DNA of 64,000 bases, from assembly GCA_002355455.1 (NCBI GenBank), contig AP017376.1, positions 62,001 through 126,000 of the forward strand, written 5' to 3'. Both the position numbers and the translations under genes were made by a program. The DNA is from Stanieria sp. NIES-3757. GTDB lineage: Bacteria; Cyanobacteriota; Cyanobacteriia; Cyanobacteriales; Xenococcaceae. Shown in pieces: positions 1 to 64,000 of this stretch; positions within the stretch are counted from its first letter, which is position 1, and each line of letters starts with the position of its first letter. The notes under the pieces were generated by a model that saw only the letters and a list, made by a program, of their open reading frames with translations, ran no database searches and was not told the origin of the DNA.

Positions 1-32
1 TCTCCCTCATGAAACTCACTCATAAGTATCTC

Positions 33-629
33 CTACAATCCAGGCATGGAAAGATAACCTGGTAGTTGTTTAATTCGTTCCAGCCAAGAAATAACATTTT
101 GATATGAATCTAAGGCAATTTTTCCTTCTGGTGCTAGTCCAATGTAAGGGAAACAAGCAATATCTGCAATAGTGGCATGAGCGCTCGTTAACCAAAATTT
201 TTGCGATAAACGATCGTCTAAAATTTTGAGAACAGAATAGGCTCTTTCCGTAGCCAGTTCGATATCTATTTTAAGATTGAATTTATAATAGCGTCTGGCG
301 AATTCGGGACCTTGACGAATATAGTTAGCAGCAAAAAATAGCCATTCCATCACGTGACTCATGGTTTCTGCTTCTGTTGGTAGCCAATCTTCATTACCGT
401 AACGTTTTGCCAAATAAACTAAAATTGCCTGAGAATCCCGTAAAATAACATTGCCATCGACTAAAACTGGTACTTCTCCTAAAAGATTCAGCTTCAGAAA
501 TGCAGGGGTTTGAGCTTCGCCACCAAAGAGATCGACTGGGATCGATTCAAATTCTTTTGACAACAAAGAAAGCATTAATCTAACTTTGTGGCAGTTTCCA
601 GATAAATCAAGATCATATAGTTTAATCAT
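33..629 (-). CDS. Glutathione S-transferase family protein
   Basis: Cytosolic GST of 198 residues, close to the usual 200-220. The N-terminal thioredoxin-like half has the expected order: an N-terminal strand, an SGNCHKVRL segment where the catalytic Ser/Cys lies, the cis-proline motif GEVPVLVDG and the glutathione-binding DSQAILVYLAKRYG. The C-terminal half is helical, with the N-capping motif ATIADIACFPY. Such enzymes conjugate or reduce electrophiles with glutathione. The substrate cannot be read from sequence. It stands alone at the left edge, with no clear operon partner. Confidence 0.9.
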   Translation of the reverse strand: MIKLYDLDLSGNCHKVRLMLSLLSKEFESIPVDLFGGEAQTPAFLKLNLLGEVPVLVDGNVILRDSQAILVYLAKRYGNEDWLPTEAETMSHVMEWLFFAANYIRQGPEFARRYYKFNLKIDIELATERAYSVLKILDDRLSQKFWLTSAHATIADIACFPYIGLAPEGKIALDSYQNVISWLERIKQLPGYLSMPGL

Positions 630-841
630 CGGATGTCTATCCCGATCTTAAGTTGCTTTTAAATATATAACGTGAGAGAAATAAATTCTAGCGATCGAGT
701 GATGTAGATCGGGCAAAGGGCAATCAGCAAGAAGTAGAATCCAAAGGGATAAATTAATTGATAATTGGTAAGTAATGACTGATGAATGTATAGCTTGCCC
801 AATCCTTAAACTCTTTTAACCCGAACTGAGGTAAGACAAGA

Positions 842-1084
842 TTAAATTGTGACTGGTTTGAGTTGAGTAGTGGTAAAAGTTGGACGAGGAAAGCGATTAA
901 AACCTTTGGTGTAATCAACACCGCGATATTTTAGTTCAATAAATGATTTATGAGATAGGGGAACACAGGGAGAAATGTAGGATTGCAGACCTCGATATGT
1001 ACCTTTGATTAAAGAATTAGGCTGATATTGATGGAAGATAATAGATTGAGATTGGTAGTTGACACCGCGATAACGTAATTCCAT
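842..1084 (-). CDS. DUF4278 domain protein
   Basis: An 80-residue protein with the cyanobacterial DUF4278 signature twice: ELRYRGVNY at the N-terminus and ELKYRGVDY near residue 51, with a central KGTYRGLQ. The family is small, soluble and of unknown function. The start ATG is followed directly by the conserved motif, which supports it. It is transcribed away from the large STAND gene. Confidence 0.75.
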   Translation of the reverse strand: MELRYRGVNYQSQSIIFHQYQPNSLIKGTYRGLQSYISPCVPLSHKSFIELKYRGVDYTKGFNRFPRPTFTTTQLKPVTI

Positions 1085-1470
1085 TGTTTTGCTCCTAATT
1101 TAGTGCTAAATCTTTGTTACTCTCAGCATCTCTTATCTCAACCCAATTACGTAAGATCGGTTTTGGATCGGCGATCGCTTAATCGATATTGATCTTGACA
1201 AATAATTAAATTTAATGTAATTAGGGTTTAAGTTTGTTCATTTAATCATAAGATTAAATTAAATAGTCAAAATAAATAAAAATTAAAATAGATGTAATAA
1301 AATGCTTTTTAGCGAATTATCTTGCTTAGATTAAAGTTACTTCAATTTTTAATTATTGAATTATTCTCGATTTCTTCTCGATTATTACTTAAAAAAAGAT
1401 CGAGAGAAAAAACCGTTTTTTAAAAAACAAATTTTATTTGTCGAGATAGTATCTAATAATTATCTTATCG
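1085..1470. other. AT-rich divergent intergenic region
   Basis: About 390 bases between two divergent genes, strongly A/T-rich with homopolymer runs and one degenerate HIP1-like site. It must hold both promoters, but I cannot place convincing -35/-10 elements. I see no small ORF or RNA gene. Confidence 0.4.
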
Positions 1471-4400
1471 ATGGTTGCACTAAAGGTTTCAACACAGGGT
1501 TTAGCAATAATTAAACAAGCGAGAAAAGCAAAAGGTTGGACAGTGGATGACTGTCGCTGGTTAGAGGAAGCTAGTATAATTCTGGGGACTTCTTGGCAAG
1601 AAAGAGGCTATTTTGCAGATGGGATCTCAGAAGGAACTTGGAAGCGTTTTTTATCGGGAAAATATGCAATTAATGTTGATGCTTTTAAAGCTTTTTCTCA
1701 AGTTTTAGGAATCGAGTGGCAAGAGATTATCGATCGCAATAATTATCAAGATTGGGGAGAAGAGATTGATGTTTCTATTTTCTGTGGACGTGGAGCAGAA
1801 CTAGACATATTAAATAAATATATTATCAAAGATCGATGTCGTCTGGTTACTCTACTCGGAATGGGTGGAATTGGTAAAACCGCTTTATCTATTAAAGCTG
1901 CTCATTTAATCGAAAATAAATTTGAGTTTATTATTTGGCGCAGTCTTAGAAATACTCCATCTTTAGAGAAAATATTAGTAGATTTAATTCAATTTTTAAG
2001 CAGACAAAAACAGATAAATTTACCCGAGTCTCTAGAGCAAAAAATATCTCTTTTACTCCAATATTTACGTTCGTCACGTTGTCTTTTAATACTCGATAAC
2101 GTCGAATCAATTTTACAGAGTAATAATCATAAATCTCCTAACTCGCTAATAGTAAAATATCGAACTGGTTATGAAAATTATGGTAATTTATTTAAAGCGA
2201 TTGCGCAAATTCAACACCAAAGTTGTTTGATTTTAACTTCTCGCGAACCACCTCCAGAATTTTCTGCTTTAGAAGGAGAAAATTTACCAGTTCGTTGTCT
2301 TCAACTTAAAGGATTATCTAAAGTTGAAGTTCAAAAAATTTTAGGTTATAAAGGGACTTTTTCGGGTTCGGAAACCGAATGGAAAATTTTAGTAAAGCGC
2401 TATGGTGGTAATCCTTTAGCTTTAAAAATAGTTGCTTTTGCTATTCAAGATTTTTTTAATGGCAGTATTACTGATTTTATTAAAATTTTACAACAAGATA
2501 CGTTTATTTTTGACGATATTCGCGAACTTTTACAACAACAATTTCAACGTTTAACTGGATTAGAACAACAAATTATGTACTGGTTGACAATTAATCGCGA
2601 ACCAGTTTCAATTCAGAATTTACAACAAGATTTTGTGGCTAAAGTTCCTGTTGCCGAACTAATCAAATCTTTGGCTTCTTTACAAAAACGTTCTTTGATT
2701 GAAAAATTCGATAATTTTTTCAGTCAACAAACAGTAGTAATGGAATACATTACTCACGATCTGATCGTTAAAGCAACAGAAGAGATCGAAACAAATAAAA
2801 TTAATTTTTTAAATCAAATAGCCTTGGCTAAATCTCAAAGTAAAGATTTTATTAGACAGTCCCAAGAAACTCAAATCATCAAACCAGTTGGAGAACGGCT
2901 GCTCGATTTTTTTGGTACCAACCAAAATATTAACAAGCAAATACAAGTAATTCTTCAAACCTTATATTCTGGAAAAAATCGAACTTTAAAAAGAGGTTAT
3001 TTAAGTGGTAATCTGATTAATCTTTTGCGTCAGTTAGAAATAGATTTGAGTGGTTATAATTTTTCTGGATTAACAGTTTGGCAAGCTAATTTACAAGGCA
3101 TAAAATTACATAACGTTAATTTTGCCAATGCAGATTTATCTAAATCTATTTTTACCGAAACTTTAGGTAATATTTTATCGGCTACCTTTAGCCCCGATGG
3201 CAAAACTTTAGCTACCTGCGATACAGATTGTCAAATTCGCCTTTGGGAAGTAGAAACAGGTAAACTTTTAGTTATTTGTAAAGGTCATAATAATTGGGTA
3301 CGTTCGGTTAGTTTTAGTCCCGATGGTCAAACTTTAGTTAGTGGTGGTGCCGATCGCACTGTAAAATTCTGGCAAGTTAGTGACGGTACTTGTCTTAAAA
3401 CTTGTCGGGGACACGATAAGGAAATTTTTTCCGTGACTTATAGTCCTATCGCTCGAACTGTAGTTAGTGCTAGTGGCGACAATATTCTCCGCATTTGGGA
3501 TGCGATAACAGGTGAATGTATCAAGACTTTAATCGGACATGATGGATGGGTGCGGTCGGTTTCTTTCAGTCCCGATGGTAAACTTTTAGCTAGTGGTAGT
3601 GACGATCGCACTGTTAGAATTTGGGATGCGATAACTGGCGAATGTCTTAGAACTTTAGTAGGACATGATGGATGGGTGCGGTCGGTTTCTTTTAGTCGCG
3701 ATGGGGTTACGCTGGCTAGTGGTAGTGGGGATTCAACTGTCAAATTATGGGATGTTAATACAGGAGAATGTCTCACTACTTATGACCGACATACTGCTGG
3801 GGTGTCTGCGGTAGCTTTTAATTCCGATGGGGTTACGCTGGCTAGTGGTAGTTGCGATCGCACTGTCAGACTATGGAATTATCGTACTCATACTTGTATC
3901 AGAACTATTTACGGACACGCCAATCAAATTTTTTCCCTCGCGTTTAGTCCCGATGGTCAGACAATAGTTTGTGTCAGTCTGGATCAAACCGTAAGAATTT
4001 GGGATTGTCAAGATGGAAAATGTTTGAAAACTTGGCAGGGAAGTACTGATTGGGTATTTCCCGTTGCTTTTAATCCTCAAGGAAACTTAATTGCTAGCGG
4101 TAGCAATGATTATACGATTAGAATTTGGGATTGGGAAAATAACGCTTGTATTCGGATTTTATTCGGTCATAAGGATTATGTTTGTGCGGTAGCTTTCCAT
4201 CCCCATCATCAAATCCTAGCTAGTGCCAGTCGCGATCGCACGATAAGACTTTGGGATGTTACTACAGGTAACTGCTTAAAAATTTTACAGGGACATCAAG
4301 ATTGGTTGTATTCAGTAGCATTTAGTCCCGACGGTAAAATTATTGCTAGTGGTGGTGCAGACAAAACTGCTAGACTATGGGACTTGGAAACGGGAAAATG

Positions 4401-5061
4401 CCTACAAACTTTCTCCGAACATACGGATCAAGTTTGGTCAGTAGCCTTTAGTCCCGATGGTAACATTCTTGCTACTGGTAACACCGATCGCATGGTTAGG
4501 CTTTGGGATGTTGCTACAGGGAAATTATTGGACGCTTTAACCGGTCATGACAATCGAATTAAATCAGTAGCCTTTAGTCCCGTGTCCCCCCTTAGCAAGG
4601 GGGGATTAAAGAGCGATCGCAGAGTTGGAGGAATTCTTGCTAGCGGAAGTACGGATAATGCGATCGCTATCTGGGATTACCAACAGGGTCAATTAATTCA
4701 AACTCTACAGGGACATGATAATTGGGTGTTTTCTGTAGCATTTAGTCCCGAGGGTCAAACTCTAGCCAGTGCTTCCCACGACCAAACCGTAAGATTATGG
4801 AATATCGAGACTGGAGAATACCTGCATATTTGTCGGGGACATAATCATTTAGTCTCTTCGGTTGCCTTTCATCCTCATGGTCAAATTGTAGCTAGTGGTT
4901 CGCAAGATCAAACAGTAAGATTATGGCAAGTTAAGACAGGTACCTGTTTGCGAGTACTGCAAGCATCCAGACTCTACGAAGGAATGAACATTACTGGAAC
5001 AAAAGGATTAACCTCTGCCCAAAAAACAACTCTCAAAATCTTAGGAGCAAGAGAATACTAG
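1471..5061 (+). CDS. STAND (NB-ARC-type) ATPase with 14 WD40 repeats
   Basis: A 1196-residue signalling ATPase. Residues 1-90 form a helical, possibly helix-turn-helix domain often found ahead of cyanobacterial NB-ARC/WD40 proteins. Walker A is GMGGIGKTA at about 130-138 and Walker B LLILDNVE at about 204-211, followed by winged-helix and helical regions. A short pentapeptide-like stretch (about 528-565) leads into 14 WD40 repeats (FSPDG...LASGS...VRLWD), enough for two seven-bladed propellers. STAND proteins are oligomerising switches whose repeats sense a ligand or partner, in signalling or in some families defence. The ligand is unknown. The N-terminal domain is not a recognised nuclease or protease, so the output is unclear. 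The twelfth repeat carries an in-frame insertion (separate entry). Confidence 0.9.
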   Translation: MVALKVSTQGLAIIKQARKAKGWTVDDCRWLEEASIILGTSWQERGYFADGISEGTWKRFLSGKYAINVDAFKAFSQVLGIEWQEIIDRNNYQDWGEEIDVSIFCGRGAELDILNKYIIKDRCRLVTLLGMGGIGKTALSIKAAHLIENKFEFIIWRSLRNTPSLEKILVDLIQFLSRQKQINLPESLEQKISLLLQYLRSSRCLLILDNVESILQSNNHKSPNSLIVKYRTGYENYGNLFKAIAQIQHQSCLILTSREPPPEFSALEGENLPVRCLQLKGLSKVEVQKILGYKGTFSGSETEWKILVKRYGGNPLALKIVAFAIQDFFNGSITDFIKILQQDTFIFDDIRELLQQQFQRLTGLEQQIMYWLTINREPVSIQNLQQDFVAKVPVAELIKSLASLQKRSLIEKFDNFFSQQTVVMEYITHDLIVKATEEIETNKINFLNQIALAKSQSKDFIRQSQETQIIKPVGERLLDFFGTNQNINKQIQVILQTLYSGKNRTLKRGYLSGNLINLLRQLEIDLSGYNFSGLTVWQANLQGIKLHNVNFANADLSKSIFTETLGNILSATFSPDGKTLATCDTDCQIRLWEVETGKLLVICKGHNNWVRSVSFSPDGQTLVSGGADRTVKFWQVSDGTCLKTCRGHDKEIFSVTYSPIARTVVSASGDNILRIWDAITGECIKTLIGHDGWVRSVSFSPDGKLLASGSDDRTVRIWDAITGECLRTLVGHDGWVRSVSFSRDGVTLASGSGDSTVKLWDVNTGECLTTYDRHTAGVSAVAFNSDGVTLASGSCDRTVRLWNYRTHTCIRTIYGHANQIFSLAFSPDGQTIVCVSLDQTVRIWDCQDGKCLKTWQGSTDWVFPVAFNPQGNLIASGSNDYTIRIWDWENNACIRILFGHKDYVCAVAFHPHHQILASASRDRTIRLWDVTTGNCLKILQGHQDWLYSVAFSPDGKIIASGGADKTARLWDLETGKCLQTFSEHTDQVWSVAFSPDGNILATGNTDRMVRLWDVATGKLLDALTGHDNRIKSVAFSPVSPLSKGGLKSDRRVGGILASGSTDNAIAIWDYQQGQLIQTLQGHDNWVFSVAFSPEGQTLASASHDQTVRLWNIETGEYLHICRGHNHLVSSVAFHPHGQIVASGSQDQTVRLWQVKTGTCLRVLQASRLYEGMNITGTKGLTSAQKTTLKILGAREY
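4582..4632. repeat. Palindromic repeat inserted in frame in a WD40 repeat
   Basis: Where the other blades read FSPDGxxLASGS, this one has 17 residues instead of three between FSP and ILASGS, about 42 extra bases. The inserted DNA holds the hairpin CCCCCCTT-AGC-AAGGGGGG followed by a HIP1 GCGATCGC. The length is a multiple of three, so the frame stays open. It looks like a dispersed intergenic-type repeat that entered a coding region. Confidence 0.75.
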
Positions 5062-5337
5062 ATTTGTTGGTATCCCTATTTGGGGGATGGCAACGTATGT
5101 CGGCTGTACGCCAATTCCTATGCTGTTACTTTCTCGTTAGTATTTGTCTCCGTTTCATTAGCGACAAGGGTAAAGCGTCTTGCTCGTCCGTTTTGGTGGT
5201 TTCTTCAAGATTTGTATCCATAAGGTAGTTCTTTTAGTTAGCTACACCTATACGCTACAAACTACTTGTGAAGAAGTTATGAGTATCAACTGGTTAACAT
5301 AAATACTTCTCAAGTGCGAGCAAGTGCTTCAATTCCT

Positions 5338-5571
5338 TTATCTTGGGAATATATGTCGCCTTTGTCCAATACCCGGATTAAAAATACCTGCCACCTCTTC
5401 ATCCGATAATTGGTTGAGTTGAGTCTCTAAATCTTTAACTGTAAAAGTATATCCTCTAGCCTCTGCTAACTTAATAAAAACTTCTGGATTACTCAGGGCT
5501 TTTTGTCTTTCCTGCTCGGCGTGAGCCTGTTCTACCTTTTTATAAATTCGAGCAGCGTTGTTCTCGGTCAT
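5338..5571 (-). CDS. Nif11-type leader peptide family protein
   Basis: A 77-residue protein ending ELSDEE-like, NPGIG and RRHI, the pattern of the cyanobacterial Nif11 family: a helical N-terminus, a GYTFT motif near residue 42, then LSDEEVAGIFNPG. Nif11 domains occur in nitrogen-fixation loci and as leaders of ribosomally made modified peptides. No lanthipeptide synthetase, radical-SAM enzyme or export peptidase lies nearby, and no Cys-rich core follows the leader, so this copy is probably a stand-alone member rather than a natural-product precursor. Confidence 0.65.
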   Translation of the reverse strand: MTENNAARIYKKVEQAHAEQERQKALSNPEVFIKLAEARGYTFTVKDLETQLNQLSDEEVAGIFNPGIGQRRHIFPR

Positions 5572-5756
5572 GGTTGTACCTCTTGAATGTAAAAACGAAT
5601 TAAAAATGTTTTTCTAACTTTCTTATGTGAATATTTAATAAGCAAAAATTATCTTAAACATAATTTATTATAACGTATAATGATTTTGAAAGAATAATGA
5701 GAGCTAGAATAAAGTTGAGTGACCTCATTTGATTGCTAATAAGCAAGGAGGAACCG

Positions 5757-6116
5757 ATGAAAGCTCAAAGCGATGCTAATCCAAATACTCCCCACTACGA
5801 TCCACATATTATTCCCGCCGAAACTGGAGCGCGAGAAGCCAGAGAAGGTGTAAATTTCGGTCATGTCGAGCATGATAACCCCGCAGAGAAAGAACATCTT
5901 CACACCCGAGATGGCTATACCATCGACCAAGAAGGACTGATTAATAACTACGCGATTGAGCCGGAAATGTACATCTCCCAACCTGGAGATTTGAAAGAAC
6001 AAGAGCTACAACGCAAAGTCGAACGCCTTCATCAACTTCAAGAATTGTCGGAAGATGAAGAAGGTAAATTGACCATGGAACACGACTGGCGACACAAAGG
6101 ACCTGGGCTAATCTAG
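5757..6116 (+). CDS. Conserved hypothetical hydrophilic protein
   Basis: The ATG at 5757 is preceded at a good distance by AAGGAGG (5745-5751), so it is preferred over the upstream TTG. The product has 119 residues, is polar and rich in Glu, His and Asn, and has no signal peptide or membrane segment. A Glu-rich helix lies near residues 78-105 and the C-terminus is HDWRHKGPGLI. I do not recognise a domain. Its strong ribosome-binding site suggests good expression. Confidence 0.6.
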   Translation: MKAQSDANPNTPHYDPHIIPAETGAREAREGVNFGHVEHDNPAEKEHLHTRDGYTIDQEGLINNYAIEPEMYISQPGDLKEQELQRKVERLHQLQELSEDEEGKLTMEHDWRHKGPGLI

Positions 6117-6145
6117 AAGAATTGTCACAATTAATTCATCTGTTC

Positions 6146-7178
6146 TCAAGACTTTCTCACCCAACCCTCGCCCTTCACTTCCCAATCTTGTAATTTCTTT
6201 GCCAATCCAGCAGGAGGTTTTTTCCCTTTAACCCGATAATCGCGAATGATTAGATTACTGACTTTTAACAATGCCCCTAGTTCATCATCTGTTATTCCCG
6301 ACTCTTCTGTTTCCTGATTTGATTCTTCTTCTGCTGCTTCAAAAATTGGTTCTAAATTGGCTTTATTGACCTCAAGAGTCGATTCAGATTCGATTAACTG
6401 CTCCAACTGTGCTAATAAAGATTCGAGCTTCTTCCTCTTCTTCGGGTCTTGCCAGAGTTGTTTTGATTTATTAGCTTCTTTAATCGTTGTCTCAAAACGA
6501 TTTCTTAATTCTTCTTTCTCCTTAGTTGGTTTGAGGGCTTTGACTTTCTCTTTGATCTGGCTCAAGGAGAGGGAGTTAGTAATCGCATCTTCGAGTAACT
6601 GTTGTCTGAGTTCTTCATCTTTAACCGACGCGATCGCTTTAGCTTTAGTGTATTCAATCCGTCCGCTTCGGAGAGCTTCGAGAATATCTTCTGGTAACTT
6701 CAGCAAAGGAAGTTTATTTTTGACGAAAGACTCCCAGTTCATGCGTCCCAACGAGTCAAATATAGCTTTAACCGAATCATCAAACTCGTTAACCCTAACG
6801 TTAGGGTTAGATGAATTTACATTACCTTTGACCTCGTTATACATCCGATAGAGTCTAGAAATTACTTCGTCTACCGCGATATTTTCTTTAATGGCTAGCA
6901 GTTGTAAAATCCCTTCAGTCTCTTCGACAGGATTCAAATCTTCTCTTTGCAGATTTTTAATCAGAGCTAGTTGTAGAGCTTCTGAATCTGTTAGTTCTTT
7001 GATGATGACTGGAACTTCTTTTAACCCTGGTGCTTCTGCTGCGCGGTATCGTCTTTCGCCAGCGACTAATTCATAACGGACATCATGAACGCCTGGGGAA
7101 ACCCCAGGCGACGTGTCCTCTTTATTGTCTGGTAGAGGACGTACTAACAGAGGTTCTAAGATACCGTGTTCTCTTATA
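6146..7178 (-). pseudogene. parB: ParB/Spo0J-type partition protein, N-terminally truncated by an IS
   Basis: The remaining open frame starts inside the ParB nuclease-like domain: SIREHGILEPLLVRPL, then YELVAGERRYRAAE (the conserved GERR loop), then LIKNLQREDLNPVEE. A helix-turn-helix region and a Glu/Lys-rich C-terminus follow. ParB binds parS sites, loads CTP-dependent clamps and works with ParA. The first 30-50 residues, which should include the start, are absent. The frame runs into the adjacent IS5-family end, which supplies the codons before SIREHG. Sequence beyond the IS does not restore a ParB N-terminus in any frame, so the gene was probably broken before the insertion. An in-frame 41-bp palindrome lies between LVRPL and YELVAGERR. 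Confidence 0.8.
7078..7118. repeat. 41-bp palindromic repeat inside parB (in frame)
   Basis: Outer arms GGACATC and CGTGTCC bracket the inner stem CGCCTGGGG-AAA-CCCCAGGCG. On the coding strand it is read as EDTSPGVSPGVHDVR, a segment that interrupts the conserved ParB core. Its length and outer arms match the repeat at 33299-33339, but the inner stem differs. Confidence 0.8.
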
Positions 7179-7290
7179 GAACCCATTTGAGATCTCACGA
7201 AGAGACTGAAAGCCGCTTAAGCATTAATCTGACGAAGCAGAGATCGATCTTGGCAGTCGCATGAGATAAAGTTCGCTCAACAGCGCGATT

Positions 7291-7767
7291 CTACAAGCGG
7301 AGGAAACCTCCGCGTATCTCGCGCTCAAAGTTTTTAACCAAACTTTTACAACGCTCCATCCAAGCGTTTGAGCGTTCAATCACCCAGCGAGCAACAGCAG
7401 GAACAAATCCAGATTTCCCTTGCGCTGCCTTCTCTTGTTTCGAGGGTTTGGTGGACAGTTCAAACTTGATTTTCGTCATGATCTCGGGATAAACTTGCTC
7501 CAATTGCTCAGTCAAATGTTCGGGATGATATCCGTGGTCTAGCAAAATAGTGAGCTTCGGAAGGTTAACGGGTTTTGACTGGAAATAGTCAATATTTAGC
7601 GTCAGCATCTCAATCAATCCTGCATCATCCGAGACATTTGCTGGTGTGCAGTGGGTAAAGAAAGGAAATCCCAGTGTATCAATTGCCAGATGTCTTTTAA
7701 TCCCATTCGTGGCTTTGTAAAAACAAAAGCCTTTGGAAGCGACACTGGCATTACAGGTATTTTTCAC
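7291..7767 (-). CDS. IS5-family transposase, C-terminal ORF (orfB)
   Basis: The catalytic C-terminal half of a DDE transposase, 158 residues as an isolated frame. It has KRHLAIDTLGFP and LLDHGYHPE around the second catalytic Asp, then a region with VARWVIERSNAWMERCKSL carrying the final Glu of the YREK-like motif. The frame is open upstream and begins productively with the IIIDSQAVK segment holding the first Asp, which can be translated only by frameshifting from orfA. Confidence 0.88.
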   Translation of the reverse strand: MKNTCNASVASKGFCFYKATNGIKRHLAIDTLGFPFFTHCTPANVSDDAGLIEMLTLNIDYFQSKPVNLPKLTILLDHGYHPEHLTEQLEQVYPEIMTKIKFELSTKPSKQEKAAQGKSGFVPAVARWVIERSNAWMERCKSLVKNFEREIRGGFLRL

Positions 7768-7787
7768 GGCTTGAGAGTCAATGATTA

Positions 7788-8096
7788 TTAATGTTGTCCA
7801 CTTAGGTTTTTTTTAACCTGCTGACGTACTTGTTCATGTAAGGCATTCATGAGCTTTTCAAACACCCCTACCTTTCGCCACTGCTTGTAGTGCCAATAGA
7901 CAGTTGAGTAGGGAGGTAAATCTTTGGGCAAGTCTGCCCAATTACAACCATTTTTGAGTTGATAGAGTATTCCGTCAAGGATTTCTCGCCTTGTCCAATT
8001 GGCAGGTCGGGTTTGCTTCTTAGTCGGCAATATCTTAACTAACAGGGGTTCTAGAATTTCCCATTCTTCATCGCTAAGGCTACTGGAATACTTCAT
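7788..8096 (-). CDS. IS5-family transposase, N-terminal ORF (orfA)
   Basis: Encodes MKYSSSLSDEEWEILEPLL and the helix-turn-helix-like NGCNWADLPKDLPPYSTVYWHYKQW typical of IS5 N-terminal domains (DUF4096). The preferred start is the ATG of MKYSS. The frame ends just after an A8 run in the coding strand, where A-AAA-AAC allows a -1 shift into orfB to make the full transposase. Confidence 0.88.
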   Translation of the reverse strand: MKYSSSLSDEEWEILEPLLVKILPTKKQTRPANWTRREILDGILYQLKNGCNWADLPKDLPPYSTVYWHYKQWRKVGVFEKLMNALHEQVRQQVKKNLSGQH

Positions 8097-8164
8097 GGTC
8101 AATGAATTTTGATACTTTCGAGAACTTTAAGTCCATACTTGGAAGATGTCAAATGGGTTCTATA

Positions 8165-8936
8165 AAATCTAAGGTTAAAACTCAATAAATAATCTACAAA
8201 CACAATTATCAACGCCTAGAAGATGAGTAAAAATAAGCTGACAAATTTGATGGCTATCTCTCAGTGATGAATTACTATCGACTGTTACAAACTCCGATTT
8301 AACTTACAGTAACTCTTTCCTACTGGCTCAATATTGTTGTCTCTACAGATGCACGGGTTAGCCGACATCTGAACGAATAGATTGAACGAGTCTAAATTTA
8401 AGTTATGTTTCACGGAATCTTTACAAACTTCCACGGAATTCCGTGATCAGATCATAGTTTTTTTGAGATCGCTTTTTATAATATGGACAACAAGGCGTAA
8501 TGCTAGGGAAGCTACCATAAGTGCCAAATTGTTCTAAAACTATTGCTATAATTAGCTTCTAAGGATTGAAGGTATCATGAGGTGATCGCTGAAAATATTA
8601 GATCAAAAGTACTGATTTAAAGTAGTGTCAGAACTTTTGATGTAAAAATCAGCTAAATTTATGAGATTTTTGCATCGCTTTTTAGCAAAATTACAATAAG
8701 TTCTTATTCCAAAGTCAAACCAAAAACTTTATATTTTTGAGTTGGCACTTATGGTAGCTTCCTTAGTTTAACCCCTAATTGATTAACGTATTTAACCCAA
8801 ACTACTGTTTCGTTTTTGTTCGAGCTTCGGGTCGCTCGAGAGCTGGAATTCGATTCCGGTATCACGCCTCACAAGCCAAGGCTTGAGAAATAGAGCTCAT
8901 GCAACGATTAGAGAATTTTAACGGACATCAAACAGA
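8165..8936. other. Gene-free region containing a MITE-like element
   Basis: About 770 bases without a convincing gene. The left part shows no ParB N-terminus on the minus strand. The centre is a 256-bp inverted-repeat element (8507-8762). The last 120 bases are GC-richer, like the gene that follows, and probably hold its promoter. Confidence 0.5.
8507..8762. mobile_element. MITE-like non-autonomous element (256 bp)
   Basis: Perfect 21-bp terminal inverted repeats (8507-8527 and 8742-8762) begin GGAAGCTACCATAAGTGCC. The interior has no ORF of note and is AT-rich. Flanking tetranucleotides CTAG and TTAG resemble a YTAG-type target but are not identical. No transposase with these ends is in the window, so mobilisation would have to come from elsewhere. 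Confidence 0.7.
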
Positions 8937-11438
8937 ATGCTGAAAAAACGAAGATTTCAATTCCTGGCTTTACTCCTCTTGACTGGAGTGGTTACAGTGT
9001 CTGTTCTCTTGTTTACTCCGAAACCCCCTGTTCGGCGAATCTCAGACTATGCAGTGACCAGTCACTTGCCAGTAAATCAGCCGAGTTATTACGCCGTTAA
9101 ACAAACCCTCGACCCAAACCTCTACCGACCGATAGACAATTGGGTGGGTCGCCTTATTCTACCGAAACCCGAAGAATTTCAACAAAAGACTTTACCGGAT
9201 AAGGATTGGACGTGGTTAGAAGTCTATCAGGCTCCCCCCGACCGACAGGATTTAATTGGGCAAAAGGTTCGCTTGGGATGGCAACGCTCGCCGCTACTCG
9301 AGCGCTACTTGCAACTGGTGACAACGGATATTCAATTTACCGCAGCCGCTCAAAAAAGCGAACGGCAAGGAAATGTTCTTCCCGTCCGTCTCAATGATCG
9401 TTCCCAGGTGGGTCCCCTACAAGCCCTAGCGGGTGCTAGACCGCAAGATGATGTGTTAGTCAGTTTTAAACAAGCTCGAGTCACAAACACGCAGGAGCAA
9501 ACGACAATTCGGGTTGAGAAAATGCCTTTCATGGTGACGGGGCGTTATGTGGGCTTGGTGAAAATTCTCGGCGAAGCCTCGGCGAAATCCCCAACCGATA
9601 TCCCCGCCAATTGTCCGGGTTTCCCTCCCTGCCCCAGCGAACTAGTGCGCGTCCAACACTACAATCCCCAAACTAGAAACTTTGACGGCGTTGAAGAAGC
9701 GATCCGTATTCCCCAACAACCCTCGATATCTGGCGATCGCTTGATGTCTACACCGCGCTCCTTAGCCGATTCAACCGAGGGAAAAGCTGGGTGGTATATA
9801 TATGGCGCACGAGGTCAAGACGGCTTATTTACGGTACAGGCACTCCGACCGCGCTCGCTGTTTCAACTTCAGCCGACGGAGACGGTTTTTGGACTGGAAT
9901 CTGGTTTGGATTACATCGCTCGCGGTAACTGGAAAAATACTCCCGACCGTAAAGGAACAGCCCAACGGGTTTTGGTAGCTCCGCACGGGGATGACCCCGA
10001 AGTTGCCCTGGCAGCCTGGCAAGAAGGCGAGCGCGGTTTGGGGATTCACCTGTTCGGGGGCATTGGCGGAGAAAAAGGTGAATCGGTCACGGGGGGAACG
10101 GTGACGGGGCACTTTGCCTACTTCTTGTTCCAGGTGGTACGCGACCCCTTTACCCAGGAGTTGCAATGGGACATCTCCTACGATCAGGTCTATGCTCACA
10201 ATCCCCAGGGCATCCTCTCGGGGAGTCAAAGCTGGGCAAACTATCTCGGGAACTTGCAACGGGGGTGGCTCAATTCTCGCCCCAGTTCCGATGTGATGCT
10301 CAAATTAGATGTGCTTGAGGATTACAATTTTGGGGGCATTTCCCTATCTCCCTTGAGGGAATTCCAACGGCAACTGGAAATTATGATGGCCCGCTACCGC
10401 ACCGGCGATGGCACGGGAGATTCCAGTGTTAGCCCAGCAGCTTCCTGCGTTCAGGACTCTAACCAAGCCCTCTACATCACCATTGAAACACTCAAAGAGC
10501 GGATTAGAAGGAATGCTGCGCTCTCGGACTGGTTGAAAAATCATCCCGACGACCCGCAAGCCCAACGCTTTCAAAAATTAGTGCAGCTTGGCGATCGCCT
10601 ATACCAAGTTTTAACTCCCAGGGGAACAATCCGTCCCGATTGGCAGCAAAATGCGGAAACTCTCGCGGGAGTTAAAGACGGTCATCCTTATTCTTTCATC
10701 CAACAAGATACCCTCGCTAATGCCCTTTTGAGTTGGCAGTCGATGTTACCCCGCGCCGCTCATGACATCATCAGCACCATTTTTCTAGAAGAGGGAGCAA
10801 CGCTTTGGTTTTTACGCACCAATCAAGTAGGTGGTTCCCTGCCAGAAATACTGCCTCTGGCTCCGACCCATCTTTTTGGAGAGGTGCCGATTCTTTCTCT
10901 TAGCTTGCGTCGCATCTTGGCCTCGCTCGTTTTGTTACCAGACCGCCAGGATTGGGGCATGACAATTTTATTGCTTTTAGCCTATGGCGCGATCGCTGTT
11001 TCGATTGGGGGCAAATCGGGCTTTTTACAATGGCGACCTATTCGACAAAAACCGATTCAGCTCGTCAAAACTATAGTTTTTCTATTTTTTTGTCCGGCAC
11101 TGTGGGAAGAACTAGTCTTTCGCGTGGCGTTGTTGCCCTACCCGGACGAGCTTAGCTCTTTTGTCATTACCTTTGGCTGGGTCGTGTTGAGTTTGACTCT
11201 CTTTGTTCTTTACCATCCGCTTAATGCTCTTACGTTTTATCAAGCAGGAAATCCAACTTTTTTTCAACCTGTATTTCTTGTTTTAACCACCTTACTCGGT
11301 TTGACCTGTACGATCGCCTATTTACTGACAGGTTCTCTCTGGACGATCTCGTTGATTCACTGGGTTGTCGTGGTCATTTGGCTACTCTGCTTGAATGGCG
11401 CAAATAGAAAGTTTATGCCACGAGGAGAAACTGTTTAA
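8937..11438 (+). CDS. Large membrane protein with C-terminal CPBP-type (CAAX/Rce1-like) intramembrane protease domain
   Basis: 833 residues. An N-terminal membrane anchor or signal (FQFLALLLLTGVVTVSVLLF) is followed by a long extracytoplasmic or soluble region of about 640 residues, which I do not recognise. The C-terminal 200 residues are multi-pass and carry the glutamic-protease signature: EELVFR (about 724-729), LYHPLNA with His near 760 and LIHWVVV with His near 808. CPBP proteases process prenylated or membrane proteins, and bacterial members often have immunity or maturation roles. The gene is visibly richer in G+C and in CCC/CGC codons than its neighbours, suggesting a different source. 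Its stop lies two bases before the inverted repeat of the next transposon. Confidence 0.75.
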   Translation: MLKKRRFQFLALLLLTGVVTVSVLLFTPKPPVRRISDYAVTSHLPVNQPSYYAVKQTLDPNLYRPIDNWVGRLILPKPEEFQQKTLPDKDWTWLEVYQAPPDRQDLIGQKVRLGWQRSPLLERYLQLVTTDIQFTAAAQKSERQGNVLPVRLNDRSQVGPLQALAGARPQDDVLVSFKQARVTNTQEQTTIRVEKMPFMVTGRYVGLVKILGEASAKSPTDIPANCPGFPPCPSELVRVQHYNPQTRNFDGVEEAIRIPQQPSISGDRLMSTPRSLADSTEGKAGWYIYGARGQDGLFTVQALRPRSLFQLQPTETVFGLESGLDYIARGNWKNTPDRKGTAQRVLVAPHGDDPEVALAAWQEGERGLGIHLFGGIGGEKGESVTGGTVTGHFAYFLFQVVRDPFTQELQWDISYDQVYAHNPQGILSGSQSWANYLGNLQRGWLNSRPSSDVMLKLDVLEDYNFGGISLSPLREFQRQLEIMMARYRTGDGTGDSSVSPAASCVQDSNQALYITIETLKERIRRNAALSDWLKNHPDDPQAQRFQKLVQLGDRLYQVLTPRGTIRPDWQQNAETLAGVKDGHPYSFIQQDTLANALLSWQSMLPRAAHDIISTIFLEEGATLWFLRTNQVGGSLPEILPLAPTHLFGEVPILSLSLRRILASLVLLPDRQDWGMTILLLLAYGAIAVSIGGKSGFLQWRPIRQKPIQLVKTIVFLFFCPALWEELVFRVALLPYPDELSSFVITFGWVVLSLTLFVLYHPLNALTFYQAGNPTFFQPVFLVLTTLLGLTCTIAYLLTGSLWTISLIHWVVVVIWLLCLNGANRKFMPRGETV

Positions 11439-11516
11439 CTGGAGAGCGAAAAATTTCGGGGGAGCAATTCAAAAAGAACGCTTCGCGGTGGCAACAATTA
11501 AACGTGATTTCAAAAA

Positions 11517-12149
11517 TTAATCATCCCAAAGTCCTTGAAACCGACTAGATGCCAGTTCGGTGTAACGTACCGTGTGCTGAATATTGTTATGCCCAAGGTA
11601 GCTCTGAATTACTCTAGTATCAGTACCTCGGTTGGCTAAGTAATAGCCCGTTCCATGTCGCAGCATATGTGCGTGAACGGGAAAAGGCAGATTCGCTAAC
11701 TCTCCTGCCCGCTCAACAATTCCACTTACCGTATCTCGCGCTAACGGTCCAAGTCGAGAAGACTGGAAAACATAAGGACTAGCGGGATAATCTCGTTGAA
11801 GCTTCCGTAGAGAGCGAATCTCATCTCCGTAAAGTGGTTGCACGGAAGGAATTCCTTTCTTGACTCGTTTCACGTAAATCGTTCCACCACTGAAATCTAT
11901 CTGCTCCCACCGTAAAGTTGATGCCTCACTTACTCTCAATCCGTGGCGATAGATGAGTAAAATTAGAGTTGAATCTCGATGGGCATGACGACCATTTGAT
12001 TTTATTAGTGCCGAGCGCATCGCAGAGACTTCTTCTGGCAACAGATGCTCTCTAGTTCTAATCTCAGAGTACTTTCGAGAATTAGGAGAAAAACGTGAAC
12101 GTTTTGCCTTTTTACCAACTTTCGGTATTTGGATGAGTTGTTTAGTCAT
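11517..12149 (-). CDS. FimB/FimE-like tyrosine recombinase
   Basis: A compact 210-residue recombinase that is almost entirely catalytic domain, as in the fimbrial invertases. Catalytic residues are visible: Arg72 in HGLRVSEA, a Lys in YVKRVKKG, H161-M-L-R164-H, His187 in YLGHNNIQ and Tyr196 in VRYTEL. Such enzymes cut and rejoin specific short sites, giving inversion, excision or resolution. Lying inside the ISKra4-type element, it may resolve transposition intermediates or act on the element's ends. This is inference. Confidence 0.85.
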   Translation of the reverse strand: MTKQLIQIPKVGKKAKRSRFSPNSRKYSEIRTREHLLPEEVSAMRSALIKSNGRHAHRDSTLILLIYRHGLRVSEASTLRWEQIDFSGGTIYVKRVKKGIPSVQPLYGDEIRSLRKLQRDYPASPYVFQSSRLGPLARDTVSGIVERAGELANLPFPVHAHMLRHGTGYYLANRGTDTRVIQSYLGHNNIQHTVRYTELASSRFQGLWDD

Positions 12150-12219
12150 AACCCAAACCCTTACAAAGCTTGGGATTATAAATTGATTTTACCAACTATC
12201 ACTTCAAAGTTGGTATTAA

Positions 12220-13623
12220 TCAATTGAGAGTCAATTCAGAATACCATTGCTGGAATTTACTTTTTAACTCTCCGTTCAAGACTAGCGATCGCATTTGGAG
12301 AAGAAGATGCGCTCCTTCCGGAGTCCAACGCATTTGTTGCTTTTTGACAAATCTTTTGCTGATAACCTGATTGACGGCAGATTCTACAAACGAGCTGGAA
12401 ATCGCTTCGCCGTTACGGTAGCGTTCGCCATAATTGGGAATGTATTGTCCATTATTTAAAATATAAGTTTCAAACTCTTCCAAATGAGAACAGAGTTTTT
12501 GTGCCTCAAGACTTGGAGAACATCCGTCATCATCCGAACCCAAGACAAAAGCACTATCGATTAAATCTTCAAGTTTTGATAATCCTTTATAAATATTGCC
12601 GTGCCATAAATACCACTTTAATGAAGTCAAATCCTTGAGGATGGATTCGCTGTTTATTTCTGCTTCCAAATGTTCTTTATTTATACCTTTGGCGATCTGT
12701 TTCATCACAGTTATCCGCATCGTGATGTGAAACCAGTCGAGTATGTGTTCTGCATTCGGGTTGAGATAGTATTGTAGGTGGCGTATACTTTCTTCTCCAT
12801 CTGATAAAAATGTGACCTGCTGGTTCATTTGCATTCCTTGGGATTTTAACACCTCAAATACTCGGCGTTGGGGTTTGGAATCGTAGCAATAAACCATGCC
12901 AAAACACTTGGATGTGCCGTCTGCTTTGATACTTTTACCTGCAATAACTTGAAAATTTCCTGCTTGAGAGGAGGCGCGATCATAAAATCGAACATAGCCA
13001 CCATCCATGCCTACTACCAATGGCAAATCTGGTTTAGGCAGTCTTTCCCAATCCCTTGGGCAACCTTCAAATAATACTCCTGCTTCTTCAGGCAATTCAG
13101 ATTCCAGTTGTTTTCCGAGTACGTGTAGGTTGTTGCGTATGGAGGTAGGGTTTATTTTTCCTTCTATTGGCAGCACCTCTTGTAATAATTGACTGGAAAG
13201 TCCATAAGACATGAGAGAGGCAAATTTTGATTCTAGGTAGAGTAATTCTGGCGATGTGCGCTCTTTTAAGAGGTTGGCTACTGGGTTGAAGGTGCGGGTT
13301 GGTTGCTTGGTACAAGCACAATGAAACAATCGTTGGCAAAGTAGTTGTAACTTGCCAAATGGTGTTCTATACACAATAGTACGTTTATCTTTATGGCGCA
13401 GCTTTTGGTCGCAGTGAAAGCATAACTCCTGCTGCTTTTGGTATTGGGCTATTTGTTGAGAGGCTATGCTGCGTTGAGTCTGAAGCAATAATTCTTTGGC
13501 TTGGGCTAGAGTTAATCCCAAATTTTCAGGCTTTAGATTATTTTTTTCAAACTGGGCAACTTCTTGAATTGACTGGGTATCGCCCGGTTCTGATTCAATA
13601 ACTAGTTGAACTTTAAATTTCAC
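12220..13623 (-). CDS. ISKra4-family transposase
   Basis: 467 residues. The N-terminal part has a zinc-binding-like CFHCDQKLRHKD and CACTKQ. The core has PLVVGMDGGYVR (first catalytic Asp), VTFLSDGEESIRHL (second Asp) and ILDWFHITMRI, followed by a late SSFVESAVNQVISKRFVKK region carrying the Glu. This is the ISKra4/UPF0236-like layout. The GTG start overlaps the stop of the upstream gene in a GTGA, implying translational coupling. Confidence 0.85.
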   Translation of the reverse strand: MKFKVQLVIESEPGDTQSIQEVAQFEKNNLKPENLGLTLAQAKELLLQTQRSIASQQIAQYQKQQELCFHCDQKLRHKDKRTIVYRTPFGKLQLLCQRLFHCACTKQPTRTFNPVANLLKERTSPELLYLESKFASLMSYGLSSQLLQEVLPIEGKINPTSIRNNLHVLGKQLESELPEEAGVLFEGCPRDWERLPKPDLPLVVGMDGGYVRFYDRASSQAGNFQVIAGKSIKADGTSKCFGMVYCYDSKPQRRVFEVLKSQGMQMNQQVTFLSDGEESIRHLQYYLNPNAEHILDWFHITMRITVMKQIAKGINKEHLEAEINSESILKDLTSLKWYLWHGNIYKGLSKLEDLIDSAFVLGSDDDGCSPSLEAQKLCSHLEEFETYILNNGQYIPNYGERYRNGEAISSSFVESAVNQVISKRFVKKQQMRWTPEGAHLLLQMRSLVLNGELKSKFQQWYSELTLN

Positions 13624-14294
13624 TCTATTTCCTGCTCAAAAAACAACGACTCTCTATCTCCCGTGGTGTATTGCTGTAAAAGCTGGTTAACTTTATGACG
13701 GTCGAAACGGTTTTGATAGACTAAGAGCCAGGTTAGCATACAAGCTGCTTCTTCCCTATCCATGTCAAAATTACCGTTCCTCACCATTGAGGCGAAACGC
13801 TCTAACACGTCAAAAATAAAAAATTCTTCTTTTGTTTTCATAAAACCCCAAGGACCACCACAGTTTTCTGGAGGGCAAACTTTTTTTCCAGCAATACAGA
13901 CTGGGTAAATTTGTTTAGGGTTTTGAGCTAAAATAGCTTCTACTCGGATTTGATGCCGCCACCAGTAACGCCATGTTCCCATTGAGGGGCAAATACTAAA
14001 GTCATATTCGTAGAGAAATTTTTCTTTGATTCGCCATCCAAACGAAGCTAATTTCACTTCGCTGGCGCGATCGCTAAATACCGTTCCACCTGGCTGGGTA
14101 ATTCCGTACTGTTTACCATAAATGATGAAGTGATGTAGGTGGATGTTTGACCATCCCATTGCTAGCTGAATTATGTAATGCAAATCTTCTATGGTGGTAT
14201 CGCTGCTGACAAGTATGCGTCGCCAGATCATGGGACTGATACCAAGCAGTACTATCTTTAATTGGTAGATAAGGGATTCGGAAAGAGCGGACAT
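13620..14294 (-). CDS. Plasmid pRiA4b ORF-3-like protein
   Basis: 224 residues with the family's early motif: YQLKIVLLGISPMIWRRI, then TIEDLHYIIQLAMGWSNIHLHHF, and later YDFSICPSMGTW followed by PVCIAGKKVCPPENCGGPWGF. The Cys cluster in the last motif may bind metal. The family is common in integrating elements and its function is not established. Its position as first gene of the transposon suggests an accessory role in transposition. Confidence 0.85.
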   Translation of the reverse strand: MSALSESLIYQLKIVLLGISPMIWRRILVSSDTTIEDLHYIIQLAMGWSNIHLHHFIIYGKQYGITQPGGTVFSDRASEVKLASFGWRIKEKFLYEYDFSICPSMGTWRYWWRHQIRVEAILAQNPKQIYPVCIAGKKVCPPENCGGPWGFMKTKEEFFIFDVLERFASMVRNGNFDMDREEAACMLTWLLVYQNRFDRHKVNQLLQQYTTGDRESLFFEQEIE

Positions 14295-14515
14295 TTGGTG
14301 ATCTTATCGCGTTGTGTACCCATCTCCCCCGAAATTTTTCGCTCTCCATCTCGGCTCGATGCCTATCTCAACTCTTACCCTAGTACAAAATACCTACCAC
14401 ATTGAATCCCAGATAATTACCATTATCACTGTTACACTAAAATTACACTAAGTTAGAAACAAGCGATCCGTTCGAGAAAACCTCTACAATAAAGAAATAA
14501 TTCTGTAATGTAGAA

Positions 14516-14764
14516 ATGGCGATTAATATTAAAAACGTTGAAGCAGATAGACTGGCTAGGGAATTAAGCGAAATAACTGGAGAAACAATCACAGAAGCTG
14601 TAATTAAATCTTTGGCTGAAAGACTAGAAAGGGAAAAAAATAAACAAATTACTCCTTTGCCTTTACAACAAGAACTACTAAATATTGCTCAACGGTATCA
14701 AACCCTGCCGACTTTAGATAACCGAACAGAGGAAGAAATTTTGGGTTACAACGATGGTTATTGA
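14516..14764 (+). CDS. vapB: VapB-type antitoxin (Rv0623-like)
   Basis: 82 residues. An N-terminal DNA-binding segment (NIKNVEADRLARELSEITGETITEAV) is followed by an acidic, flexible C-terminus that would bind the toxin. This matches the transcription-factor-like VapB family that precedes PIN toxins. It overlaps the toxin start by 11 bp, typical of coupled modules, and would autoregulate the promoter in the roughly 170 bases to its left. Confidence 0.88.
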   Translation: MAINIKNVEADRLARELSEITGETITEAVIKSLAERLEREKNKQITPLPLQQELLNIAQRYQTLPTLDNRTEEEILGYNDGY

Positions 14765-15149
14765 TACGAGTGCGATTATAGCGATTCTTAATCTTGAACC
14801 TGAAGCAACTATCTTAGCTGATGGAATCGCTTCGGACTCAGTTCGTCTTATGTCTATGGGAACTGCCTTAGAACTATCAATAATAGTTAAGGCGAGAAAA
14901 GAAGAAGCTGGAATTAGAGAATTAGATTTCTTTTTATATAAAGCAGCCATTAATTTAGTCAATTTTGATGAAAATCAACTAAAAATAGCTCGTTATGCTT
15001 TTGAGAATTATGGTAAAGGCAGAAATCCCGCCAGTTTAAATTTTGGTGATTGTTTTGCTTATGCTCTTAGTAAAACTTCTGGACAACCCTTATTGTTCAA
15101 AGGTAATGATTTTAACCAAACTGATGTTTCAGTAGCAGTTGAATTTTAG
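14754..15149 (+). CDS. vapC: VapC-type PIN ribonuclease toxin
   Basis: 131 residues with the PIN-domain acidic set: Asp4 in MVIDTSA, Glu40 in TALELS, Asp99 in LNFGDCFAYAL and Asp119 in FKGNDF. These bind Mg2+/Mn2+ and cleave tRNA or rRNA when the antitoxin is lost. It is complete in length and overlaps vapB. It probably helps stabilise the replicon. Confidence 0.9.
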   Translation: MVIDTSAIIAILNLEPEATILADGIASDSVRLMSMGTALELSIIVKARKEEAGIRELDFFLYKAAINLVNFDENQLKIARYAFENYGKGRNPASLNFGDCFAYALSKTSGQPLLFKGNDFNQTDVSVAVEF

Positions 15150-15276
15150 TTAAAAAAAGTCTAAGTAATCGCCCTTCCTCTAACATTTAAAAACATCAAA
15201 TCTTAAAGGCAGATGAGCGATCTCGAAGCTAATTGCGATTCAACTCTCTTGTCAAATGATATTAAAATAATGTCAG

Positions 15277-15543
15277 TTGACAGTAGATGAGGTAGAAATT
15301 GAAGAGATTGAACCATCACAACTGCCAGATAATTGGCAAGACACATCATCCTATCCTCTCTTGCAAGAGATGGGACGAGATTGGCTAACATCTCTCAGAA
15401 CACCAATTCTGAAAGTTCCTTGCTCCATAGTGCCAGTAGAGTATAATTATTTGCTCAATCCCCAACATTCTAAGTTGAAAGTAGTATTAGAACCATCGAT
15501 GAAGTTTAAATTCGACCGCCGAATGTGGAAGAGTGATTTGTAA
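15277..15543 (+). pseudogene. RES-domain toxin, C-terminal remnant
   Basis: The open frame begins inside a RES domain: VEIEEIEPSQLPDNW, then MGRDWL, then VPCSIVPVEYNYLLNPQH and a terminal FDRRMW. RES toxins are NAD+-degrading enzymes normally of 150-220 residues. Here about half, including the catalytic Arg and Tyr region, is missing, and no Xre-type antitoxin lies upstream. The TTG start is only the first codon in frame. It is probably inactive. Confidence 0.7.
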
Positions 15544-16034
15544 TGGCTAGAAAAATTAACAAAAAATGTCTTCACTGTGCTGGGTTGGATATTGAATCAG
15601 CCAGCGAAATTTATGGCGAATTGGGTGATGGCTGTTGGAATCCCAAAATTTGTCGCCGTCGTCGCTCTCATTACCGTAATCGAGTCGAAAATAACGCTAA
15701 ACGCAGACAGGCTAGGAAGTTAGGTGGCACTTCTAGAAAAATTTCTGTTACGTTAGAGCAGCCGATTGTAGCAATGGTGACTTTTTACAAGCAAGAACGT
15801 AAGGATGCACTCTTACACGCAGTTTCGGCAGCAGTTTGGCAGGGGGATACGCAACTCGCTGTTATCGAACCAGTGCACTGTCTGGGCTGGACTCCTCGGC
15901 AGGTGAGGACTTATTTGGAGCGAGTTTTGGTTAAATTAAATGAGGAGTATGGAATTGATAATTTTGCTCAAATGTTAACTAAACATCCTACAGAATGTCC
16001 TATTGAAGCTTGTCCGCTAGCTAGTTCAAATTAA
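15543..16034 (+). CDS. Hypothetical cysteine-containing, basic protein
   Basis: 163 residues starting in TAATG with the stop of the RES remnant. The N-terminus has KCLHCAG and GCWNPKICRRRRSHYRNR, a possible Cys-based metal site next to an Arg-rich, nucleic-acid-binding-like stretch. The C-terminus has CPIEACPL. A central helix-rich segment (WTPRQVRTYLERVLVKL) resembles a helix-turn-helix. I do not recognise the family; a plasmid DNA-binding role is only a guess. It may form an operon with the next gene, 25 bp downstream. Confidence 0.6.
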   Translation: MARKINKKCLHCAGLDIESASEIYGELGDGCWNPKICRRRRSHYRNRVENNAKRRQARKLGGTSRKISVTLEQPIVAMVTFYKQERKDALLHAVSAAVWQGDTQLAVIEPVHCLGWTPRQVRTYLERVLVKLNEEYGIDNFAQMLTKHPTECPIEACPLASSN

Positions 16035-16059
16035 AAGTTAAGTATAGAGATTAAATAAC

Positions 16060-16701
16060 TTGAGTGATTTTTGGCAGAGTCTTCAAACGGCAAAGGAAAT
16101 ACCAGAAAAAGCAAATATCTCGGTTCTGATCGAACAAGCTGAAGATATGCTGTCTCAATTTAATCTTGAAAAGCAATTGAGGTTAGCAGGAGAAATTTTA
16201 GCAGCGATCGCTGAAATTTACCAATTTAAAAGCGAAGCTTTACTCAATGATTGGCAGCAGAAATACGATCCTTGTGAACCAGAATTTGATGAAGAGTTGC
16301 TAACTGGGTTAGTTCGGCAATCGATGAGTTTAGATATCTCTGATTTACTCGAGCCACCACAACCAAGGCAGAGAGTAAAGTCATTGCTGCCAGAAATGGA
16401 GTCAGTGGCAGGAGAAGTAGATAAACAAAAATTACTACAAGTTCTCGATTCCGAGCAGATGAGGCAACAAGTTTTTCAAACTAGCTATGACGAGAATGTT
16501 ACTGCTTGGTGTGAAAAGATATTTGCTTGGTTTAACGAATATATCGGAGAAGAGTGTTCTCTGGTTCGGCTTGTAGAAGAAACGAAATTATCATTGGGTC
16601 AAGTTTGGTTATCTTTGTTGCTGGGAGGATTTAAACTTAAGCGTAGCAATGGAGATTTTTACGATCTCGATCGCATTTTAATTATTATCGAGCAGCAATA
16701 A
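16060..16701 (+). CDS. Hypothetical acidic helical protein
   Basis: 213 residues with a TTG start, mostly helical and acidic, with no signal peptide or membrane segment. The C-terminal third (LVRLVEETKLSLGQVWLSLLLGG...DFYDLDRILI) could be a winged-helix-like fold. It follows the cysteine-containing gene closely. I do not recognise it. Confidence 0.5.
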   Translation: MSDFWQSLQTAKEIPEKANISVLIEQAEDMLSQFNLEKQLRLAGEILAAIAEIYQFKSEALLNDWQQKYDPCEPEFDEELLTGLVRQSMSLDISDLLEPPQPRQRVKSLLPEMESVAGEVDKQKLLQVLDSEQMRQQVFQTSYDENVTAWCEKIFAWFNEYIGEECSLVRLVEETKLSLGQVWLSLLLGGFKLKRSNGDFYDLDRILIIIEQQ

Positions 16702-16878
16702 CCCTTTTTTGCCACTTTCCGAGTACTAACATGAGGAAATAAATGACAGCAAATCAAGAAAAATTCGTTTTTAACTCCTCTAAACGATTAATCCGCTCTA
16801 GACAATCAGAGATTTAGAGAAAATTTTATAAATAAATCGAACCAATACGCTTTAACATTGTATCATAACTTGTAAATT

Positions 16879-17832
16879 ATGATGGAAATTCCCGAACCAA
16901 AATTAATTTTTATTAACGATAAACCTGCAAACGAAATAATTACCGATTTTCGTGCGACTCGAGTAGATGAATATTTTCGCAGTATGGAATTATCTGCTAA
17001 TTCGATTCGTGCCTATCGACGAGCATTAACTCGTTTCCTGGCGTGGACGGATAAAACGTGGCATCTTCTCAAACATCAAGATTTAGACCGCTACAAAGCA
17101 TATCTTAAAGAATTAGAACTAAGTAATGCTACTATCTGTCAGGAACTTGCTGCTCTCAAAAGTTTTTTTAATTGGCTGACTATCAAAGATTACATCAGCA
17201 AAGATCCCACTCTGACTTTAACCAAACCCAAACTCAAGCCACCAACACCTCAAGAATTGAGCGATGAAGAAGTAAAGTCTTTATTTGCTGCCCTACTTAA
17301 ACGGGGTTGGCATCGCTTTCGAGATACCGCTTTGCTTCGAGTATTAGAACACGGTTTGAGAGCGAGTGAAGTTACCGCATTAAATATTAAAGACTATGAT
17401 GGCAAACGATTACATATCTTGGAAGCTAAACGCGATAGCGTAGGTATAGTACCCCTTTTATCTGAGGCTAGAAAGGCAATCGATGCCTATCTAAAGTGGC
17501 GGGAAGTTGATGGCATGGGTATTGAAACAAATTCTGCTTTATTTCTCTCCCATTCCAACAAGAGTAAAGGCAAAAGATTAACTTATGATGGTTTGTATGG
17601 CATCGTTAAAGATTTAGTAGAAATAGCAGGGTTAGAAAAATGTTACCCCCATCGTCTGCGTCATACTCTGGCTACTAATTTGGCATTGTCTGGAATGGAT
17701 TCGATGCTTGCTCGTAGGATTACTCGCCATCGGAGTGAAGCCAGCTATCAAAGATATAGCGAAAGAGGATTGGATATTAAAGCTCAACAACAATTTTGGC
17801 AATTGTTTGATTCGACTGCGGAAGAAGTTTAA
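16879..17832 (+). CDS. XerC/XerD-like tyrosine recombinase
   Basis: 317 residues, the usual length for Xer-type enzymes. The N-terminal SAM-like DNA-binding domain contains LSANSIRAYRRALTRFLAW. The catalytic domain shows Arg161 (EHGLRASE), Lys in LEAKRDSV, His258-x-x-Arg261 (HRLRHTLAT), His285 in RHRS and Tyr293 in QRYS. On plasmids such enzymes resolve dimers or integrate elements. I found no obvious dif-like site next to it. Confidence 0.9.
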   Translation: MMEIPEPKLIFINDKPANEIITDFRATRVDEYFRSMELSANSIRAYRRALTRFLAWTDKTWHLLKHQDLDRYKAYLKELELSNATICQELAALKSFFNWLTIKDYISKDPTLTLTKPKLKPPTPQELSDEEVKSLFAALLKRGWHRFRDTALLRVLEHGLRASEVTALNIKDYDGKRLHILEAKRDSVGIVPLLSEARKAIDAYLKWREVDGMGIETNSALFLSHSNKSKGKRLTYDGLYGIVKDLVEIAGLEKCYPHRLRHTLATNLALSGMDSMLARRITRHRSEASYQRYSERGLDIKAQQQFWQLFDSTAEEV

Positions 17833-17940
17833 ACTCCAAAACCTAACTAATGCTACTTCGTTTAAAGTTGAATAAAATATTAAGGAGTGCGTTTTTTTTG
17901 GATAGCATACTAGTCGAAAGTTTAAAAGAGAATTGAATTA

Positions 17941-18780
17941 ATGATAAATACAGTCTTCCCATCCATGCAACCGCCACAAGCACCTTCTCCCCCAGTGGTG
18001 GCTCAAAAAGCTTTAAGCGAACTGGTTAATTATTATCGGGAGTTAGCACGATATCACCGTTCTTCAGTTGATTATCATCAACAATTATTAGAACAACACG
18101 TTTTAGAGGCTGAAGCTGCCGAAAAACAGTTGGCAAGTATCGAAGCGATCTTATACCCCTTACAAACAAAGTCGTCTTCTCCTCAAGCACCTGAATCGGT
18201 TCCTCAAGAAATTAGCAATCATGCTAATGGTCAACAGGTTAATGGCACTGGGAAAATCCGCTTATCGAAAGAAAAAGCTCAGGACAAGATTGCAGAAAAA
18301 GATTCAGCTACTCTAGCTTTAGAAGACTCAAAGCCAGAAAAGAAAGCCACTGAGGTAGAAAAATCTAACTCAAAAACCTCTCAGCTAAGCGATCGCCAAT
18401 CTCTAAAAAACAATAGTAAGACCAAAAGTAGCAGTACTAAAACTGCCAAAACCAAGAAGCCCACTACCCAAAAAAATCCCGCTAAAACTAAAAGCTCGAC
18501 TTCAACCAATTCGTTGAGATTGCCCTATTCTGAAAAGTTAGCTTTTTACGAAACTAACGTTAATGCCGTAGCGGTTTGTTTGCAAGAGTTTTATCCTCAA
18601 GTAGTTAGTGCTGAAGATGTGATTAAATACTATTATCCAGAAGGTTTAGCAGGAGAGGATAGAAAAAAAGCTTACGCTGCTTTTAGTAACTGCTTGAGCA
18701 AAGGGGCTGACAAACAAGGTTGGGTTAGAACCAGTGTTGGTAAATATCGTTGGAAAAATGAGGGGGAAACGAAGACATAG
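17941..18780 (+). CDS. Hypothetical protein with Lys/Ser/Thr-rich linker
   Basis: 279 residues. A helical, possibly coiled-coil N-terminus (about 20-75, YYRELARYHRSSVDYHQQLL) is followed by a low-complexity Lys/Thr/Ser/Pro linker (about 80-195) and a compact C-terminal domain (KLAFYETNVNAVAVCLQEF to the end). The linker is like those of DNA-associated proteins. Function unknown. The stop lies 3 bp before an IS5-family element, so the C-terminus may have been trimmed. Confidence 0.6.
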   Translation: MINTVFPSMQPPQAPSPPVVAQKALSELVNYYRELARYHRSSVDYHQQLLEQHVLEAEAAEKQLASIEAILYPLQTKSSSPQAPESVPQEISNHANGQQVNGTGKIRLSKEKAQDKIAEKDSATLALEDSKPEKKATEVEKSNSKTSQLSDRQSLKNNSKTKSSSTKTAKTKKPTTQKNPAKTKSSTSTNSLRLPYSEKLAFYETNVNAVAVCLQEFYPQVVSAEDVIKYYYPEGLAGEDRKKAYAAFSNCLSKGADKQGWVRTSVGKYRWKNEGETKT

Positions 18781-18787
18781 AGAGAAC

Positions 18788-19297
18788 CTATCCCACTAAT
18801 AATATTCTGTTAATCCAGATGTGAATGGTAGCTAGAGATAAAAAGGCATCGAAATTAGCTTTGATACGCTCCCATCGAACAACAAGACGACGATACTTGC
18901 GTTGATACCAAGCAAAACAACGCTCTTGTTGAAATCGCGGTGTATCATTTTTAATTGGTCTTCCACGATGTTTTTTGGATTTATAGACTCGTTTGGGAAA
19001 TTGGGGTCTAATACCTCTTTTTCTTAATTGCGATCGCTTTTCGCAGCTATCATAACCTTTATCAGCAGCTAACACAGAAAATCTTTGTCTGGGACGACCT
19101 GGTTTCCCTGTTTGAATTTTGATGCTATCTAATAAAGGCAATACCTGCTCCCTTTCGCTACCATTAGCTGTTGTGGTTCGACTTGCTAATGGCATCCCAT
19201 TTCCTTCTGTGATGGTATGAATTAAAATTCCTTTTCCCTTGTAGCCATAAGCGACTTCTTCACCGCCACCTTTTCCAGGGGGAAAAAGAGCCATCAA
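18788..19297 (-). CDS. IS5-family transposase, C-terminal ORF (second type)
   Basis: 169 residues as an isolated frame, with GYKGKGILIHTI, VLAADKGYDS (second catalytic Asp) and FAWYQRKYRRLVVRWERIKANFDAF (terminal Glu region). It overlaps orfA by 38 bp. A -1 shift at a T5C5 run (19278-19287 on the plus strand as G5A5) joins AIDGSFSP of orfA, holding the first Asp, to PGKGGGEE here. Confidence 0.85.
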   Translation of the reverse strand: MMALFPPGKGGGEEVAYGYKGKGILIHTITEGNGMPLASRTTTANGSEREQVLPLLDSIKIQTGKPGRPRQRFSVLAADKGYDSCEKRSQLRKRGIRPQFPKRVYKSKKHRGRPIKNDTPRFQQERCFAWYQRKYRRLVVRWERIKANFDAFLSLATIHIWINRILLVG

Positions 19298-19619
19298 TAG
19301 CCCCGTAATTCCAATTAATCATGCCTTGATTTTGCGCTATGCCCAAAATTCGACTTTGAAGTTGCTCCATTGTTCCATCTTCTTGCCACCTTTTCAACCA
19401 ACGATGTGCTGAACTTTTTGATGCCCACTGTTTTCCTGTCGGTAAATCACACCATCGACATCCAGTAATTAAAATATATAGCAAGCTGTTTAACACATAA
19501 CGAAACGGAACAGGAGGCATTCCTCTCGATCTCCTTTGAGACGTTGGCAAAATATCTTCAAACAATTTCCACTCCAAATCATTTAGCCCTTCAAAACGTC
19601 CTGCCACTTTAGTCTCCAT
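19260..19619 (-). CDS. IS5-family transposase, N-terminal ORF (second type)
   Basis: 119 residues with LNDLEWKLFEDILP and the helix-turn-helix-bearing VLNSLLYILITGCRWCDLPTG of IS5-family N-terminal domains. It ends with GAIDGSFSP, the first catalytic Asp, just before the frameshift point. Confidence 0.85.
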   Translation of the reverse strand: METKVAGRFEGLNDLEWKLFEDILPTSQRRSRGMPPVPFRYVLNSLLYILITGCRWCDLPTGKQWASKSSAHRWLKRWQEDGTMEQLQSRILGIAQNQGMINWNYGAIDGSFSPWKRWR

Positions 19620-19695
19620 ATCATCAAGAGTAAAGTATCATATTTGAGCAATAGTGGGATAGGTTCACAGCAATTAGTGAGAAGCTCAAAGCACA

Positions 19696-19950
19696 TTAAT
19701 CGAAGGTTGCAAGAAGATTGTAGCCTCTCGACAAGCGACGTTTCTCGGCTCTATTGTAGAGCTTGACACCTGTTTCGTAATCCGAACAAACTGTAGAACT
19801 CGAGCGACCAAAATCTCTTTTTGCAGCCGAACCCCAGGTTCTTTTGAGCAGCCAGTTGCCCCATAAGTCCTGGCACAGTTCGATAACGTAATAGCGCGTC
19901 TCTTTTTGCCAAGAAGAACATAGATACTTTTCTAATTGATAACTCAACAC
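19696..19950 (-). CDS. WGR-domain protein
   Basis: 84 residues. YYVIELCQDLWGNWLLKRTWGS, then FGRSSSTVCSDYETG, then NRAEKRRLSRGY fits the WGR fold, a small nucleic-acid-associated domain named after its Trp-Gly-Arg motif. Here the motif reads W-G-S. Bacterial stand-alone WGR proteins are common on plasmids and of unknown role. The gene is 30 bp from the IS right end. Confidence 0.6.
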   Translation of the reverse strand: MLSYQLEKYLCSSWQKETRYYVIELCQDLWGNWLLKRTWGSAAKRDFGRSSSTVCSDYETGVKLYNRAEKRRLSRGYNLLATFD

Positions 19951-20083
19951 GGCACTGTTTTTAGAATCTCGCTCTTTGAATATTAATACGATCTCTTTTT
20001 TAGCTTCTAAAAATTGTTAACATTTTTAAGATATTAGAAAGCTAACGCTGGGGGTTAGGAATAATTTACATACTTTCCAGTAA

Positions 20084-20956
20084 ATGAATGCCAATACCTC
20101 AGTACCAAAAATTGCGACTGTCGAACAAGCAGTAGATTTGCTCTATCAATGTCTCGATCTTTCTACTCTCGGTAATGCCGTTGAATATCTCGAACAAAGA
20201 GAATTAAGATACCAATTACTATTTCTCTACAGTCACTTTTTTCCCCAACAATACTCACAAAGTAAGGCTGCGGTTTATCCTGGGTTAGACGAAGATGACG
20301 GTTTCATTCAATACACGGAACGAGAAATTGAATTTCTTCAGCTTGTCCATCGGGATTTATTTCCTCTAAATTATTTGGATTATCTTCTTGAAGAGCGAGT
20401 TGATTTTATCGAACCGAGATCGATTCTAGTAACGCCTTTAGGTATGGGGCAGCTAGACGATTATGAAATGTCCTATTTCGATTTGGCATTAGGAGATAAA
20501 ATTTTGTTGCCCATGACTTCAGTTGGTAGAGAAAACTTAGAACATTGGCAGAATCATCTGGGTGAGGATTGCTATGGGGAATGGTTTGAAGCAGAGTTAT
20601 CTTCTCCTCCCACTATGGCTGAAATTGTCCATCCTCACAGTATCGATCTTAAAAAGCTCAGACGTATGTGTTTTCAAGCCGAGAAACCTCTTTGCTATCT
20701 ACCTTTAACTTTGAGATTGCTAGATTTAAATACCAATAATATTTGGCTTGACGAAGAGGGTGGATGGTTGCAGGGCATGAAGGGAACGACGTTAGATTGG
20801 TCAAAAGAGAATGTTATTTACCTCCATAGAGAATACCTCAAAGCTCAGAGAATCTTAGATGCTGCGGGTTCTTTCATTGGCTGGTTAGAAGCCGATTTAA
20901 ATAATAATTTTCAATCTGTTTTGAGGCTTTGGAATCAATGTTCGACTCCCCCTTAA
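20084..20956 (+). CDS. Hypothetical protein co-transcribed with an E2-like gene
   Basis: 290 residues, acidic and soluble, with no signal peptide or recognised motif. The N-terminal part is helical (VEQAVDLLYQCLDL, AVEYLEQRELRYQLLFLY). Its end overlaps the start of the E2-like gene by 19 bp, so the two are translationally coupled and the products may act together. It could be a partner or substrate adaptor, but that is inferred only from position. Confidence 0.6.
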   Translation: MNANTSVPKIATVEQAVDLLYQCLDLSTLGNAVEYLEQRELRYQLLFLYSHFFPQQYSQSKAAVYPGLDEDDGFIQYTEREIEFLQLVHRDLFPLNYLDYLLEERVDFIEPRSILVTPLGMGQLDDYEMSYFDLALGDKILLPMTSVGRENLEHWQNHLGEDCYGEWFEAELSSPPTMAEIVHPHSIDLKKLRRMCFQAEKPLCYLPLTLRLLDLNTNNIWLDEEGGWLQGMKGTTLDWSKENVIYLHREYLKAQRILDAAGSFIGWLEADLNNNFQSVLRLWNQCSTPP

Positions 20957-21663
20957 TTTCTGGCGATGTACTCAGAGAAGTGATTGCCAAAGCACCGAGA
21001 AATCTCGATAATTTAGAGGCCGAACTGCTATTTATTGATCGCAATTATATTTTCCATTATTTAGAGGGTAATAGGCACGTTTACAAAAGCCTGACTCCAG
21101 AGGTTTTGCGAAATGCTTTTGCTAACGAGCCTACCGATACAGATTGGCTGCCTAAAAGTGTGATTCGTCATGGCAGTGGTGTTTCGGGTAATTGGATAGT
21201 CTGTTTCTTTCCCCAACAGCGTTACAGCCTACAAGTCGGGCAAGAACAATTTTATTTACCTCTGCCGAGTTTCGTCTTTATGGGAATCGGTAGTAGCTAC
21301 TTTCTTTGGGCAGTAAAAAAGAATCAGTTCGAGCCAAATTTAATTGTTTATCATGCTCCTTTACCTAATATCATGGCTGATGGCAGAATCTGTTGGGGCA
21401 ATGTTTACCCTACCTCTGTTGGGCTGTCAAATGTAGAAGCTGTTTGGTCTAAATTTATCGGTAGTGTATTTAATCGGGATTATACTCAGGGGAAATCGAG
21501 GAAATACAAAAATAATATTATCGAGCAGTTAAAGATTTTAAACCGAAAAGAAAAGATTTCTTCTCGCTGTAGGTATCTAGTTTCTGACCTCGTTCCCGTT
21601 CGGAATAAATTGACAGTAGCGCAAGCTGTAAAAGCGATTATTAAAAATGTCGAGTGTGGTTAA
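20938..21663 (+). CDS. E2 (ubiquitin-conjugase)-like protein resembling PRTRC protein B / Prok-E2 family D
   Basis: About 241 residues. The segment HAPLPNIMADGRICWGNVYP (active Cys codon at 21391-21393) parallels the eukaryotic E2 signature HPN-I-x-x-x-G-x-I-C-L, with Leu in place of the His. PRTRC protein B and related prokaryotic E2 families carry such a Cys and usually neighbour an E1-like ThiF gene and a ubiquitin-like protein. None is visible here. The ATG at 20938 is chosen over 20929 for the shorter overlap, but either is possible. Confidence 0.6.
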   Translation: MFDSPLISGDVLREVIAKAPRNLDNLEAELLFIDRNYIFHYLEGNRHVYKSLTPEVLRNAFANEPTDTDWLPKSVIRHGSGVSGNWIVCFFPQQRYSLQVGQEQFYLPLPSFVFMGIGSSYFLWAVKKNQFEPNLIVYHAPLPNIMADGRICWGNVYPTSVGLSNVEAVWSKFIGSVFNRDYTQGKSRKYKNNIIEQLKILNRKEKISSRCRYLVSDLVPVRNKLTVAQAVKAIIKNVECG

Positions 21664-21703
21664 TAAAAAAAAATACGGGGTGTTAACGTTTATTCATCCC
21701 CGT
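21664..21703 (-). terminator. Rho-independent terminator of the par operon
   Basis: Read on the minus strand, stem ACGGGG(A)TG / CACCCCGT (21675-21703) is followed by ATTTTTTTTT. It lies about 110 bases downstream of the ribbon-helix-helix gene and also separates it from the convergent E2-like gene. Confidence 0.75.
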
Positions 21704-21816
21704 AAGCTTTATACTCAGCACAGATTTCAAGGTATCTAGATATCTACACTTCATCTGTCTTTGCGCAAAGAGCGGCACCTCCTGCGTAGCGGAAGCGTTA
21801 GGTAGTTTACTTAGTA

Positions 21817-22350
21817 TTATTCATTACCAAAGCGTTCGATCATTGACTTAGCTCGACGATAGTTAGCTATTTTTTGTCTTTGTCGATCTCTTTGGCGAGC
21901 TTCAGCTAACACTTTAGATTGTATGGATTTGTGATTTTCAAAATACACAAATAAGGCTTCTAAAAAAACTTCTCGACTAATTTCTTCTTCCTGACACTTT
22001 TGACTTAATTTTTGGCTGAGTTTTTGTTCTAATCTAATCGTGCTTTGCTTGGTTTTAATATCCATGCTAGGTGAAGACAGTTCATCTAGAGCAGGTATAG
22101 CATTGAGAGCATCTGTAGTTGAAGATATCTCTACATCTTGATTGCTAGAGTTTGAGATATCTACAAGATCATGGAGATCGTAAGCTAAGGATTCTGCTTC
22201 GTTAGCTACCCTCTCTTCTTGAATCACTGAAACTTCAGGCTTTTGAGATGATTCTTCGTTCTTATTGACCGATGAAATTGTCGATAAGTCTCGACTTTGT
22301 ACAGTCGGTTTAGCTCTATTACGCAGTCTTTCTAAAGCATCTTGATTCAT
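21817..22350 (-). CDS. Ribbon-helix-helix-type partition partner of ParA
   Basis: 177 residues. The N-terminal 105 are acidic, Ser-rich and probably disordered. The C-terminal part begins KQSTIRLEQKLSQKLSQ, like a ribbon-helix-helix strand and helix, followed by FLEALFVYFENH and a basic Arg/Lys-rich tail. Small proteins of this kind act as centromere-binding adaptors for ParA ATPases. The gene is 20 bp downstream of parA in the same operon, which supports the role. Confidence 0.6.
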   Translation of the reverse strand: MNQDALERLRNRAKPTVQSRDLSTISSVNKNEESSQKPEVSVIQEERVANEAESLAYDLHDLVDISNSSNQDVEISSTTDALNAIPALDELSSPSMDIKTKQSTIRLEQKLSQKLSQKCQEEEISREVFLEALFVYFENHKSIQSKVLAEARQRDRQRQKIANYRRAKSMIERFGNE

Positions 22351-22370
22351 TACTTCTGTTTTTTAAAATC

Positions 22371-23168
22371 TTATACTGCTACCACTGTTGATTGATTTAG
22401 CTGTTTGCAGTCTTCTAATAATTCAATGATTTTTTCAAAGGGGTACTCTAAATCTTTTGCGCCCAATTCGCTCAAAAGTTGACCCTGACGAGTTGCCTGT
22501 TTGAATTTTTCTGATTCTCTTATCGTGGGAAGCACGGGGGCACCGTCGGCAAATTCTCTCATCGCAGCAATATTATCTCTACTTTCTAGGGTTTGAGTTC
22601 TTCCTACCCAGCGATCGCGAAAAGGAATAATTCCCAATATTTGTCCTCTAAATGCCATTACTTGAGCTTGTTCGGCGAGAAACTTTTGTGTATCGAGCAA
22701 GGAGTTTACTCCTTTAGTTGCCGACTCGGCGGGAATTAACACCCAGTCTGCTGCACCAACTGCGGTCAAACAAATTTGCGATCGCGTTGGTTGTACGTCG
22801 ATGATTACATAGTCAAATAGCTCTTTAACTGCTTGAAGTCGGATCTGTAAGATTAGTGCGCCAGTACCACTACCACTTAAATACTCAGTTACCTTTGCCA
22901 GTCCGCTATCGGCAGGAACTAAAAATAAATTTTCATCATTAGTAGGATAAATTCCATCTTCAGTCGATACCGTACCCTTTAATACTTCAAGCAAAGTAGG
23001 TCGATCTGGTGCTACTTCATGATTTAAGAAAAAAGTTAAATTGGCTTGAGGATCGCAGTCGATCGCTAAAACTTTTTTTCCAGCCTGGGCTAACATTTTG
23101 GCAAGGAAATAACAAGTTGTAGTCTTCCCTTGTCCCCCTGCTAAACTAACTGCTGCTATTGTTTGCAT
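22371..23168 (-). CDS. parA: ParA-family partition ATPase
   Basis: 265 residues. The P-loop AGGQGKTTT lies at 10-18; the deviant Walker A signature lysine (usually KGG) is Ala10 here. AIDCDPQANLT follows, then FDYVIIDVQPTRS (switch II/Walker B, where DxPP is usual) and an AESATKGVNSLLDT loop. ParA dimerises with ATP on nucleoid DNA and moves the plasmid via a partner bound to the centromere. Its probable partner is the ribbon-helix-helix gene downstream, and its upstream region carries repeated TATCTAGATA motifs. Confidence 0.85.
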   Translation of the reverse strand: MQTIAAVSLAGGQGKTTTCYFLAKMLAQAGKKVLAIDCDPQANLTFFLNHEVAPDRPTLLEVLKGTVSTEDGIYPTNDENLFLVPADSGLAKVTEYLSGSGTGALILQIRLQAVKELFDYVIIDVQPTRSQICLTAVGAADWVLIPAESATKGVNSLLDTQKFLAEQAQVMAFRGQILGIIPFRDRWVGRTQTLESRDNIAAMREFADGAPVLPTIRESEKFKQATRQGQLLSELGAKDLEYPFEKIIELLEDCKQLNQSTVVAV

Positions 23169-23616
23169 TTGCGTACTTGAAGTATATTTTCCATAGGGAA
23201 GCTCGCCTCTCTAAAAGAACGCCGTATAAACTGATGAGGAAACCCAATCAGACAGGCACTCCGCAAGAGCAAGTCCCGCTTCAGCCTTCTTTATAGCCTC
23301 ATGATTTCTAGATGTCTATTGGTTTTATTTTCTCGATAACTAAATATACAGAAATTAATATATGTAGATATCTATATACAAAGATGTCGGTATTTCAAAG
23401 TTTCTAGATACATTGAATACTGGGTATCTAGATATAAAGATATCTAGACTTATTGATTTTTAGAAACAAAAGTATCTTGATATCAAAAAACCTTGCTTTG
23501 TAATAGCTACTGACATTAGTGAATCTAAATGTTTTGACAAGTAGATATCTTGACATCCTGATATCCATACTTTCGGATTCTAATTTTTTACTCAAAATAA
23601 TTGATATCTAGATATA
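23169..23616. promoter_or_regulatory. Iteron-like array upstream of parA (candidate centromere/operator)
   Basis: The palindromic core TATCTAGATA and its variants (GATATCTAGATAT, AGATATCTTGA, TCTAGATGTC) recur at about 23307, 23364, 23402, 23424, 23438, 23471, 23541, 23559 and 23601. One more near-perfect copy lies downstream of the operon at 21731-21747. Clusters of this kind next to parA usually form the partition site and operator, or the replication iterons. The first 110 bases hold no such motif and are probably leader. Confidence 0.65.
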
Positions 23617-23728
23617 GAACCCATTTGAGATCTCACGAAGAGACTGAAAGCCGCTTAAGCATTAATCTGACGAAGCAGAGATCGATCTTGGCAGTCGCAT
23701 GAGATAAAGTTCGCTCAACAGCGCGATT

Positions 23729-24205
23729 CTACAAGCGGAGGAAACCTCCGCGTATCTCGCGCTCAAAGTTTTTAACCAAACTTTTACAACGCTCCATCCA
23801 AGCGTTTGAGCGTTCAATCACCCAGCGAGCAACAGCAGGAACAAATCCAGATTTCCCTTGCGCTGCCTTCTCTTGTTTCGAGGGTTTGGTGGACAGTTCA
23901 AACTTGATTTTCGTCATGATCTCGGGATAAACTTGCTCCAATTGCTCAGTCAAATGTTCGGGATGATATCCGTGGTCTAGCAAAATAGTGAGCTTCGGAA
24001 GGTTAACGGGTTTTGACTGGAAATAGTCAATATTTAGCGTCAGCATCTCAATCAATCCTGCATCATCCGAGACATTTGCTGGTGTGCAGTGGGTAAAGAA
24101 AGGAAATCCCAGTGTATCAATTGCCAGATGTCTTTTAATCCCATTCGTGGCTTTGTAAAAACAAAAGCCTTTGGAAGCGACACTGGCATTACAGGTATTT
24201 TTCAC
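23729..24205 (-). CDS. IS5-family transposase orfB (copy 2)
   Basis: Protein identical to orfB of the complete copies at 7291 and 45001, with the LLDHGYHPE catalytic region. It cannot give a functional transposase here because orfA has lost its start. Confidence 0.85.
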   Translation of the reverse strand: MKNTCNASVASKGFCFYKATNGIKRHLAIDTLGFPFFTHCTPANVSDDAGLIEMLTLNIDYFQSKPVNLPKLTILLDHGYHPEHLTEQLEQVYPEIMTKIKFELSTKPSKQEKAAQGKSGFVPAVARWVIERSNAWMERCKSLVKNFEREIRGGFLRL

Positions 24206-24225
24206 GGCTTGAGAGTCAATGATTA

Positions 24226-24480
24226 TTAATGTTGTCCACTTAGGTTTTTTTTAACCTGCTGACGTACTTGTTCATGTAAGGCATTCATGAGCTTTTCAAA
24301 CACCCCTACCTTTCGCCACTGCTTGTAGTGCCAATAGACAGTTGAGTAGGGAGGTAAATCTTTGGGCAAGTCTGCCCAATTACAACCATTTTTGAGTTGA
24401 TAGAGTATTCCGTCAAGGATTTCTCGCCTTGTCCAATTGGCAGGTCGGGTTTGCTTCTTAGTCGGCAATATCTTAACTAA
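24226..24480 (-). pseudogene. IS5-family transposase orfA (copy 2), 5' end lost
   Basis: Retains VKILPTKKQTRPANW to the frameshift site but lacks the first residues (MKYSSSLSDEEWEILEPLL), which were replaced by IS630-type DNA. The open frame extends a few codons into that element. Confidence 0.85.
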
Positions 24481-24506
24481 TATCAAATCCGTTTGAATAC
24501 CCATAA

Positions 24507-24995
24507 TTAAATCAGGTCTTCAGGCCACCAATGATAGTTAGTCAATCCTTGAATCAATTGTGGTTGTCGAAGTAGACTACGGCATCTTTGAATCATAATT
24601 TCTTCTAATTGGTCGAGAGTGTCAAAAGTTTTGTTCGCGATTGCTTCATTAGTCAGAGGCCATAATCTTTCGGCAGGTTGTAATTCTGGTGATTTGGGAG
24701 GCATCCAGAATAAATGTACTCCTTTGGGAACTTTTAGCTTTTCAGTAGTATGAAAAGATGCTTGATCGAGCGCTAAAATGACTCGCTTTTTTTCACCTAT
24801 CTCAAAATGCCGAGCAAAATCTTCTAACAAAAGACTAAAAACTTTAGTGTTCAACTTGGGTACAATCCACCAATAAGTTTCTCCTGAACCAGGATGTACA
24901 AATCCTGCTAACCACAACCATTGAAATCGCCAATTAACTTTGGCTATCGGTTGCTGACCCTTTTCTATCCACATGATTCGATTTACTGGCTGCAA
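24507..24995 (-). CDS. IS630-family transposase, C-terminal ORF (copy 1)
   Basis: 162 residues from its first Met, with VILALDQASFHTTEKL (second catalytic Asp), FWMPPKSPELQPAERLWPLTNEAI (third acidic residue, DDE type). The frame is open upstream through WAEDEHRIGL, holding the first Asp, and is reached from orfA by a -1 frameshift. Confidence 0.88.
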   Translation of the reverse strand: MQPVNRIMWIEKGQQPIAKVNWRFQWLWLAGFVHPGSGETYWWIVPKLNTKVFSLLLEDFARHFEIGEKKRVILALDQASFHTTEKLKVPKGVHLFWMPPKSPELQPAERLWPLTNEAIANKTFDTLDQLEEIMIQRCRSLLRQPQLIQGLTNYHWWPEDLI

Positions 24996-25027
24996 TCCGA
25001 TTCGATGCTCATCTTCAGCCCAAGTTT

Positions 25028-25570
25028 CTACCGTTGATTCAGGATATTGTTGTTTAATTGCTGCGGCAGTCTGCGCCAGTTTTTTTTCCAGCGTTGTTGC
25101 TCTTCGGGATCACTTTCGACATGAGTAGGTCTTGGTCTTCGACGGACGTATTCTAGTCCTCGAAGATAATCCCATCCTCTTTGAGGTGCGATCTCTTTGC
25201 CTAATAACTCACTCATCCAAGCTGCTACTTTGGTTCCGCTCCATAATCCTCCTGACTCTGGTGTTGCTTGAAGGGCTTGCCATAATAAGGCTTGTTGTTG
25301 TTCATCCAATAGTGGCTTGGCTCCCTGATTCTCTTTTCTTTTATCCCCCAAGCTTTCTGCCCCCAAGCGATTGTAACCCCAGACAAGTTCGTAAATCCAG
25401 CTACGGCTATAGCCAGTTATCTCTGCTACTTGTTCTGTAGTCTTTCCCTCTGCTAACAACCAGATAATTTGGTAGTGACTTCGCTCTCGTGGTTCTCTTG
25501 AATTACGATATCGTTGTTTTAGTTCCTCTATACTTAAATGAGGTTCGATTCTAATTCGTTTCGGCATCAA
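25028..25570 (-). CDS. IS630-family transposase, N-terminal ORF (copy 1)
   Basis: 180 residues: two helix-turn-helix units, the first with EGKTTEQVAEITGYSRSWIYELV, the second with the winged region WSGTKVAAWMSELLG. In the coding strand an A8 run (complement of 25080-25087) gives A-AAA-AAC, where a -1 shift fuses it to orfB. Confidence 0.88.
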   Translation of the reverse strand: MMPKRIRIEPHLSIEELKQRYRNSREPRERSHYQIIWLLAEGKTTEQVAEITGYSRSWIYELVWGYNRLGAESLGDKRKENQGAKPLLDEQQQALLWQALQATPESGGLWSGTKVAAWMSELLGKEIAPQRGWDYLRGLEYVRRRPRPTHVESDPEEQQRWKKNWRRLPQQLNNNILNQR

Positions 25571-25772
25571 TTGAATTTGGTTATTTTCTCTGCTTGATTA
25601 TATCATGGGCAATTAAACGGATTTAATATTACTTAATCTTTAATGGTTTTAGATAAAGCTATTATGAAGAGTTCCAGAACGAGGTAAGTATTTTTAACAA
25701 TAACTAGCCAAATTAAGCGTCCCATGAATTAAAAATTATATAGATGTAAATAAATAAAATACGGAATTAATC

Positions 25773-26450
25773 ATGTTGAAAACAAAAGTTCTTCTGATTG
25801 AAACTGACCCAGCTATTGCTTTAGGCTTGCCAGAATTAATCCATCAAAAAGTTCAATCGGAAATAGTCGTTGATGTTTCCACTAATCATGAAGATGGTCT
25901 ATCAAAAGCACTTAGCTTAAAACCAGACTTAATTTTGATGGACTTGAATCATGGCAAAGGTTTGACTTTAGCAGAACAAATTAAAAATGTTCTTCCCGAA
26001 ATAAAAATTCTATTTCTTTCAGCTACTTTGAGCAATCAACAAGATTTAATTTGCCTCATAGCAGATGGCTATAATGGCTTTTGTCTTAAAGGTATGGAAG
26101 TTGATGAGTTAATTGAAGCAATTCGAGTTACTCAAAAAAATGAAGATAGTATTTATTTAGATGCCAGAATCGTTAGCGATTTGAGAAAACAAATTAGTCG
26201 TTTAAAGTATGTTACTGACGAAACTAATGAAGAAATTACTCATCTGTTGGCAGAATTTACAACCAGACAAAAAGACGTACTCAAGTTACTTTTACAGGGA
26301 AAAGATGAAACTGAAATTAGCAAACTGCTGGAAATTTCTTACTATACGGTTCGCTCTCATTTAAATGCGATTAGAAACAAGTTAGTCGCAAAAAGCAAAT
26401 CGGAAGTGATTGCTAAATGCTGGAGTATGGGTTTAGCTTATGCACTGTGA
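25773..26450 (+). CDS. NarL/LuxR-type response regulator
   Basis: 225 residues. The receiver domain (4-120) has acidic residues E10/D12, phospho-acceptor Asp57 in LILMDLN and Lys in GFCLKGME. The C-terminal domain has the LuxR helix-turn-helix FTTRQKDVLKLLLQGKDETEISKLLEISYYTVRSHLNAI. It would be a phosphorylation-controlled transcription factor. No histidine kinase is nearby, so it is an orphan in the window. Its targets are unknown. Confidence 0.9.
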   Translation: MLKTKVLLIETDPAIALGLPELIHQKVQSEIVVDVSTNHEDGLSKALSLKPDLILMDLNHGKGLTLAEQIKNVLPEIKILFLSATLSNQQDLICLIADGYNGFCLKGMEVDELIEAIRVTQKNEDSIYLDARIVSDLRKQISRLKYVTDETNEEITHLLAEFTTRQKDVLKLLLQGKDETEISKLLEISYYTVRSHLNAIRNKLVAKSKSEVIAKCWSMGLAYAL

Positions 26451-26473
26451 CTAGGGACCTCAATTCCACGAAT

Positions 26474-28408
26474 TTAACTCTTTTGTACTGATTTTGCCTT
26501 GCGACGACTAGAAAGAGCGATCGCTCTACCTGCTTGATTCAATTCTTCGATTAGCTTTTGGGTTTGGGGTTGTGCCGCTACTGCCGATGAATCGGTTAGT
26601 TCTTCTGGTAATGGTAATAACCTGGCTGCTGCTTCAATTCTCTTATTTAACTCATTAGTAATCCAATCTCGCTCTTCAGTTACTTCTAATTCCTCGGTAT
26701 TCGAGTGAGCAATTTTTTCTTGCTGTCGCTCGCACCGCGCAATTAGTTGAGCTTTAATAGATTCACTCCATAGTTGTTCTGACTGTTTTGCCCTCTGCTT
26801 ATCTTTTTTAGAAACAGGTATTTTCAATTTGTAAGGAAATAAAGCTTCTCTGCCATTACCATAGGCAGGAGAGGTAATCACGCATTTTCCTTCCCGAAAG
26901 CGGAGAATCTCATCGGCAGTTATCAGGGGTTTTTTATGGATTTGTTCGCTCCAGTTAACCGAACGAGAGCCATGTCTGCCCATCGATCTTCCCGTAGAAC
27001 GGTTTTTAATTAAAACTTCAGTTTCTCCATAACGCTTGGAATAACTATCGGCAGTTTCTACATCCCCTGGATTAAATAATACGTGAGTTGAGAGGGCGGA
27101 AGCGATCGCTTTTCCTTTTTGATTTCCGTAGGTTTCATAGAGTTGATTCAAACTCTGAATGCCAACGATCGGTACTCCGCCGTTACTGCGATATTCGTTA
27201 ACGTAGTTAACCGTGCGGTCTAAGTAAATTGAGGGAAATTCATCGAGGGAGTAGACATAGGGACAATCTCTTTTTTCTGATAAGTTTTCAACTATACACA
27301 GGTGAATGTTAGTAGCTAATAAAGGTGCGAGGACCGATCTGCGTTTATCATCCAGTTTGAATATCGTTAGCTGCTTTCTCTTCTGTTTGAGGGGAATGGT
27401 ACTCCTGCCAATAAAAGCTCGCAGCAAATCTTTCTGGATAAAAGCACTGTAGGTAGTCTCGGCAGTAGCTTTAATACCCGCTACCGTTTTTTCCGCATCC
27501 TTGCTCGATAGAAATGTAGCGAAGGTAGAAGCAATCCATGGATCTAAGCGATGTTCGTCTTCTCGATATACCGCATATTCTAATCTCTGAATAAATTGAG
27601 GCAGGCGAGCTAGAGCATAAACCATAGCTAAGTCTGGATATTTACTCGATTTAGCTAGCTGTAGCAATCCTTTGGCTAGCATTGCCCCATTGAGCTGAAA
27701 AAATGAGTCTCCTTTGCTATTTTTAACCCCAGGTGAATTTTGAATAATTATCTGTCCGATTTCTCCTGCCATAGTTGCATCTTGGGGACTGTCCATAAAG
27801 TCGAGGGGATTGATTACTCCACTGTAGGGTTCTCCAGGAGCAAATACCCGAACGCTATAACCGTAGCGAGTAGCTAAAGCTGCGTGTAGCTCCATCTGGT
27901 CGCCCTTTTTATCATAGATCGTGACGGGCAATCCCTGTTGATAGGCACTTTCGATGACGCGATCGATTATTGAAAATGTTTTACCAGAACCAGGTGCGCC
28001 GATTACTAGAATACCCCGTTCGGCATGGGGAAACCAAACAGTCGGAGAAGCACCCAACATTGTCTGCCAACTCGCACCGATTCCCCTTAACTTTCCTTTG
28101 AACCAATAATTGGGAGTACCACTCCAAAGAGTACAGGGTTGACATTGACCTTGTTTGACGCTTTCTATCTGCTTAATAGCTTTCTTAGTTGCCTGTAGCT
28201 TGTCACCATTGTTGACAAACCTACCGCTAGTTATCTTATTGGTTTTCTTTCCTAGAAATAGAGATACAACTAATAAGCCAGCCAAGATACCCAACATTGT
28301 CAGAGTATCTGGATTATTTAATCCAGTTAAAACTTCATCAAAACTATTAGAAGTAGTTGCCGTTTTAGTAGTAGCTATAATTATATTCTGCTGATTAATA
28401 TCATTCAT
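26474..28408 (-). CDS. Type IV secretion coupling protein (VirD4/TraD/TraG-like ATPase)
   Basis: About 644 residues. An N-terminal membrane segment (LTMLGILAGLLVVSLFLG) precedes a RecA-like motor with Walker A GAPGSGKT, Walker B VYSLDEFPS and the downstream IVGIQSLNQL motif. Such hexameric inner-membrane pumps link the relaxosome to the conjugation channel. The ATG at 28408 (MNDINQQN) gives a natural start; a further 21 codons upstream are open to 28471. No relaxase or Tra pilus genes are in the window, so the rest of the transfer region must lie elsewhere if the plasmid is conjugative. Confidence 0.85.
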   Translation of the reverse strand: MNDINQQNIIIATTKTATTSNSFDEVLTGLNNPDTLTMLGILAGLLVVSLFLGKKTNKITSGRFVNNGDKLQATKKAIKQIESVKQGQCQPCTLWSGTPNYWFKGKLRGIGASWQTMLGASPTVWFPHAERGILVIGAPGSGKTFSIIDRVIESAYQQGLPVTIYDKKGDQMELHAALATRYGYSVRVFAPGEPYSGVINPLDFMDSPQDATMAGEIGQIIIQNSPGVKNSKGDSFFQLNGAMLAKGLLQLAKSSKYPDLAMVYALARLPQFIQRLEYAVYREDEHRLDPWIASTFATFLSSKDAEKTVAGIKATAETTYSAFIQKDLLRAFIGRSTIPLKQKRKQLTIFKLDDKRRSVLAPLLATNIHLCIVENLSEKRDCPYVYSLDEFPSIYLDRTVNYVNEYRSNGGVPIVGIQSLNQLYETYGNQKGKAIASALSTHVLFNPGDVETADSYSKRYGETEVLIKNRSTGRSMGRHGSRSVNWSEQIHKKPLITADEILRFREGKCVITSPAYGNGREALFPYKLKIPVSKKDKQRAKQSEQLWSESIKAQLIARCERQQEKIAHSNTEELEVTEERDWITNELNKRIEAAARLLPLPEELTDSSAVAAQPQTQKLIEELNQAGRAIALSSRRKAKSVQKS

Positions 28409-28536
28409 TTCTATCTTTTTAAAAAGGCTAGGTTCCCTACACCATGCATTCATCAAATATCTAGTCTTCAAATAATTCTTACAGCAGGCTATCGCCTTTT
28501 TAGTTTGGTAATTTTAGGCTAATTTTTAACAAAAAA

Positions 28537-29469
28537 ATGGTTGAATCTAAAACCAACAAAAGCAAAAAAGCTGCAATTGATTCTGAGTTAGAAATTGATG
28601 AAGAATTACTAGATCCTCAATACAATGAAGCTCGTCCCCCTTCTCTACCCTATGGCATCGTAATTAACGACCGCCCTGCGGGAATTTTAATTCCAGAAGA
28701 CCAGTTAGAAAGAGCTAATTGGTATCAAAAAGAACTCGACTTAACTACAGTCGATTTAACCGAACCAGTAACGGGGTTACTATTAGATCGAGTTCGTTTA
28801 TTGGTATTAGCCACTACTCCCGAATACGTGCGTTGGAAAAACGATGAAGATAACCTGGGTGAAAAGGCTGGTACTTTAGTCGCTCTTTATGAAGAATATC
28901 GTTCTAAACTCAATAAGAAGACTCAGGATGTTTGCTCCAAGCACGCCATGATGTTTCTCGACAAAAACAATCAACCCCTACACGAAATTCCTATTGTCGT
29001 TACCTTTAAAAATGTCGCTTTATGGTCGTTTAAATCAGCCAAAGAAGAACATTATCGCAAACTAGAAAAAGTATTTGCCCAATATACCAATCAACCTTAT
29101 AGTAATAAAAACGATAAATGGCGTTCTTTAGGGGTACTTTACACCAAGTTTAAAGCAGTTAAAGAAGGCAAAGGTAGCAACAAATCTTTCTGTTGTAAAA
29201 CCGATCGAATTGTCGAACCAACTATTAGTAATTTTTCCCTTCTCTTCTTGGGTAAACCCGAACGCAAACAGCAAGTCTGGCAGATACATGAAACCATTAC
29301 TGGATTTGAATCTAGCGATAAACTGTTAGCTGCTGGTGATGAAGACGCTCCTGTTGAAATATTACCTCCTGCTAGTAATCCTAAAACTCGCAAGATCGAA
29401 CAGGTAGAGGACGAAGACGATTTTGAGCTTGATGAGGATGATTACCTCGATGATGATTTCGACGACTAA
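28537..29469 (+). CDS. DUF5895-like protein with acidic tail
   Basis: 310 residues. DPQYNEARPPSLPYGIVINDRPAGI near the N-terminus fits the cyanobacterial plasmid family DUF5895. The C-terminus ends in an Asp/Glu-rich tail (EDEDDFELDEDDYLDDDFDD), similar in composition to tails of single-stranded DNA-binding proteins that recruit partners. Divergent from the coupling-protein gene and two genes ahead of the DNA polymerase. A role in plasmid DNA metabolism is plausible but inferred. Confidence 0.6.
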   Translation: MVESKTNKSKKAAIDSELEIDEELLDPQYNEARPPSLPYGIVINDRPAGILIPEDQLERANWYQKELDLTTVDLTEPVTGLLLDRVRLLVLATTPEYVRWKNDEDNLGEKAGTLVALYEEYRSKLNKKTQDVCSKHAMMFLDKNNQPLHEIPIVVTFKNVALWSFKSAKEEHYRKLEKVFAQYTNQPYSNKNDKWRSLGVLYTKFKAVKEGKGSNKSFCCKTDRIVEPTISNFSLLFLGKPERKQQVWQIHETITGFESSDKLLAAGDEDAPVEILPPASNPKTRKIEQVEDEDDFELDEDDYLDDDFDD

Positions 29470-29513
29470 AAATTGTTATCCCAACCAAGAAAATATTTTT
29501 CTTGTATTAGTAA

Positions 29514-29663
29514 TTAAGACCAGATTTGCCAAATGATTCCAGTTATTAGTTGAAACAGAGAAGGTAGAGCCAGTAATCCAATTACCCCCACTCTGAACCA
29601 ATTAGCAAAAATAGCTAGTTTTCGCTTGGGTCGGGGGATGCTTTTCTTGTCTGTAGTTTTCAT
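29514..29663 (-). CDS. Small single-pass membrane protein (49 aa)
   Basis: A short frame from ATG at 29663 with a basic N-terminus (KKSIPRPKRKL) and one hydrophobic helix (VGVIGLLALPSLFQLITGII), ending QIWS. The positive-inside pattern is what a real small membrane protein would show. It has no strong ribosome-binding site. I do not recognise it; in plasmid context it could be an entry-exclusion or toxin-like peptide, but nothing shows that. Confidence 0.45.
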   Translation of the reverse strand: MKTTDKKSIPRPKRKLAIFANWFRVGVIGLLALPSLFQLITGIIWQIWS

Positions 29664-29807
29664 GTCTGATTAATACTTGATTGATTATCTCAAGATTACA
29701 ACTCAATTAAGTCTTATCCAATTGTTTTATCTACCTAATCTCCTCGTCAAAACTAATCATTTAATTTGACTAGCTTATTTCCCCAATTGTCATGAATATT
29801 AATTTAA

Positions 29808-31733
29808 ATGAATAGTCAACCAATAGCGATCGCTGCTAACAAAATTATCTGTAAATATCGCTCGCACAATAAAAAAGACAGTGCTGATGCTTTTTATAGC
29901 TGGAGAGAAACCGAGATTTTACTCAAACGATATCGGTTAAAACAACCCGTACGAGTTAAATCTATTAATGCTAAATATCGCTTAATTACCAATGCCGAAC
30001 AACTTAAAGAATTACTCGACCCTTTAATTGATACAATCGACAGGTTTGGCATCGATACTGAAACCACTGGCTTAGACCCCCATACCAGTAAAGTCCGTTT
30101 GGTACAAATTGCTGTCCCCAAGCATCCCGTTTTTGTTATCGATTTAGCTGCTATTAACCAAACTGGGTTGACTCCCCTCAAACAACTTTTAGCTAGCAAC
30201 TGTCTCAAAATCGGACATAACTTAAAGTTCGATTTAATGATGCTGAAGAGTACGGGGTTTAATCTCGAACCTCCTTATTTCGATACCTATCTAGAATACA
30301 AAGTTTTGACTGCGGGACTCAAAAGAAGTAATACCCTAGAAACGTTAGTTCAAAAGCTATTGCGAGTAAAGCTTAATAAATCCGCTCAGACTAGCGATTT
30401 TAGTCGCAGTCTCGGCAAGGAACAGTTACAGTATGCTGCCAATGATGCTGCTGTTTTATTGCCTTTGCATCGACAACTGGCTCGCCACCTAAGCAAAGCC
30501 AAACTCACCGCTACGGCTCAAACTGAGTTCAACTGTCTTAGAGCAGTAGCACAGATGGAACTCAATGGTGTTAGGTTAGATTTAGATAAGTGGCAGTTAC
30601 TCAAACAGGATTTACTGCAACAACAAGCTCGGTTAGAAGAAAAATTGCAGGCACATCTGGTAACTCGCAATTGCTCGACTGACACTTTACTAGCTGAGTT
30701 GGGTATCCGAGTTAATCTCTCTTCCCCCAAGCAAGTAGTAGCTGCATTTAACCGATTGGGAATTGATGTGAAATCGACTAGTGTTAGGGAGTTAATTCCT
30801 TTAGCCCAAGATTATCCCGTCATTAGATGGTTGCTTGAATATCGCAGTCTGACAACTAAAATTAATACTTTCAGTGTGGGTTTACCTCAATTTATCCATC
30901 CAGTAACGGAGAGGATTCAAGGTCATTGGTGGCAAATGGGAGCAAGGTCGGGGAGATTTAGCTGTCGAGAACCCAATCTAACCAATATTCCTCGCGATAT
31001 CTTTACTAGAAGATGTTTTACTGCTGCTCCTGGCAATGTCATCATTAAAGCCGATTACAGTCAGATCGAACTGCGATTGATGGCTAAAGCTAGTGGCGAT
31101 CGCCATATGATTGCAGCCTATCGCCACGGAGAAGACTTGCATCGGTTAACTGCTTCGTTTTTATTCGATAAGGTAATTGAAAACATTGGTGATGAGGAAC
31201 GTAAGCTAGGAAAAATTGTCAATTTTGGCTTAATTTACGGCATGGGAGTGGCAAAGTTTTGTCTGACTACTGCTAAAAAGCACGACATCTATTTATCTAA
31301 ATTTCAAGCCAGTCAATTTCGTCAGAAGTTTTTTTTACTGTATGAAGGAGTTGCTGCTTATCATCAGCGAATTCGACGGGAATGGCAAGCAGGTACTAGA
31401 ATCAGTTACAGTCTCGACGGTAGGCGTAGAGTCTGGAGCAAGCGCACTAGACCGACTCTCAACGAACTTCTCAATCATCCCATTCAGGGTACAAATGCCA
31501 CTATTATCAAACGGGCGATCGCTCTATTGGATTCTACTTTACTGTCAAAAGTCCCCCAGGTTAAGTTGATTCTGGTGGTACACGATGAAATTGTCCTGGA
31601 AGTGCCTCGCTCTTTAGCCGATAGAGTAGCGAGGTGTTTGTCCGATTGTGCTATTCGTGCCGCCAAACCGATTCTCGCTCCGATTCCTGTTGAAGTTGAG
31701 GTCAAGGTTTTAGATAGTTGGGGCGATCGCTAA
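29808..31733 (+). CDS. DNA polymerase I-like protein (3'-5' exonuclease + polymerase, no 5' nuclease)
   Basis: 641 residues, Klenow-like. The 3'-5' exonuclease has FGIDTETTGLD (Asp83, Glu85), IGHNLKFDLMML and YAANDAAVLL. The family-A polymerase shows motif A (KADYSQIELRLMA), motif B (RKLGKIVNFGLIYGMG) and motif C (VVHDEIVLE). The 5' flap nuclease of chromosomal PolA is absent. Such polymerases occur on plasmids and phages and probably help replicate or repair the replicon. A possible trace of a second copy is at 33965-34020. Confidence 0.92.
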   Translation: MNSQPIAIAANKIICKYRSHNKKDSADAFYSWRETEILLKRYRLKQPVRVKSINAKYRLITNAEQLKELLDPLIDTIDRFGIDTETTGLDPHTSKVRLVQIAVPKHPVFVIDLAAINQTGLTPLKQLLASNCLKIGHNLKFDLMMLKSTGFNLEPPYFDTYLEYKVLTAGLKRSNTLETLVQKLLRVKLNKSAQTSDFSRSLGKEQLQYAANDAAVLLPLHRQLARHLSKAKLTATAQTEFNCLRAVAQMELNGVRLDLDKWQLLKQDLLQQQARLEEKLQAHLVTRNCSTDTLLAELGIRVNLSSPKQVVAAFNRLGIDVKSTSVRELIPLAQDYPVIRWLLEYRSLTTKINTFSVGLPQFIHPVTERIQGHWWQMGARSGRFSCREPNLTNIPRDIFTRRCFTAAPGNVIIKADYSQIELRLMAKASGDRHMIAAYRHGEDLHRLTASFLFDKVIENIGDEERKLGKIVNFGLIYGMGVAKFCLTTAKKHDIYLSKFQASQFRQKFFLLYEGVAAYHQRIRREWQAGTRISYSLDGRRRVWSKRTRPTLNELLNHPIQGTNATIIKRAIALLDSTLLSKVPQVKLILVVHDEIVLEVPRSLADRVARCLSDCAIRAAKPILAPIPVEVEVKVLDSWGDR

Positions 31734-31826
31734 ATTTAAAACTTAATTCAATAATGTCGTTAGGCATTTCCCTTTTAAATCGTACTAAATAGTATGATTT
31801 AATATATGATTAAGGAGGTTACTATT

Positions 31827-32093
31827 ATGACCCATCGTGCAACTATTACTCTAGATGATGATGCCTACGCCTTTTTAGAAGCTTCAGCGGGGAATAATCG
31901 TAGTGCTTATATCAATAAGCTGCTTAAAGAAGAAAAACAACGAGTATTGGCAAAACAGATAATGAGAGCCAATCAAGAAGAAGCTTCTGACCTTGCTTAT
32001 CAAGAAGAGCTAATGAATTGGGATGTAACATTGTCTGATGGATTGAACGAGAGGGACACTGCGGTTTCCGCAGCTTGTCCAATCGAGTTATAA
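31827..32093 (+). CDS. Ribbon-helix-helix antitoxin
   Basis: 88 residues from the ATG at 31827, which has AAGGAGG (31812-31818) at a good distance; the further upstream start is less likely. RATITLDDDAYAFLEASAGNNRSAYINKLL is a ribbon-helix-helix domain; the C-terminus would wrap the MazF-type toxin encoded 4 bp downstream. The last 15 residues come from a palindromic repeat and may be an extension of the ancestral end near LSDGL. Confidence 0.8.
   Translation: MTHRATITLDDDAYAFLEASAGNNRSAYINKLLKEEKQRVLAKQIMRANQEEASDLAYQEELMNWDVTLSDGLNERDTAVSAACPIEL
32054..32080. repeat. Palindromic repeat at the 3' end of the antitoxin gene
   Basis: GGACA-CTGCGG-TTT-CCGCAG-CT-TGTCC forms a strong hairpin inside the last codons of the antitoxin. 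It shares the GGACA/TGTCC outer arms of the 41-bp repeats at 7078 and 33299. In mRNA it would lie just before the toxin start, so it could alter coupling. Confidence 0.7.
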
Positions 32094-32097
32094 GTTG

Positions 32098-32445
32098 ATG
32101 AGTTCTCCTGTTTATCGGCAATTGGAAATAAGATGGATCGATCTCGAGCCGACAAGGGGTGCTGAAACTCAAAAAAAAAGACCATGCGTTATTATCCAAG
32201 CCGACATTGTTAACCAGGGGTCGAAGACAATTATTATTGCTCCTATTCTTCCAGGACATAAAAATTGGCCTTTTGCAGTCAATGTCAAACCTAGCAAGAG
32301 TAACGGATTAGATAAAGAACGACATATCAACCTCAAGCAGATGAGAGCAGTTGATGTTTCCCGCATCCAAAATCGCCAAGGAATTCTGGAACAGCAATAT
32401 TTGAAACCGCTTCAGGAAGCTATTAAGATAATTTTCGCGCTCTAG
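32098..32445 (+). CDS. MazF/PemK-family endoribonuclease toxin
   Basis: 115 residues. YRQLEIRWIDLEPTRGAETQKKRPCVIIQAD is the typical N-terminal strand pattern with the conserved RPCVI, followed by IIAPILPG and LKQMRAVDVSRI. MazF-type toxins cut single-stranded mRNA. The second Met is chosen because the preceding codon is TTG and the gap to the antitoxin is then 4 bp. Confidence 0.88.
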   Translation: MSSPVYRQLEIRWIDLEPTRGAETQKKRPCVIIQADIVNQGSKTIIIAPILPGHKNWPFAVNVKPSKSNGLDKERHINLKQMRAVDVSRIQNRQGILEQQYLKPLQEAIKIIFAL

Positions 32446-32471
32446 GCAAAAGGGAAGGCTATGGCATTAAT

Positions 32472-33392
32472 TTACCGAACATCAGAACTTTCATAAACTT
32501 CGTCTAATAACCTTTGAATCGCTCCATCTAACGTTGCCGTACCCACGAGTTGGGCATACTTATTTAGTTTTTCCCAAGTCTCTTGAGATAGTCGCACGTT
32601 ATATTCAATGCCTAGCCCTGGTGTATATGCTAATCCCTCTGGCGGAAGTTCTTTAATTGACGAGTCTAATTCCATTTCTAAATATTCTTGAGAGATCGAC
32701 TCAGTTTTACCATTACTAAGTTCCACAATTGCATCCTTTTTATTCGGTATCTGTTTAATTATGCCAGATCGCTCTGGAAATAGAGGATGTGTCCTAGAAA
32801 CAATTACTTTCTGTCCTACCGTTAATTTCTTGGACACCTTATCTTTTTTCGGTTTGATTTCGGACACAAGCTCGGATACAATTTTACCCGATGGTACTTT
32901 ATTACCAGCTAACTCTATTGCTCTAGCCCATATTTCTCTCTGTTGGCGAGGTTCGAGCTTCGTTAAAGACCTAATTTGCCATTCTGAAGTAGGTATTATT
33001 TCTAAGGTTTTATTAGCGTCAGATGTATCCGAGCCATTTTGTGTCCGAATCGGACACATTTGCAGAATATTATCTACAACAGCAGCAGCATCAATTAAAC
33101 GATAAGGATGACGCCGTTGCATTCCAAACCTGTCTTGGCAATATTTTTCAAACGTCTCGTGAGTAGAACGATACAAACGACGATCTCTTAATTCTTTTAG
33201 TGCAATTCCCGCTTGATAAAATGCTCGTTCTACCTGCCTCTCCAGCCTCAATCTGTCTCGTTCTTCTTCAAAACTTAATTCTTCATCACTGACTATACGG
33301 ACATCTCGAGGTGCGAAGGCAACCTCCGCACCCGTGTCCTCTTCAATTTGAGTTTTTTCTGGTTTTATCAAGTCAACCATCTTCTTAAGCAT
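32472..33392 (-). CDS. ParB-like plasmid DNA-binding protein
   Basis: About 306 residues from the MLKKMVDLIKPEK start; longer frames are open to 33608, but the upstream part is unlike a protein and contains a dispersed repeat. FYQAGIALKELRDRRLYRSTHETFEKYCQDRFGMQRRHPYRLIDAA is a helix-turn-helix segment seen in plasmid ParB-like or replication-control proteins. The C-terminal region has an SH3-like stretch (VGQKVIVSRTHPLFPERSGII) and a helical end. It probably binds plasmid DNA. It is divergent from a small ribbon-helix-helix-like gene. Confidence 0.65.
   Translation of the reverse strand: MLKKMVDLIKPEKTQIEEDTGAEVAFAPRDVRIVSDEELSFEEERDRLRLERQVERAFYQAGIALKELRDRRLYRSTHETFEKYCQDRFGMQRRHPYRLIDAAAVVDNILQMCPIRTQNGSDTSDANKTLEIIPTSEWQIRSLTKLEPRQQREIWARAIELAGNKVPSGKIVSELVSEIKPKKDKVSKKLTVGQKVIVSRTHPLFPERSGIIKQIPNKKDAIVELSNGKTESISQEYLEMELDSSIKELPPEGLAYTPGLGIEYNVRLSQETWEKLNKYAQLVGTATLDGAIQRLLDEVYESSDVR
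33299..33339. repeat. 41-bp palindromic repeat inside the ParB-like gene (in frame)
   Basis: Outer arms GGACATC/CGTGTCC as at 7078-7118, with inner arms GGTGCG and CGCACC. It is read as EDTGAEVAFAPRDVR, between the N-terminal tail and the helix-turn-helix part of the protein. Confidence 0.8.
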
Positions 33393-33397
33393 AAATA

Positions 33398-33432
33398 GCG
33401 ATTGAGCGAAGCCCGCTGCCAGAGGCAATCGC
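33398..33432. repeat. Short inverted repeat of dispersed type near the gene start
   Basis: GCGATTG and CAATCGC bracket GAGC...GGGCTTCGCT-like sequence. It lies just upstream of the preferred start of the ParB-like gene, which is a reason to doubt the longer N-terminus. Confidence 0.5.
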
Positions 33433-33575
33433 ACGCTTTGGCTATTAACCATGTAAAGCGATCGCTCAATCCTAATTATCCTCATTATATATGTATATAA
33501 TGAGAAAATAAAGCTCACTTTCAGTTTTTGATAGATAATATTAGGTGTGATAGTAAGGCAGTTTGTAATCCTGAA

Positions 33576-33809
33576 ATGACAGATAACAACTATTCTCATG
33601 GCAAGCATCCCAATAGTTTGGCGAACTTAAACTACCGTGGCGGTAGACCAAAAACTTTTGATTCGTCTAAAAAAAGAAGAAGTGTATCTGTTACTGAAGA
33701 AGGATGGGAAGGATTACAGCCAGTTATTGAAGAGTTAGGCTGCAAGAGCGTTTCCGATTTTCTAGAAAAAGTTGGTAGAGGATTGGTAAAAATTGATGTT
33801 TCAGCTTAA
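33576..33809 (+). CDS. Small basic protein, possible ribbon-helix-helix regulator
   Basis: 77 residues from the ATG at 33576. GGRPKTFDSSKKRRSVSVTEEGWEGLQPVIEELGCKSVSDFLEKVGRG has the order short basic strand then two helices, like CopG/Arc-type regulators. Divergent from the ParB-like gene, it may control the shared region. I cannot assign a family. Confidence 0.5.
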   Translation: MTDNNYSHGKHPNSLANLNYRGGRPKTFDSSKKRRSVSVTEEGWEGLQPVIEELGCKSVSDFLEKVGRGLVKIDVSA

Positions 33810-33964
33810 AATTAGTGGCTCAATTATTGTACTAAACTCAATTTTCAAAGAAAAATCAAGCCATTATCGATTACAAATTCAGCCTTACTTTAGCAAGATT
33901 AAATACCTGCAAAACTTTCAGTTATCTCGCACTGCCAGTAATGTGTAATTTTTACTCTATTTAA

Positions 33965-34020
33965 AGGTGCTTGTCCGATCCAATTGTGCTGTTGAAGCTG
34001 CAAACCCTGTTATTTCCTAC
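33965..34020 (+). pseudogene. Trace of a DNA polymerase I-like 3' end
   Basis: AGGTGCTTGTCCGAT, then five extra bases, then TGTGCTGTTGAAGCTGCAAACC aligns with the RCLSDCAIRAAKP codons near the end of the polymerase gene (around 31630-31675). The fragment is short and interrupted, so this is tentative. It suggests a second copy once lay here. Confidence 0.35.
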
Positions 34021-34036
34021 ATTTGACTCGCTCCCT

Positions 34037-34693
34037 CTATGAATTTTCGCAGTCGATATTAATTGACTCCAACAATTGTTTGAGACTATTTGTGGTTGCT
34101 GTACTATTAACTTCTAAATCAGCAATCAACAGTTTATCTTTTAATTGAGATAGAGTTTGATAAATTTCTTGTAACTGAGACTGCTTTAATTGCAAATGTT
34201 GAGTAATTTGTTGTGAACTAGCACTGGTTTTAACCTTTTTTAGAGCAACAAGAGAATTAGCTATCTCTCGACAAAGATGAAGAACAAAATGAAGGATTTC
34301 TAATAGTTCTGGTAACAAAATGCGATCGCTTTGGTGAATATCTTGAGCTAAAACATGAATTTCTTTAACTAAAGATAATGTAGCTTGCCATTGAGAAAAA
34401 ACCCGATCTTTTCCCAGTAGGCGATCGCATCGTGCTAATTCATTTTCAAAGTTTTTGGGAATCAAGAGATCGGCTTGGTTTTGTGCGTTAAATCGAGTAA
34501 TTTTGGCTGGAATAATTACGCTCCAGATTACCAAAGTTAATAGCGCGATCGCCAATCCTACGATCAAAGCTAGAGGATGAAAACCCAGAGAGAAAATAAA
34601 AATAACATAACTCAAACTAAGAACCGCAATTAAAACATAAGTTTGATTGAAAGGCTTAATTTGTTGCCAATTTGCTAAAAAAAAAGAAATCAT
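34037..34693 (-). CDS. Two-helix membrane protein with cytoplasmic coiled-coil region
   Basis: 218 residues. Two hydrophobic helices (about 19-62: YVLIAVLSLSYVIFIF and LALIVGLAIALLTLVIW) are followed by about 150 polar, helical residues with leucine-rich, coiled-coil-like spacing. Function not recognised. It is the last gene of a minus-strand group with a VWA lipoprotein and a small single-pass protein, which suggests an envelope complex. Confidence 0.6.
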   Translation of the reverse strand: MISFFLANWQQIKPFNQTYVLIAVLSLSYVIFIFSLGFHPLALIVGLAIALLTLVIWSVIIPAKITRFNAQNQADLLIPKNFENELARCDRLLGKDRVFSQWQATLSLVKEIHVLAQDIHQSDRILLPELLEILHFVLHLCREIANSLVALKKVKTSASSQQITQHLQLKQSQLQEIYQTLSQLKDKLLIADLEVNSTATTNSLKQLLESINIDCENS

Positions 34694-34730
34694 CAGTTAT
34701 TTGCCTCATTTTGAACACTGCATAGATGAC

Positions 34731-34764
34731 AAAAAAGCAGGATTTTAATAGTGTTAGCTCCTGC
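34731..34764 (-). terminator. Rho-independent terminator
   Basis: Read on the minus strand, GCAGGA (complement of 34759-34764) pairs with TCCTGC (complement of 34737-34742) across a 16-base loop and is followed by TTTTTT. It would end transcripts from the VWA lipoprotein/126-residue gene pair. Confidence 0.6.
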
Positions 34765-34782
34765 CTTTTGTTTGTTTTGAGT

Positions 34783-35163
34783 TTAGTTACAACTCAAAAT
34801 CTGAAAGGAATCGTATTTGGCTTCAAGCTGTTGGCGCAATTGCTGGTTTTGTCTGCCAAAAGTTGCTAAAGTTTCGATCTTGTGTGGTGAGGGAATTTGG
34901 GGAAAGCTTTCTATTCCCCAGTCGCTAAAAGAAACTACGCGCTCGATTTTTAAACGAGAAGGATGTTGGTTATAAAGCCGTTCGTAAGCCTTGACTACTT
35001 GTTCTTGCCATTGCTGGGGTTGGCAATAGCTACGGTCGATAATGACGGTAACTTGGGGGACAATTAACCAATTAAATAGTAACCAAGTTAAAACGAAAGC
35101 AGTACAACTTCCAGCTATAAGCATCGACAACTCTCGATTCAACGATTTATTGAAAATATTCAT
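34783..35163 (-). CDS. Hypothetical single-pass membrane protein
   Basis: 126 residues with one N-terminal membrane helix (SMLIAGSCTAFVLTWLLFNWLIV) and a polar remainder predicted outside the cytoplasm. The start is one base after the stop of the VWA lipoprotein gene, so they form an operon. Not recognised. Confidence 0.6.
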   Translation of the reverse strand: MNIFNKSLNRELSMLIAGSCTAFVLTWLLFNWLIVPQVTVIIDRSYCQPQQWQEQVVKAYERLYNQHPSRLKIERVVSFSDWGIESFPQIPSPHKIETLATFGRQNQQLRQQLEAKYDSFQILSCN

Positions 35164-35164
35164 A

Positions 35165-36913
35165 CTACATTTGAGTTTGAAAAATTTGATGCATGAGTTC
35201 TTTGACGTTATCTGGATTACCGTCTTTGACAGTAGTTTCGCTAAAAGCTGCGATCGCTTCTAGTTCTTGGTAATTGACTTCGCCGTAAGCAATTGGTAAA
35301 ATTCTGACTCCCGCATTAGACACGACATCCCGAATTCGGTCGAATTCCAAACCCGTAGTGCGATCGCCGTCGCTGAGAAGTAGTAGATAGAAGATCCCAT
35401 TGGGATCGCGTTCTTTTTTGGCTAGTAAATCTGCCAAACCCACGACCAAACCGTCATAGATTGCCGTACTACCCACTGCTTGAAGGCTATTAATTCCTGC
35501 TAAAAGCCGTTGCTGTTGATTTTGGTCAAAGGCATTTAAATCGACAATGCGAGTAGGTGTATCGGCAAAGGAAACCAATCCAATTTCGTTACCTGGATTA
35601 ATTTCTGTCGTAGCTACTCGTAAAGCTTCTTTGAGAGAGTTAATTGGTTCGCCTTCTAGAGAGCCAGATACATCGACGACCAATTCCATATAAACGGTTC
35701 TACCCAAATCCTTACGTTGTTTCCAGTATTTTTGTGCTGCTAGTAAAATTTCTCCATCAGGTTGGGGAGGAGAATCTGAAGCTGCATTTTGTACGGAAAC
35801 AAAGCTATCTTTATTTGCCAGTTGCTGCATTTTTGCTGAAAGAACAAATTGAGTAAATTTAGTCAACGCAGCTTCTTGTTCGGGACTATTCCAACTAAAA
35901 GTGACTAGAGGATTATCGTGAGCTACACCAAAGCTGACAAAGTGAAGGTTTTTAAATTCTGGCTGTTGTTTGAGATTGAGGTAATTTTGGTACTCCAAAG
36001 GAAAAGCATCTAATTTATCGGGTTCGCGCTGATAGATTTCGAGCAAGTCTAGAGTTGTCGTAGTCGTTACTAACACGCGATTTTGAAACGTCTCGAAGAC
36101 AGAATTAACTGGCTGAGAATTGAGATCGCTTTGGCTAAGAGGGTTGCCATCGAGATGATGTCCCGCAGCACGCCAAAAAATAGAATAGAGTAAATTAATT
36201 GCCGTAGAACTTTCATAGGGGTTAGCATAGCCGACAGTTAAGTTACCCGCTAAAATCCCATCTAAAACGCGATCGAAGGTTACTTTTCCGTCTTTGGCTA
36301 GTTTTTGATAGGCTGATTCGGAAAGTAGCAAACCCGCAGTATTAGGAACGAGTTGAGGTGCGATTGTTTTAAAGTCGATTCCTTGAGCTTGTAGCATCGA
36401 TAGCCAAAGACTATTGGAAGGAGTATAGGCATTAGGTTTAGTCGCTCCTGCTGCAATTAATCTCGCTCCCGCACCAGAGGGAATCGAACGAATGCTTACC
36501 TCTATTTTCTGACCATCAATAGTTTGGTTTTGAGCATTAAATTCATCTACAGCTTCAATCAGGAAATCTTCAGTAGAAGAGTCTGGATTGGCTTTTTCTG
36601 GTGAACTATAAATTTCTAAAGAGATGACATTAACACTGTTGGTGTTTTTCGATCCATAAACGGGATAATTTTCTAGGTTAGGAATCGGTTCGGTAATTGC
36701 TGGAGTGTCGGAGATCGGAAGTATCTCAGGTAAAGGACTGGGATTTACCGTAATATTATCGACCAGTTTGTTTATTTGGGTTATTGTATCCGATGGCGAT
36801 AGTAATACTTGCTTTGTATCTGGGCTACAAGCCCATAGAGACGATAAACACAGCAATAAAGTAACTACAAAATATAATAACCATCGAGTTATCTTAAGAT
36901 GTTTTTTGTTCAT
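35165..36913 (-). CDS. Lipoprotein with substrate-binding-like and VWA domains
   Basis: 582 residues. The signal ends in a lipobox (LSSLWAC, Cys29), so the protein is probably lipid-anchored. Residues about 95-370 look like an extracellular solute-binding domain (EIYSSPEKANPDSS, SGAGARLIAAGATKP, VGYANPYESSTA). The C-terminal 180 residues are a von Willebrand A domain with MIDAS motif DVSGSLEG and a later LLLLSDGDRTTG. VWA domains bind partners through a metal ion. The gene leads a group of membrane-associated proteins. Confidence 0.82.
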   Translation of the reverse strand: MNKKHLKITRWLLYFVVTLLLCLSSLWACSPDTKQVLLSPSDTITQINKLVDNITVNPSPLPEILPISDTPAITEPIPNLENYPVYGSKNTNSVNVISLEIYSSPEKANPDSSTEDFLIEAVDEFNAQNQTIDGQKIEVSIRSIPSGAGARLIAAGATKPNAYTPSNSLWLSMLQAQGIDFKTIAPQLVPNTAGLLLSESAYQKLAKDGKVTFDRVLDGILAGNLTVGYANPYESSTAINLLYSIFWRAAGHHLDGNPLSQSDLNSQPVNSVFETFQNRVLVTTTTTLDLLEIYQREPDKLDAFPLEYQNYLNLKQQPEFKNLHFVSFGVAHDNPLVTFSWNSPEQEAALTKFTQFVLSAKMQQLANKDSFVSVQNAASDSPPQPDGEILLAAQKYWKQRKDLGRTVYMELVVDVSGSLEGEPINSLKEALRVATTEINPGNEIGLVSFADTPTRIVDLNAFDQNQQQRLLAGINSLQAVGSTAIYDGLVVGLADLLAKKERDPNGIFYLLLLSDGDRTTGLEFDRIRDVVSNAGVRILPIAYGEVNYQELEAIAAFSETTVKDGNPDNVKELMHQIFQTQM

Positions 36914-37042
36914 TTATTTATCGATTAAGAACTAAATTATTCAACAACTCGGTCGAAAATCGCGAGGAAATCTCGCCATTATTCGCATCTAATTTATTAA
37001 TCGATGTAAAAAACTAATTTGTTGCATCGATGCAAGCAAATT

Positions 37043-37399
37043 TTAAGGACAACTAACTTCTGTGTCGTAAGACCAAATATAATCATTTTGTCGAAGTAAT
37101 TGAAAAATGATTGCCCACAGACTTACCCTAGCCATGATTTCACAATCTTTTTGGTAATTGATAAATTCTGGGGTAAAGAGCGTGTAAACATTAAAATTGT
37201 CTCTTTCTAAAATGACAATCTGTTCTCCTTGATAGTCGATAAATTGAGTAGTGCCAGTTAGAGGAACAATTTTTGGCGCGCCAAACTCAACTCCCAATCC
37301 AATTCCTACTGCACCTGGCGGTAAATCTGGAGCTTTGCATTGAATGGGAAATAACATCATAAATAGGGCAAATAAGACAAAATATCCGAGCTTTTTCAT
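37043..37399 (-). CDS. Hypothetical secreted or lipid-anchored small protein
   Basis: 118 residues with an N-terminal signal (YFVLFALFMMLFPIQC) that could be a lipobox-like Cys. The mature part (DLPPGAVGIGLGVEFGAPKIVPLTGTTQ) resembles the first strands of an SPFH/Band-7 protein in general pattern, which is interesting because a slipin gene follows. Not enough to name it. Confidence 0.5.
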   Translation of the reverse strand: MKKLGYFVLFALFMMLFPIQCKAPDLPPGAVGIGLGVEFGAPKIVPLTGTTQFIDYQGEQIVILERDNFNVYTLFTPEFINYQKDCEIMARVSLWAIIFQLLRQNDYIWSYDTEVSCP

Positions 37400-37527
37400 G
37401 TTTTGTCGTACCTTCAGTAAATTATTGTTTTAGTGATAGCGATCGCTCTAAAAGCGAATTGCTAGACTCTCTAATTACTTCGGTGTTAAAGAGTTGAAAG
37501 TTGCAATTTTTGTCTTGATTTTTTCCT

Positions 37528-37554
37528 AAAAAAAAGTTCGGTTTTTAACCGAAC
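37528..37554 (-). terminator. Rho-independent terminator of the slipin gene
   Basis: Minus-strand reading: GTTCGGTT-AAA-AACCGAAC followed by TTTTTTTT. It lies 28 bases downstream of the slipin stop codon. Confidence 0.8.
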
Positions 37555-37581
37555 CTGCTGGAAATTATTTAAGGGCAATAT

Positions 37582-38367
37582 TTACTTTGAATGACTGCGC
37601 TCTAGCCAAGTATCGATACTTTCAATTCCTAAAGGGGTAGGCATGGCAGTACCAGAATTATTAGTAGGAACGAATAACATTGTCGATTTGCCCTCCATGC
37701 ACATTTCGTATAGCATATTCATCGCACGTAACTGTAATGAAACGGGGTTATTAGCATATTTTTCGGCAGCTTTGGCAATCGCATCGACTGTTAGTTCTTC
37801 TGCTTCTGCTAGTTTAACTCTGGCTCTTTTTTCTCGTTCTGCTGCTGCTTCACGGGAGATAGCTTCTTCTAATTCTTTGGAAACTATCACATCTTTAATT
37901 TCTACGCCGACAATTAAGATTCCCCACTGACAGACAAATTCAGCAATGTGTTCCATCACGATATCGCCAATTTTATCTCTTTGGGATAGTAATTCATCTA
38001 AACTCGATTTACCTACCATATCTCTAATCGAAGAACGAACCGCTAGTTGAGTAGCTTGATGATAGTTATCGACATTTAAAACTGCTACTTTAGAATCCCG
38101 AACCTTATAGAATAAAATGGCATCAACTTCTACAGGAATATTGTCTCTAGTTAATCCTTTTTGTAGCGGTACGGTGTATGTAATTGTTCTTTTGTCTACC
38201 TTTTGTGCTGTCTGAATAATTGGGAAACAGAGATACATTCCAGGTTTAGCTGTTTTAGATAACCGTCCCAAAGTAAAGATTAAAATATCTTCCCATTGGT
38301 TACAAATTCTGATGGATAATAGTATTATTACTACTGCCACAATTATAATAATAAATAGCGTTTCCAT
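37582..38367 (-). CDS. SPFH/Band-7 family protein (slipin/stomatin-like)
   Basis: 261 residues from the ATG at 38367, which is preceded by GGAG at 6 bases; a TTG 12 bases upstream also opens the frame. An N-terminal membrane helix (LFIIIIVAVVIILLSI) is followed by the Band-7 core: KPGMYLCFPIIQTAQKVDKRTITYTVP, TRDNIPVEVDAILFYKV and SSIRDMVGKSSLDELLSQRDKI. A coiled-coil with AAAEREKRARVKLAEAEE comes next. Such proteins scaffold membrane microdomains and often regulate proteases; the trypsin-like protease upstream may be functionally linked. Confidence 0.88.
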   Translation of the reverse strand: METLFIIIIVAVVIILLSIRICNQWEDILIFTLGRLSKTAKPGMYLCFPIIQTAQKVDKRTITYTVPLQKGLTRDNIPVEVDAILFYKVRDSKVAVLNVDNYHQATQLAVRSSIRDMVGKSSLDELLSQRDKIGDIVMEHIAEFVCQWGILIVGVEIKDVIVSKELEEAISREAAAEREKRARVKLAEAEELTVDAIAKAAEKYANNPVSLQLRAMNMLYEMCMEGKSTMLFVPTNNSGTAMPTPLGIESIDTWLERSHSK

Positions 38368-38489
38368 TGTTTTCTCCAATTAAAATGGTGTTTGCGATCG
38401 ATACATTGATTAAAAAAAAAGATGAAGTTGCCAAAAACGAGAAGGGTATTTCTTTAGTCTCGTATACTAAGAATTTACTACCCTAAAAT

Positions 38490-39275
38490 TTAGTTGAAAC
38501 ATATTTTAGTAACTACAAAAGGATTGACAAATATTTCTATTTTTTCCAAAGAAACAGCGTGATTAAGTCCAGCTTCCGATTTGCCACTGTTTACTCCAAT
38601 TACGCGTCCTTGAGAATTGAGTAAAGGACTACCAGAGCTATCAAGATGAGTTATAAATGCATCGTGTAATATACCCGATTCTGGATCGATACTAGAAATA
38701 GTTCCTGCTGCAAAAGAATTACTCGTTTCTTCAGATGAGTTAATAGTATATACAGGTTCGCCTACTCTAGCATAATTGAAAAACATAAAAGGGAAAAATA
38801 ATGTATCTAAAGTAGGTAAAGGTTTTTTTTGAGCCAGAAAAGATGGTAATAGTGGCAGTTTGAAAGAGATAGCTGCTAAATCCGCTCGTTCATCTGTTTT
38901 AAAAACATATCCAGAGTATTCTTCTCCATTAGCAAGAATCACTTTGACTTTCCAGTTATCTTCGACAATATGACTGTTAGTAATGACTGCAAACTCTGAA
39001 TGAGAACAAGATCTTCCTGCTTCGACAATAAAACCTCTACCAATATTATTATCTGTTTTGACAGTAACTATTGCTTTGCTAGCTTTTTCATAAATTTCTT
39101 GGGGAGTTTTTTCTTGATTTTTAGCCATCTCAAAATTGCTTTTTACTTTAAGATAACTGTTACTAAAATTTTGAGCTAGAGTATAATTAATCGTTACTAA
39201 AACTACTAGCATTGTAATAATTATCTGTCCTACTATTTTTCTTTTTAAATTACGTTTTTTTTGTTTGTAGATCAT
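38490..39275 (-). CDS. Membrane-anchored trypsin-like serine protease
   Basis: 261 residues. A basic N-terminus and membrane helix (IIITMLVVLVTINYTLA region) place the domain outside the cytoplasm. The catalytic set is His in VITNSHIVED, Asp in ERADLAAISF and Ser in LDSSGSPLLNSQGRVIGVNSG. There is no PDZ domain. It probably cleaves envelope proteins. It lies 122 bases upstream of the slipin gene on the same strand. Confidence 0.85.
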   Translation of the reverse strand: MIYKQKKRNLKRKIVGQIIITMLVVLVTINYTLAQNFSNSYLKVKSNFEMAKNQEKTPQEIYEKASKAIVTVKTDNNIGRGFIVEAGRSCSHSEFAVITNSHIVEDNWKVKVILANGEEYSGYVFKTDERADLAAISFKLPLLPSFLAQKKPLPTLDTLFFPFMFFNYARVGEPVYTINSSEETSNSFAAGTISSIDPESGILHDAFITHLDSSGSPLLNSQGRVIGVNSGKSEAGLNHAVSLEKIEIFVNPFVVTKICFN

Positions 39276-39721
39276 AGGTGAGGTAGTTATGACTTGTATA
39301 AATACTCAAAGATTAATAAATAGCAATTTAAATTTTTAATTAATACAATATTGTCATTGATATTAAAAGTATTTATTTCTAATTAATATCAACATTAATA
39401 TGATAGAGAAAAAGTTTTTCATCCCCGCGAGAAAAATTAGTCGTACTAAAATTGGTTCGAGAGCGATCGCTCTGCGCCTTCGGCAAGATCGCAATACTTG
39501 CATTAATAGTTTTTACGTTCATCTGGCAATTTCTCTTTACTAATACCTATCTCTCTTATCGGTACGATCTCAAAAGATGTTGCATAATCGCAGAGATAAT
39601 TTTTTTTGCGATCGCGAAACTTTACTCCAAAAATTATGAGACCAATCTAAAATATGATGAAGCTGCAAAACACTGATTTCTATTGACACGCTCAAAAAAC
39701 TCTTAGTTTTTGGATAATTTA
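39276..39721. other. Intergenic region between protease and kinase genes
   Basis: About 445 bases, AT-rich on the left. A GCGATCGC-containing inverted repeat (GAGCGATCGCTC...) sits at about 39461. A 74-codon frame crosses it, but its N-terminal part is repeat DNA and it has no homology I recognise, so I do not call it. Promoters for both divergent genes are expected here. Confidence 0.4.
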
Positions 39722-41107
39722 ATGCTAGTCGGTCAAGTTTTATTTAAGCAATATAAAATCGTCGAACAAATTGGCGAAGGTGGTTTTGGTCGTACCTATG
39801 TCGTTATCGATCTCGCTTTTCCTGGCAAACCCCATCGGCTTCTCAAACATCTATATCCCCTAAATAGAGATTCTGCCAGTTTGGCAAAAGCTAAAAAATT
39901 ATTTAAAACCGAAGCAATTGTTCTATCTCGTCTAGGAGAACACGATCGCATTCCCCGTCTTTTTTCTCATTTTGAGGAAGATGGAGAGTTTTTTTTAGTG
40001 CAGGAATTAATTGAAGGTCGAAATTTAACTTCTGAATTTAAGTTAGGTAAAAGATGGGGTGAAACCGAAACGATTGAGTTTCTTCGAGAACTTTTAGCAA
40101 TTTTGTCTTTAGTCCATCAAGAAAATACGATACACCGCGATATTAAACCCGCCAATATCATGCGTCGTCAAAAGGATGGCAAATTAGTTCTCATTGATTT
40201 CGGTGCGGTAAAAGAAATTTTAACCGTAAATCAACACGGAAGTACTAATATATCTTTACTATCGGATGGTATTGGTACCCCTGCTTATATGCCACCAGAA
40301 CAAGCAATGGGAAAACCTGGAAAGTATAGTGACATCTATGCAGTAGGATTATTGGGTATTCAGGCTGTCACTGGTTTATCGCCTACAAAAATACCTCAAA
40401 ATTCCGAAGAGTTGGAAACAATGTGGAATAAACTTAACCTCAAAATCAATCCACGATTCAAGAGTCTTTTAAATAGGATGGTTAGTTTTCAATACAAACA
40501 AAGATTTTCCGATGCTGATGAAGCTTTAGAGGCACTCAATCTAATTCAAAAAATCCCATCAAAAGTAAAACTACTATCGCTTTTATTAGGAGCTATAGGA
40601 CTGACTGGTGCGGGGATTTCTGTTTTGACTTTTATGAATAAGCCTAACTATACTGGCTTGGCAACATATTTACAAAACGAGCAATGGCAACAAGCTAATA
40701 CAGAAACAGATAACCTTATTCTCAAAATTGCAGGAGAACAGAGTACTTTAGATGCCGAATCAATTCAAAAATTCCCTTGTAACTCACTGCAAAAAATCGA
40801 TGAATTGTGGATGCAGAATAGTAATGGACGCTTTGGTTATACTCCCCAAAAAAAAGCTTATTTAGAAACAGGAAATGAATTCGATCGCTATATCGAATCT
40901 ACTTATGAAACATTTGGCAATGAAGTTGGTTGGAGAATTTTTGGTACTTGGAAAAGATACAACGACTTTAATTTCAATCAGATCGATACGACCATAACCC
41001 CATCGGGTTTTCTTCCTACTCCAGGTAAAGTAGCCGATAACAAACAAGATTTACGTATTCGCGAACGGGAAATGTTATTGTCGCGGTTCGATGCTTGTGG
41101 ATTTTAA
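39722..41107 (+). CDS. Ser/Thr protein kinase with C-terminal GUN4 domain
   Basis: About 461 residues from MLVGQVLFKQY, the standard start for cyanobacterial kinases; a TTG four codons upstream is possible. Kinase motifs: glycine loop GEGGFGRTY, ATP-binding Lys in LLKHLYP, catalytic HRDIKPANI, LIDFGAVKE and PPEQ. A membrane helix (LLSLLLGAIGLTGAGISVL) leads to a GUN4 domain with YTGLATYLQNEQWQQANTET and ID.LW...NGRFGYTPQKKAY. GUN4 domains bind porphyrins or Mg-protoporphyrin, so the kinase may respond to a tetrapyrrole or similar ligand. Confidence 0.88.
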   Translation: MLVGQVLFKQYKIVEQIGEGGFGRTYVVIDLAFPGKPHRLLKHLYPLNRDSASLAKAKKLFKTEAIVLSRLGEHDRIPRLFSHFEEDGEFFLVQELIEGRNLTSEFKLGKRWGETETIEFLRELLAILSLVHQENTIHRDIKPANIMRRQKDGKLVLIDFGAVKEILTVNQHGSTNISLLSDGIGTPAYMPPEQAMGKPGKYSDIYAVGLLGIQAVTGLSPTKIPQNSEELETMWNKLNLKINPRFKSLLNRMVSFQYKQRFSDADEALEALNLIQKIPSKVKLLSLLLGAIGLTGAGISVLTFMNKPNYTGLATYLQNEQWQQANTETDNLILKIAGEQSTLDAESIQKFPCNSLQKIDELWMQNSNGRFGYTPQKKAYLETGNEFDRYIESTYETFGNEVGWRIFGTWKRYNDFNFNQIDTTITPSGFLPTPGKVADNKQDLRIREREMLLSRFDACGF

Positions 41108-41108
41108 T

Positions 41109-41666
41109 TTAAAACACATCTTCGTAAAGATTTGCCATTGTTAAACTCAATCCAACTGAAGTTAGGTGTAAATTGTCGCTTTTGCCTAAAGTTTCTACTG
41201 TCCAGTTATCCTGGTTGTCTCGACGATAAACTTCGACTTTCATCTCATCTTGAGCAATTAAGACATATTCTTCTAAACTCTCTAAAGTTTGATAATTGAT
41301 TCTTTTTTCTCTGCGATCTGTAGTAGCGGTAGACTCAGAAAGGACTTCTACAATTAGTTTGGGACTGGTTTTAAAATACTTGGCACTATCATTGGGATCG
41401 CAGGTGACTAAGAGATCGGGATAATAAAATATGTCGGCTGTTGGCAATTTAACTTTTACTTTCATATCGGAAACAAAGGCGCGACAAGAACTCCCTCTTA
41501 AGTGAGGACGTAATAAGGATATAAAATTTGTAACAATCAAATTATGTTCTTCGCTAGCACCAGCCATCGCAAAGATTTGTCCCGCTACGTATTCATGACG
41601 AATTTCAGCATTTTGCTCTAATTTGAAGTATTCTTCTACAGTGAGCGAGTTTACAGAAGAGTGCAT
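41109..41666 (-). CDS. Uma2-family (DUF820) putative endonuclease
   Basis: 185 residues. SLTVEEYFKLEQNAEIRHEYVAGQIFAMAGAS, then YYPDLLVTCDP, then KLIVEVLSESTATTDRREK and VLIAQDE give the PD-(D/E)XK-like order. The family is abundant in cyanobacteria, its targets are not known. It is convergent with the kinase gene; the stops are one base apart. Confidence 0.88.
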   Translation of the reverse strand: MHSSVNSLTVEEYFKLEQNAEIRHEYVAGQIFAMAGASEEHNLIVTNFISLLRPHLRGSSCRAFVSDMKVKVKLPTADIFYYPDLLVTCDPNDSAKYFKTSPKLIVEVLSESTATTDRREKRINYQTLESLEEYVLIAQDEMKVEVYRRDNQDNWTVETLGKSDNLHLTSVGLSLTMANLYEDVF

Positions 41667-41700
41667 TGTTTTACCCGTGTTTTTTTAAAACTCTTATGGA

Positions 41701-41760
41701 TTGACATCCTCACCGCCCTAGAAGTGCGGTGATTCCCAAACATCACTATTTGGGTTTCTG
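41701..41760 (-). ncRNA. Putative omega RNA / right-end guide scaffold
   Basis: By analogy with characterised TnpB systems, the guide RNA overlaps the tnpB 3' end and the right-end hairpin, with the guide taken from DNA just outside GATGTCAA (minus-strand reading TCCATAAGAG...). The hairpin is visible; the transcript limits are inferred and its 5' end probably lies further into tnpB. Confidence 0.45.
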
Positions 41761-42978
41761 TTTCTTTCTCTTTCGAGTTTTCCGCAACTGCCCACGCGAG
41801 TTGCTCATGGGGGAAACCCCCAAGACCGCACTCGCTCCTTTAACACTATGGTTATCAGGTCTTATGTCCGCTCCACAGACGATCACTGCGAGTCCCGCAG
41901 CGAGTATGTTTTTTGCAGCGTTGATGTCCCTGTCAATGCCTATTGTCATACAGCTAGGGCAGTCCCAACTGCGAACATTCAAAGGCAATTTTTCAATTAC
42001 GAAACCGCATTGACATCGTTTGCTGCTTGGAAAAAAGCGGTCAATCTTGACCAGTTTTCGTCCGTACCACTCGCACTTATATTCCAGTTGCGCTCGCATC
42101 TCACCCCAAGCTGCATCGCTAATCGAACGAGCCAGCTTACGGTTTTTGACCATGTTTCTAACTGCCAAGTCTTCAATAGCTATCAGGCTATTAGACTGAA
42201 CCAAGCGAGTAGTCAATTTGTGCAGAAAATCAGTACGAGCATCTTTTATTTTGGCGTGTATTCGAGCTACTTTAAGTCGCGCTTTTTCTCGGTTTCTAGA
42301 GCCTTTGGTTTTCCGACTCAGTTCCTTTTGCGCTGCTTTGAGCTTTTTATACAGCCGATTAAAATGTTTTGGGTTAACTATCTTCTCACCATCGCTGGTA
42401 CTGACAAGACTGGTAACTCCAGCATCCAACCCAATCTTTTTGTCTGTTGGTGGAAGTACCTCTACGGTATAGTCATCAACCAACAAAGATACGAACCATC
42501 TACCAGAGGGTTCGAGTTTAACAGTAACAGTCGAAGGTTCACATCCTTGAGGAATATACCTCGACCAAACTATATTCAATGGTTCTTCGCATTTAGCTAA
42601 CCAAAGCTTACCTTCCTTGTAGCGAAAAGCTGCTTTGGTAAACTCTGCCGAACCACCGTTACGTTTTTTCTTGAACCGAGGGTAATTAGCTCTTTTACTC
42701 CAAAAGTTAGAAAAAGCTTTTTGCAAATGTCTCAAACATTGCTGCAAAGGTACACTGCTAACTTCATTAAGAAACTGCAAGTCTTCGGTTTTCTTCCAGT
42801 TAGTCAGCAAGCCAGAGGTTTGCTTATAGTCAACCCTTTCTTGTTTGCTATACCAAGCTTCGGTTCTTGCAGCCAGAGCTTTGTTATAGACCAAACGAAC
42901 ACAACCCATTGTCCGTCGCAGGAGATTTTCTTGCTCGGCAGTTGGGTAAAATCGGTATTTGAAAGCACGTTCGGTCAT
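41746..42978 (-). CDS. tnpB: TnpB RNA-guided nuclease
   Basis: 410 residues. The N-terminal KYRFYPTAEQENLLRRTMGCVRLVYNKAL is typical. RuvC residues: Asp near 185 (KIGLDAGV), Glu near 267 (LIAIEDLAV) and Asp near 347 (IGIDRDINAAKNI). The zinc ribbon reads KRCQCGFV...WDCPSC, so the first pair is C-x-C rather than the usual C-x2-C. TnpB cuts DNA guided by a right-end RNA and helps keep the element at its site. Confidence 0.9.
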   Translation of the reverse strand: MTERAFKYRFYPTAEQENLLRRTMGCVRLVYNKALAARTEAWYSKQERVDYKQTSGLLTNWKKTEDLQFLNEVSSVPLQQCLRHLQKAFSNFWSKRANYPRFKKKRNGGSAEFTKAAFRYKEGKLWLAKCEEPLNIVWSRYIPQGCEPSTVTVKLEPSGRWFVSLLVDDYTVEVLPPTDKKIGLDAGVTSLVSTSDGEKIVNPKHFNRLYKKLKAAQKELSRKTKGSRNREKARLKVARIHAKIKDARTDFLHKLTTRLVQSNSLIAIEDLAVRNMVKNRKLARSISDAAWGEMRAQLEYKCEWYGRKLVKIDRFFPSSKRCQCGFVIEKLPLNVRSWDCPSCMTIGIDRDINAAKNILAAGLAVIVCGADIRPDNHSVKGASAVLGVSPMSNSRGQLRKTRKRKKQKPK

Positions 42979-43027
42979 GCTTACATATTATCACAAATTC
43001 TGTAAAGCCGTGCTGAAGCACGAGGTC

Positions 43028-43792
43028 TTAAACCCAATTTTTTTCGATAATTTTAATATCCAAAGAATAGCCCCTACCTTTGACGGTTTTAAGGAATTGA
43101 GGTTCTCCCGAATCTAGTTCGATTTTGTCTCTAATTCGCCAAACCAAGTGGTTGATATGGCTTCTATTTCTGCCGAAACTATCTTCATTCCAAATTGCTT
43201 CGATCAATTCATCATACTCACAGATTGAGGGGCGATCGCTATTCTGATGATTTTTGCGACTCATATAATCGATTAAATAGCGTTCTTGTTCCCCTAAAGA
43301 TACAGAATCTCGACGACGAGCAATATTACGGAACAAAGTTTTTCGGCTGAGACTGTATTCGATGCTGTGGATGGTTTGCATACTAGATACCTGGCTGGTT
43401 TCTTCAGGATCGATGAATTCCAACCGCCAGAAAATAGGTTGTTCCGACAGACTGAGTTCTCCCAAAATCAAGATATAGTCGCCACTTCTCAGGGAAATTT
43501 TGTCTTCAGAACGCACATCGATTTCTGGTCGGTCTATTTCTCGTTGCAGAAAAGTTCCGTTAGAACTACCTTCGTCTACGATCCACCAGCGATTGTTTTT
43601 GTATTGGAAAGAACAGTGATTTCTAGATATTGTTTTGTGGGGGTCGGGTAGAACGATATGATTGTTACTTTGTCTGCCAAGAGAAATATAAATTTCGGCT
43701 GTTGTTTGCTTGGTAATAATATTTTCTAGCTCAATTGTGTATTGCGAGCCATCTGGTTTGGTAACTTCTAAAAAAGGATATTCGGAATTCAT
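43028..43792 (-). CDS. FHA domain-winged helix transcription regulator
   Basis: 254 residues. FHA domain (about 10-110): LGRQSNNHIVL, SRNHCSFQ, WWIVDEGSSNGTFL. The C-terminal OmpR/PhoB-type winged helix has YDELIEAIW, NHLVWRIRDKIE and FLKTVKGRGYSLDI. FHA binds phosphothreonine, so the protein could join Ser/Thr kinase signalling, such as the GUN4-domain kinase two genes away, to DNA binding. Its stop coincides with the end of the tnpB element. Confidence 0.85.
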   Translation of the reverse strand: MNSEYPFLEVTKPDGSQYTIELENIITKQTTAEIYISLGRQSNNHIVLPDPHKTISRNHCSFQYKNNRWWIVDEGSSNGTFLQREIDRPEIDVRSEDKISLRSGDYILILGELSLSEQPIFWRLEFIDPEETSQVSSMQTIHSIEYSLSRKTLFRNIARRRDSVSLGEQERYLIDYMSRKNHQNSDRPSICEYDELIEAIWNEDSFGRNRSHINHLVWRIRDKIELDSGEPQFLKTVKGRGYSLDIKIIEKNWV

Positions 43793-44061
43793 ATTATCGT
43801 GCTATAGACAAGAATATTAATTTTTTTTAAATACTTATTTCAAAAAAGTTAATGAATAAACCAATAAATTTATTCATCAAATCGAATCTATCATTTATAG
43901 ACCCCAGGCAAGATTGAAACAATATTTAATCTTTATTTAGTCAGATTTAAGTTGATTGTAATTAGATGGCAAAAGCTGTATTATCACGATTACTGAGATT
44001 TCATTAGAAATACATCCGAATAATAATTTCATCTATAAGTGAAAAACTTACTAGAGCGAAA

Positions 44062-44607
44062 ATGCAAGATATTAAAATTTTTAAATTAGGAGCTTTGGTA
44101 CTTTTAACTACTGGAGCTTTATTGGGAGACTACAGGGTAGAAAAATCGACCTTTCTGCCAAGTATGCTCGAAAATGTTTCTCAATCTGTCTTAGCACAAA
44201 ATAGTCCATCTAAAGATGCCAGTCAAATTTTTGAAGAAGTCAATCCCGCTGTGGTGACTATCAAAACTGGTTCGGCAATTGGTAGTGGATTTATTTACAG
44301 CGAAGATGGTTTGATTTTTACCAATGCTCACGTAGTCGAAGACGCTCCGAAGGTGGTAACGGTAGTGTTTGCCGATGGTAGTCAAGCTTCGGCGGATGTG
44401 GTTGGTTTTGCCAAAGGAGGATTAGATTTAGCTGCTTTGCAAGTTTATCAATCAAAAAAATTACCCACCGTTACTCTAGCACAGCCTAATTCTGTTAGAG
44501 TGGGCGAACCTGTTTTTGCGATCGGTACTCCGTTAGATTCTCAATTTCAAAATTCGTTTACCCAAGGCAACGTGACTAAGATCGACCGAGATAAATTTGA
44601 CCATATA
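44062..44607 (+). pseudogene. HtrA-like serine protease, N-terminal part (split by IS5-family copy 3)
   Basis: Signal-type N-terminus (LGALVLLTTGALLGDY), then PAVVTIKTGSAIGSGFIYSEDGLIFTNAHVVED with the catalytic His and KGGLDLAALQVY with the Asp, up to KIDRDKFDHI. The rest continues at 45594. Removing the IS and one TATA rejoins the frame exactly, giving a 376-residue protease. Confidence 0.9.
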
Positions 44608-44671
44608 GAACCCATTTGACATCTTCCAAGTATGGACTTAAAGTTCTCGAAAGTATCAAAATTCATTGACC

Positions 44672-44980
44672 ATGAAGTATTCCAGTAGCCTTAGCGATGA
44701 AGAATGGGAAATTCTAGAACCCCTGTTAGTTAAGATATTGCCGACTAAGAAGCAAACCCGACCTGCCAATTGGACAAGGCGAGAAATCCTTGACGGAATA
44801 CTCTATCAACTCAAAAATGGTTGTAATTGGGCAGACTTGCCCAAAGATTTACCTCCCTACTCAACTGTCTATTGGCACTACAAGCAGTGGCGAAAGGTAG
44901 GGGTGTTTGAAAAGCTCATGAATGCCTTACATGAACAAGTACGTCAGCAGGTTAAAAAAAACCTAAGTGGACAACATTAA
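44672..44980 (+). CDS. IS5-family transposase orfA (copy 3)
   Basis: Identical to copy 1 orfA: MKYSSSLSDEEWEILEPLL onward. The A8 run at 44954-44961 provides the A-AAA-AAC -1 slip; in the shifted frame KKKPKWTTLIIIDSQAVK leads into orfB. Confidence 0.88.
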   Translation: MKYSSSLSDEEWEILEPLLVKILPTKKQTRPANWTRREILDGILYQLKNGCNWADLPKDLPPYSTVYWHYKQWRKVGVFEKLMNALHEQVRQQVKKNLSGQH

Positions 44981-45000
44981 TAATCATTGACTCTCAAGCC

Positions 45001-45477
45001 GTGAAAAATACCTGTAATGCCAGTGTCGCTTCCAAAGGCTTTTGTTTTTACAAAGCCACGAATGGGATTAAAAGACATCTGGCAATTGATACACTGGGAT
45101 TTCCTTTCTTTACCCACTGCACACCAGCAAATGTCTCGGATGATGCAGGATTGATTGAGATGCTGACGCTAAATATTGACTATTTCCAGTCAAAACCCGT
45201 TAACCTTCCGAAGCTCACTATTTTGCTAGACCACGGATATCATCCCGAACATTTGACTGAGCAATTGGAGCAAGTTTATCCCGAGATCATGACGAAAATC
45301 AAGTTTGAACTGTCCACCAAACCCTCGAAACAAGAGAAGGCAGCGCAAGGGAAATCTGGATTTGTTCCTGCTGTTGCTCGCTGGGTGATTGAACGCTCAA
45401 ACGCTTGGATGGAGCGTTGTAAAAGTTTGGTTAAAAACTTTGAGCGCGAGATACGCGGAGGTTTCCTCCGCTTGTAG
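45001..45477 (+). CDS. IS5-family transposase orfB (copy 3)
   Basis: Identical to copy 1 orfB. The isolated frame is marked from a GTG, but productive translation is by frameshift from orfA, which adds the first catalytic Asp (IIIDSQ). Confidence 0.88.
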   Translation: MKNTCNASVASKGFCFYKATNGIKRHLAIDTLGFPFFTHCTPANVSDDAGLIEMLTLNIDYFQSKPVNLPKLTILLDHGYHPEHLTEQLEQVYPEIMTKIKFELSTKPSKQEKAAQGKSGFVPAVARWVIERSNAWMERCKSLVKNFEREIRGGFLRL

Positions 45478-45593
45478 AATCGCGCTGTTGAGCGAACTTT
45501 ATCTCATGCGACTGCCAAGATCGATCTCTGCTTCGTCAGATTAATGCTTAAGCGGCTTTCAGTCTCTTCGTGAGATCTCAAATGGGTTCTATA

Positions 45594-46178
45594 CAACACG
45601 ATGCTGCTATTTTTGGTGGTAATTCTGGAGGACCTTTGCTCAATGATAGAGGAGAAGTCATTGGTGTCAACTCTGAAGGAATAGTACAACCTGGAAAGCT
45701 TAATACAGGAATGAATTTTGCTATCCCTGTCGATAAATTAATTTCTTTTATCACCGCAGTAAAACAAGAAAATATTTCTCCCGTATCTACTCGACCAACA
45801 GAAAAAAATCAACCCAACTTTAAAGAAATTGCTTTGAACGGTCAAACAATTTCAGATAGTTTATCCGAAGAAAATCGAGCTTTTTATTACATCTTTGAAG
45901 GACGTGCGGGTCAACAAGTCACCATTGATATGGTTAGCAAAGAAGTTAATTCTGCACTGCTACTTTACAAAGTACGGATGTCTTCAGACGGAAAACCAAA
46001 GCCAGAATACAAAGTTACAACAAACGACGATTACAGTTCGGGAAATTTTGATGCCAGGATTGAAACTATTCTGAAAAAAGATGGTTTTTATGTAGTTATT
46101 GCTACATCTTCTTCTCAAAGAGAATACGGCGCTTACAATTTCCAAGCCGTTTCTAATGGTATTTCGTCGCAGTTTTAA
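45594..46178 (+). pseudogene. HtrA-like serine protease, C-terminal part
   Basis: Begins [29 protein letters not shown] with the catalytic Ser, completes the trypsin fold ([14 protein letters not shown]), and ends with a beta-rich domain ([24 protein letters not shown]...[20 protein letters not shown]) like bacterial pre-peptidase C-terminal domains. The open frame extends back into the IS end through GTG-AGA-TCT-CAA-ATG, so a fragment could be translated from there, without His or Asp. Confidence 0.88.
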
Positions 46179-46212
46179 ACCAAATTTTATCGATTAATTA
46201 ATACTAAAAAAA

Positions 46213-46767
46213 ATGATGAAACTTAAATCTGTTTTGGGCATTGCCCTAGCAACTGCTATTATTGCTGCTGCCATTCCTAGCTTTAGCCAATCAGCTTCTG
46301 AAGATCGAGTAAGCTTTTTTTGTAAAGCTATGTTCGATAGTGCTGCTGGCGAACAAATTCCCGCTACTGTAGCTTGGGTTCCCCAACGGAATCAAAATGT
46401 CCCGATTATTTATTGGAAATCTGCTCATTTTGAAGAAGCTGGTTGGGATGGTCAAAAACGCTGCGAAGAAGTAACCCCTAAATTTCAAACTTTTCTTGAT
46501 AATGGTCGCCTTAATTATTTAACTAATGGCAAAGTCCGTGCTTATCCTGTTATTTGTGCAGTAGGAACTCAAAATGGAGAAACTTGCAACGCAGACAATC
46601 AGTTGTTTCAACTTAAACGGGACGCAGATGGGGACAATGCGCTCAAAAGTTTGATGGATATTTTGGAAAGAAGAGGAGGTGCAGGACCTTTATATGAAAG
46701 TTCGGGAGCGCAGATTTACGTTCCCATGAATGAGTTTTTGTTAAATGCTCCCGCACTAGAGGATTGA
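46213..46767 (+). CDS. COP23-domain secreted protein
   Basis: 184 residues. Signal peptide (SVLGIALATAIIAAAIPSFSQS), then the COP23 pattern RVSFFCKAMFD, ATVAWVPQR, PIIYWKSAHFEEAGWDGQKRCEEVTPKFQTF, YLTNGKVRAYPVICA and a late GAGPLYESSG. COP23 was described as a circadian-oscillating membrane-associated protein in cyanobacteria. Cys pairs suggest disulfides. It lies 34 bases behind the split protease, and such genes often sit beside trypsin-like proteases. Confidence 0.85.
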   Translation: MMKLKSVLGIALATAIIAAAIPSFSQSASEDRVSFFCKAMFDSAAGEQIPATVAWVPQRNQNVPIIYWKSAHFEEAGWDGQKRCEEVTPKFQTFLDNGRLNYLTNGKVRAYPVICAVGTQNGETCNADNQLFQLKRDADGDNALKSLMDILERRGGAGPLYESSGAQIYVPMNEFLLNAPALED

Positions 46768-46786
46768 ATTAACTTCAGTCCCCCGA

Positions 46787-46802
46787 CCCCCAAATTTGGG
46801 GG
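46787..46802. repeat. Perfect palindrome CCCCCAAATTTGGGGG
   Basis: A 16-bp perfect palindrome 20 bases after the COP23 stop, with a further CCCCC just upstream. There is no T-tract after it, so it resembles a dispersed cyanobacterial palindrome more than a classic terminator, though it could still stop transcription. Confidence 0.5.
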
Positions 46803-46946
46803 CAGTTAATCAGTACAAGAATATTAACTTACCATTTTATTCTAGGCACGCCACTACAAAACAATTAAGTTTACTTATTCAGGCATAGCTAGCTTTTCTA
46901 CACTTCTGTTTGTTTATCGAGTGATTTTATTAAAATAAAAATTTTT

Positions 46947-49900
46947 ATGAAACGTTCTTTTGCTTTAATTGGCTTTTTACTATTACCCACATCGGTTTTT
47001 ACGGTAAGTGCTTGTTCGTCTCTAAGTATTAATACATCAGGTGCTGAAGATTTGACAGCAAAATCGGTTCTTACTCAAAGTTCGGGTCAACAGTTGGCAC
47101 AATCAAATGAAGTTGCTCAGGCATTTTCTCCCGAAGCGGAAAAAGCTCTTACAGAAATAGCTAGAGCAATTACCGTTAAAATCAGCACTAAAGACAATGG
47201 TGGTTCGGGGGTTTTGATTGGTAAGCAAGGCAATAACTATCTGATTCTTACTAACGCTCATGTAGTTCGTAGTGGTAAAACTTTTGAAGTTAAAACTGAA
47301 GACGGTCAAACGCATCAAGCCAATCTAGTTTTTAACTCTATCAGTGCCAATTACGATCGGGCATTGCTTCAATTTAGTAGTAACCACACCTACAAAATAG
47401 CTACCCCTAGTGAATTACCTGCCGAACCCGAACTACCTACTTTTGCAGCAGGTTATTCTCGCCAAACTGGGAAATTTGTCACTACAAGTGGTCAAGTTAC
47501 TCAAATTTCCGACCAGCTTCTCAAAGAAGGTTATCAAATTGGCTATACCAACGAGATCGAATCAGGCATGAGTGGTGGACCAATTCTCGATGGGGATATG
47601 AAGTTACTGGGAATTAACGGTCAACTAAAATTTCCTATCATCAATACTGTCTATGTCTATCAAGATGGCACACAACCCAAGCCAGAAGAAATTGAAGCAA
47701 TGAGGCAGTTAAGTTGGGGCATTCCCATCGATACGGTGTTGGGAGAATTAAATTCCAATATTGTGACTGCTTACAATTTACCTCAACCAGAAATTGCAGA
47801 AGCCAACACACCTGCTCTAACGGAATGGTTGGGCGAGTTAGAAGCCGAAGCAAAGCAATTTACCGTCAAAATTGATAATACTAATGGTTTGAGTAATGGT
47901 TCGGGAGTGATTGTAGCTAAAGAAAACAATACTTATGCCGTTTTGACTGCGGATCATGTAATTTGCGAAAGGGACAACGCCACCCAACCCTGTCGCGACT
48001 TTGTTTATGAAATAGTGACTCATGACGGTCAACGTCACCAAATAGAAGCTGACAAGACTCGAAGACAAGAGGGGGTAGATTTAGCGGTAGTTAAGTTTAC
48101 CAGTGATGAAAATTATCAAGTAGCTCAGTTAGCTAATTATCCTTTAACACAAGGCGATGCGGTATTTGTGGCAGGGTATCCCAAGCTAGATAACAATAAA
48201 CCAGCCCCGTGGTTGTTTAGTTTGGGTTATGGTTTTGAGCGAGAACAGGGATTATTAGAGGTTAAAGATAGTTCTTTGACTACCGATAATTTTGGTTTGA
48301 TTAGCAGTCAGGGTAGTTTAGCTGGTGGTTATGAAATGGTTTATAGCAGCATCACCTATGGAGGAATGAGTGGTGGTGCGGTATTAGATCGAGATGGCAG
48401 AGTTATTGGCATTCATGGGTTGGCAGAAGGAGAAGAAGTTTTAGACAGTCAAAGCAGTGACAAAAAGCAGGTGCAGTCAGGTTTTAGTTTAGGAATTCCC
48501 ATTAATACATTTGTCGGTTTGACAAATATATTAATGGTTAACTCCACATTAGCGATACAAGATAACAAACCGAAAAAATTAAACACGTCAGAAACCCAAG
48601 CTTTTCAAGATGCTATTTTAGGTACAGAAATACCTCAAAGTAATGCTACAGCAGAAAAATGGCTTGAAAGGGGAAATAAACTATGGCGGTTAAGGCGCAA
48701 TTCTGAAGCAGTGGAAGCGTTCGATAAAGCAATTGAACTTAAACCTGAATTTATTCATTTGGCTTACTATGGCAAGGGTTTGGCTTTAGGGTATGAACGT
48801 AAATATGAAGCAGCATTAAAAAGTTTGGAACTAGCTACAGAAACCGAACCTAGTTTTGCAGCAGCTTTCCTGACTAAAGTTGTGTTTTTACAACAATTAA
48901 ATCGATTAGAAGAAGCACTATCAGTTACCGAAACAGCAAGTTCACTGCAACCAAACAATGCCAATTTATACAACCAAAAAGGTAATATCTTATTCGATCT
49001 AGAACGTTATTCAGAAGCTAAACTGGCTTATAACCAGGCAATTAAACTTAATCCTCGCTCTACTTTTTACTACAATAGAGGTAATGTTTACGATCAACAA
49101 AACAAACCAGATTTGGCCATAGTCGACTTCAATAAAGCGATTTCGATTAATTCTAACGATGCTAAAGTTTACATTAATCGAGGTTTATTTTACATTCGAC
49201 AAGACAAACCAGATTTGGCCATAGCCGACCTTAATAAGGCGATTTCGATTAATTCTGATTATACTAAAGCTTATTACAATCGGGGTGTTGTTTATGATCA
49301 ACAAGGCAAACTAGATTTGGCCATAGCCGACCTTAATAAGGCGATTTCGATTGATCGTGAATTTGCTCCAGCTTACCTTAATCGGGGTGCTGTTTACGCC
49401 GACCAAGGCAAACTAGATTTGGCCATAGCTGATTACAATCAAGTAATCGACCTCAATTTTGATGATGGCATAGTTTACTACAATCGGGGTAATCTTTACG
49501 CTCAGCAAGGCAAACTAGATTTAGCCCTCTCCGACTACGATAAAGCGATTGCTATTAATTCTAACTATACTGGGGCTTATTTCAATGCTAAGGTTTATTA
49601 CAATCGAGGTACTATTTACGCTCAGCAAGGCAAACTAGATTTAGCCCTCTCCGACTACGATAAAGCGATTGCTATTAATTCTAACTATGCTGAAGTTTAC
49701 GCCGATCGGGGTAGTATTTACGCCAGGCAAGGCAATCCAGATTTGGCTCTAAATGACTTCAATCAAGCGATTGACCTTAATCATAATGATGGTGATGCTT
49801 ACTACGGTAGGGGTACTATCTACGTAACACAAGGTCAATTAGATTTGGCTCTAAATGACTTCAATCAAGCGATTGACATCAATCATAATGATGGTGATGC

Positions 49901-50150
49901 TTACTACGGTAGGGGTACTATCTACTTGTACCAAAACAAACTAGATCTAGCTCTCGCTGACTTTAATCAAGCCATCCTGATTAATCCCGATGATGCTAAA
50001 GCTTATGGTAACTTGGCTTTGGTGTATCAAAAAAAAGGAGCTATTGAAGCAGCGCGAGCTAATCTTCAAAAAGCCCAAAAATTATTCATTGCTCAAGGTA
50101 ACACTGTTTTAGCCGAACAAGCAGCTAGTTTATTGCAACAATTACCTTAA
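46947..50150 (+). CDS. Lipoprotein with two trypsin-like domains and a TPR array
   Basis: 1067 residues. A lipobox-like TVSACSS follows the signal. Protease domain 1 (about 65-275) has GGSGVLIG, LTNAHVVRSG, DRALLQF and GMSGGPILDG. Domain 2 (about 300-540) has SGVIVAK, LTADHVICE, DLAVVKF and GGMSGGAVLDRDG. Both have a His, Asp and Ser. From about 565 to the end come about 14 tetratricopeptide repeats, several nearly identical in DNA, ending KAYGNLALVYQKKG. It probably acts outside the inner membrane, with TPRs for protein binding. Confidence 0.88.
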   Translation: MKRSFALIGFLLLPTSVFTVSACSSLSINTSGAEDLTAKSVLTQSSGQQLAQSNEVAQAFSPEAEKALTEIARAITVKISTKDNGGSGVLIGKQGNNYLILTNAHVVRSGKTFEVKTEDGQTHQANLVFNSISANYDRALLQFSSNHTYKIATPSELPAEPELPTFAAGYSRQTGKFVTTSGQVTQISDQLLKEGYQIGYTNEIESGMSGGPILDGDMKLLGINGQLKFPIINTVYVYQDGTQPKPEEIEAMRQLSWGIPIDTVLGELNSNIVTAYNLPQPEIAEANTPALTEWLGELEAEAKQFTVKIDNTNGLSNGSGVIVAKENNTYAVLTADHVICERDNATQPCRDFVYEIVTHDGQRHQIEADKTRRQEGVDLAVVKFTSDENYQVAQLANYPLTQGDAVFVAGYPKLDNNKPAPWLFSLGYGFEREQGLLEVKDSSLTTDNFGLISSQGSLAGGYEMVYSSITYGGMSGGAVLDRDGRVIGIHGLAEGEEVLDSQSSDKKQVQSGFSLGIPINTFVGLTNILMVNSTLAIQDNKPKKLNTSETQAFQDAILGTEIPQSNATAEKWLERGNKLWRLRRNSEAVEAFDKAIELKPEFIHLAYYGKGLALGYERKYEAALKSLELATETEPSFAAAFLTKVVFLQQLNRLEEALSVTETASSLQPNNANLYNQKGNILFDLERYSEAKLAYNQAIKLNPRSTFYYNRGNVYDQQNKPDLAIVDFNKAISINSNDAKVYINRGLFYIRQDKPDLAIADLNKAISINSDYTKAYYNRGVVYDQQGKLDLAIADLNKAISIDREFAPAYLNRGAVYADQGKLDLAIADYNQVIDLNFDDGIVYYNRGNLYAQQGKLDLALSDYDKAIAINSNYTGAYFNAKVYYNRGTIYAQQGKLDLALSDYDKAIAINSNYAEVYADRGSIYARQGNPDLALNDFNQAIDLNHNDGDAYYGRGTIYVTQGQLDLALNDFNQAIDINHNDGDAYYGRGTIYLYQNKLDLALADFNQAILINPDDAKAYGNLALVYQKKGAIEAARANLQKAQKLFIAQGNTVLAEQAASLLQQLP
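49495..49926 (+). repeat. Recently expanded TPR-coding repeats
   Basis: Seventy-four bases (49495-49568) recur exactly at 49615-49688, 120 bases on; the second copy lies 40 codons away rather than the 34 of one TPR because of a six-residue insert. Farther on, about 85 bases at 49741 recur at 49843 with a 102-base period and one or two differences. Confidence 0.8.
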
Positions 50151-50351
50151 ACAAACATAGAAAAAACCTACTAGCTCGATTCAATTTTTGAAACCGTAAA
50201 ACAAACCAAAATAATTGTTAAGATCAAATATTTTAAAATATCTGTTTAAGGAAAAATGTAAATTCTTCTTTTTCCTCAAGCATAGAAACTTCTTCGTTAC
50301 AATAGGCAGAAATATAAATTCCTCAATTTTAAAATTAGCTAAGAGTAAGAT

Positions 50352-50600
50352 GTGAAATATCAAATTAAATTTAAACGCCAAGCAGTGAAAGATTTAAAAG
50401 CCTTATCTCCCAATTTAAGAGAAAAAATTTTACTTAAAATTGAAGCTATGGAGAATAATCTACAAGGAGATATCAAAAAACTCACTAATTTTGCTCCAGA
50501 ATATAGATTAAGAGTTGGAACATATAGAATTTTATTTAAAATTGATGGTGAAATTTTAAGGATTCACCGAGTCAAACATAGAAAAGACGCTTACCAATAA
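50352..50600 (+). CDS. relE: RelE/ParE-superfamily toxin
   Basis: 82 residues from GTG (the overlapping ATG would stop at once). MKYQIKFKRQAVKDLKAL, YRLRVGTYRILFKID and a terminal RIHRVKHRKDAY are the standard RelE order. Such toxins cut mRNA in the ribosome. The toxin gene precedes the antitoxin, the less common order. Confidence 0.85.
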   Translation: MKYQIKFKRQAVKDLKALSPNLREKILLKIEAMENNLQGDIKKLTNFAPEYRLRVGTYRILFKIDGEILRIHRVKHRKDAYQ

Positions 50601-50619
50601 TAAAAACCAAGTAAATACA

Positions 50620-50817
50620 ATGATTGAATTACATCCCGAATTTATAACCAAAAATGGTCAAAAAGAGTTTGCCGTACTTCCTTATGAAGAATTTCTAAAA
50701 CTACAAGAGATACTAGAAGATTTAGAAGACTTACGAGATTTAAGATCGGCTGAAGAAGAAGATAAAGACAGTCCCGAATATTCTTTACAAGAAGTTAAGC
50801 AAATGCTTGAAATGTAA
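50620..50817 (+). CDS. Phd/YefM-like or helical antitoxin partner of RelE
   Basis: 65 residues, acidic. KNGQKEFAVLPYEEFLKLQEILEDLEDL resembles the C-terminal half of Phd/YefM antitoxins (VVLSxEEYE..ETL). It starts 19 bases after the toxin, so the pair makes a module. Confidence 0.75.
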   Translation: MIELHPEFITKNGQKEFAVLPYEEFLKLQEILEDLEDLRDLRSAEEEDKDSPEYSLQEVKQMLEM

Positions 50818-50898
50818 AAAGTCTGTAGAGATAGATTGAGTTTAATTCATGTTTAACAGCATCCGCAAATTAATAAAAATGACCATAAAACAATACGA

Positions 50899-51075
50899 CA
50901 AATTTAGATTTTTTTGTGCTGTTTTAATGCCTTTAGGAGATTTTTTCTGAAAAGCATGAAGCACATAAATATGTTTACCTATTTGTACGGCATAAATTGT
51001 TCTATAAGTGTCAGAGTCAAATCGAGTAACAATCTCAAAAATACCACTACCAATCCCTTTAAATGCTAAACCATT
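50899..51075 (-). pseudogene. Gp49/HigB-like toxin remnant
   Basis: Within a longer frame on the minus strand, FKGIGSGIFEIVTRFDSDTYRTIYAVQIGKHIYVLHAFQKKSPKGIKTAQKN matches the core of phage-derived Gp49-like (HigB/RelE) toxins. The N-terminal catalytic part is replaced by a hydrophobic stretch and the C-terminus diverges after KNLNL, so it is broken at both ends. No Xre antitoxin follows. Confidence 0.65.
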
Positions 51076-51122
51076 TAAAAGTAGGATAGATAAAAATAAA
51101 TAAGATAAAAAGATCGACAAAA

Positions 51123-51434
51123 ATGAAAACTCCTTTAGCATTACCAATTAAAATACCTATTGCGAAACTAAAAGATTTTTGTCAGCGAAATGAGATTGAT
51201 AAATTATCGTTATTTGGTTCGGTATTAAGAGATGATTTTACCGCCCAAAGTGATGTAGACCTATTAGTAGAGTTTGCCGAAGGAAAAACGCCAGGGTTAG
51301 CAATTGTAGATCTGCAAGATGAATTATCGCAAATGCTAGGGCGAGAAGTAGATTTAAGAACACCAGCAGAATTAAGTCGCTTTTTTCGCGAAAGAGTTTT
51401 AAGTGAAGCAGTAATAATTTATACTAAAGATTGA
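51123..51434 (+). CDS. MNT-type minimal nucleotidyltransferase
   Basis: 103 residues. LSLFGSVLRDDFTAQSDVDLLVEF contains the GS-x-R-D-x(6-7)-SD-x-D-LL motif, and REVDLRTPAELSRFF supplies the third acidic residue. MntA-type proteins AMPylate and neutralise HEPN toxins. No HEPN gene follows, so this is an orphan antitoxin-like enzyme or has an unlinked partner. Confidence 0.85.
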   Translation: MKTPLALPIKIPIAKLKDFCQRNEIDKLSLFGSVLRDDFTAQSDVDLLVEFAEGKTPGLAIVDLQDELSQMLGREVDLRTPAELSRFFRERVLSEAVIIYTKD

Positions 51435-51465
51435 CAATCTAACTCGCCTAAGACACATCAAAAAA

Positions 51466-52125
51466 TTAATAATAAACCATCTTAAATCCAACAGGTAATC
51501 GCGCTGCTGCTAACGCCGTTCCTTTTAGCTGGCTATAAGCGAGATCCGAACCGCTCAAATCTGCACCAGTCAAGTTTGCCCAGTTGAGCTTGCTATGAAT
51601 TAAATTACTATTACGGAGGTTTACCCAGGCTAGATTTGCTCCTACTAAATTTGCCCCACTGAAATTAGTTTTTTCTAGTTCTGCTTGGCTCAAATTCGCG
51701 CCATTTAAGTTAGTTTTTTCTAGCTGCGCTCCGATTAAATTAGCGCGATGAAGATTGACTTTAACCAACCTTGCCTGACTCAGATTTGCTCCTGCTAAGT
51801 TTGCCCCTGTTAGATTCGCGTGACGTAAATTAGCTCCCGTTAGATTTGCCTGGCGTAAATCTCTACCGCTCAAATCCTGTCCGCACAGATTGGCACGACG
51901 CAGGTTAATACCTGCCAAATTATCGGGTAATCTGCCAAAATACCTTAAATCCGACCCCTGCCAGTCTATGTTTAAAAATTCTGCTGCATCTATAGTTATA
52001 TTGAGCAAACGCTTTTTGGCAAACTGACGCTCTCCTTCTCGGTAGCGTTGCTGAAATTCTCGATCGCCGATAATTTCAAACCAGGAGGGAAATAGATCGT
52101 ATATGGTATCGGGTAAGATAAACAT
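51466..52125 (-). CDS. Pentapeptide-repeat protein
   Basis: 219 residues with an N-terminal non-repeat region of about 65 residues, then about 25 A(D/N)LxG-type pentapeptides (NLRRANLCGQDLSGRDL...LTGADLSGSDLAYSQL). They would form a right-handed beta-helix, sometimes a DNA mimic. It is 7 bases downstream of the next gene on the same strand, so they are probably co-transcribed. Confidence 0.88.
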   Translation of the reverse strand: MFILPDTIYDLFPSWFEIIGDREFQQRYREGERQFAKKRLLNITIDAAEFLNIDWQGSDLRYFGRLPDNLAGINLRRANLCGQDLSGRDLRQANLTGANLRHANLTGANLAGANLSQARLVKVNLHRANLIGAQLEKTNLNGANLSQAELEKTNFSGANLVGANLAWVNLRNSNLIHSKLNWANLTGADLSGSDLAYSQLKGTALAAARLPVGFKMVYY

Positions 52126-52132
52126 AGTTTTT

Positions 52133-52789
52133 TCAATTGATACTAGTCGGTCTTTTATCTTGAGAAGTAGAAGAATACAGAGGGATACGTAACTTACCCA
52201 TGCGGTAACTGTTTTGGATTTTGATTTGCAACCACTGGGCTAAATGCTGGCTAGAGATGGGCAATTGCTGTAGATAAAGCTGCAAACGCTGACAATGAGT
52301 TTCCGTCCATTCCGCACTCGGATAAGTCAATCCCGATAGTTGCCAGAAATTGTAAATATAGCTAACATTTCGCCAACACTCCTCCAAACTGTCTCGTTCG
52401 GAAAAGTAATTTTTATCGAGTCTTAGTTTGCGCCACCAAGAACCAGTAAACCAATCCTTAATTAGCTTGCGCCAATACTGGCGATCGATTCCCGTCACAA
52501 ATAATAAATAATGAGTTCCATAAAGAAGGCGACTCATCGCCGTTTGCCATTGCGAATAGGAAATCCCATCGAACTCTTTTTCCGACAGCAAGTAACTCAA
52601 GCGATCGCATCCCTCGCGGATATCTTCCAAAGCAGCCTCTACAGAACCTAAAGCTTCAGCTAACGGGCGATCGCGCTCTTTAAGGTAAGCTTCTCGAACG
52701 TATTCGAGTAATTTTGATTCGTCATCGCCAACCAGTTCGGATTCTTCTGGTGTTAGAACTAATAGCTTTGGTTCTGCGAGGGTTTGCAT
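52133..52789 (-). CDS. Hypothetical protein upstream of a pentapeptide-repeat gene
   Basis: 218 residues, charged and helical. The start is ATG followed by QTLAEPKLLVLTPEESELV. Tyr/Trp-rich central part (QYWRKLIKDWFTGSWWRKL). No recognised motif, signal or membrane segment. Middle member of a three-gene set. Confidence 0.55.
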   Translation of the reverse strand: MQTLAEPKLLVLTPEESELVGDDESKLLEYVREAYLKERDRPLAEALGSVEAALEDIREGCDRLSYLLSEKEFDGISYSQWQTAMSRLLYGTHYLLFVTGIDRQYWRKLIKDWFTGSWWRKLRLDKNYFSERDSLEECWRNVSYIYNFWQLSGLTYPSAEWTETHCQRLQLYLQQLPISSQHLAQWLQIKIQNSYRMGKLRIPLYSSTSQDKRPTSIN

Positions 52790-52855
52790 GGATAAATTTA
52801 GAGTGGTTTATCTGGTTATCGGTCTTTTTTGAACTTCGATGCAAATAGCTAAAAT

Positions 52856-54088
52856 TTACTGCTGCTGAGATTTAGATTTGCCATTAAGAGAATAATTATG
52901 GCGATCGCTAGAAGTAAGAATGAGATCTTTCTGACTACTCACCCTATGAAGCTCGAATTGTTCTTGTCGTTTCTGTTTGAGAAATTCGATAAAAGCCTCT
53001 GCTGCTGCTTCACTCCAAGACATCTGTACGTCTTCCCGTTGGGCGTGTGTCGCAATTAAACCTACAGCAATTCCAGAAGTAACCACAGAAAGGATAAATA
53101 CATACAAACTAAGACCGAGCATTGCCCATTCGCCATTTTTCAAGCGACTGAAAAACAAATCGAGGGCGATCGCCGTTGCTTTCATGCTGGATTTTATTTC
53201 GTCATTCTCATCAAAATTTTGAGTATAAACATCGGGAATTGAATGTAAATAACTCAAATTACCCTTTTTGGCGATTTCTACCTTGAGTTGTTCTAACTCT
53301 TTTTCTGCTGTTGCTAAATTTTCGGCATGAATTTCCGTTAGCATACTACTTTTAGGACACCAGGGCCACTGAGGAACGGGAGAGGTATAATAACTACGCT
53401 GGGGTAGGGGTAAATTGTAGTCTTGCCACGAACCATAAGCTTGAGGAAATAAAGAACCTCGTTTGGGACTATTGGGTGGAGTTTGTGCCAATCGAGCTTC
53501 TAGGTTTTGACACTGGTTTTTAGCCTCAGTTAGTTGTTGGGGTTCGATTTGTAAAGCCTCTATTTTTTTTTCTTGAGGAAAGATAACTCGCTCTTGAATT
53601 AATTGTTCGCTCAAGCGATCGCTCAAACTCGGTCGATCTAATAGAATTAGCGTTCCCACTCCTCCGACAAAAGACTGGACGATATTAATTAAAACAACCC
53701 CTGCCAAACCGATACCGTTCCAATTTTTGTGTTGGGCTTCGTAGGCGATCGCTACAACTCCCGTCCAATTACTAAACTTAATCAAACCGAGTTCTATAGC
53801 AATAGCTAATAGCCAACCAAAGATACCGAAATCAATCAAAGTCAACAACAGCAGGGGAAAACTGCTAGCAGCATTAATTAAATTGGTAACGGTTAAAATA
53901 CCTGCAACCCAACGAGACTGTTGGGCTAGCTTTTTAGTAACGATGGCATCGCCATAGACTTCGGATGAGGGAACGATAAGCAAATCTTGGAATAGATAAC
54001 AAAGCCATTTGTAGAAAAATACCAAATTGTTAGAAGTTGGTGTTTGGGGGTGAGGCGATCGCTTTTGATAACGATTAGTGGGAGTCAT
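52856..54088 (-). CDS. Hypothetical multi-pass membrane protein with a coiled-coil insert
   Basis: 410 residues. Three or four membrane helices lie in the N-terminal half (ILTVTNLINAASSFPLLLLTLI, FGWLLAIAIELGLI, GLAGVVLINIVQSFVGGVG) and one in the C-terminal half (LGLSLYVFILSVVTSGIAVGLI), separated by a polar coiled-coil region (about 170-300). Not recognised. It heads the three-gene set and could be its membrane anchor. Confidence 0.55.
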   Translation of the reverse strand: MTPTNRYQKRSPHPQTPTSNNLVFFYKWLCYLFQDLLIVPSSEVYGDAIVTKKLAQQSRWVAGILTVTNLINAASSFPLLLLTLIDFGIFGWLLAIAIELGLIKFSNWTGVVAIAYEAQHKNWNGIGLAGVVLINIVQSFVGGVGTLILLDRPSLSDRLSEQLIQERVIFPQEKKIEALQIEPQQLTEAKNQCQNLEARLAQTPPNSPKRGSLFPQAYGSWQDYNLPLPQRSYYTSPVPQWPWCPKSSMLTEIHAENLATAEKELEQLKVEIAKKGNLSYLHSIPDVYTQNFDENDEIKSSMKATAIALDLFFSRLKNGEWAMLGLSLYVFILSVVTSGIAVGLIATHAQREDVQMSWSEAAAEAFIEFLKQKRQEQFELHRVSSQKDLILTSSDRHNYSLNGKSKSQQQ

Positions 54089-54575
54089 AACGATACATTT
54101 TGCTTGAGAGGGTTATGTTGGTTAATCTGATAAAAAAGGCATATTGATGCAGCTCATATTGATGCAGCTATCCTTTGAAGACGGGAATTTTTTCTAATTC
54201 GATAGGAACATCTAAATATTGACTTAGACGCGGTGAAAACTTAAGGGTTTATTTTTATGTGTTGTTTAAGACTCTCTACCAACTAGGAAATGCTTGCAAT
54301 AGCGTGTTTTTTTCTGAGTCAAAACTTGAATTTGATTGTGCAAAAAGTTTGAGAGCGATCGCAGCGTTATCGATAATAATATTAAGCCTAAAACTGTAGT
54401 CGAAGTTTTTTTCACCTTTTAATTCCTCTTACATCTATCTATTAGTACCTTCGGTAGATTCAGGCTCATTGTTGCAGAGATGAAGAAAATAAATTTGCAA
54501 GGTGAAGCTAGTAATGCCGAATATAAAGCATTTTTATCTGAAAAATTAAATAATAGTGTTTTTCTGTAGTAACTA
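54089..54575. other. Gene-poor interval
   Basis: About 490 bases. An uncertain small frame at 54480-54569 (29 codons, INLQGEASNAEYKAFL) lies on the plus strand and may be a remnant. A direct repeat (CATATTGATGCAGCT) occurs twice near 54140. I see no other feature. Confidence 0.4.
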
Positions 54576-55097
54576 CTACAACCACCACCTATAACTAGCA
54601 CCAGAATGATTTTTTAAGCGGTCTGTTTTCTTTTGTAAAATATCTCTAACCGACATCAAAATTTCACCTAGTTTATTATCACCAGTACCATCTTCTCCAA
54701 AACCCCAGTAATAATCTGAAGGAGAATTATAAATGATCGCTTTTTTTCCCGTACTGAGTAATATTTTTCTTATATCTCTATGCCAATCAAATTTTTTTAA
54801 TACCGCTTGATACATCATTTGGTCTTTTACTTCTTCCCAGTCACTACGCCAAAATTGCCGATAATTCTCAGCTAAAGCAATTGCTACTTCTGGCGTTTTT
54901 GCTGCTAGTATTTCTTTTAATAACAAATTATTACGCTTTGCTTCACGCTCTGTTGAAGAGTTTCCCTCAAATTTTTGTGCTTGGAAATAGTGTTCGCCCG
55001 TTCTGCATTGAAATATATCTAACCTAACACCATAGAAAGCAAAATTTGAAAAGCATCCATAAGGATTTTTACCTGCATCGTAGAAGTAAATAGTCAT
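54576..55097 (-). CDS. NADAR-family N-glycosidase (YbiA-like)
   Basis: 173 residues. NPYGCFSNFAFYGVRLD, TGEHYFQAQKF, RSDWEEVKDQMMYQAVLKKF and YYWGFGEDGTGDNKLGEILM are the four conserved blocks. NADAR enzymes hydrolyse N-glycosidic bonds, and some remove ADP-ribose from guanine in DNA as antitoxins to DarT-like toxins. No DarT-like gene is adjacent. The last 20 residues (KTDRLKNHSGASYRWWL) are an extension. Confidence 0.88.
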   Translation of the reverse strand: MTIYFYDAGKNPYGCFSNFAFYGVRLDIFQCRTGEHYFQAQKFEGNSSTEREAKRNNLLLKEILAAKTPEVAIALAENYRQFWRSDWEEVKDQMMYQAVLKKFDWHRDIRKILLSTGKKAIIYNSPSDYYWGFGEDGTGDNKLGEILMSVRDILQKKTDRLKNHSGASYRWWL

Positions 55098-55201
55098 AGT
55101 AGTTCACAAATGTTTTAATTTAGCTATTGTCAGGATCGTCAGCAGAGATTAAAGTTATGTACCAGTAAGACACAAAAACTATCTGACTGACAGTCTGACG
55201 A

Positions 55202-55608
55202 TTAAGAAGCAATCTTTTCGATCTTAATTACACGAGTACCAGACTTTCCCCGACGCTCGAAATTAACTTCTAAACCTACAGCACGCAATCCCGGATTGAT
55301 TTTCCGTAGCTGTCCGCTAAGTTTATTGGCAGCTTTGGGTAAGTCAGAGGCAGAGTATTCATATTTTGTTGCATACCCTTTAATCAACTTCAATAACTCG
55401 GTTGCCGTTCCCTGCCAGCAAGATTCTCTTTCTAATAAAGATTGAATTGCTAGTGCTACAGGAGAATCTTCTATCGTCAGTTTTTGGGATTGTTCGCGAT
55501 TAGTTTGATAGGCTTGAAGAAAAGTTCCCGATTTAAAACCCAAGGCTGGTTCTGCTGCCGTTACCCACTCGGCAAAATCTGCCATACGGGGAGATTCTTC
55601 TAGATTAA
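55202..55608 (-). pseudogene. Replication-type ATPase, C-terminal part (split by two IS elements)
   Basis: Open frame from NLEESPRMADFAEWVTAAEPALG to the stop at 55202. The PRMADFxxWxTAAEPALG motif is the region that follows the ATPase core in related plasmid and phage replication proteins. The N-terminal part is at 58206-59239. Simple removal of both insertion elements leaves the two parts one base out of frame, so a further small change has occurred. Confidence 0.8.
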
Positions 55609-55634
55609 TATCAAATCCGTTTGAATACCCATAA

Positions 55635-56123
55635 TTAAATCAGGTCTTCAGGCCACCAATGATAGTTAGTCAATCCTTGAATCAATTGTGGTTGTCGAAG
55701 TAGACTACGGCATCTTTGAATCATAATTTCTTCTAATTGGTCGAGAGTGTCAAAAGTTTTGTTCGCGATTGCTTCATTAGTCAGAGGCCATAATCTTTCG
55801 GCAGGTTGTAATTCTGGTGATTTGGGAGGCATCCAGAATAAATGTACTCCTTTGGGAACTTTTAGCTTTTCAGTAGTATGAAAAGATGCTTGATCGAGCG
55901 CTAAAATGACTCGCTTTTTTTCACCTATCTCAAAATGCCGAGCAAAATCTTCTAACAAAAGACTAAAAACTTTAGTGTTCAACTTGGGTACAATCCACCA
56001 ATAAGTTTCTCCTGAACCAGGATGTACAAATCCTGCTAACCACAACCATTGAAATCGCCAATTAACTTTGGCTATCGGTTGCTGACCCTTTTCTATCCAC
56101 ATGATTCGATTTACTGGCTGCAA
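55635..56123 (-). CDS. IS630-family transposase, C-terminal ORF (copy 2)
   Basis: Protein identical to the ORF at 24507. Holds the second and third catalytic residues (LALDQASFH, PELQPAERLWP). Confidence 0.88.
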   Translation of the reverse strand: MQPVNRIMWIEKGQQPIAKVNWRFQWLWLAGFVHPGSGETYWWIVPKLNTKVFSLLLEDFARHFEIGEKKRVILALDQASFHTTEKLKVPKGVHLFWMPPKSPELQPAERLWPLTNEAIANKTFDTLDQLEEIMIQRCRSLLRQPQLIQGLTNYHWWPEDLI

Positions 56124-56155
56124 TCCGATTCGATGCTCATCTTCAGCCCAAGTTT

Positions 56156-56698
56156 CTACCGTTGATTCAGGATATTGTTGTTTAATTGCTGCGGCAGTCT
56201 GCGCCAGTTTTTTTTCCAGCGTTGTTGCTCTTCGGGATCACTTTCGACATGAGTAGGTCTTGGTCTTCGACGGACGTATTCTAGTCCTCGAAGATAATCC
56301 CATCCTCTTTGAGGTGCGATCTCTTTGCCTAATAACTCACTCATCCAAGCTGCTACTTTGGTTCCGCTCCATAATCCTCCTGACTCTGGTGTTGCTTGAA
56401 GGGCTTGCCATAATAAGGCTTGTTGTTGTTCATCCAATAGTGGCTTGGCTCCCTGATTCTCTTTTCTTTTATCCCCCAAGCTTTCTGCCCCCAAGCGATT
56501 GTAACCCCAGACAAGTTCGTAAATCCAGCTACGGCTATAGCCAGTTATCTCTGCTACTTGTTCTGTAGTCTTTCCCTCTGCTAACAACCAGATAATTTGG
56601 TAGTGACTTCGCTCTCGTGGTTCTCTTGAATTACGATATCGTTGTTTTAGTTCCTCTATACTTAAATGAGGTTCGATTCTAATTCGTTTCGGCATCAA
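56156..56698 (-). CDS. IS630-family transposase, N-terminal ORF (copy 2)
   Basis: Protein identical to the ORF at 25028. The A8 slip site is the complement of 56208-56215. Confidence 0.88.
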   Translation of the reverse strand: MMPKRIRIEPHLSIEELKQRYRNSREPRERSHYQIIWLLAEGKTTEQVAEITGYSRSWIYELVWGYNRLGAESLGDKRKENQGAKPLLDEQQQALLWQALQATPESGGLWSGTKVAAWMSELLGKEIAPQRGWDYLRGLEYVRRRPRPTHVESDPEEQQRWKKNWRRLPQQLNNNILNQR

Positions 56699-56760
56699 TT
56701 GAATTTGGTTATTTTCTCTGCTTGATTATATCATGGGCAATTAAACGGATTTAATATAAC

Positions 56761-58205
56761 CCCTCTTTTATGACTATGGGGAAAAATATTGAATTAGCAA
56801 GCAACAGAGAACGAATACTCTAAAAATTGACTTTGAGGAAAAGGAGAACCACGAAAGCGATTCATAATGTTGATTAACTTAGAAAAACCAAGTTGAAGAT
56901 GTTGATTAGGAAATACGGATAGCCAAGGTTGAATAAGAGAGAAAAAGATTAATGGTTGAATAATTAAGCGCAAGTTATTTAAAGAACTTTTCCAACCAGC
57001 ACCAGAATCCCACGCCTGATGATTAGAGAAAGGAAAAGAAGAAACTGATTTAAGAGTAGAGACTTGAGAATTGGCATCGGGAACAATCGTCTCTAATTGA
57101 AAATAATTAGCTTGAAGACTTACTAAAAAATAAGTACTCATAATTAATTCCCACCAGCGTTCTATACCGTGATAATCTGTAACTCGAAAATCTGCCCAAC
57201 CAAGTTCATTTTTGACTTGTTTAAACGCATATTCAATCCAGTTTCTCAAACTATATTCTGAAGCAATTGTGGTGGCAATTTTGCCTTTTTTATTCGTCAT
57301 AATAAACCAAGTATCTTTTGGTTCAGGGTTTTTGTCGTCTTGTTTACTTATTTGATAGAAACGAATATGTTTTCTTGTGCCAAAAATAATTTCTCTAATG
57401 TATCTAGTTTCGCTCTTCTTTCGAGATAATTTTTGTTGATAAGCTTGCCATCGATTATATTTTTTTTTCTCATCGCCGAACATCCAAACCTTATGGTTAG
57501 AGCGAATTGCCACAATATACTCCAGATTCAATTGCTCCAAAACTGTAATTACATCTCCACTTTCTCCATACAAACTATCAGCTAATATTAACTTGATGTT
57601 AAAGTTCCATTTTTGTAATTCCTTGATTATTTCTACAGCTAGTTGTGGTTTGGTTTTATATGTATCTTCTGCTTTGAGGCATTTGTTCGGCTTAAATATT
57701 TTAAAAAGTAAAGGGTATGTTATTCCCTCTACTACTGCATAAGCATTAACCGACACAATTCCATTTTTTGTCTTTCCTAAATTACCAATATACTGTCTGG
57801 CTACATAATCAGTTGTTTTTCCTTTCTTGACATCTCCTGTTTCATCAATACAAAGAGTTATTTTTCTTTCTCCAATCAATAATTTAGTCAACCATAATCT
57901 AATTTCTCGTATTTTTTCTACATTCCAATGAGCTTCAGATAGAAAATAATTTAATCCTTGACTATCTTTTAATCCTACCGCTCTTGCTATCTTTGGTAGC
58001 GACTTTCTAGGTATTTCTGATAGCATTCCTAAATGTATTAATTTGAATGCTTCATAATTTCTCACATCAGAGAATAGCTCTTGGTAGGCTTGACAATAGT
58101 GATCGATAAAACTCACTGTTGATGATGCTTCTCTTCGTGGTGTCACCATTTTTCATTGGGTTTTTATTTTCAATTATTTTATCACCCTATAGTCATAAAA
58201 GAGGG
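56761..58205 (-). mobile_element. IS701-family insertion sequence (1445 bp)
   Basis: Inverted ends CCCTCTTTTATGACTATGGG and its near-inverse CCCTATAGTCATAAAAGAGGG, flanked by ATAAC (56756-56760 and 58206-58210), a 4-5 bp target duplication. One intact transposase gene. It lies immediately next to the IS630-type copy. Confidence 0.88.
56794..58149 (-). CDS. IS701-family transposase
   Basis: 451 residues. The N-terminal FIDHYCQAYQELFSDVRNYEAFKLIHLGML is followed by TLCIDETGDVKKGKTTDYVARQY (first Asp), LILADSLYGESGDVI (second Asp) and SLRNWIEYAFKQVKNELGWADFR (Glu of the C-terminal catalytic motif). It matches the IS701/DDE_5 order and is a single full-length ORF. Confidence 0.9.
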   Translation of the reverse strand: MVTPRREASSTVSFIDHYCQAYQELFSDVRNYEAFKLIHLGMLSEIPRKSLPKIARAVGLKDSQGLNYFLSEAHWNVEKIREIRLWLTKLLIGERKITLCIDETGDVKKGKTTDYVARQYIGNLGKTKNGIVSVNAYAVVEGITYPLLFKIFKPNKCLKAEDTYKTKPQLAVEIIKELQKWNFNIKLILADSLYGESGDVITVLEQLNLEYIVAIRSNHKVWMFGDEKKKYNRWQAYQQKLSRKKSETRYIREIIFGTRKHIRFYQISKQDDKNPEPKDTWFIMTNKKGKIATTIASEYSLRNWIEYAFKQVKNELGWADFRVTDYHGIERWWELIMSTYFLVSLQANYFQLETIVPDANSQVSTLKSVSSFPFSNHQAWDSGAGWKSSLNNLRLIIQPLIFFSLIQPWLSVFPNQHLQLGFSKLINIMNRFRGSPFPQSQFLEYSFSVAC

Positions 58206-59239
58206 ATAACTCTTTCTCGATTGGCTAAAGCCTGACTGACGGCAGTGCAGAGTAATCCCAGAATTCTTGGTTTTAACTGTTCAAAGCGAAGGTTAATTTC
58301 TGTTTCCGAACGTCGTTGCTGTAGGGGAATGGGATCGAGATGAATGCAAATCGAACGGTCTAGTAAGTCTGCGTTAGTTACTGTATCTACAATACTAGTA
58401 ATAATTACAGATCGTGCTGCTTCGATTACCGTTTGTTCTCCGTCACTGTAAAGCTTTCGATCTACATAACTATTACCCGTACTAAGTCGGCACAAACCGT
58501 CAGAAAGAGATTGAGAGAGTTTTGATAAATTATCAAAGCATAATACCCAAGTATTTATGGCTGCAACCATCAGACTGCGTTCGTCTTTGGGTTGCGATCG
58601 CAATACTCCTTTGCCAGGATCGATTAGTTGTTTGAGCATTCTTGCCAAACTGGATTTACCAGAACCCTGTTCGCCAGTGATAATTAACAAAGGATAGGGA
58701 GGATTGGGACTAAGCGTACCCAATAACCAACCTGCTACTAAAATCAATTGTTCGGGATTGAGATTAGTAAACTCTAACAAGTCTTCAATTTTGCCTCCCT
58801 TGACTGGAAGGGGTAGGGGTTCGATGAATTGGGAAGTTTTAAATCGAACGGGAGGATTCTTAACAATTTTCCAGCTTTTTTTGTTAATAGCGATCGCGCT
58901 TCCCTTGTCATCCCCTACGTTGATATAGATAGTTCCTTTGGATCGAACAACGCGATCGTGGTAAATTTCGGCTTTTGGTTTGAATAAAGCTTCTGTTTCT
59001 AATTGTTCTATCAATAAATTAACTTCTTTTGGGGTTAAGAATTTGTTGTATGTGCCTCTGACATAAGCTTTCAGCCAGCGTTTAAATTCATTGCTATGAA
59101 CTCGATATGTTTGACGAACTTGATATCTATAAACATCGATATATGCCGTGTCATCGGCGGTATGGAATAAACCCGAACTGAGTATTGTAAAAATTGTCTC
59201 TAATATTGTCGTTATTACCGTTTTAATCGGTTTAATCAT
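58206..59239 (-). pseudogene. Replication-type ATPase, N-terminal part (split by two IS elements)
   Basis: About 345 residues remain. Walker A is GEQGSGKSS (189-197), Walker B VLCFDNLSKLS (Asp near 236), and a sensor-like RSVIITSIVD and LDRSICIHLDPI follow. Such ATPases occur in plasmid and phage replication proteins (helicase-like, related in motif order to primase-associated ATPases). The frame ends ANRERVI and then runs into IS701-type DNA. The rest is at 55202-55608. Confidence 0.8.
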
Positions 59240-59244
59240 AGTAG

Positions 59245-59306
59245 GCGATCGCCTTTAGTTGACTTCCTACTGGATATATCGAACGATTTACTTAAAATGT
59301 TGCACA
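59245..59306 (+). repeat. Direct repeat, left of hicAB
   Basis: About 61 bases (GCGATCGCCTTTAGTTGACT onward) recur at 59993-60052 with a few substitutions and a one-base indel. The repeats bracket the hicAB module. Confidence 0.8.
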
Positions 59307-59353
59307 AATGTTAAACTAGTATCAATATTGATACTAATATTTGAGTTGAGAAG

Positions 59354-59608
59354 ATGTCAGATATCGACAAGCTCGTTGCTCAATTAAAAAAAAATCCCAA
59401 AAATGTAAAATTCAATGATTTAGTAAAAGTTTGCGATCGTTATTTTGGTGAAGCAAGACAACAAGGAACGAGTCACCTTGTTTATAAAACACCTTGGGTG
59501 GGAGATCCTCGTGTCAACATTCAAAACAAAAAGGGGAAAGCCAAGCCTTATCAAGTTAAGCAAGTTCTAGCTGCAATTGAAAAAATGGAGGAAATGAACG
59601 ATGAATAG
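59354..59608 (+). CDS. hicA: HicA-family toxin
   Basis: 84 residues. VAQLKKNPKNVKFNDLVKVCDRYFGEARQQGTSHLVYKTPW with the conserved His, then NIQNKKGKAKPYQVKQVLAAIEK. HicA is a double-stranded-RNA-binding-fold ribonuclease that cleaves mRNA. It overlaps hicB by 8 bp. Confidence 0.88.
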   Translation: MSDIDKLVAQLKKNPKNVKFNDLVKVCDRYFGEARQQGTSHLVYKTPWVGDPRVNIQNKKGKAKPYQVKQVLAAIEKMEEMNDE

Positions 59609-59969
59609 CCAAAAAAATGTCGATCGATCTGAATTATCCCTTAAAACTAATTTTCTTCACTATACTTATAGAGTTTTTTGGTCAGTAGAAGATGAAGAAT
59701 TTGTCGGGCTATGTGTGGAATTTCCCAGCCTTTCTTATTTAGATGAGAATCATCTTGCTGCACTATCGGGAATTACAGATTTAGTTAAAGATGTCATTGC
59801 AGATATGGAAGCTAACGGTGAATCGATTCCAGAACCTTTTGCTAACAAAGAGTATAGCGGTAAATTTCAAATTCGCATTCCTCCAGAGCTTCATCGTAAG
59901 TTAGCTATTGAAGCGGCAGAAGCTAAAGTTAGTTTGAATCGTTATGTCAGTAATAAGTTAGCATCTTAA
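59601..59969 (+). CDS. hicB: HicB-family antitoxin
   Basis: 122 residues. The partial RNase H-like domain has YRVFWSVEDEEFVGLCVEFPSLSYLDENHLAAL. The C-terminal ribbon-helix-helix has GKFQIRIPPELHRKLAIEAAEAKVSLNRYVSNKL, the DNA-binding part for autoregulation. Confidence 0.9.
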   Translation: MNSQKNVDRSELSLKTNFLHYTYRVFWSVEDEEFVGLCVEFPSLSYLDENHLAALSGITDLVKDVIADMEANGESIPEPFANKEYSGKFQIRIPPELHRKLAIEAAEAKVSLNRYVSNKLAS

Positions 59970-59992
59970 TTTATTTTATTTGATCGGATCTA

Positions 59993-60052
59993 GCGATCGC
60001 CTTTAGTTGACTTCCTACTGATATATCGATCGATTTACTTCAAATGTTGCAA
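59993..60052 (+). repeat. Direct repeat, right of hicAB
   Basis: Second copy of the repeat at 59245-59306; the two share CTTTAGTTGACTTCCTACTG and the following GATATATCGA-x-CGATTTACTT-x-AAATGTTGCA. Confidence 0.8.
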
Positions 60053-60211
60053 GATTGACTTAACTTTGATTAGCCAAAGCAGGCGATCTTATTTTCTTAA
60101 AACCTTTTAAATTGCTCAATTTTATGCAGTAAGTTGAGATTTATTTATAATTGCACCAAATATATCATCAGGATTTTGTTTTATTCTGATAAATATATAT
60201 CTGGGACTATT

Positions 60212-61609
60212 ATGCGACATACTTACAAAAAGCAGACTAATCAGCATTTACTCAACAGGTTTATCCTTTTGATACTGCTATTTATACTAATCCCTTTGCT
60301 CTCAGCATTAGCGTTATCTAAATTAGGAGATTGGAAAATATATAATACTATTAGTTTTGGCGATAAAATTTTGCTTCCCAATGTATGTATGAGCGAAGAA
60401 AAAAAACAAGGAGTAATATATTATCAAAACTCCGAGTTTTTAAAGGCTATAGAGCGGTTTAATAGTAGCTTAAAAAATGAATGTAGAAACGATCCAGAAT
60501 CTCTTATATATAAAAATAATAGCGAAATAGAAATAGGCAATCGCCAATCTATAACTATAGCTGTTTTAGTTCCTATTAGTATTGGTCGCGAACCAAAAAA
60601 AGCTTTAGAAATGTTAAGAGGCTTTGCAAAAGCTCAAGATGATATTAATAAAACAAATGAGATAAATAGCTTACCCTTAAAAATTGCAATTATTGATGAT
60701 GCTGACAATCCGATAAAAGCGCAAAAAATTGCTCAAACAATTTCAAAAAACAACTTTTTTTTAGGTGCTATCGGACACTGGACATCTGATGTTAGTCTTG
60801 CAGCAGCTTCTGTTTATAATTTCCAAAAAATGCCTTTTATTACTTCTATAAGTACAACAAATAAATTATCGGAAAATGACAAGGATTATACACATCAAAT
60901 AAATATTACTAATTTTAATGGTGCTATAGCATTAGCAGAATATGCAAAATCTCAGGGAAAAAAGAAAATAGCAATTTTTTATACAAGTCGTGCTACTTAT
61001 AGCAAAGAAATTAGAAAAAAATTTAATGATGAATTTGGGGGAGGGTCTAATACCGAAGTAGTAGCTGAATTTGACTTTACTAATCGTTTTGAATATAAGC
61101 CAAAAACAAATGTGCAAGAAGCTATTGACAAAATGGCAGATGTTATCTTAATTGTTCCCGATATTAATTTAGATACAAAAGCCTATGAGGTGATGAAAGC
61201 TATTAAAGAGAAAAACTCAGACATACTTATACTAGGGGATTTAGCCAACTTATATAGTAAATCAACGCTAAATGAAAAGAACGCAGATGGATTAGTAATG
61301 GCTTTATCTTGGAATCAACATATTAATGATATTTCAAAGAATTTTTTTGATGATTCTAGAAAACTTTGGAAAGCAGATGTTAACTATGCCACTGCAATGT
61401 CGTATGATGCAGTTAAAGCCTTTTCACAAGCGATCGCAAATTTAAAAAGATTGGAGATTTCTCGTGAAAATGTTAATAAGGAATTAAACAAAGACAATTT
61501 TACTTTTCAAGGCTCAACTGGTGCAAGAGAAGTGATAAATAAAAAAATAGCTTTTGTTATGGTTAAAAATGGAGAATTTGTTTATTTATATTCCAAGCAA
61601 ATAAATTAG
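60212..61609 (+). CDS. Membrane-anchored periplasmic-binding-protein-like receptor
   Basis: About 465 residues from MRHTYKKQTNQ; 26 further upstream codons are open. One membrane helix (FILLILLFILIPLLSALALS) precedes a short TPR-like stretch (GVIYYQNSEFLKAIERFNSSL) and a type-I periplasmic-binding domain: ITIAVLVPISIGREPKKALEMLRGFAKAQ, FLGAIGHWTSDVSLAAASVYN, KIAIFYTSRATYSKEI and TAMSYDAVKAFSQAI. No transporter permease is nearby, so it is probably a sensor rather than a transport protein. It is convergent with a CHAT protease gene 12 bases away. Confidence 0.78.
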   Translation: MRHTYKKQTNQHLLNRFILLILLFILIPLLSALALSKLGDWKIYNTISFGDKILLPNVCMSEEKKQGVIYYQNSEFLKAIERFNSSLKNECRNDPESLIYKNNSEIEIGNRQSITIAVLVPISIGREPKKALEMLRGFAKAQDDINKTNEINSLPLKIAIIDDADNPIKAQKIAQTISKNNFFLGAIGHWTSDVSLAAASVYNFQKMPFITSISTTNKLSENDKDYTHQINITNFNGAIALAEYAKSQGKKKIAIFYTSRATYSKEIRKKFNDEFGGGSNTEVVAEFDFTNRFEYKPKTNVQEAIDKMADVILIVPDINLDTKAYEVMKAIKEKNSDILILGDLANLYSKSTLNEKNADGLVMALSWNQHINDISKNFFDDSRKLWKADVNYATAMSYDAVKAFSQAIANLKRLEISRENVNKELNKDNFTFQGSTGAREVINKKIAFVMVKNGEFVYLYSKQIN

Positions 61610-61621
61610 ATTTGCTAACAA

Positions 61622-63358
61622 CTAATCTACTAGATAGCTTAAAATTTTATGGGAAAAATACGCAATTAAAACAGAAGCTATTATTTCAATCGGCATAATT
61701 ATAAAATTAAATTCAAAACTTTTAGGAAGACTACTCCCAGCTTTAAATAAGAAAGCTAAAACAAGAATAATTAAGCAAAATGCTATTAACCTTTTAACAT
61801 TGCTACTTATATTGCTTCTAATAAAATGAAAGTATCCAAATAAACTTACCAAAAATACGAAAATCGATAGAAACTGCATCCAGAAAGGAAAGTATTCTAT
61901 TTGTAGAAAAGATAAGATAATCCCAAAGCAACAGCCCATTATTATTCTTGCATAAGCGAGAAATTTTGTTTCTCCTGGTGGAAAAATTTTAGTAAAATCA
62001 TGATAAATATAAATCAAAGGAATTGTTTGTCTTTTTGGTGGTAAAGCAACAACAGGCAACCAAGATACTTCTAAACTAAAATCATTCTCTTCTTGAGTAG
62101 AACTAATTTTTTGTTTAGTCTTTAGCATAACCATATCAAGATTGTGGTTTTTTGGATTGCAAAACTCTTGAAAAAAGCTAGTCAAAAAATCTAGAGCTAA
62201 TATATCTGTAATAGCTTCTTTATAAGCAATACATGATATATTTTCAACAAAATTAAGTACATCTTCTGCCAAACCCAAACTACTACATGAAGTGAATATT
62301 AACAATCTATGTTTTTGATTATTTTCATTGATGTTTCTTAAAGTATCTCTAAGCCTGTATATAGGAAATTGTGAGCTTTGTGATAATTGAATAATACCTC
62401 TATGTTTTCCTTGACTATTAGGAAGAGTATCACTGTGTCCGATAAAGACCAAGATATCAAAATTACTATTACTTTCTATTTTTTCGGCTAAATCTTGGCA
62501 ACTTTCGGGTCTTATTTTTTGAAGGTTTATTTCTATGCTTTGACCATTGCTTTGGCATTGTATTGAATCTAATCTTGAATCTAAATTGTCAGGTCTTTCT
62601 TCTTGATCTATCTTTATTCCAGAACCTATTATTACCAATACATTAATTTTTTTACTTTCACTATTGTTTATAAATATCTTTTGGTAATTGTAATTCAAAT
62701 TATTACCATTTTCTTTGTCCTGTGAAACAAAATTAACTGATAATTTTAACTGAGATATATTATTTGCTCTATGATCATGTTTAGATAATTCAATTATCCA
62801 TTTTTTGATTGACTGTTCCCAAGGTAATTGTCTAATAAATCTGTTATCACTTTGTATAAATAGCTTAAAAATATTATCGTTTTGGAAATTAGATTGTTGA
62901 GTAAAATTAATAATATTTTCATACAATTGATTTCTGATAAAATTTAATTGATTCGTATGCGCCCACCAATTATGCAAAGCTAAAACTAAATAATTAGATA
63001 AATCTCTAATTTCTTCGATCATGCCTTGAATCTGTTTATTAATCTCATCAATCTCTTGATTGACAACATCAGTAGAAATAGTTTTGATATCTATTATCGC
63101 TAAAGAGTCAGTATGAGAATTGTTTTTGAATCTATCTATTGACTTTTGCCAATTAGCTAAATGTTCAAATACATTTTTTTGATTTACGATACTTAAATCA
63201 GGTCTTTTTTGTAACGTTCCCTTCCAACATCGATTATTTAAATTTGCAGATTGAGAAGATAAATATAATTCTACCCCAAACACTTCTTCTGATGAATAAT
63301 TTGTTGACAATGTAAATCCAGCTTCAGTATCTGGATTAAACTTTAAAATGGCAGACAT
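61622..63358 (-). CDS. CHAT-domain cysteine protease with C-terminal membrane helices
   Basis: 578 residues. The N-terminal part (1-230) is not recognised apart from FIRQLPWEQ, which in other CHAT proteins precedes the peptidase. The caspase-like core (about 238-440) has the catalytic His308 (ILVFIGHSDTL) and Cys358 (RLLIFTSCSSLGLAEDV). Four hydrophobic helices fill 466-575. CHAT proteases act in bacterial immune and cell-death pathways. Here the protease should be tethered to the membrane. Confidence 0.82.
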   Translation of the reverse strand: MSAILKFNPDTEAGFTLSTNYSSEEVFGVELYLSSQSANLNNRCWKGTLQKRPDLSIVNQKNVFEHLANWQKSIDRFKNNSHTDSLAIIDIKTISTDVVNQEIDEINKQIQGMIEEIRDLSNYLVLALHNWWAHTNQLNFIRNQLYENIINFTQQSNFQNDNIFKLFIQSDNRFIRQLPWEQSIKKWIIELSKHDHRANNISQLKLSVNFVSQDKENGNNLNYNYQKIFINNSESKKINVLVIIGSGIKIDQEERPDNLDSRLDSIQCQSNGQSIEINLQKIRPESCQDLAEKIESNSNFDILVFIGHSDTLPNSQGKHRGIIQLSQSSQFPIYRLRDTLRNINENNQKHRLLIFTSCSSLGLAEDVLNFVENISCIAYKEAITDILALDFLTSFFQEFCNPKNHNLDMVMLKTKQKISSTQEENDFSLEVSWLPVVALPPKRQTIPLIYIYHDFTKIFPPGETKFLAYARIIMGCCFGIILSFLQIEYFPFWMQFLSIFVFLVSLFGYFHFIRSNISSNVKRLIAFCLIILVLAFLFKAGSSLPKSFEFNFIIMPIEIIASVLIAYFSHKILSYLVD

Positions 63359-63384
63359 CTTTAAATACTACTTCAATACTATTG

Positions 63385-63981
63385 TTAAAATTTAATTTCA
63401 CAAATTTGACTAAAACCATCAAAATACATTTCTATAACATAAATTTCGTTTTCTTGAATATCTTTGATGCTACACTCAATACGACCAGTTTTTTCGTTTT
63501 CACTAACTTCTTTTTCTATTAACGTATTTTTCTCTATATCCATTATTTTTACTTTAATACCAACAGGTAAATCTAGAAACTCTGATTTTAGTGAAGGATA
63601 TATTTTAATAAGTAAATCTGAATTATTATTTTGATTGATTGTAGCTATTGTTTGCAATATAAAAGTTTTGATTCCTAGATCGATTTCTAGACTTTTTGAA
63701 ATTCCTTCTTGTGTTTGTAAATTTTGAGAATATATATTCATCCATTGCGGTGTTAGCATTCCTCTAGGATGAAAAAATTCGCTATCAGTATAATAAAAAT
63801 CTTCAAAAATACCTTTAAACCAGTTTTTAATATTAATTTTGATGACTGGTTTTTTGATGACTGATTTTCTTCTTTTATAAAGTTTATTCCTACGCTGGTT
63901 ATCTGCGATAAATGTACACCATCGATCTATATCAACTTTGTATCGAGGAGAAAAAGAACTAGGTTGTTTTAGCTCTGCCAT
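63385..63981 (-). CDS. DUF1822-like protein upstream of a CHAT gene
   Basis: 198 residues, 26 bases upstream of the CHAT gene. IKNWFKGIFEDFYYTDSEFF, then KSLEIDLGIKTFILQTIATINQNNNSDLLIKIYPS, LPVGIKVKIMDIEKNTLIEKEV and FDGFSQICEIKF follow the layout of DUF1822, which in cyanobacteria often neighbours CHAT genes. The N-terminal part normally present (repeat of LAVYA-type helices) is short here. Confidence 0.55.
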   Translation of the reverse strand: MAELKQPSSFSPRYKVDIDRWCTFIADNQRRNKLYKRRKSVIKKPVIKINIKNWFKGIFEDFYYTDSEFFHPRGMLTPQWMNIYSQNLQTQEGISKSLEIDLGIKTFILQTIATINQNNNSDLLIKIYPSLKSEFLDLPVGIKVKIMDIEKNTLIEKEVSENEKTGRIECSIKDIQENEIYVIEMYFDGFSQICEIKF

Positions 63982-64000
63982 TAATTCATTTACTTGACTT

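Follow-up and report, generated by a model that had tools for sequence, protein, structure and literature searches.

The analysed stretch of DNA (the window) comprises 64,000 nucleotides of a plasmid of Stanieria sp. NIES-3757. The initial annotation had proposed a receptor gene, a protease gene and a DUF1822-like gene near its right end as a possible signalling or defence module. The cut at position 64000 hides part of this module, which consists of four genes, not three: a type-I periplasmic-binding protein (PBP), a CHAT protease with four transmembrane (TM) helices (CHAT-4TM), a DUF1822 protein and a sigma-70-like protein. The features are as follows, with positions beyond 64000 in the window frame:

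59993..60052, no strand: left edge of the apparently swapped cassette, final stretch 92% identical to plasmid DNA of Stanieria cyanosphaera PCC 7437, beyond which homology falls off
60212..61609, plus strand: membrane-anchored type-I PBP (Pfam, TM prediction, counterpart in genome G001)
61622..63358, minus strand: CHAT protease with four TM helices (homology, conserved residues, fold)
62285..62287, minus strand: predicted catalytic Cys358 codon (conservation; position computed from the start at 63358)
62435..62437, minus strand: predicted catalytic His308 codon (conservation; position computed from the start at 63358)
63385..64000, minus strand: C-terminal half of the DUF1822 gene, the rest lying beyond the window, to 64656 (Pfam)
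64663-66243, wholly outside the window: sigma-70-like gene of 526 codons, six bases past the DUF1822 gene
G000:C2:128398, outside the window: right edge of the apparently swapped cassette

The basic description of the locus was borne out. As stated in the initial annotation, the PBP and CHAT genes are convergent and their stop codons are separated by 12 bp (61610-61621). The PBP comprises 465 aa from the ATG at 60212, a TTG at 60134 being a possible alternative start. Its assignment as a membrane-anchored type-I binding domain was confirmed by one N-terminal membrane segment, which begins at about residue 17 and is preceded by basic residues, and by Pfam matches to Peripla_BP_6 (residues 114-438, E 3e-21) and ANF_receptor (E 1e-15). 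The middle region is short and is TPR-like only through weak Pfam matches in relatives. Identity to the counterpart in G001 was 44% over residues 56-437 and 37% over 484 aligned positions. The paralogous family is large: 129 of 150 genomes, the window's own among them, contain matches, and a second, chromosomal paralogue is present in the window genome. In a phylogenetic tree the window PBP fell within a clade of kinase-fused and stand-alone PBPs (99/99), apart from the CHAT-fused PBPs; the tree has long branches, the window's own measuring 1.19, and its deep placements are uncertain. This grouping suggests that the PBP sensor module serves several outputs, and it led us to reject the idea that the window pair arose when a CHAT-PBP fusion simply came apart into two genes.

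No transporter family was found at E≤0.001 in the 10 ORFs neighbouring the PBP on the window replicon, and the co-encoded permease and ATPase by which an ABC solute-binding protein is recognised were not found at the window locus. In PCC 7437, AzlC and AzlD genes lie beyond the sigma gene, AzlC being annotated as 'AzlC family ABC transporter permease'; no ABC ATPase occurs among the 15 annotated features around that copy.

The second gene encodes a protein of 578 aa with an N-terminal constant, putatively EACC2-like region (about residues 1-210), a CHAT domain (about 240-440) and a TM span (467-570) whose four hydrophobic segments start at 467, 495, 524 and 550. Neither Pfam nor NCBIfam recognised a CHAT domain in the window protein itself. 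Its identification as a CHAT protease with four C-terminal helices was established by homology to CHAT proteins in the 150-genome search, by the residues H308 and C358, which are invariant in 53 aligned CHAT sequences, by the hydrophobic segments and by the predicted fold, which matches SAVED-CHAT 8tl0 (E 1.6e-6), separase and caspases. A caspase-superfamily protease domain with a His/Cys dyad, one hallmark of the EACC2 systems discussed below, is present in this protein. Over its first 210 residues the protein can be aligned with 52 operon-type CHAT proteins, with which it has conserved positions in common. A structure model, which the initial annotation had proposed as a check of the N-terminus, was of low confidence there. 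The C-terminal tails are variable, with four TM helices in the window and in PCC 7437 and CHASE2, PBP or other parts in relatives. An origin of the four-helix tail from CHASE2 was considered but is not claimed: against 71 other polytopic proteins the window tail ranked first, yet with only 5.3 bits (3.8 for the runner-up), and the tail of the PCC 7437 protein failed to score (-2.7 bits). Pfam scans revealed no toxin domain in the module proteins.

The ORF behind CHAT, earlier called DUF1822-like (63385-63981), proved to be part of a longer gene: the complete DUF1822 gene has 423 codons, and the window includes its C-terminal half. The whole product matches Pfam DUF1822 (E 1e-48), and the gene supplies the neighbouring DUF1822 gene typical of EACC2 systems. 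The family is common in cyanobacteria (88 of 150 genomes, the window's own included, contain matches). In the model of a Hydrococcus homologue (L175), an N-terminal alpha/beta domain is joined to a C-terminal beta-sandwich by a low-confidence linker, and this linker segment varies more than either flanking domain. Foldseek gave no match for the model at E≤0.001. The N-terminal part reached Z 6.0-6.4 with chains of Hjc, DpnI and SPARDA, which we take to be of the PD-(D/E)XK fold, and the C-terminal part was similar to Ig-like sandwiches; these similarities, lying under Z 8, may reflect merely a common arrangement. No Csx30 chain was recovered by sequence profile at E≤5 or among the best 50 of 1164 rows of the fold comparison.

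A neighbouring sigma factor gene, a further mark of EACC2 systems, is present by homology, its product being a putative sigma factor. The protein scored E 3.9e-26 with a profile made from 65 genes that lie upstream of DUF1822, neither Stanieria protein being included; an earlier profile gave E 9e-55, but its training set may include the window protein. The PCC 7437 protein was detected by the profile alone, with filters off (E 3.6e-13 in a set of 425 ORFs), and escaped detection under default filters. Elsewhere in the window, the ORF 25773-26450 reached 1e-4. Of three sigma homologues compared with TIGR02937, two matched at about 1e-30 and one at 8e-11. The window protein itself had no NCBIfam match and no meaningful Pfam match, and as a single query it found matches in just 7 of 150 genomes. 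A search for a promoter motif shared upstream of the PBP and sigma genes gave no consistent signal: the window plasmid had 5 occurrences, where 20 shuffles averaged 6.2, and PCC 7437 had 11, where the shuffled mean was 2.6 (maximum 7). The five sites listed for each plasmid are AT-rich and unlike between the two plasmids.

Stanieria cyanosphaera PCC 7437 carries the identical four-gene content and layout at the equivalent site of a homologous plasmid. The flanking ORFs of the two plasmids are mostly 85-100% identical, whereas the four module proteins share only 37, 35, 33 and 22% identity, and at the DNA level homology is lost immediately beyond the four genes. The cassette therefore appears to have been exchanged as a block, and this joint divergence of its genes implies that the convergent PBP moves together with the CHAT operon. 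The conserved neighbourhood of PBP and CHAT, on whose absence the first reading would have fallen, is thus kept in PCC 7437, but the split form with separate PBP and CHAT-4TM was found, in the genomes searched, in these two only, on two related plasmids. Among the matches listed for the CHAT protein in 150 genomes (own included), only that in G001 covered the N-terminal and CHAT regions; in 386 genomes of the phylum, a sample evidently without G001, only one other genome (G157) matched at E≤1e-13, over CHAT alone. General hypervariability of the cassette was rejected: in 44 of 45 pairs of loci with flanks in common the DUF1822 identity was 75-100%, although three pairs are one locus taken twice (L117/L143, L119/L150, L133/L217) and selection of the loci by similarity biases the comparison against detecting swaps.

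The operon order sigma, DUF1822, CHAT recurs in many cyanobacteria. A sigma homologue lay within 1 kb upstream of DUF1822 at 66 of the 73 named loci with room for it and a CHAT gene within 1.5 kb downstream at 63 of 70, rates that are biased upward because a profile from CHAT-linked DUF1822s served to find the 80 named loci. Of these 63 CHAT proteins, 47 carry CHASE2, one a PBP and 15 neither. The gap between sigma and DUF1822 was within 40 bp in 62 of 71 cases, with the genes overlapping in 33. CHAT-TM-PBP single proteins occur at L100, L112 and L120 (four tandem copies) and on Planktothrix plasmid p1. Matches to CHAT and PBP in one frame were obtained in at least six of 386 genomes (G046, the query's own genome, G438, G100, G148, G198 and G347), a lower bound because only two candidates were scored per genome. 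At L100, L112 and L142 the fusion gene is preceded on the same strand by a stand-alone PBP gene, which at L112 is located six ORFs before DUF1822. This PBP is the sister of the fusion's PBP at L100 (100/100) and L112 (99/97). The presence of CHAT and PBP in one protein elsewhere supports the link between sensor and protease.

The initial annotation had regarded such a circuit as not known to be described. This was correct for the split PBP form only. Kaur et al. 2021 (PMC8195603) described a class of EACC2-caspase, ECF sigma and DUF1822 genes and placed it among apoptosis- and immunity-like systems, and the window module matches these operons as presented there: a constant N-terminal region is followed by a caspase-superfamily protease and a variable C-terminal sensor or TM part, with sigma and DUF1822 genes adjoining. 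Unlike in these systems, the sensor in the window is a separate convergent PBP and the CHAT tail is a four-helix one. DUF1822, called a TPR protein in that paper, is modelled for the homologue as alpha/beta plus beta-sandwich, and 'several small-molecule-binding domains' are mentioned in its main text without the words periplasmic, PBP or solute-binding. Fused receptors are also in print: Asplund-Samuelsson et al. 2012 (PMC3501461) noted metacaspase-ANF_receptor and metacaspase-CHASE2 single proteins, which likewise combine an extracellular receptor domain with a caspase-like domain and for which the CHASE2 topology was argued, but these are fusions with one sequence per architecture, and no sigma/DUF1822 operon is reported in their description. 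Cyanobacterial Ser/Thr kinases with an ANF domain (Zhang et al. 2007, PMC2176072) have a binding domain of the window's type, but there the sensor is fused to its output, a kinase. The closest relatives of the window PBP include kinase-TM-PBP proteins. In the open-licence PMC literature no publication was found that combines a periplasmic binding protein with a CHAT domain, or CHAT, CHASE2 and cyanobacteria, and by title only Kaur et al. 2021 was on topic for EACC2. The new elements are the PBP receptor in its split form, recruited separately, and the swapping of the cassette; the operon class was already known.

These observations are compatible with a transmembrane relay from signal to protease to transcription, a reading that we favour tentatively for the four genes as a whole. 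The observed part consists of gene content, order and conservation, the predicted anchors, a predicted CHAT fold with intact His and Cys, the CHAT-TM-PBP single proteins elsewhere and the close pairing of sigma and DUF1822. The outward-facing PBP would bind a small molecule and, once liganded, would activate the cytoplasmic CHAT domain of the four-helix protein through contacts in the membrane. The activated CHAT domain would cut DUF1822, which when uncut would restrain the co-encoded sigma factor, so that cleavage would free sigma and turn on target genes. The individual steps differ in strength: PBP and CHAT are quite probably coupled, and sigma is a reasonably likely output, but a role of DUF1822 as the cleaved restraint is rather doubtful. 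Such a relay would be analogous in its logic to Craspase, in which the CHAT protease Csx29 cleaves Csx30, an inhibitor of CASP-sigma (Strecker et al. 2022, PMC10028731). There, too, a CHAT protease gene stands beside genes for a multi-domain protein and a sigma factor; unlike the window module, Craspase is RNA-activated via Cas7-11, and DUF1822 showed no similarity to Csx30 in the comparisons above. In the full version, a ligand-gated transmembrane CHAT protein with a separate receptor would free sigma by cutting DUF1822, so that Craspase logic would operate outside CRISPR and from the cell surface, and the cassette would be swapped as an allele between plasmid regions that are otherwise nearly identical, as a self/non-self or rivalry recognition locus might be. 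Taken as a whole, this version seems improbable.

The PBP might instead be an unrelated passenger, an orphan receptor or the partner of a distant kinase or transporter, with only sigma, DUF1822 and CHAT forming a system. Its opposite strand, its membership in so widespread a family, its clustering with kinase-fused PBPs, the chromosomal paralogue and the amino-acid transport pair AzlCD near the PCC 7437 copy are in line with this explanation. We nevertheless consider it unlikely, as in both plasmids the PBP occupies precisely the same place and was exchanged as a block with the CHAT operon, and CHAT-PBP fusions occur elsewhere, some with stand-alone PBPs upstream. Retention of the four-gene layout at 22-37% identity, together with the fusions, likewise upholds the proposed circuit of an outside sensor and a tethered protease; direct killing as its outcome is less likely than a transcriptional output because a sigma-like gene is present.

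Killing is central to a different explanation, an EACC2-type conflict or suicide module in which the CHAT effector, cued by an invader or rival, auto-processes and harms the cell or plasmid-free siblings while sigma regulates the cassette only. The placement of the operon class by Kaur et al. 2021 (PMC8195603), the plasmid location and the block replacement between sister plasmids all fit, as does a second PCC 7437 plasmid, where a 130-aa gene annotated as DUF1822 and a caspase-nSTAND-WD40 gene lie near homologues of two left-flank genes. Against it, PADLOC gives no family for the four module proteins, no toxin domain was seen in them, and the ordinary orthologue identity in 44 of 45 locus pairs indicates that arms-race divergence is not general. 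We regard a conflict module as possible but not probable; of the two functions first proposed, signalling is supported by the sensor-protease link, and for defence the PADLOC comparison of the four proteins gave no evidence. An anchored CHAT protease might also have its targets in the cell cycle, in the manner of HetF, a divisome component needed for heterocyst initiation (PMC8406250); the PBP would then sense nutrients. The NCBIfam HetF model was matched weakly by 36 of 53 CHAT rows (best E 1.6e-11), but two CHAT proteins scored reached 23-30 bits against a cut-off of 1200, and the window protein is plasmid-borne and has no HetF match. Moreover, we know of no sigma/DUF1822 operon for HetF, and a division or differentiation protease of this kind is very unlikely.

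For the relay, the sigma-DUF1822-CHAT operon with its outside sensors yields a testable proposal for DUF1822, namely that it may be a cleavable restraint of sigma, and the two Stanieria plasmids offer a natural allele-swap pair for specificity. If the relay holds true, it would be a counterpart of RseA/DegS-type and Craspase logic, and caspase-like proteases would stand midway in bacterial signalling from the surface to the genes, with modular sensors.

Contig C2 (143,540 bases), one of the two contigs of the 5.46-Mb genome of Stanieria sp. NIES-3757, contains the window at positions 62001-126000 and was compared with plasmid pSTA7437.01 of Stanieria cyanosphaera PCC 7437. As 106 of its 145 ORFs were matched, and 71 of the 102 whose match spans half the ORF or more show at least 90% identity, C2 is most likely a Stanieria plasmid. 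The three genes claimed by the initial annotation at the end of the window, encoding a membrane-anchored type-I periplasmic-binding protein (PBP), a CHAT protein with four C-terminal helices and a DUF1822 protein, proved to be real:

60212-61609 (+), membrane-anchored type-I PBP
61622-63358 (-), CHAT protein, 578 aa, four C-terminal helices

The DUF1822 gene is truncated by the window end; the longer stretch L002 contains the complete gene of 423 codons and, six bases apart, an adjoining gene of 526 codons. This fourth gene had no meaningful Pfam match. It matched a profile of 65 DUF1822-upstream genes of other cyanobacteria, built without the window's protein, at E 3.9e-26, and three such upstream genes tested against the sigma-70 model TIGR02937 gave values of ~1e-30 (two) and 8e-11 (one). 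Thus, it most likely encodes a diverged sigma-70-like protein. Within the window itself, an ORF at 25773-26450 (+) matches the sigma profile at E 1e-4.

PCC 7437 carries all four genes in identical order and orientation, with 3 bp separating the convergent stops. The flanking genes on both sides mostly show 85-100% identity between the two plasmids (one short partial match, 75%), whereas identity within the module is 37% for PBP, 35% for CHAT, 33% for DUF1822 and, by global alignment, 22% for the sigma pair, whose PCC 7437 member was detected by the profile only (3.6e-13 with filters off; missed with default filters). DNA homology ends at window position 60052 and restarts at C2:128398, just beyond either end of the four-gene module; the DNA in between shows similarity only in weak, dispersed patches of 44-429 bases (64-82%, E below 1e-3). 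Among 45 locus pairs with shared flanks, such a drop was found in the Stanieria pair only. Recombination that replaced the cassette by a remote allele of its own type is the likely cause, and the strongest argument for counting the convergent PBP gene as part of the module is its apparent co-movement with the remaining genes.

Left of the cassette, the window has in two pieces (55202-59239, -) a gene that PCC 7437 carries intact, with 483 aa and a weak similarity to AAA/P-loop proteins; transposase ORFs lie between the pieces:

55202-55585 (-), one piece of the AAA/P-loop-like gene
55635-56123, DDE_3 transposase ORF
56794-58149, DDE_5 transposase ORF
58193-59239 (-), other piece of the AAA/P-loop-like gene
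59354-59969 (+), two-gene toxin-antitoxin-like unit, 84-aa ORF and HicB-family gene (Pfam E 2e-17)

The toxin-antitoxin-like unit separates the left flank from the cassette. PCC 7437 lacks it there and has AzlC/AzlD instead, past the sigma gene. Two left-flank genes have homologues on another plasmid of PCC 7437 (L223, NC_019749.1 20000-50000), in the vicinity of a 130-aa gene with the annotation DUF1822 and of two caspase-nSTAND genes, one of them caspase-nSTAND-WD40; the site may thus be a hotspot where systems of this kind accumulate.

The CHAT domain of the window protein was not recognised by Pfam. When the window protein was the query, 113 of 150 genomes, its own included, gave CHAT-type matches, and H308 and C358 were invariant in an alignment of 53 proteins. 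Its predicted structure has a mean pLDDT of 69, with 80-94 over most of the CHAT core, and resembles those of SAVED-CHAT (E 1.6e-6), separase and caspases. Residues 1-210 can be aligned to the constant N-terminal region of operon-type CHAT proteins, which we provisionally identify with the EACC2 domain described by Kaur et al. 2021.

Single CHAT-TM-PBP proteins are encoded behind DUF1822 at loci L100, L112 and L120 (four tandem copies) and on Planktothrix pseudagardhii plasmid p1. CHAT and PBP matches shared one frame in 6 of 386 cyanobacterial genomes, the query's own among the 6, a lower bound because rows at E<=1e-75 and two candidates per genome were scored. L100, L112 and the Planktothrix plasmid also have a stand-alone PBP gene, upstream and in the same orientation; at L100 (100/100) and L112 (99/97) it is the sister of the fused PBP of its own locus. 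Outside sensors of the PBP kind are thus repeatedly paired with CHAT. Ser/Thr kinases and a caspase-nSTAND-WD40 protein also carry this sensor type as a fusion. The window and PCC 7437 PBPs are sisters (95/86), and the clade to which they belong (99/99) is one of kinase-fused and stand-alone PBPs, so the Stanieria PBP-CHAT pair looks like a separate recruitment rather than a broken fusion. At L120 (2039-12249), one sigma-DUF1822 pair is followed by the four tandem CHAT-TM-PBP genes, which suggests a receptor repertoire sharing one output. L107 (2415-8102) encodes a single 1895-aa caspase (C14)-nSTAND1-WD40-PBP protein; the PBP of a 2330-aa protein at L106 (210-7202), which nSTAND/caspase profiles also match, is sister to the L107 PBP.

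In the best 80 of 492 loci, fetched by DUF1822 alignment, a sigma homologue was located within 1 kb before DUF1822 at 66 of the 73 loci having enough upstream sequence (all except L160, L162, L171, L174, L184, L212 and L219), and a CHAT gene followed DUF1822 within 1.5 kb at 63 of the 70 having enough downstream sequence (all except L143, L144, L147, L168, L184, L203 and L222); both rates are upper estimates, because the query alignment came from DUF1822 genes of CHAT-bearing loci. CHASE2 was present in 47 of these 63 CHAT genes, a PBP in 1 and neither in 15. Gaps of at most 40 bp separated sigma and DUF1822 in 62 of 71 cases (33 overlapping), compared with 30 of 61 for DUF1822 and CHAT. The chromosome of the window genome carries a sigma-DUF1822 pair (L139, 7812-10205) with no neighbouring CHAT gene over 20 kb, which suggests that sigma and DUF1822 form the core pair.

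We propose a relay in which PBP would act on CHAT, CHAT on DUF1822 and DUF1822 on sigma. The model of a DUF1822 homologue from Hydrococcus sp. Prado102 (L175; pLDDT 82) comprises an alpha/beta domain (about 14-245) and a beta-sandwich (301-406), and pLDDT falls below 50 at 249-260 and 264-266. Variability peaks at residues 246-300 (entropy 2.12 versus 1.69 and 1.43), and the interdomain stretch ranges from 46 to 75 residues across 56 sequences; some other members have extra inserted sequence there, and one member has a HEAT_2 match at 208-267. Cleavage by CHAT would be expected in this region between the two domains. Residues 16-190 of the model show a weak likeness, below the meaningful level, to Hjc, DpnI and SPARDA chains (Z 6.0-6.4). 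A precedent is Craspase, in which, according to PMC10028731, the CHAT protease Csx29 cuts Csx30, an inhibitor of CASP-sigma. No similarity between DUF1822 and Csx30 was seen among the sequence and fold matches listed, so the parallel would be one of logic, not of membership.

The EACC2-caspase/ECF sigma/DUF1822 class is already known: Kaur et al. 2021 (PMC8195603) describe EACC2 and caspase with variable C-termini, report that most neighbourhoods independent of TRADD-N contain an ECF sigma and DUF1822, and put forward autopeptidase activation, with sigma as the output. Receptor-metacaspase fusions, ANF_receptor among them, were noted in 2012 by Asplund-Samuelsson et al. (PMC3501461). Judging from the literature searched, what is new is the use of a PBP as sensor in this class, the placing of that PBP in a convergent gene of its own, its independent recruitment, a plasmid cassette swapped as a block and the specific proposal of DUF1822 cleavage. 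The module offers a testable idea for DUF1822, a common family of unknown function.
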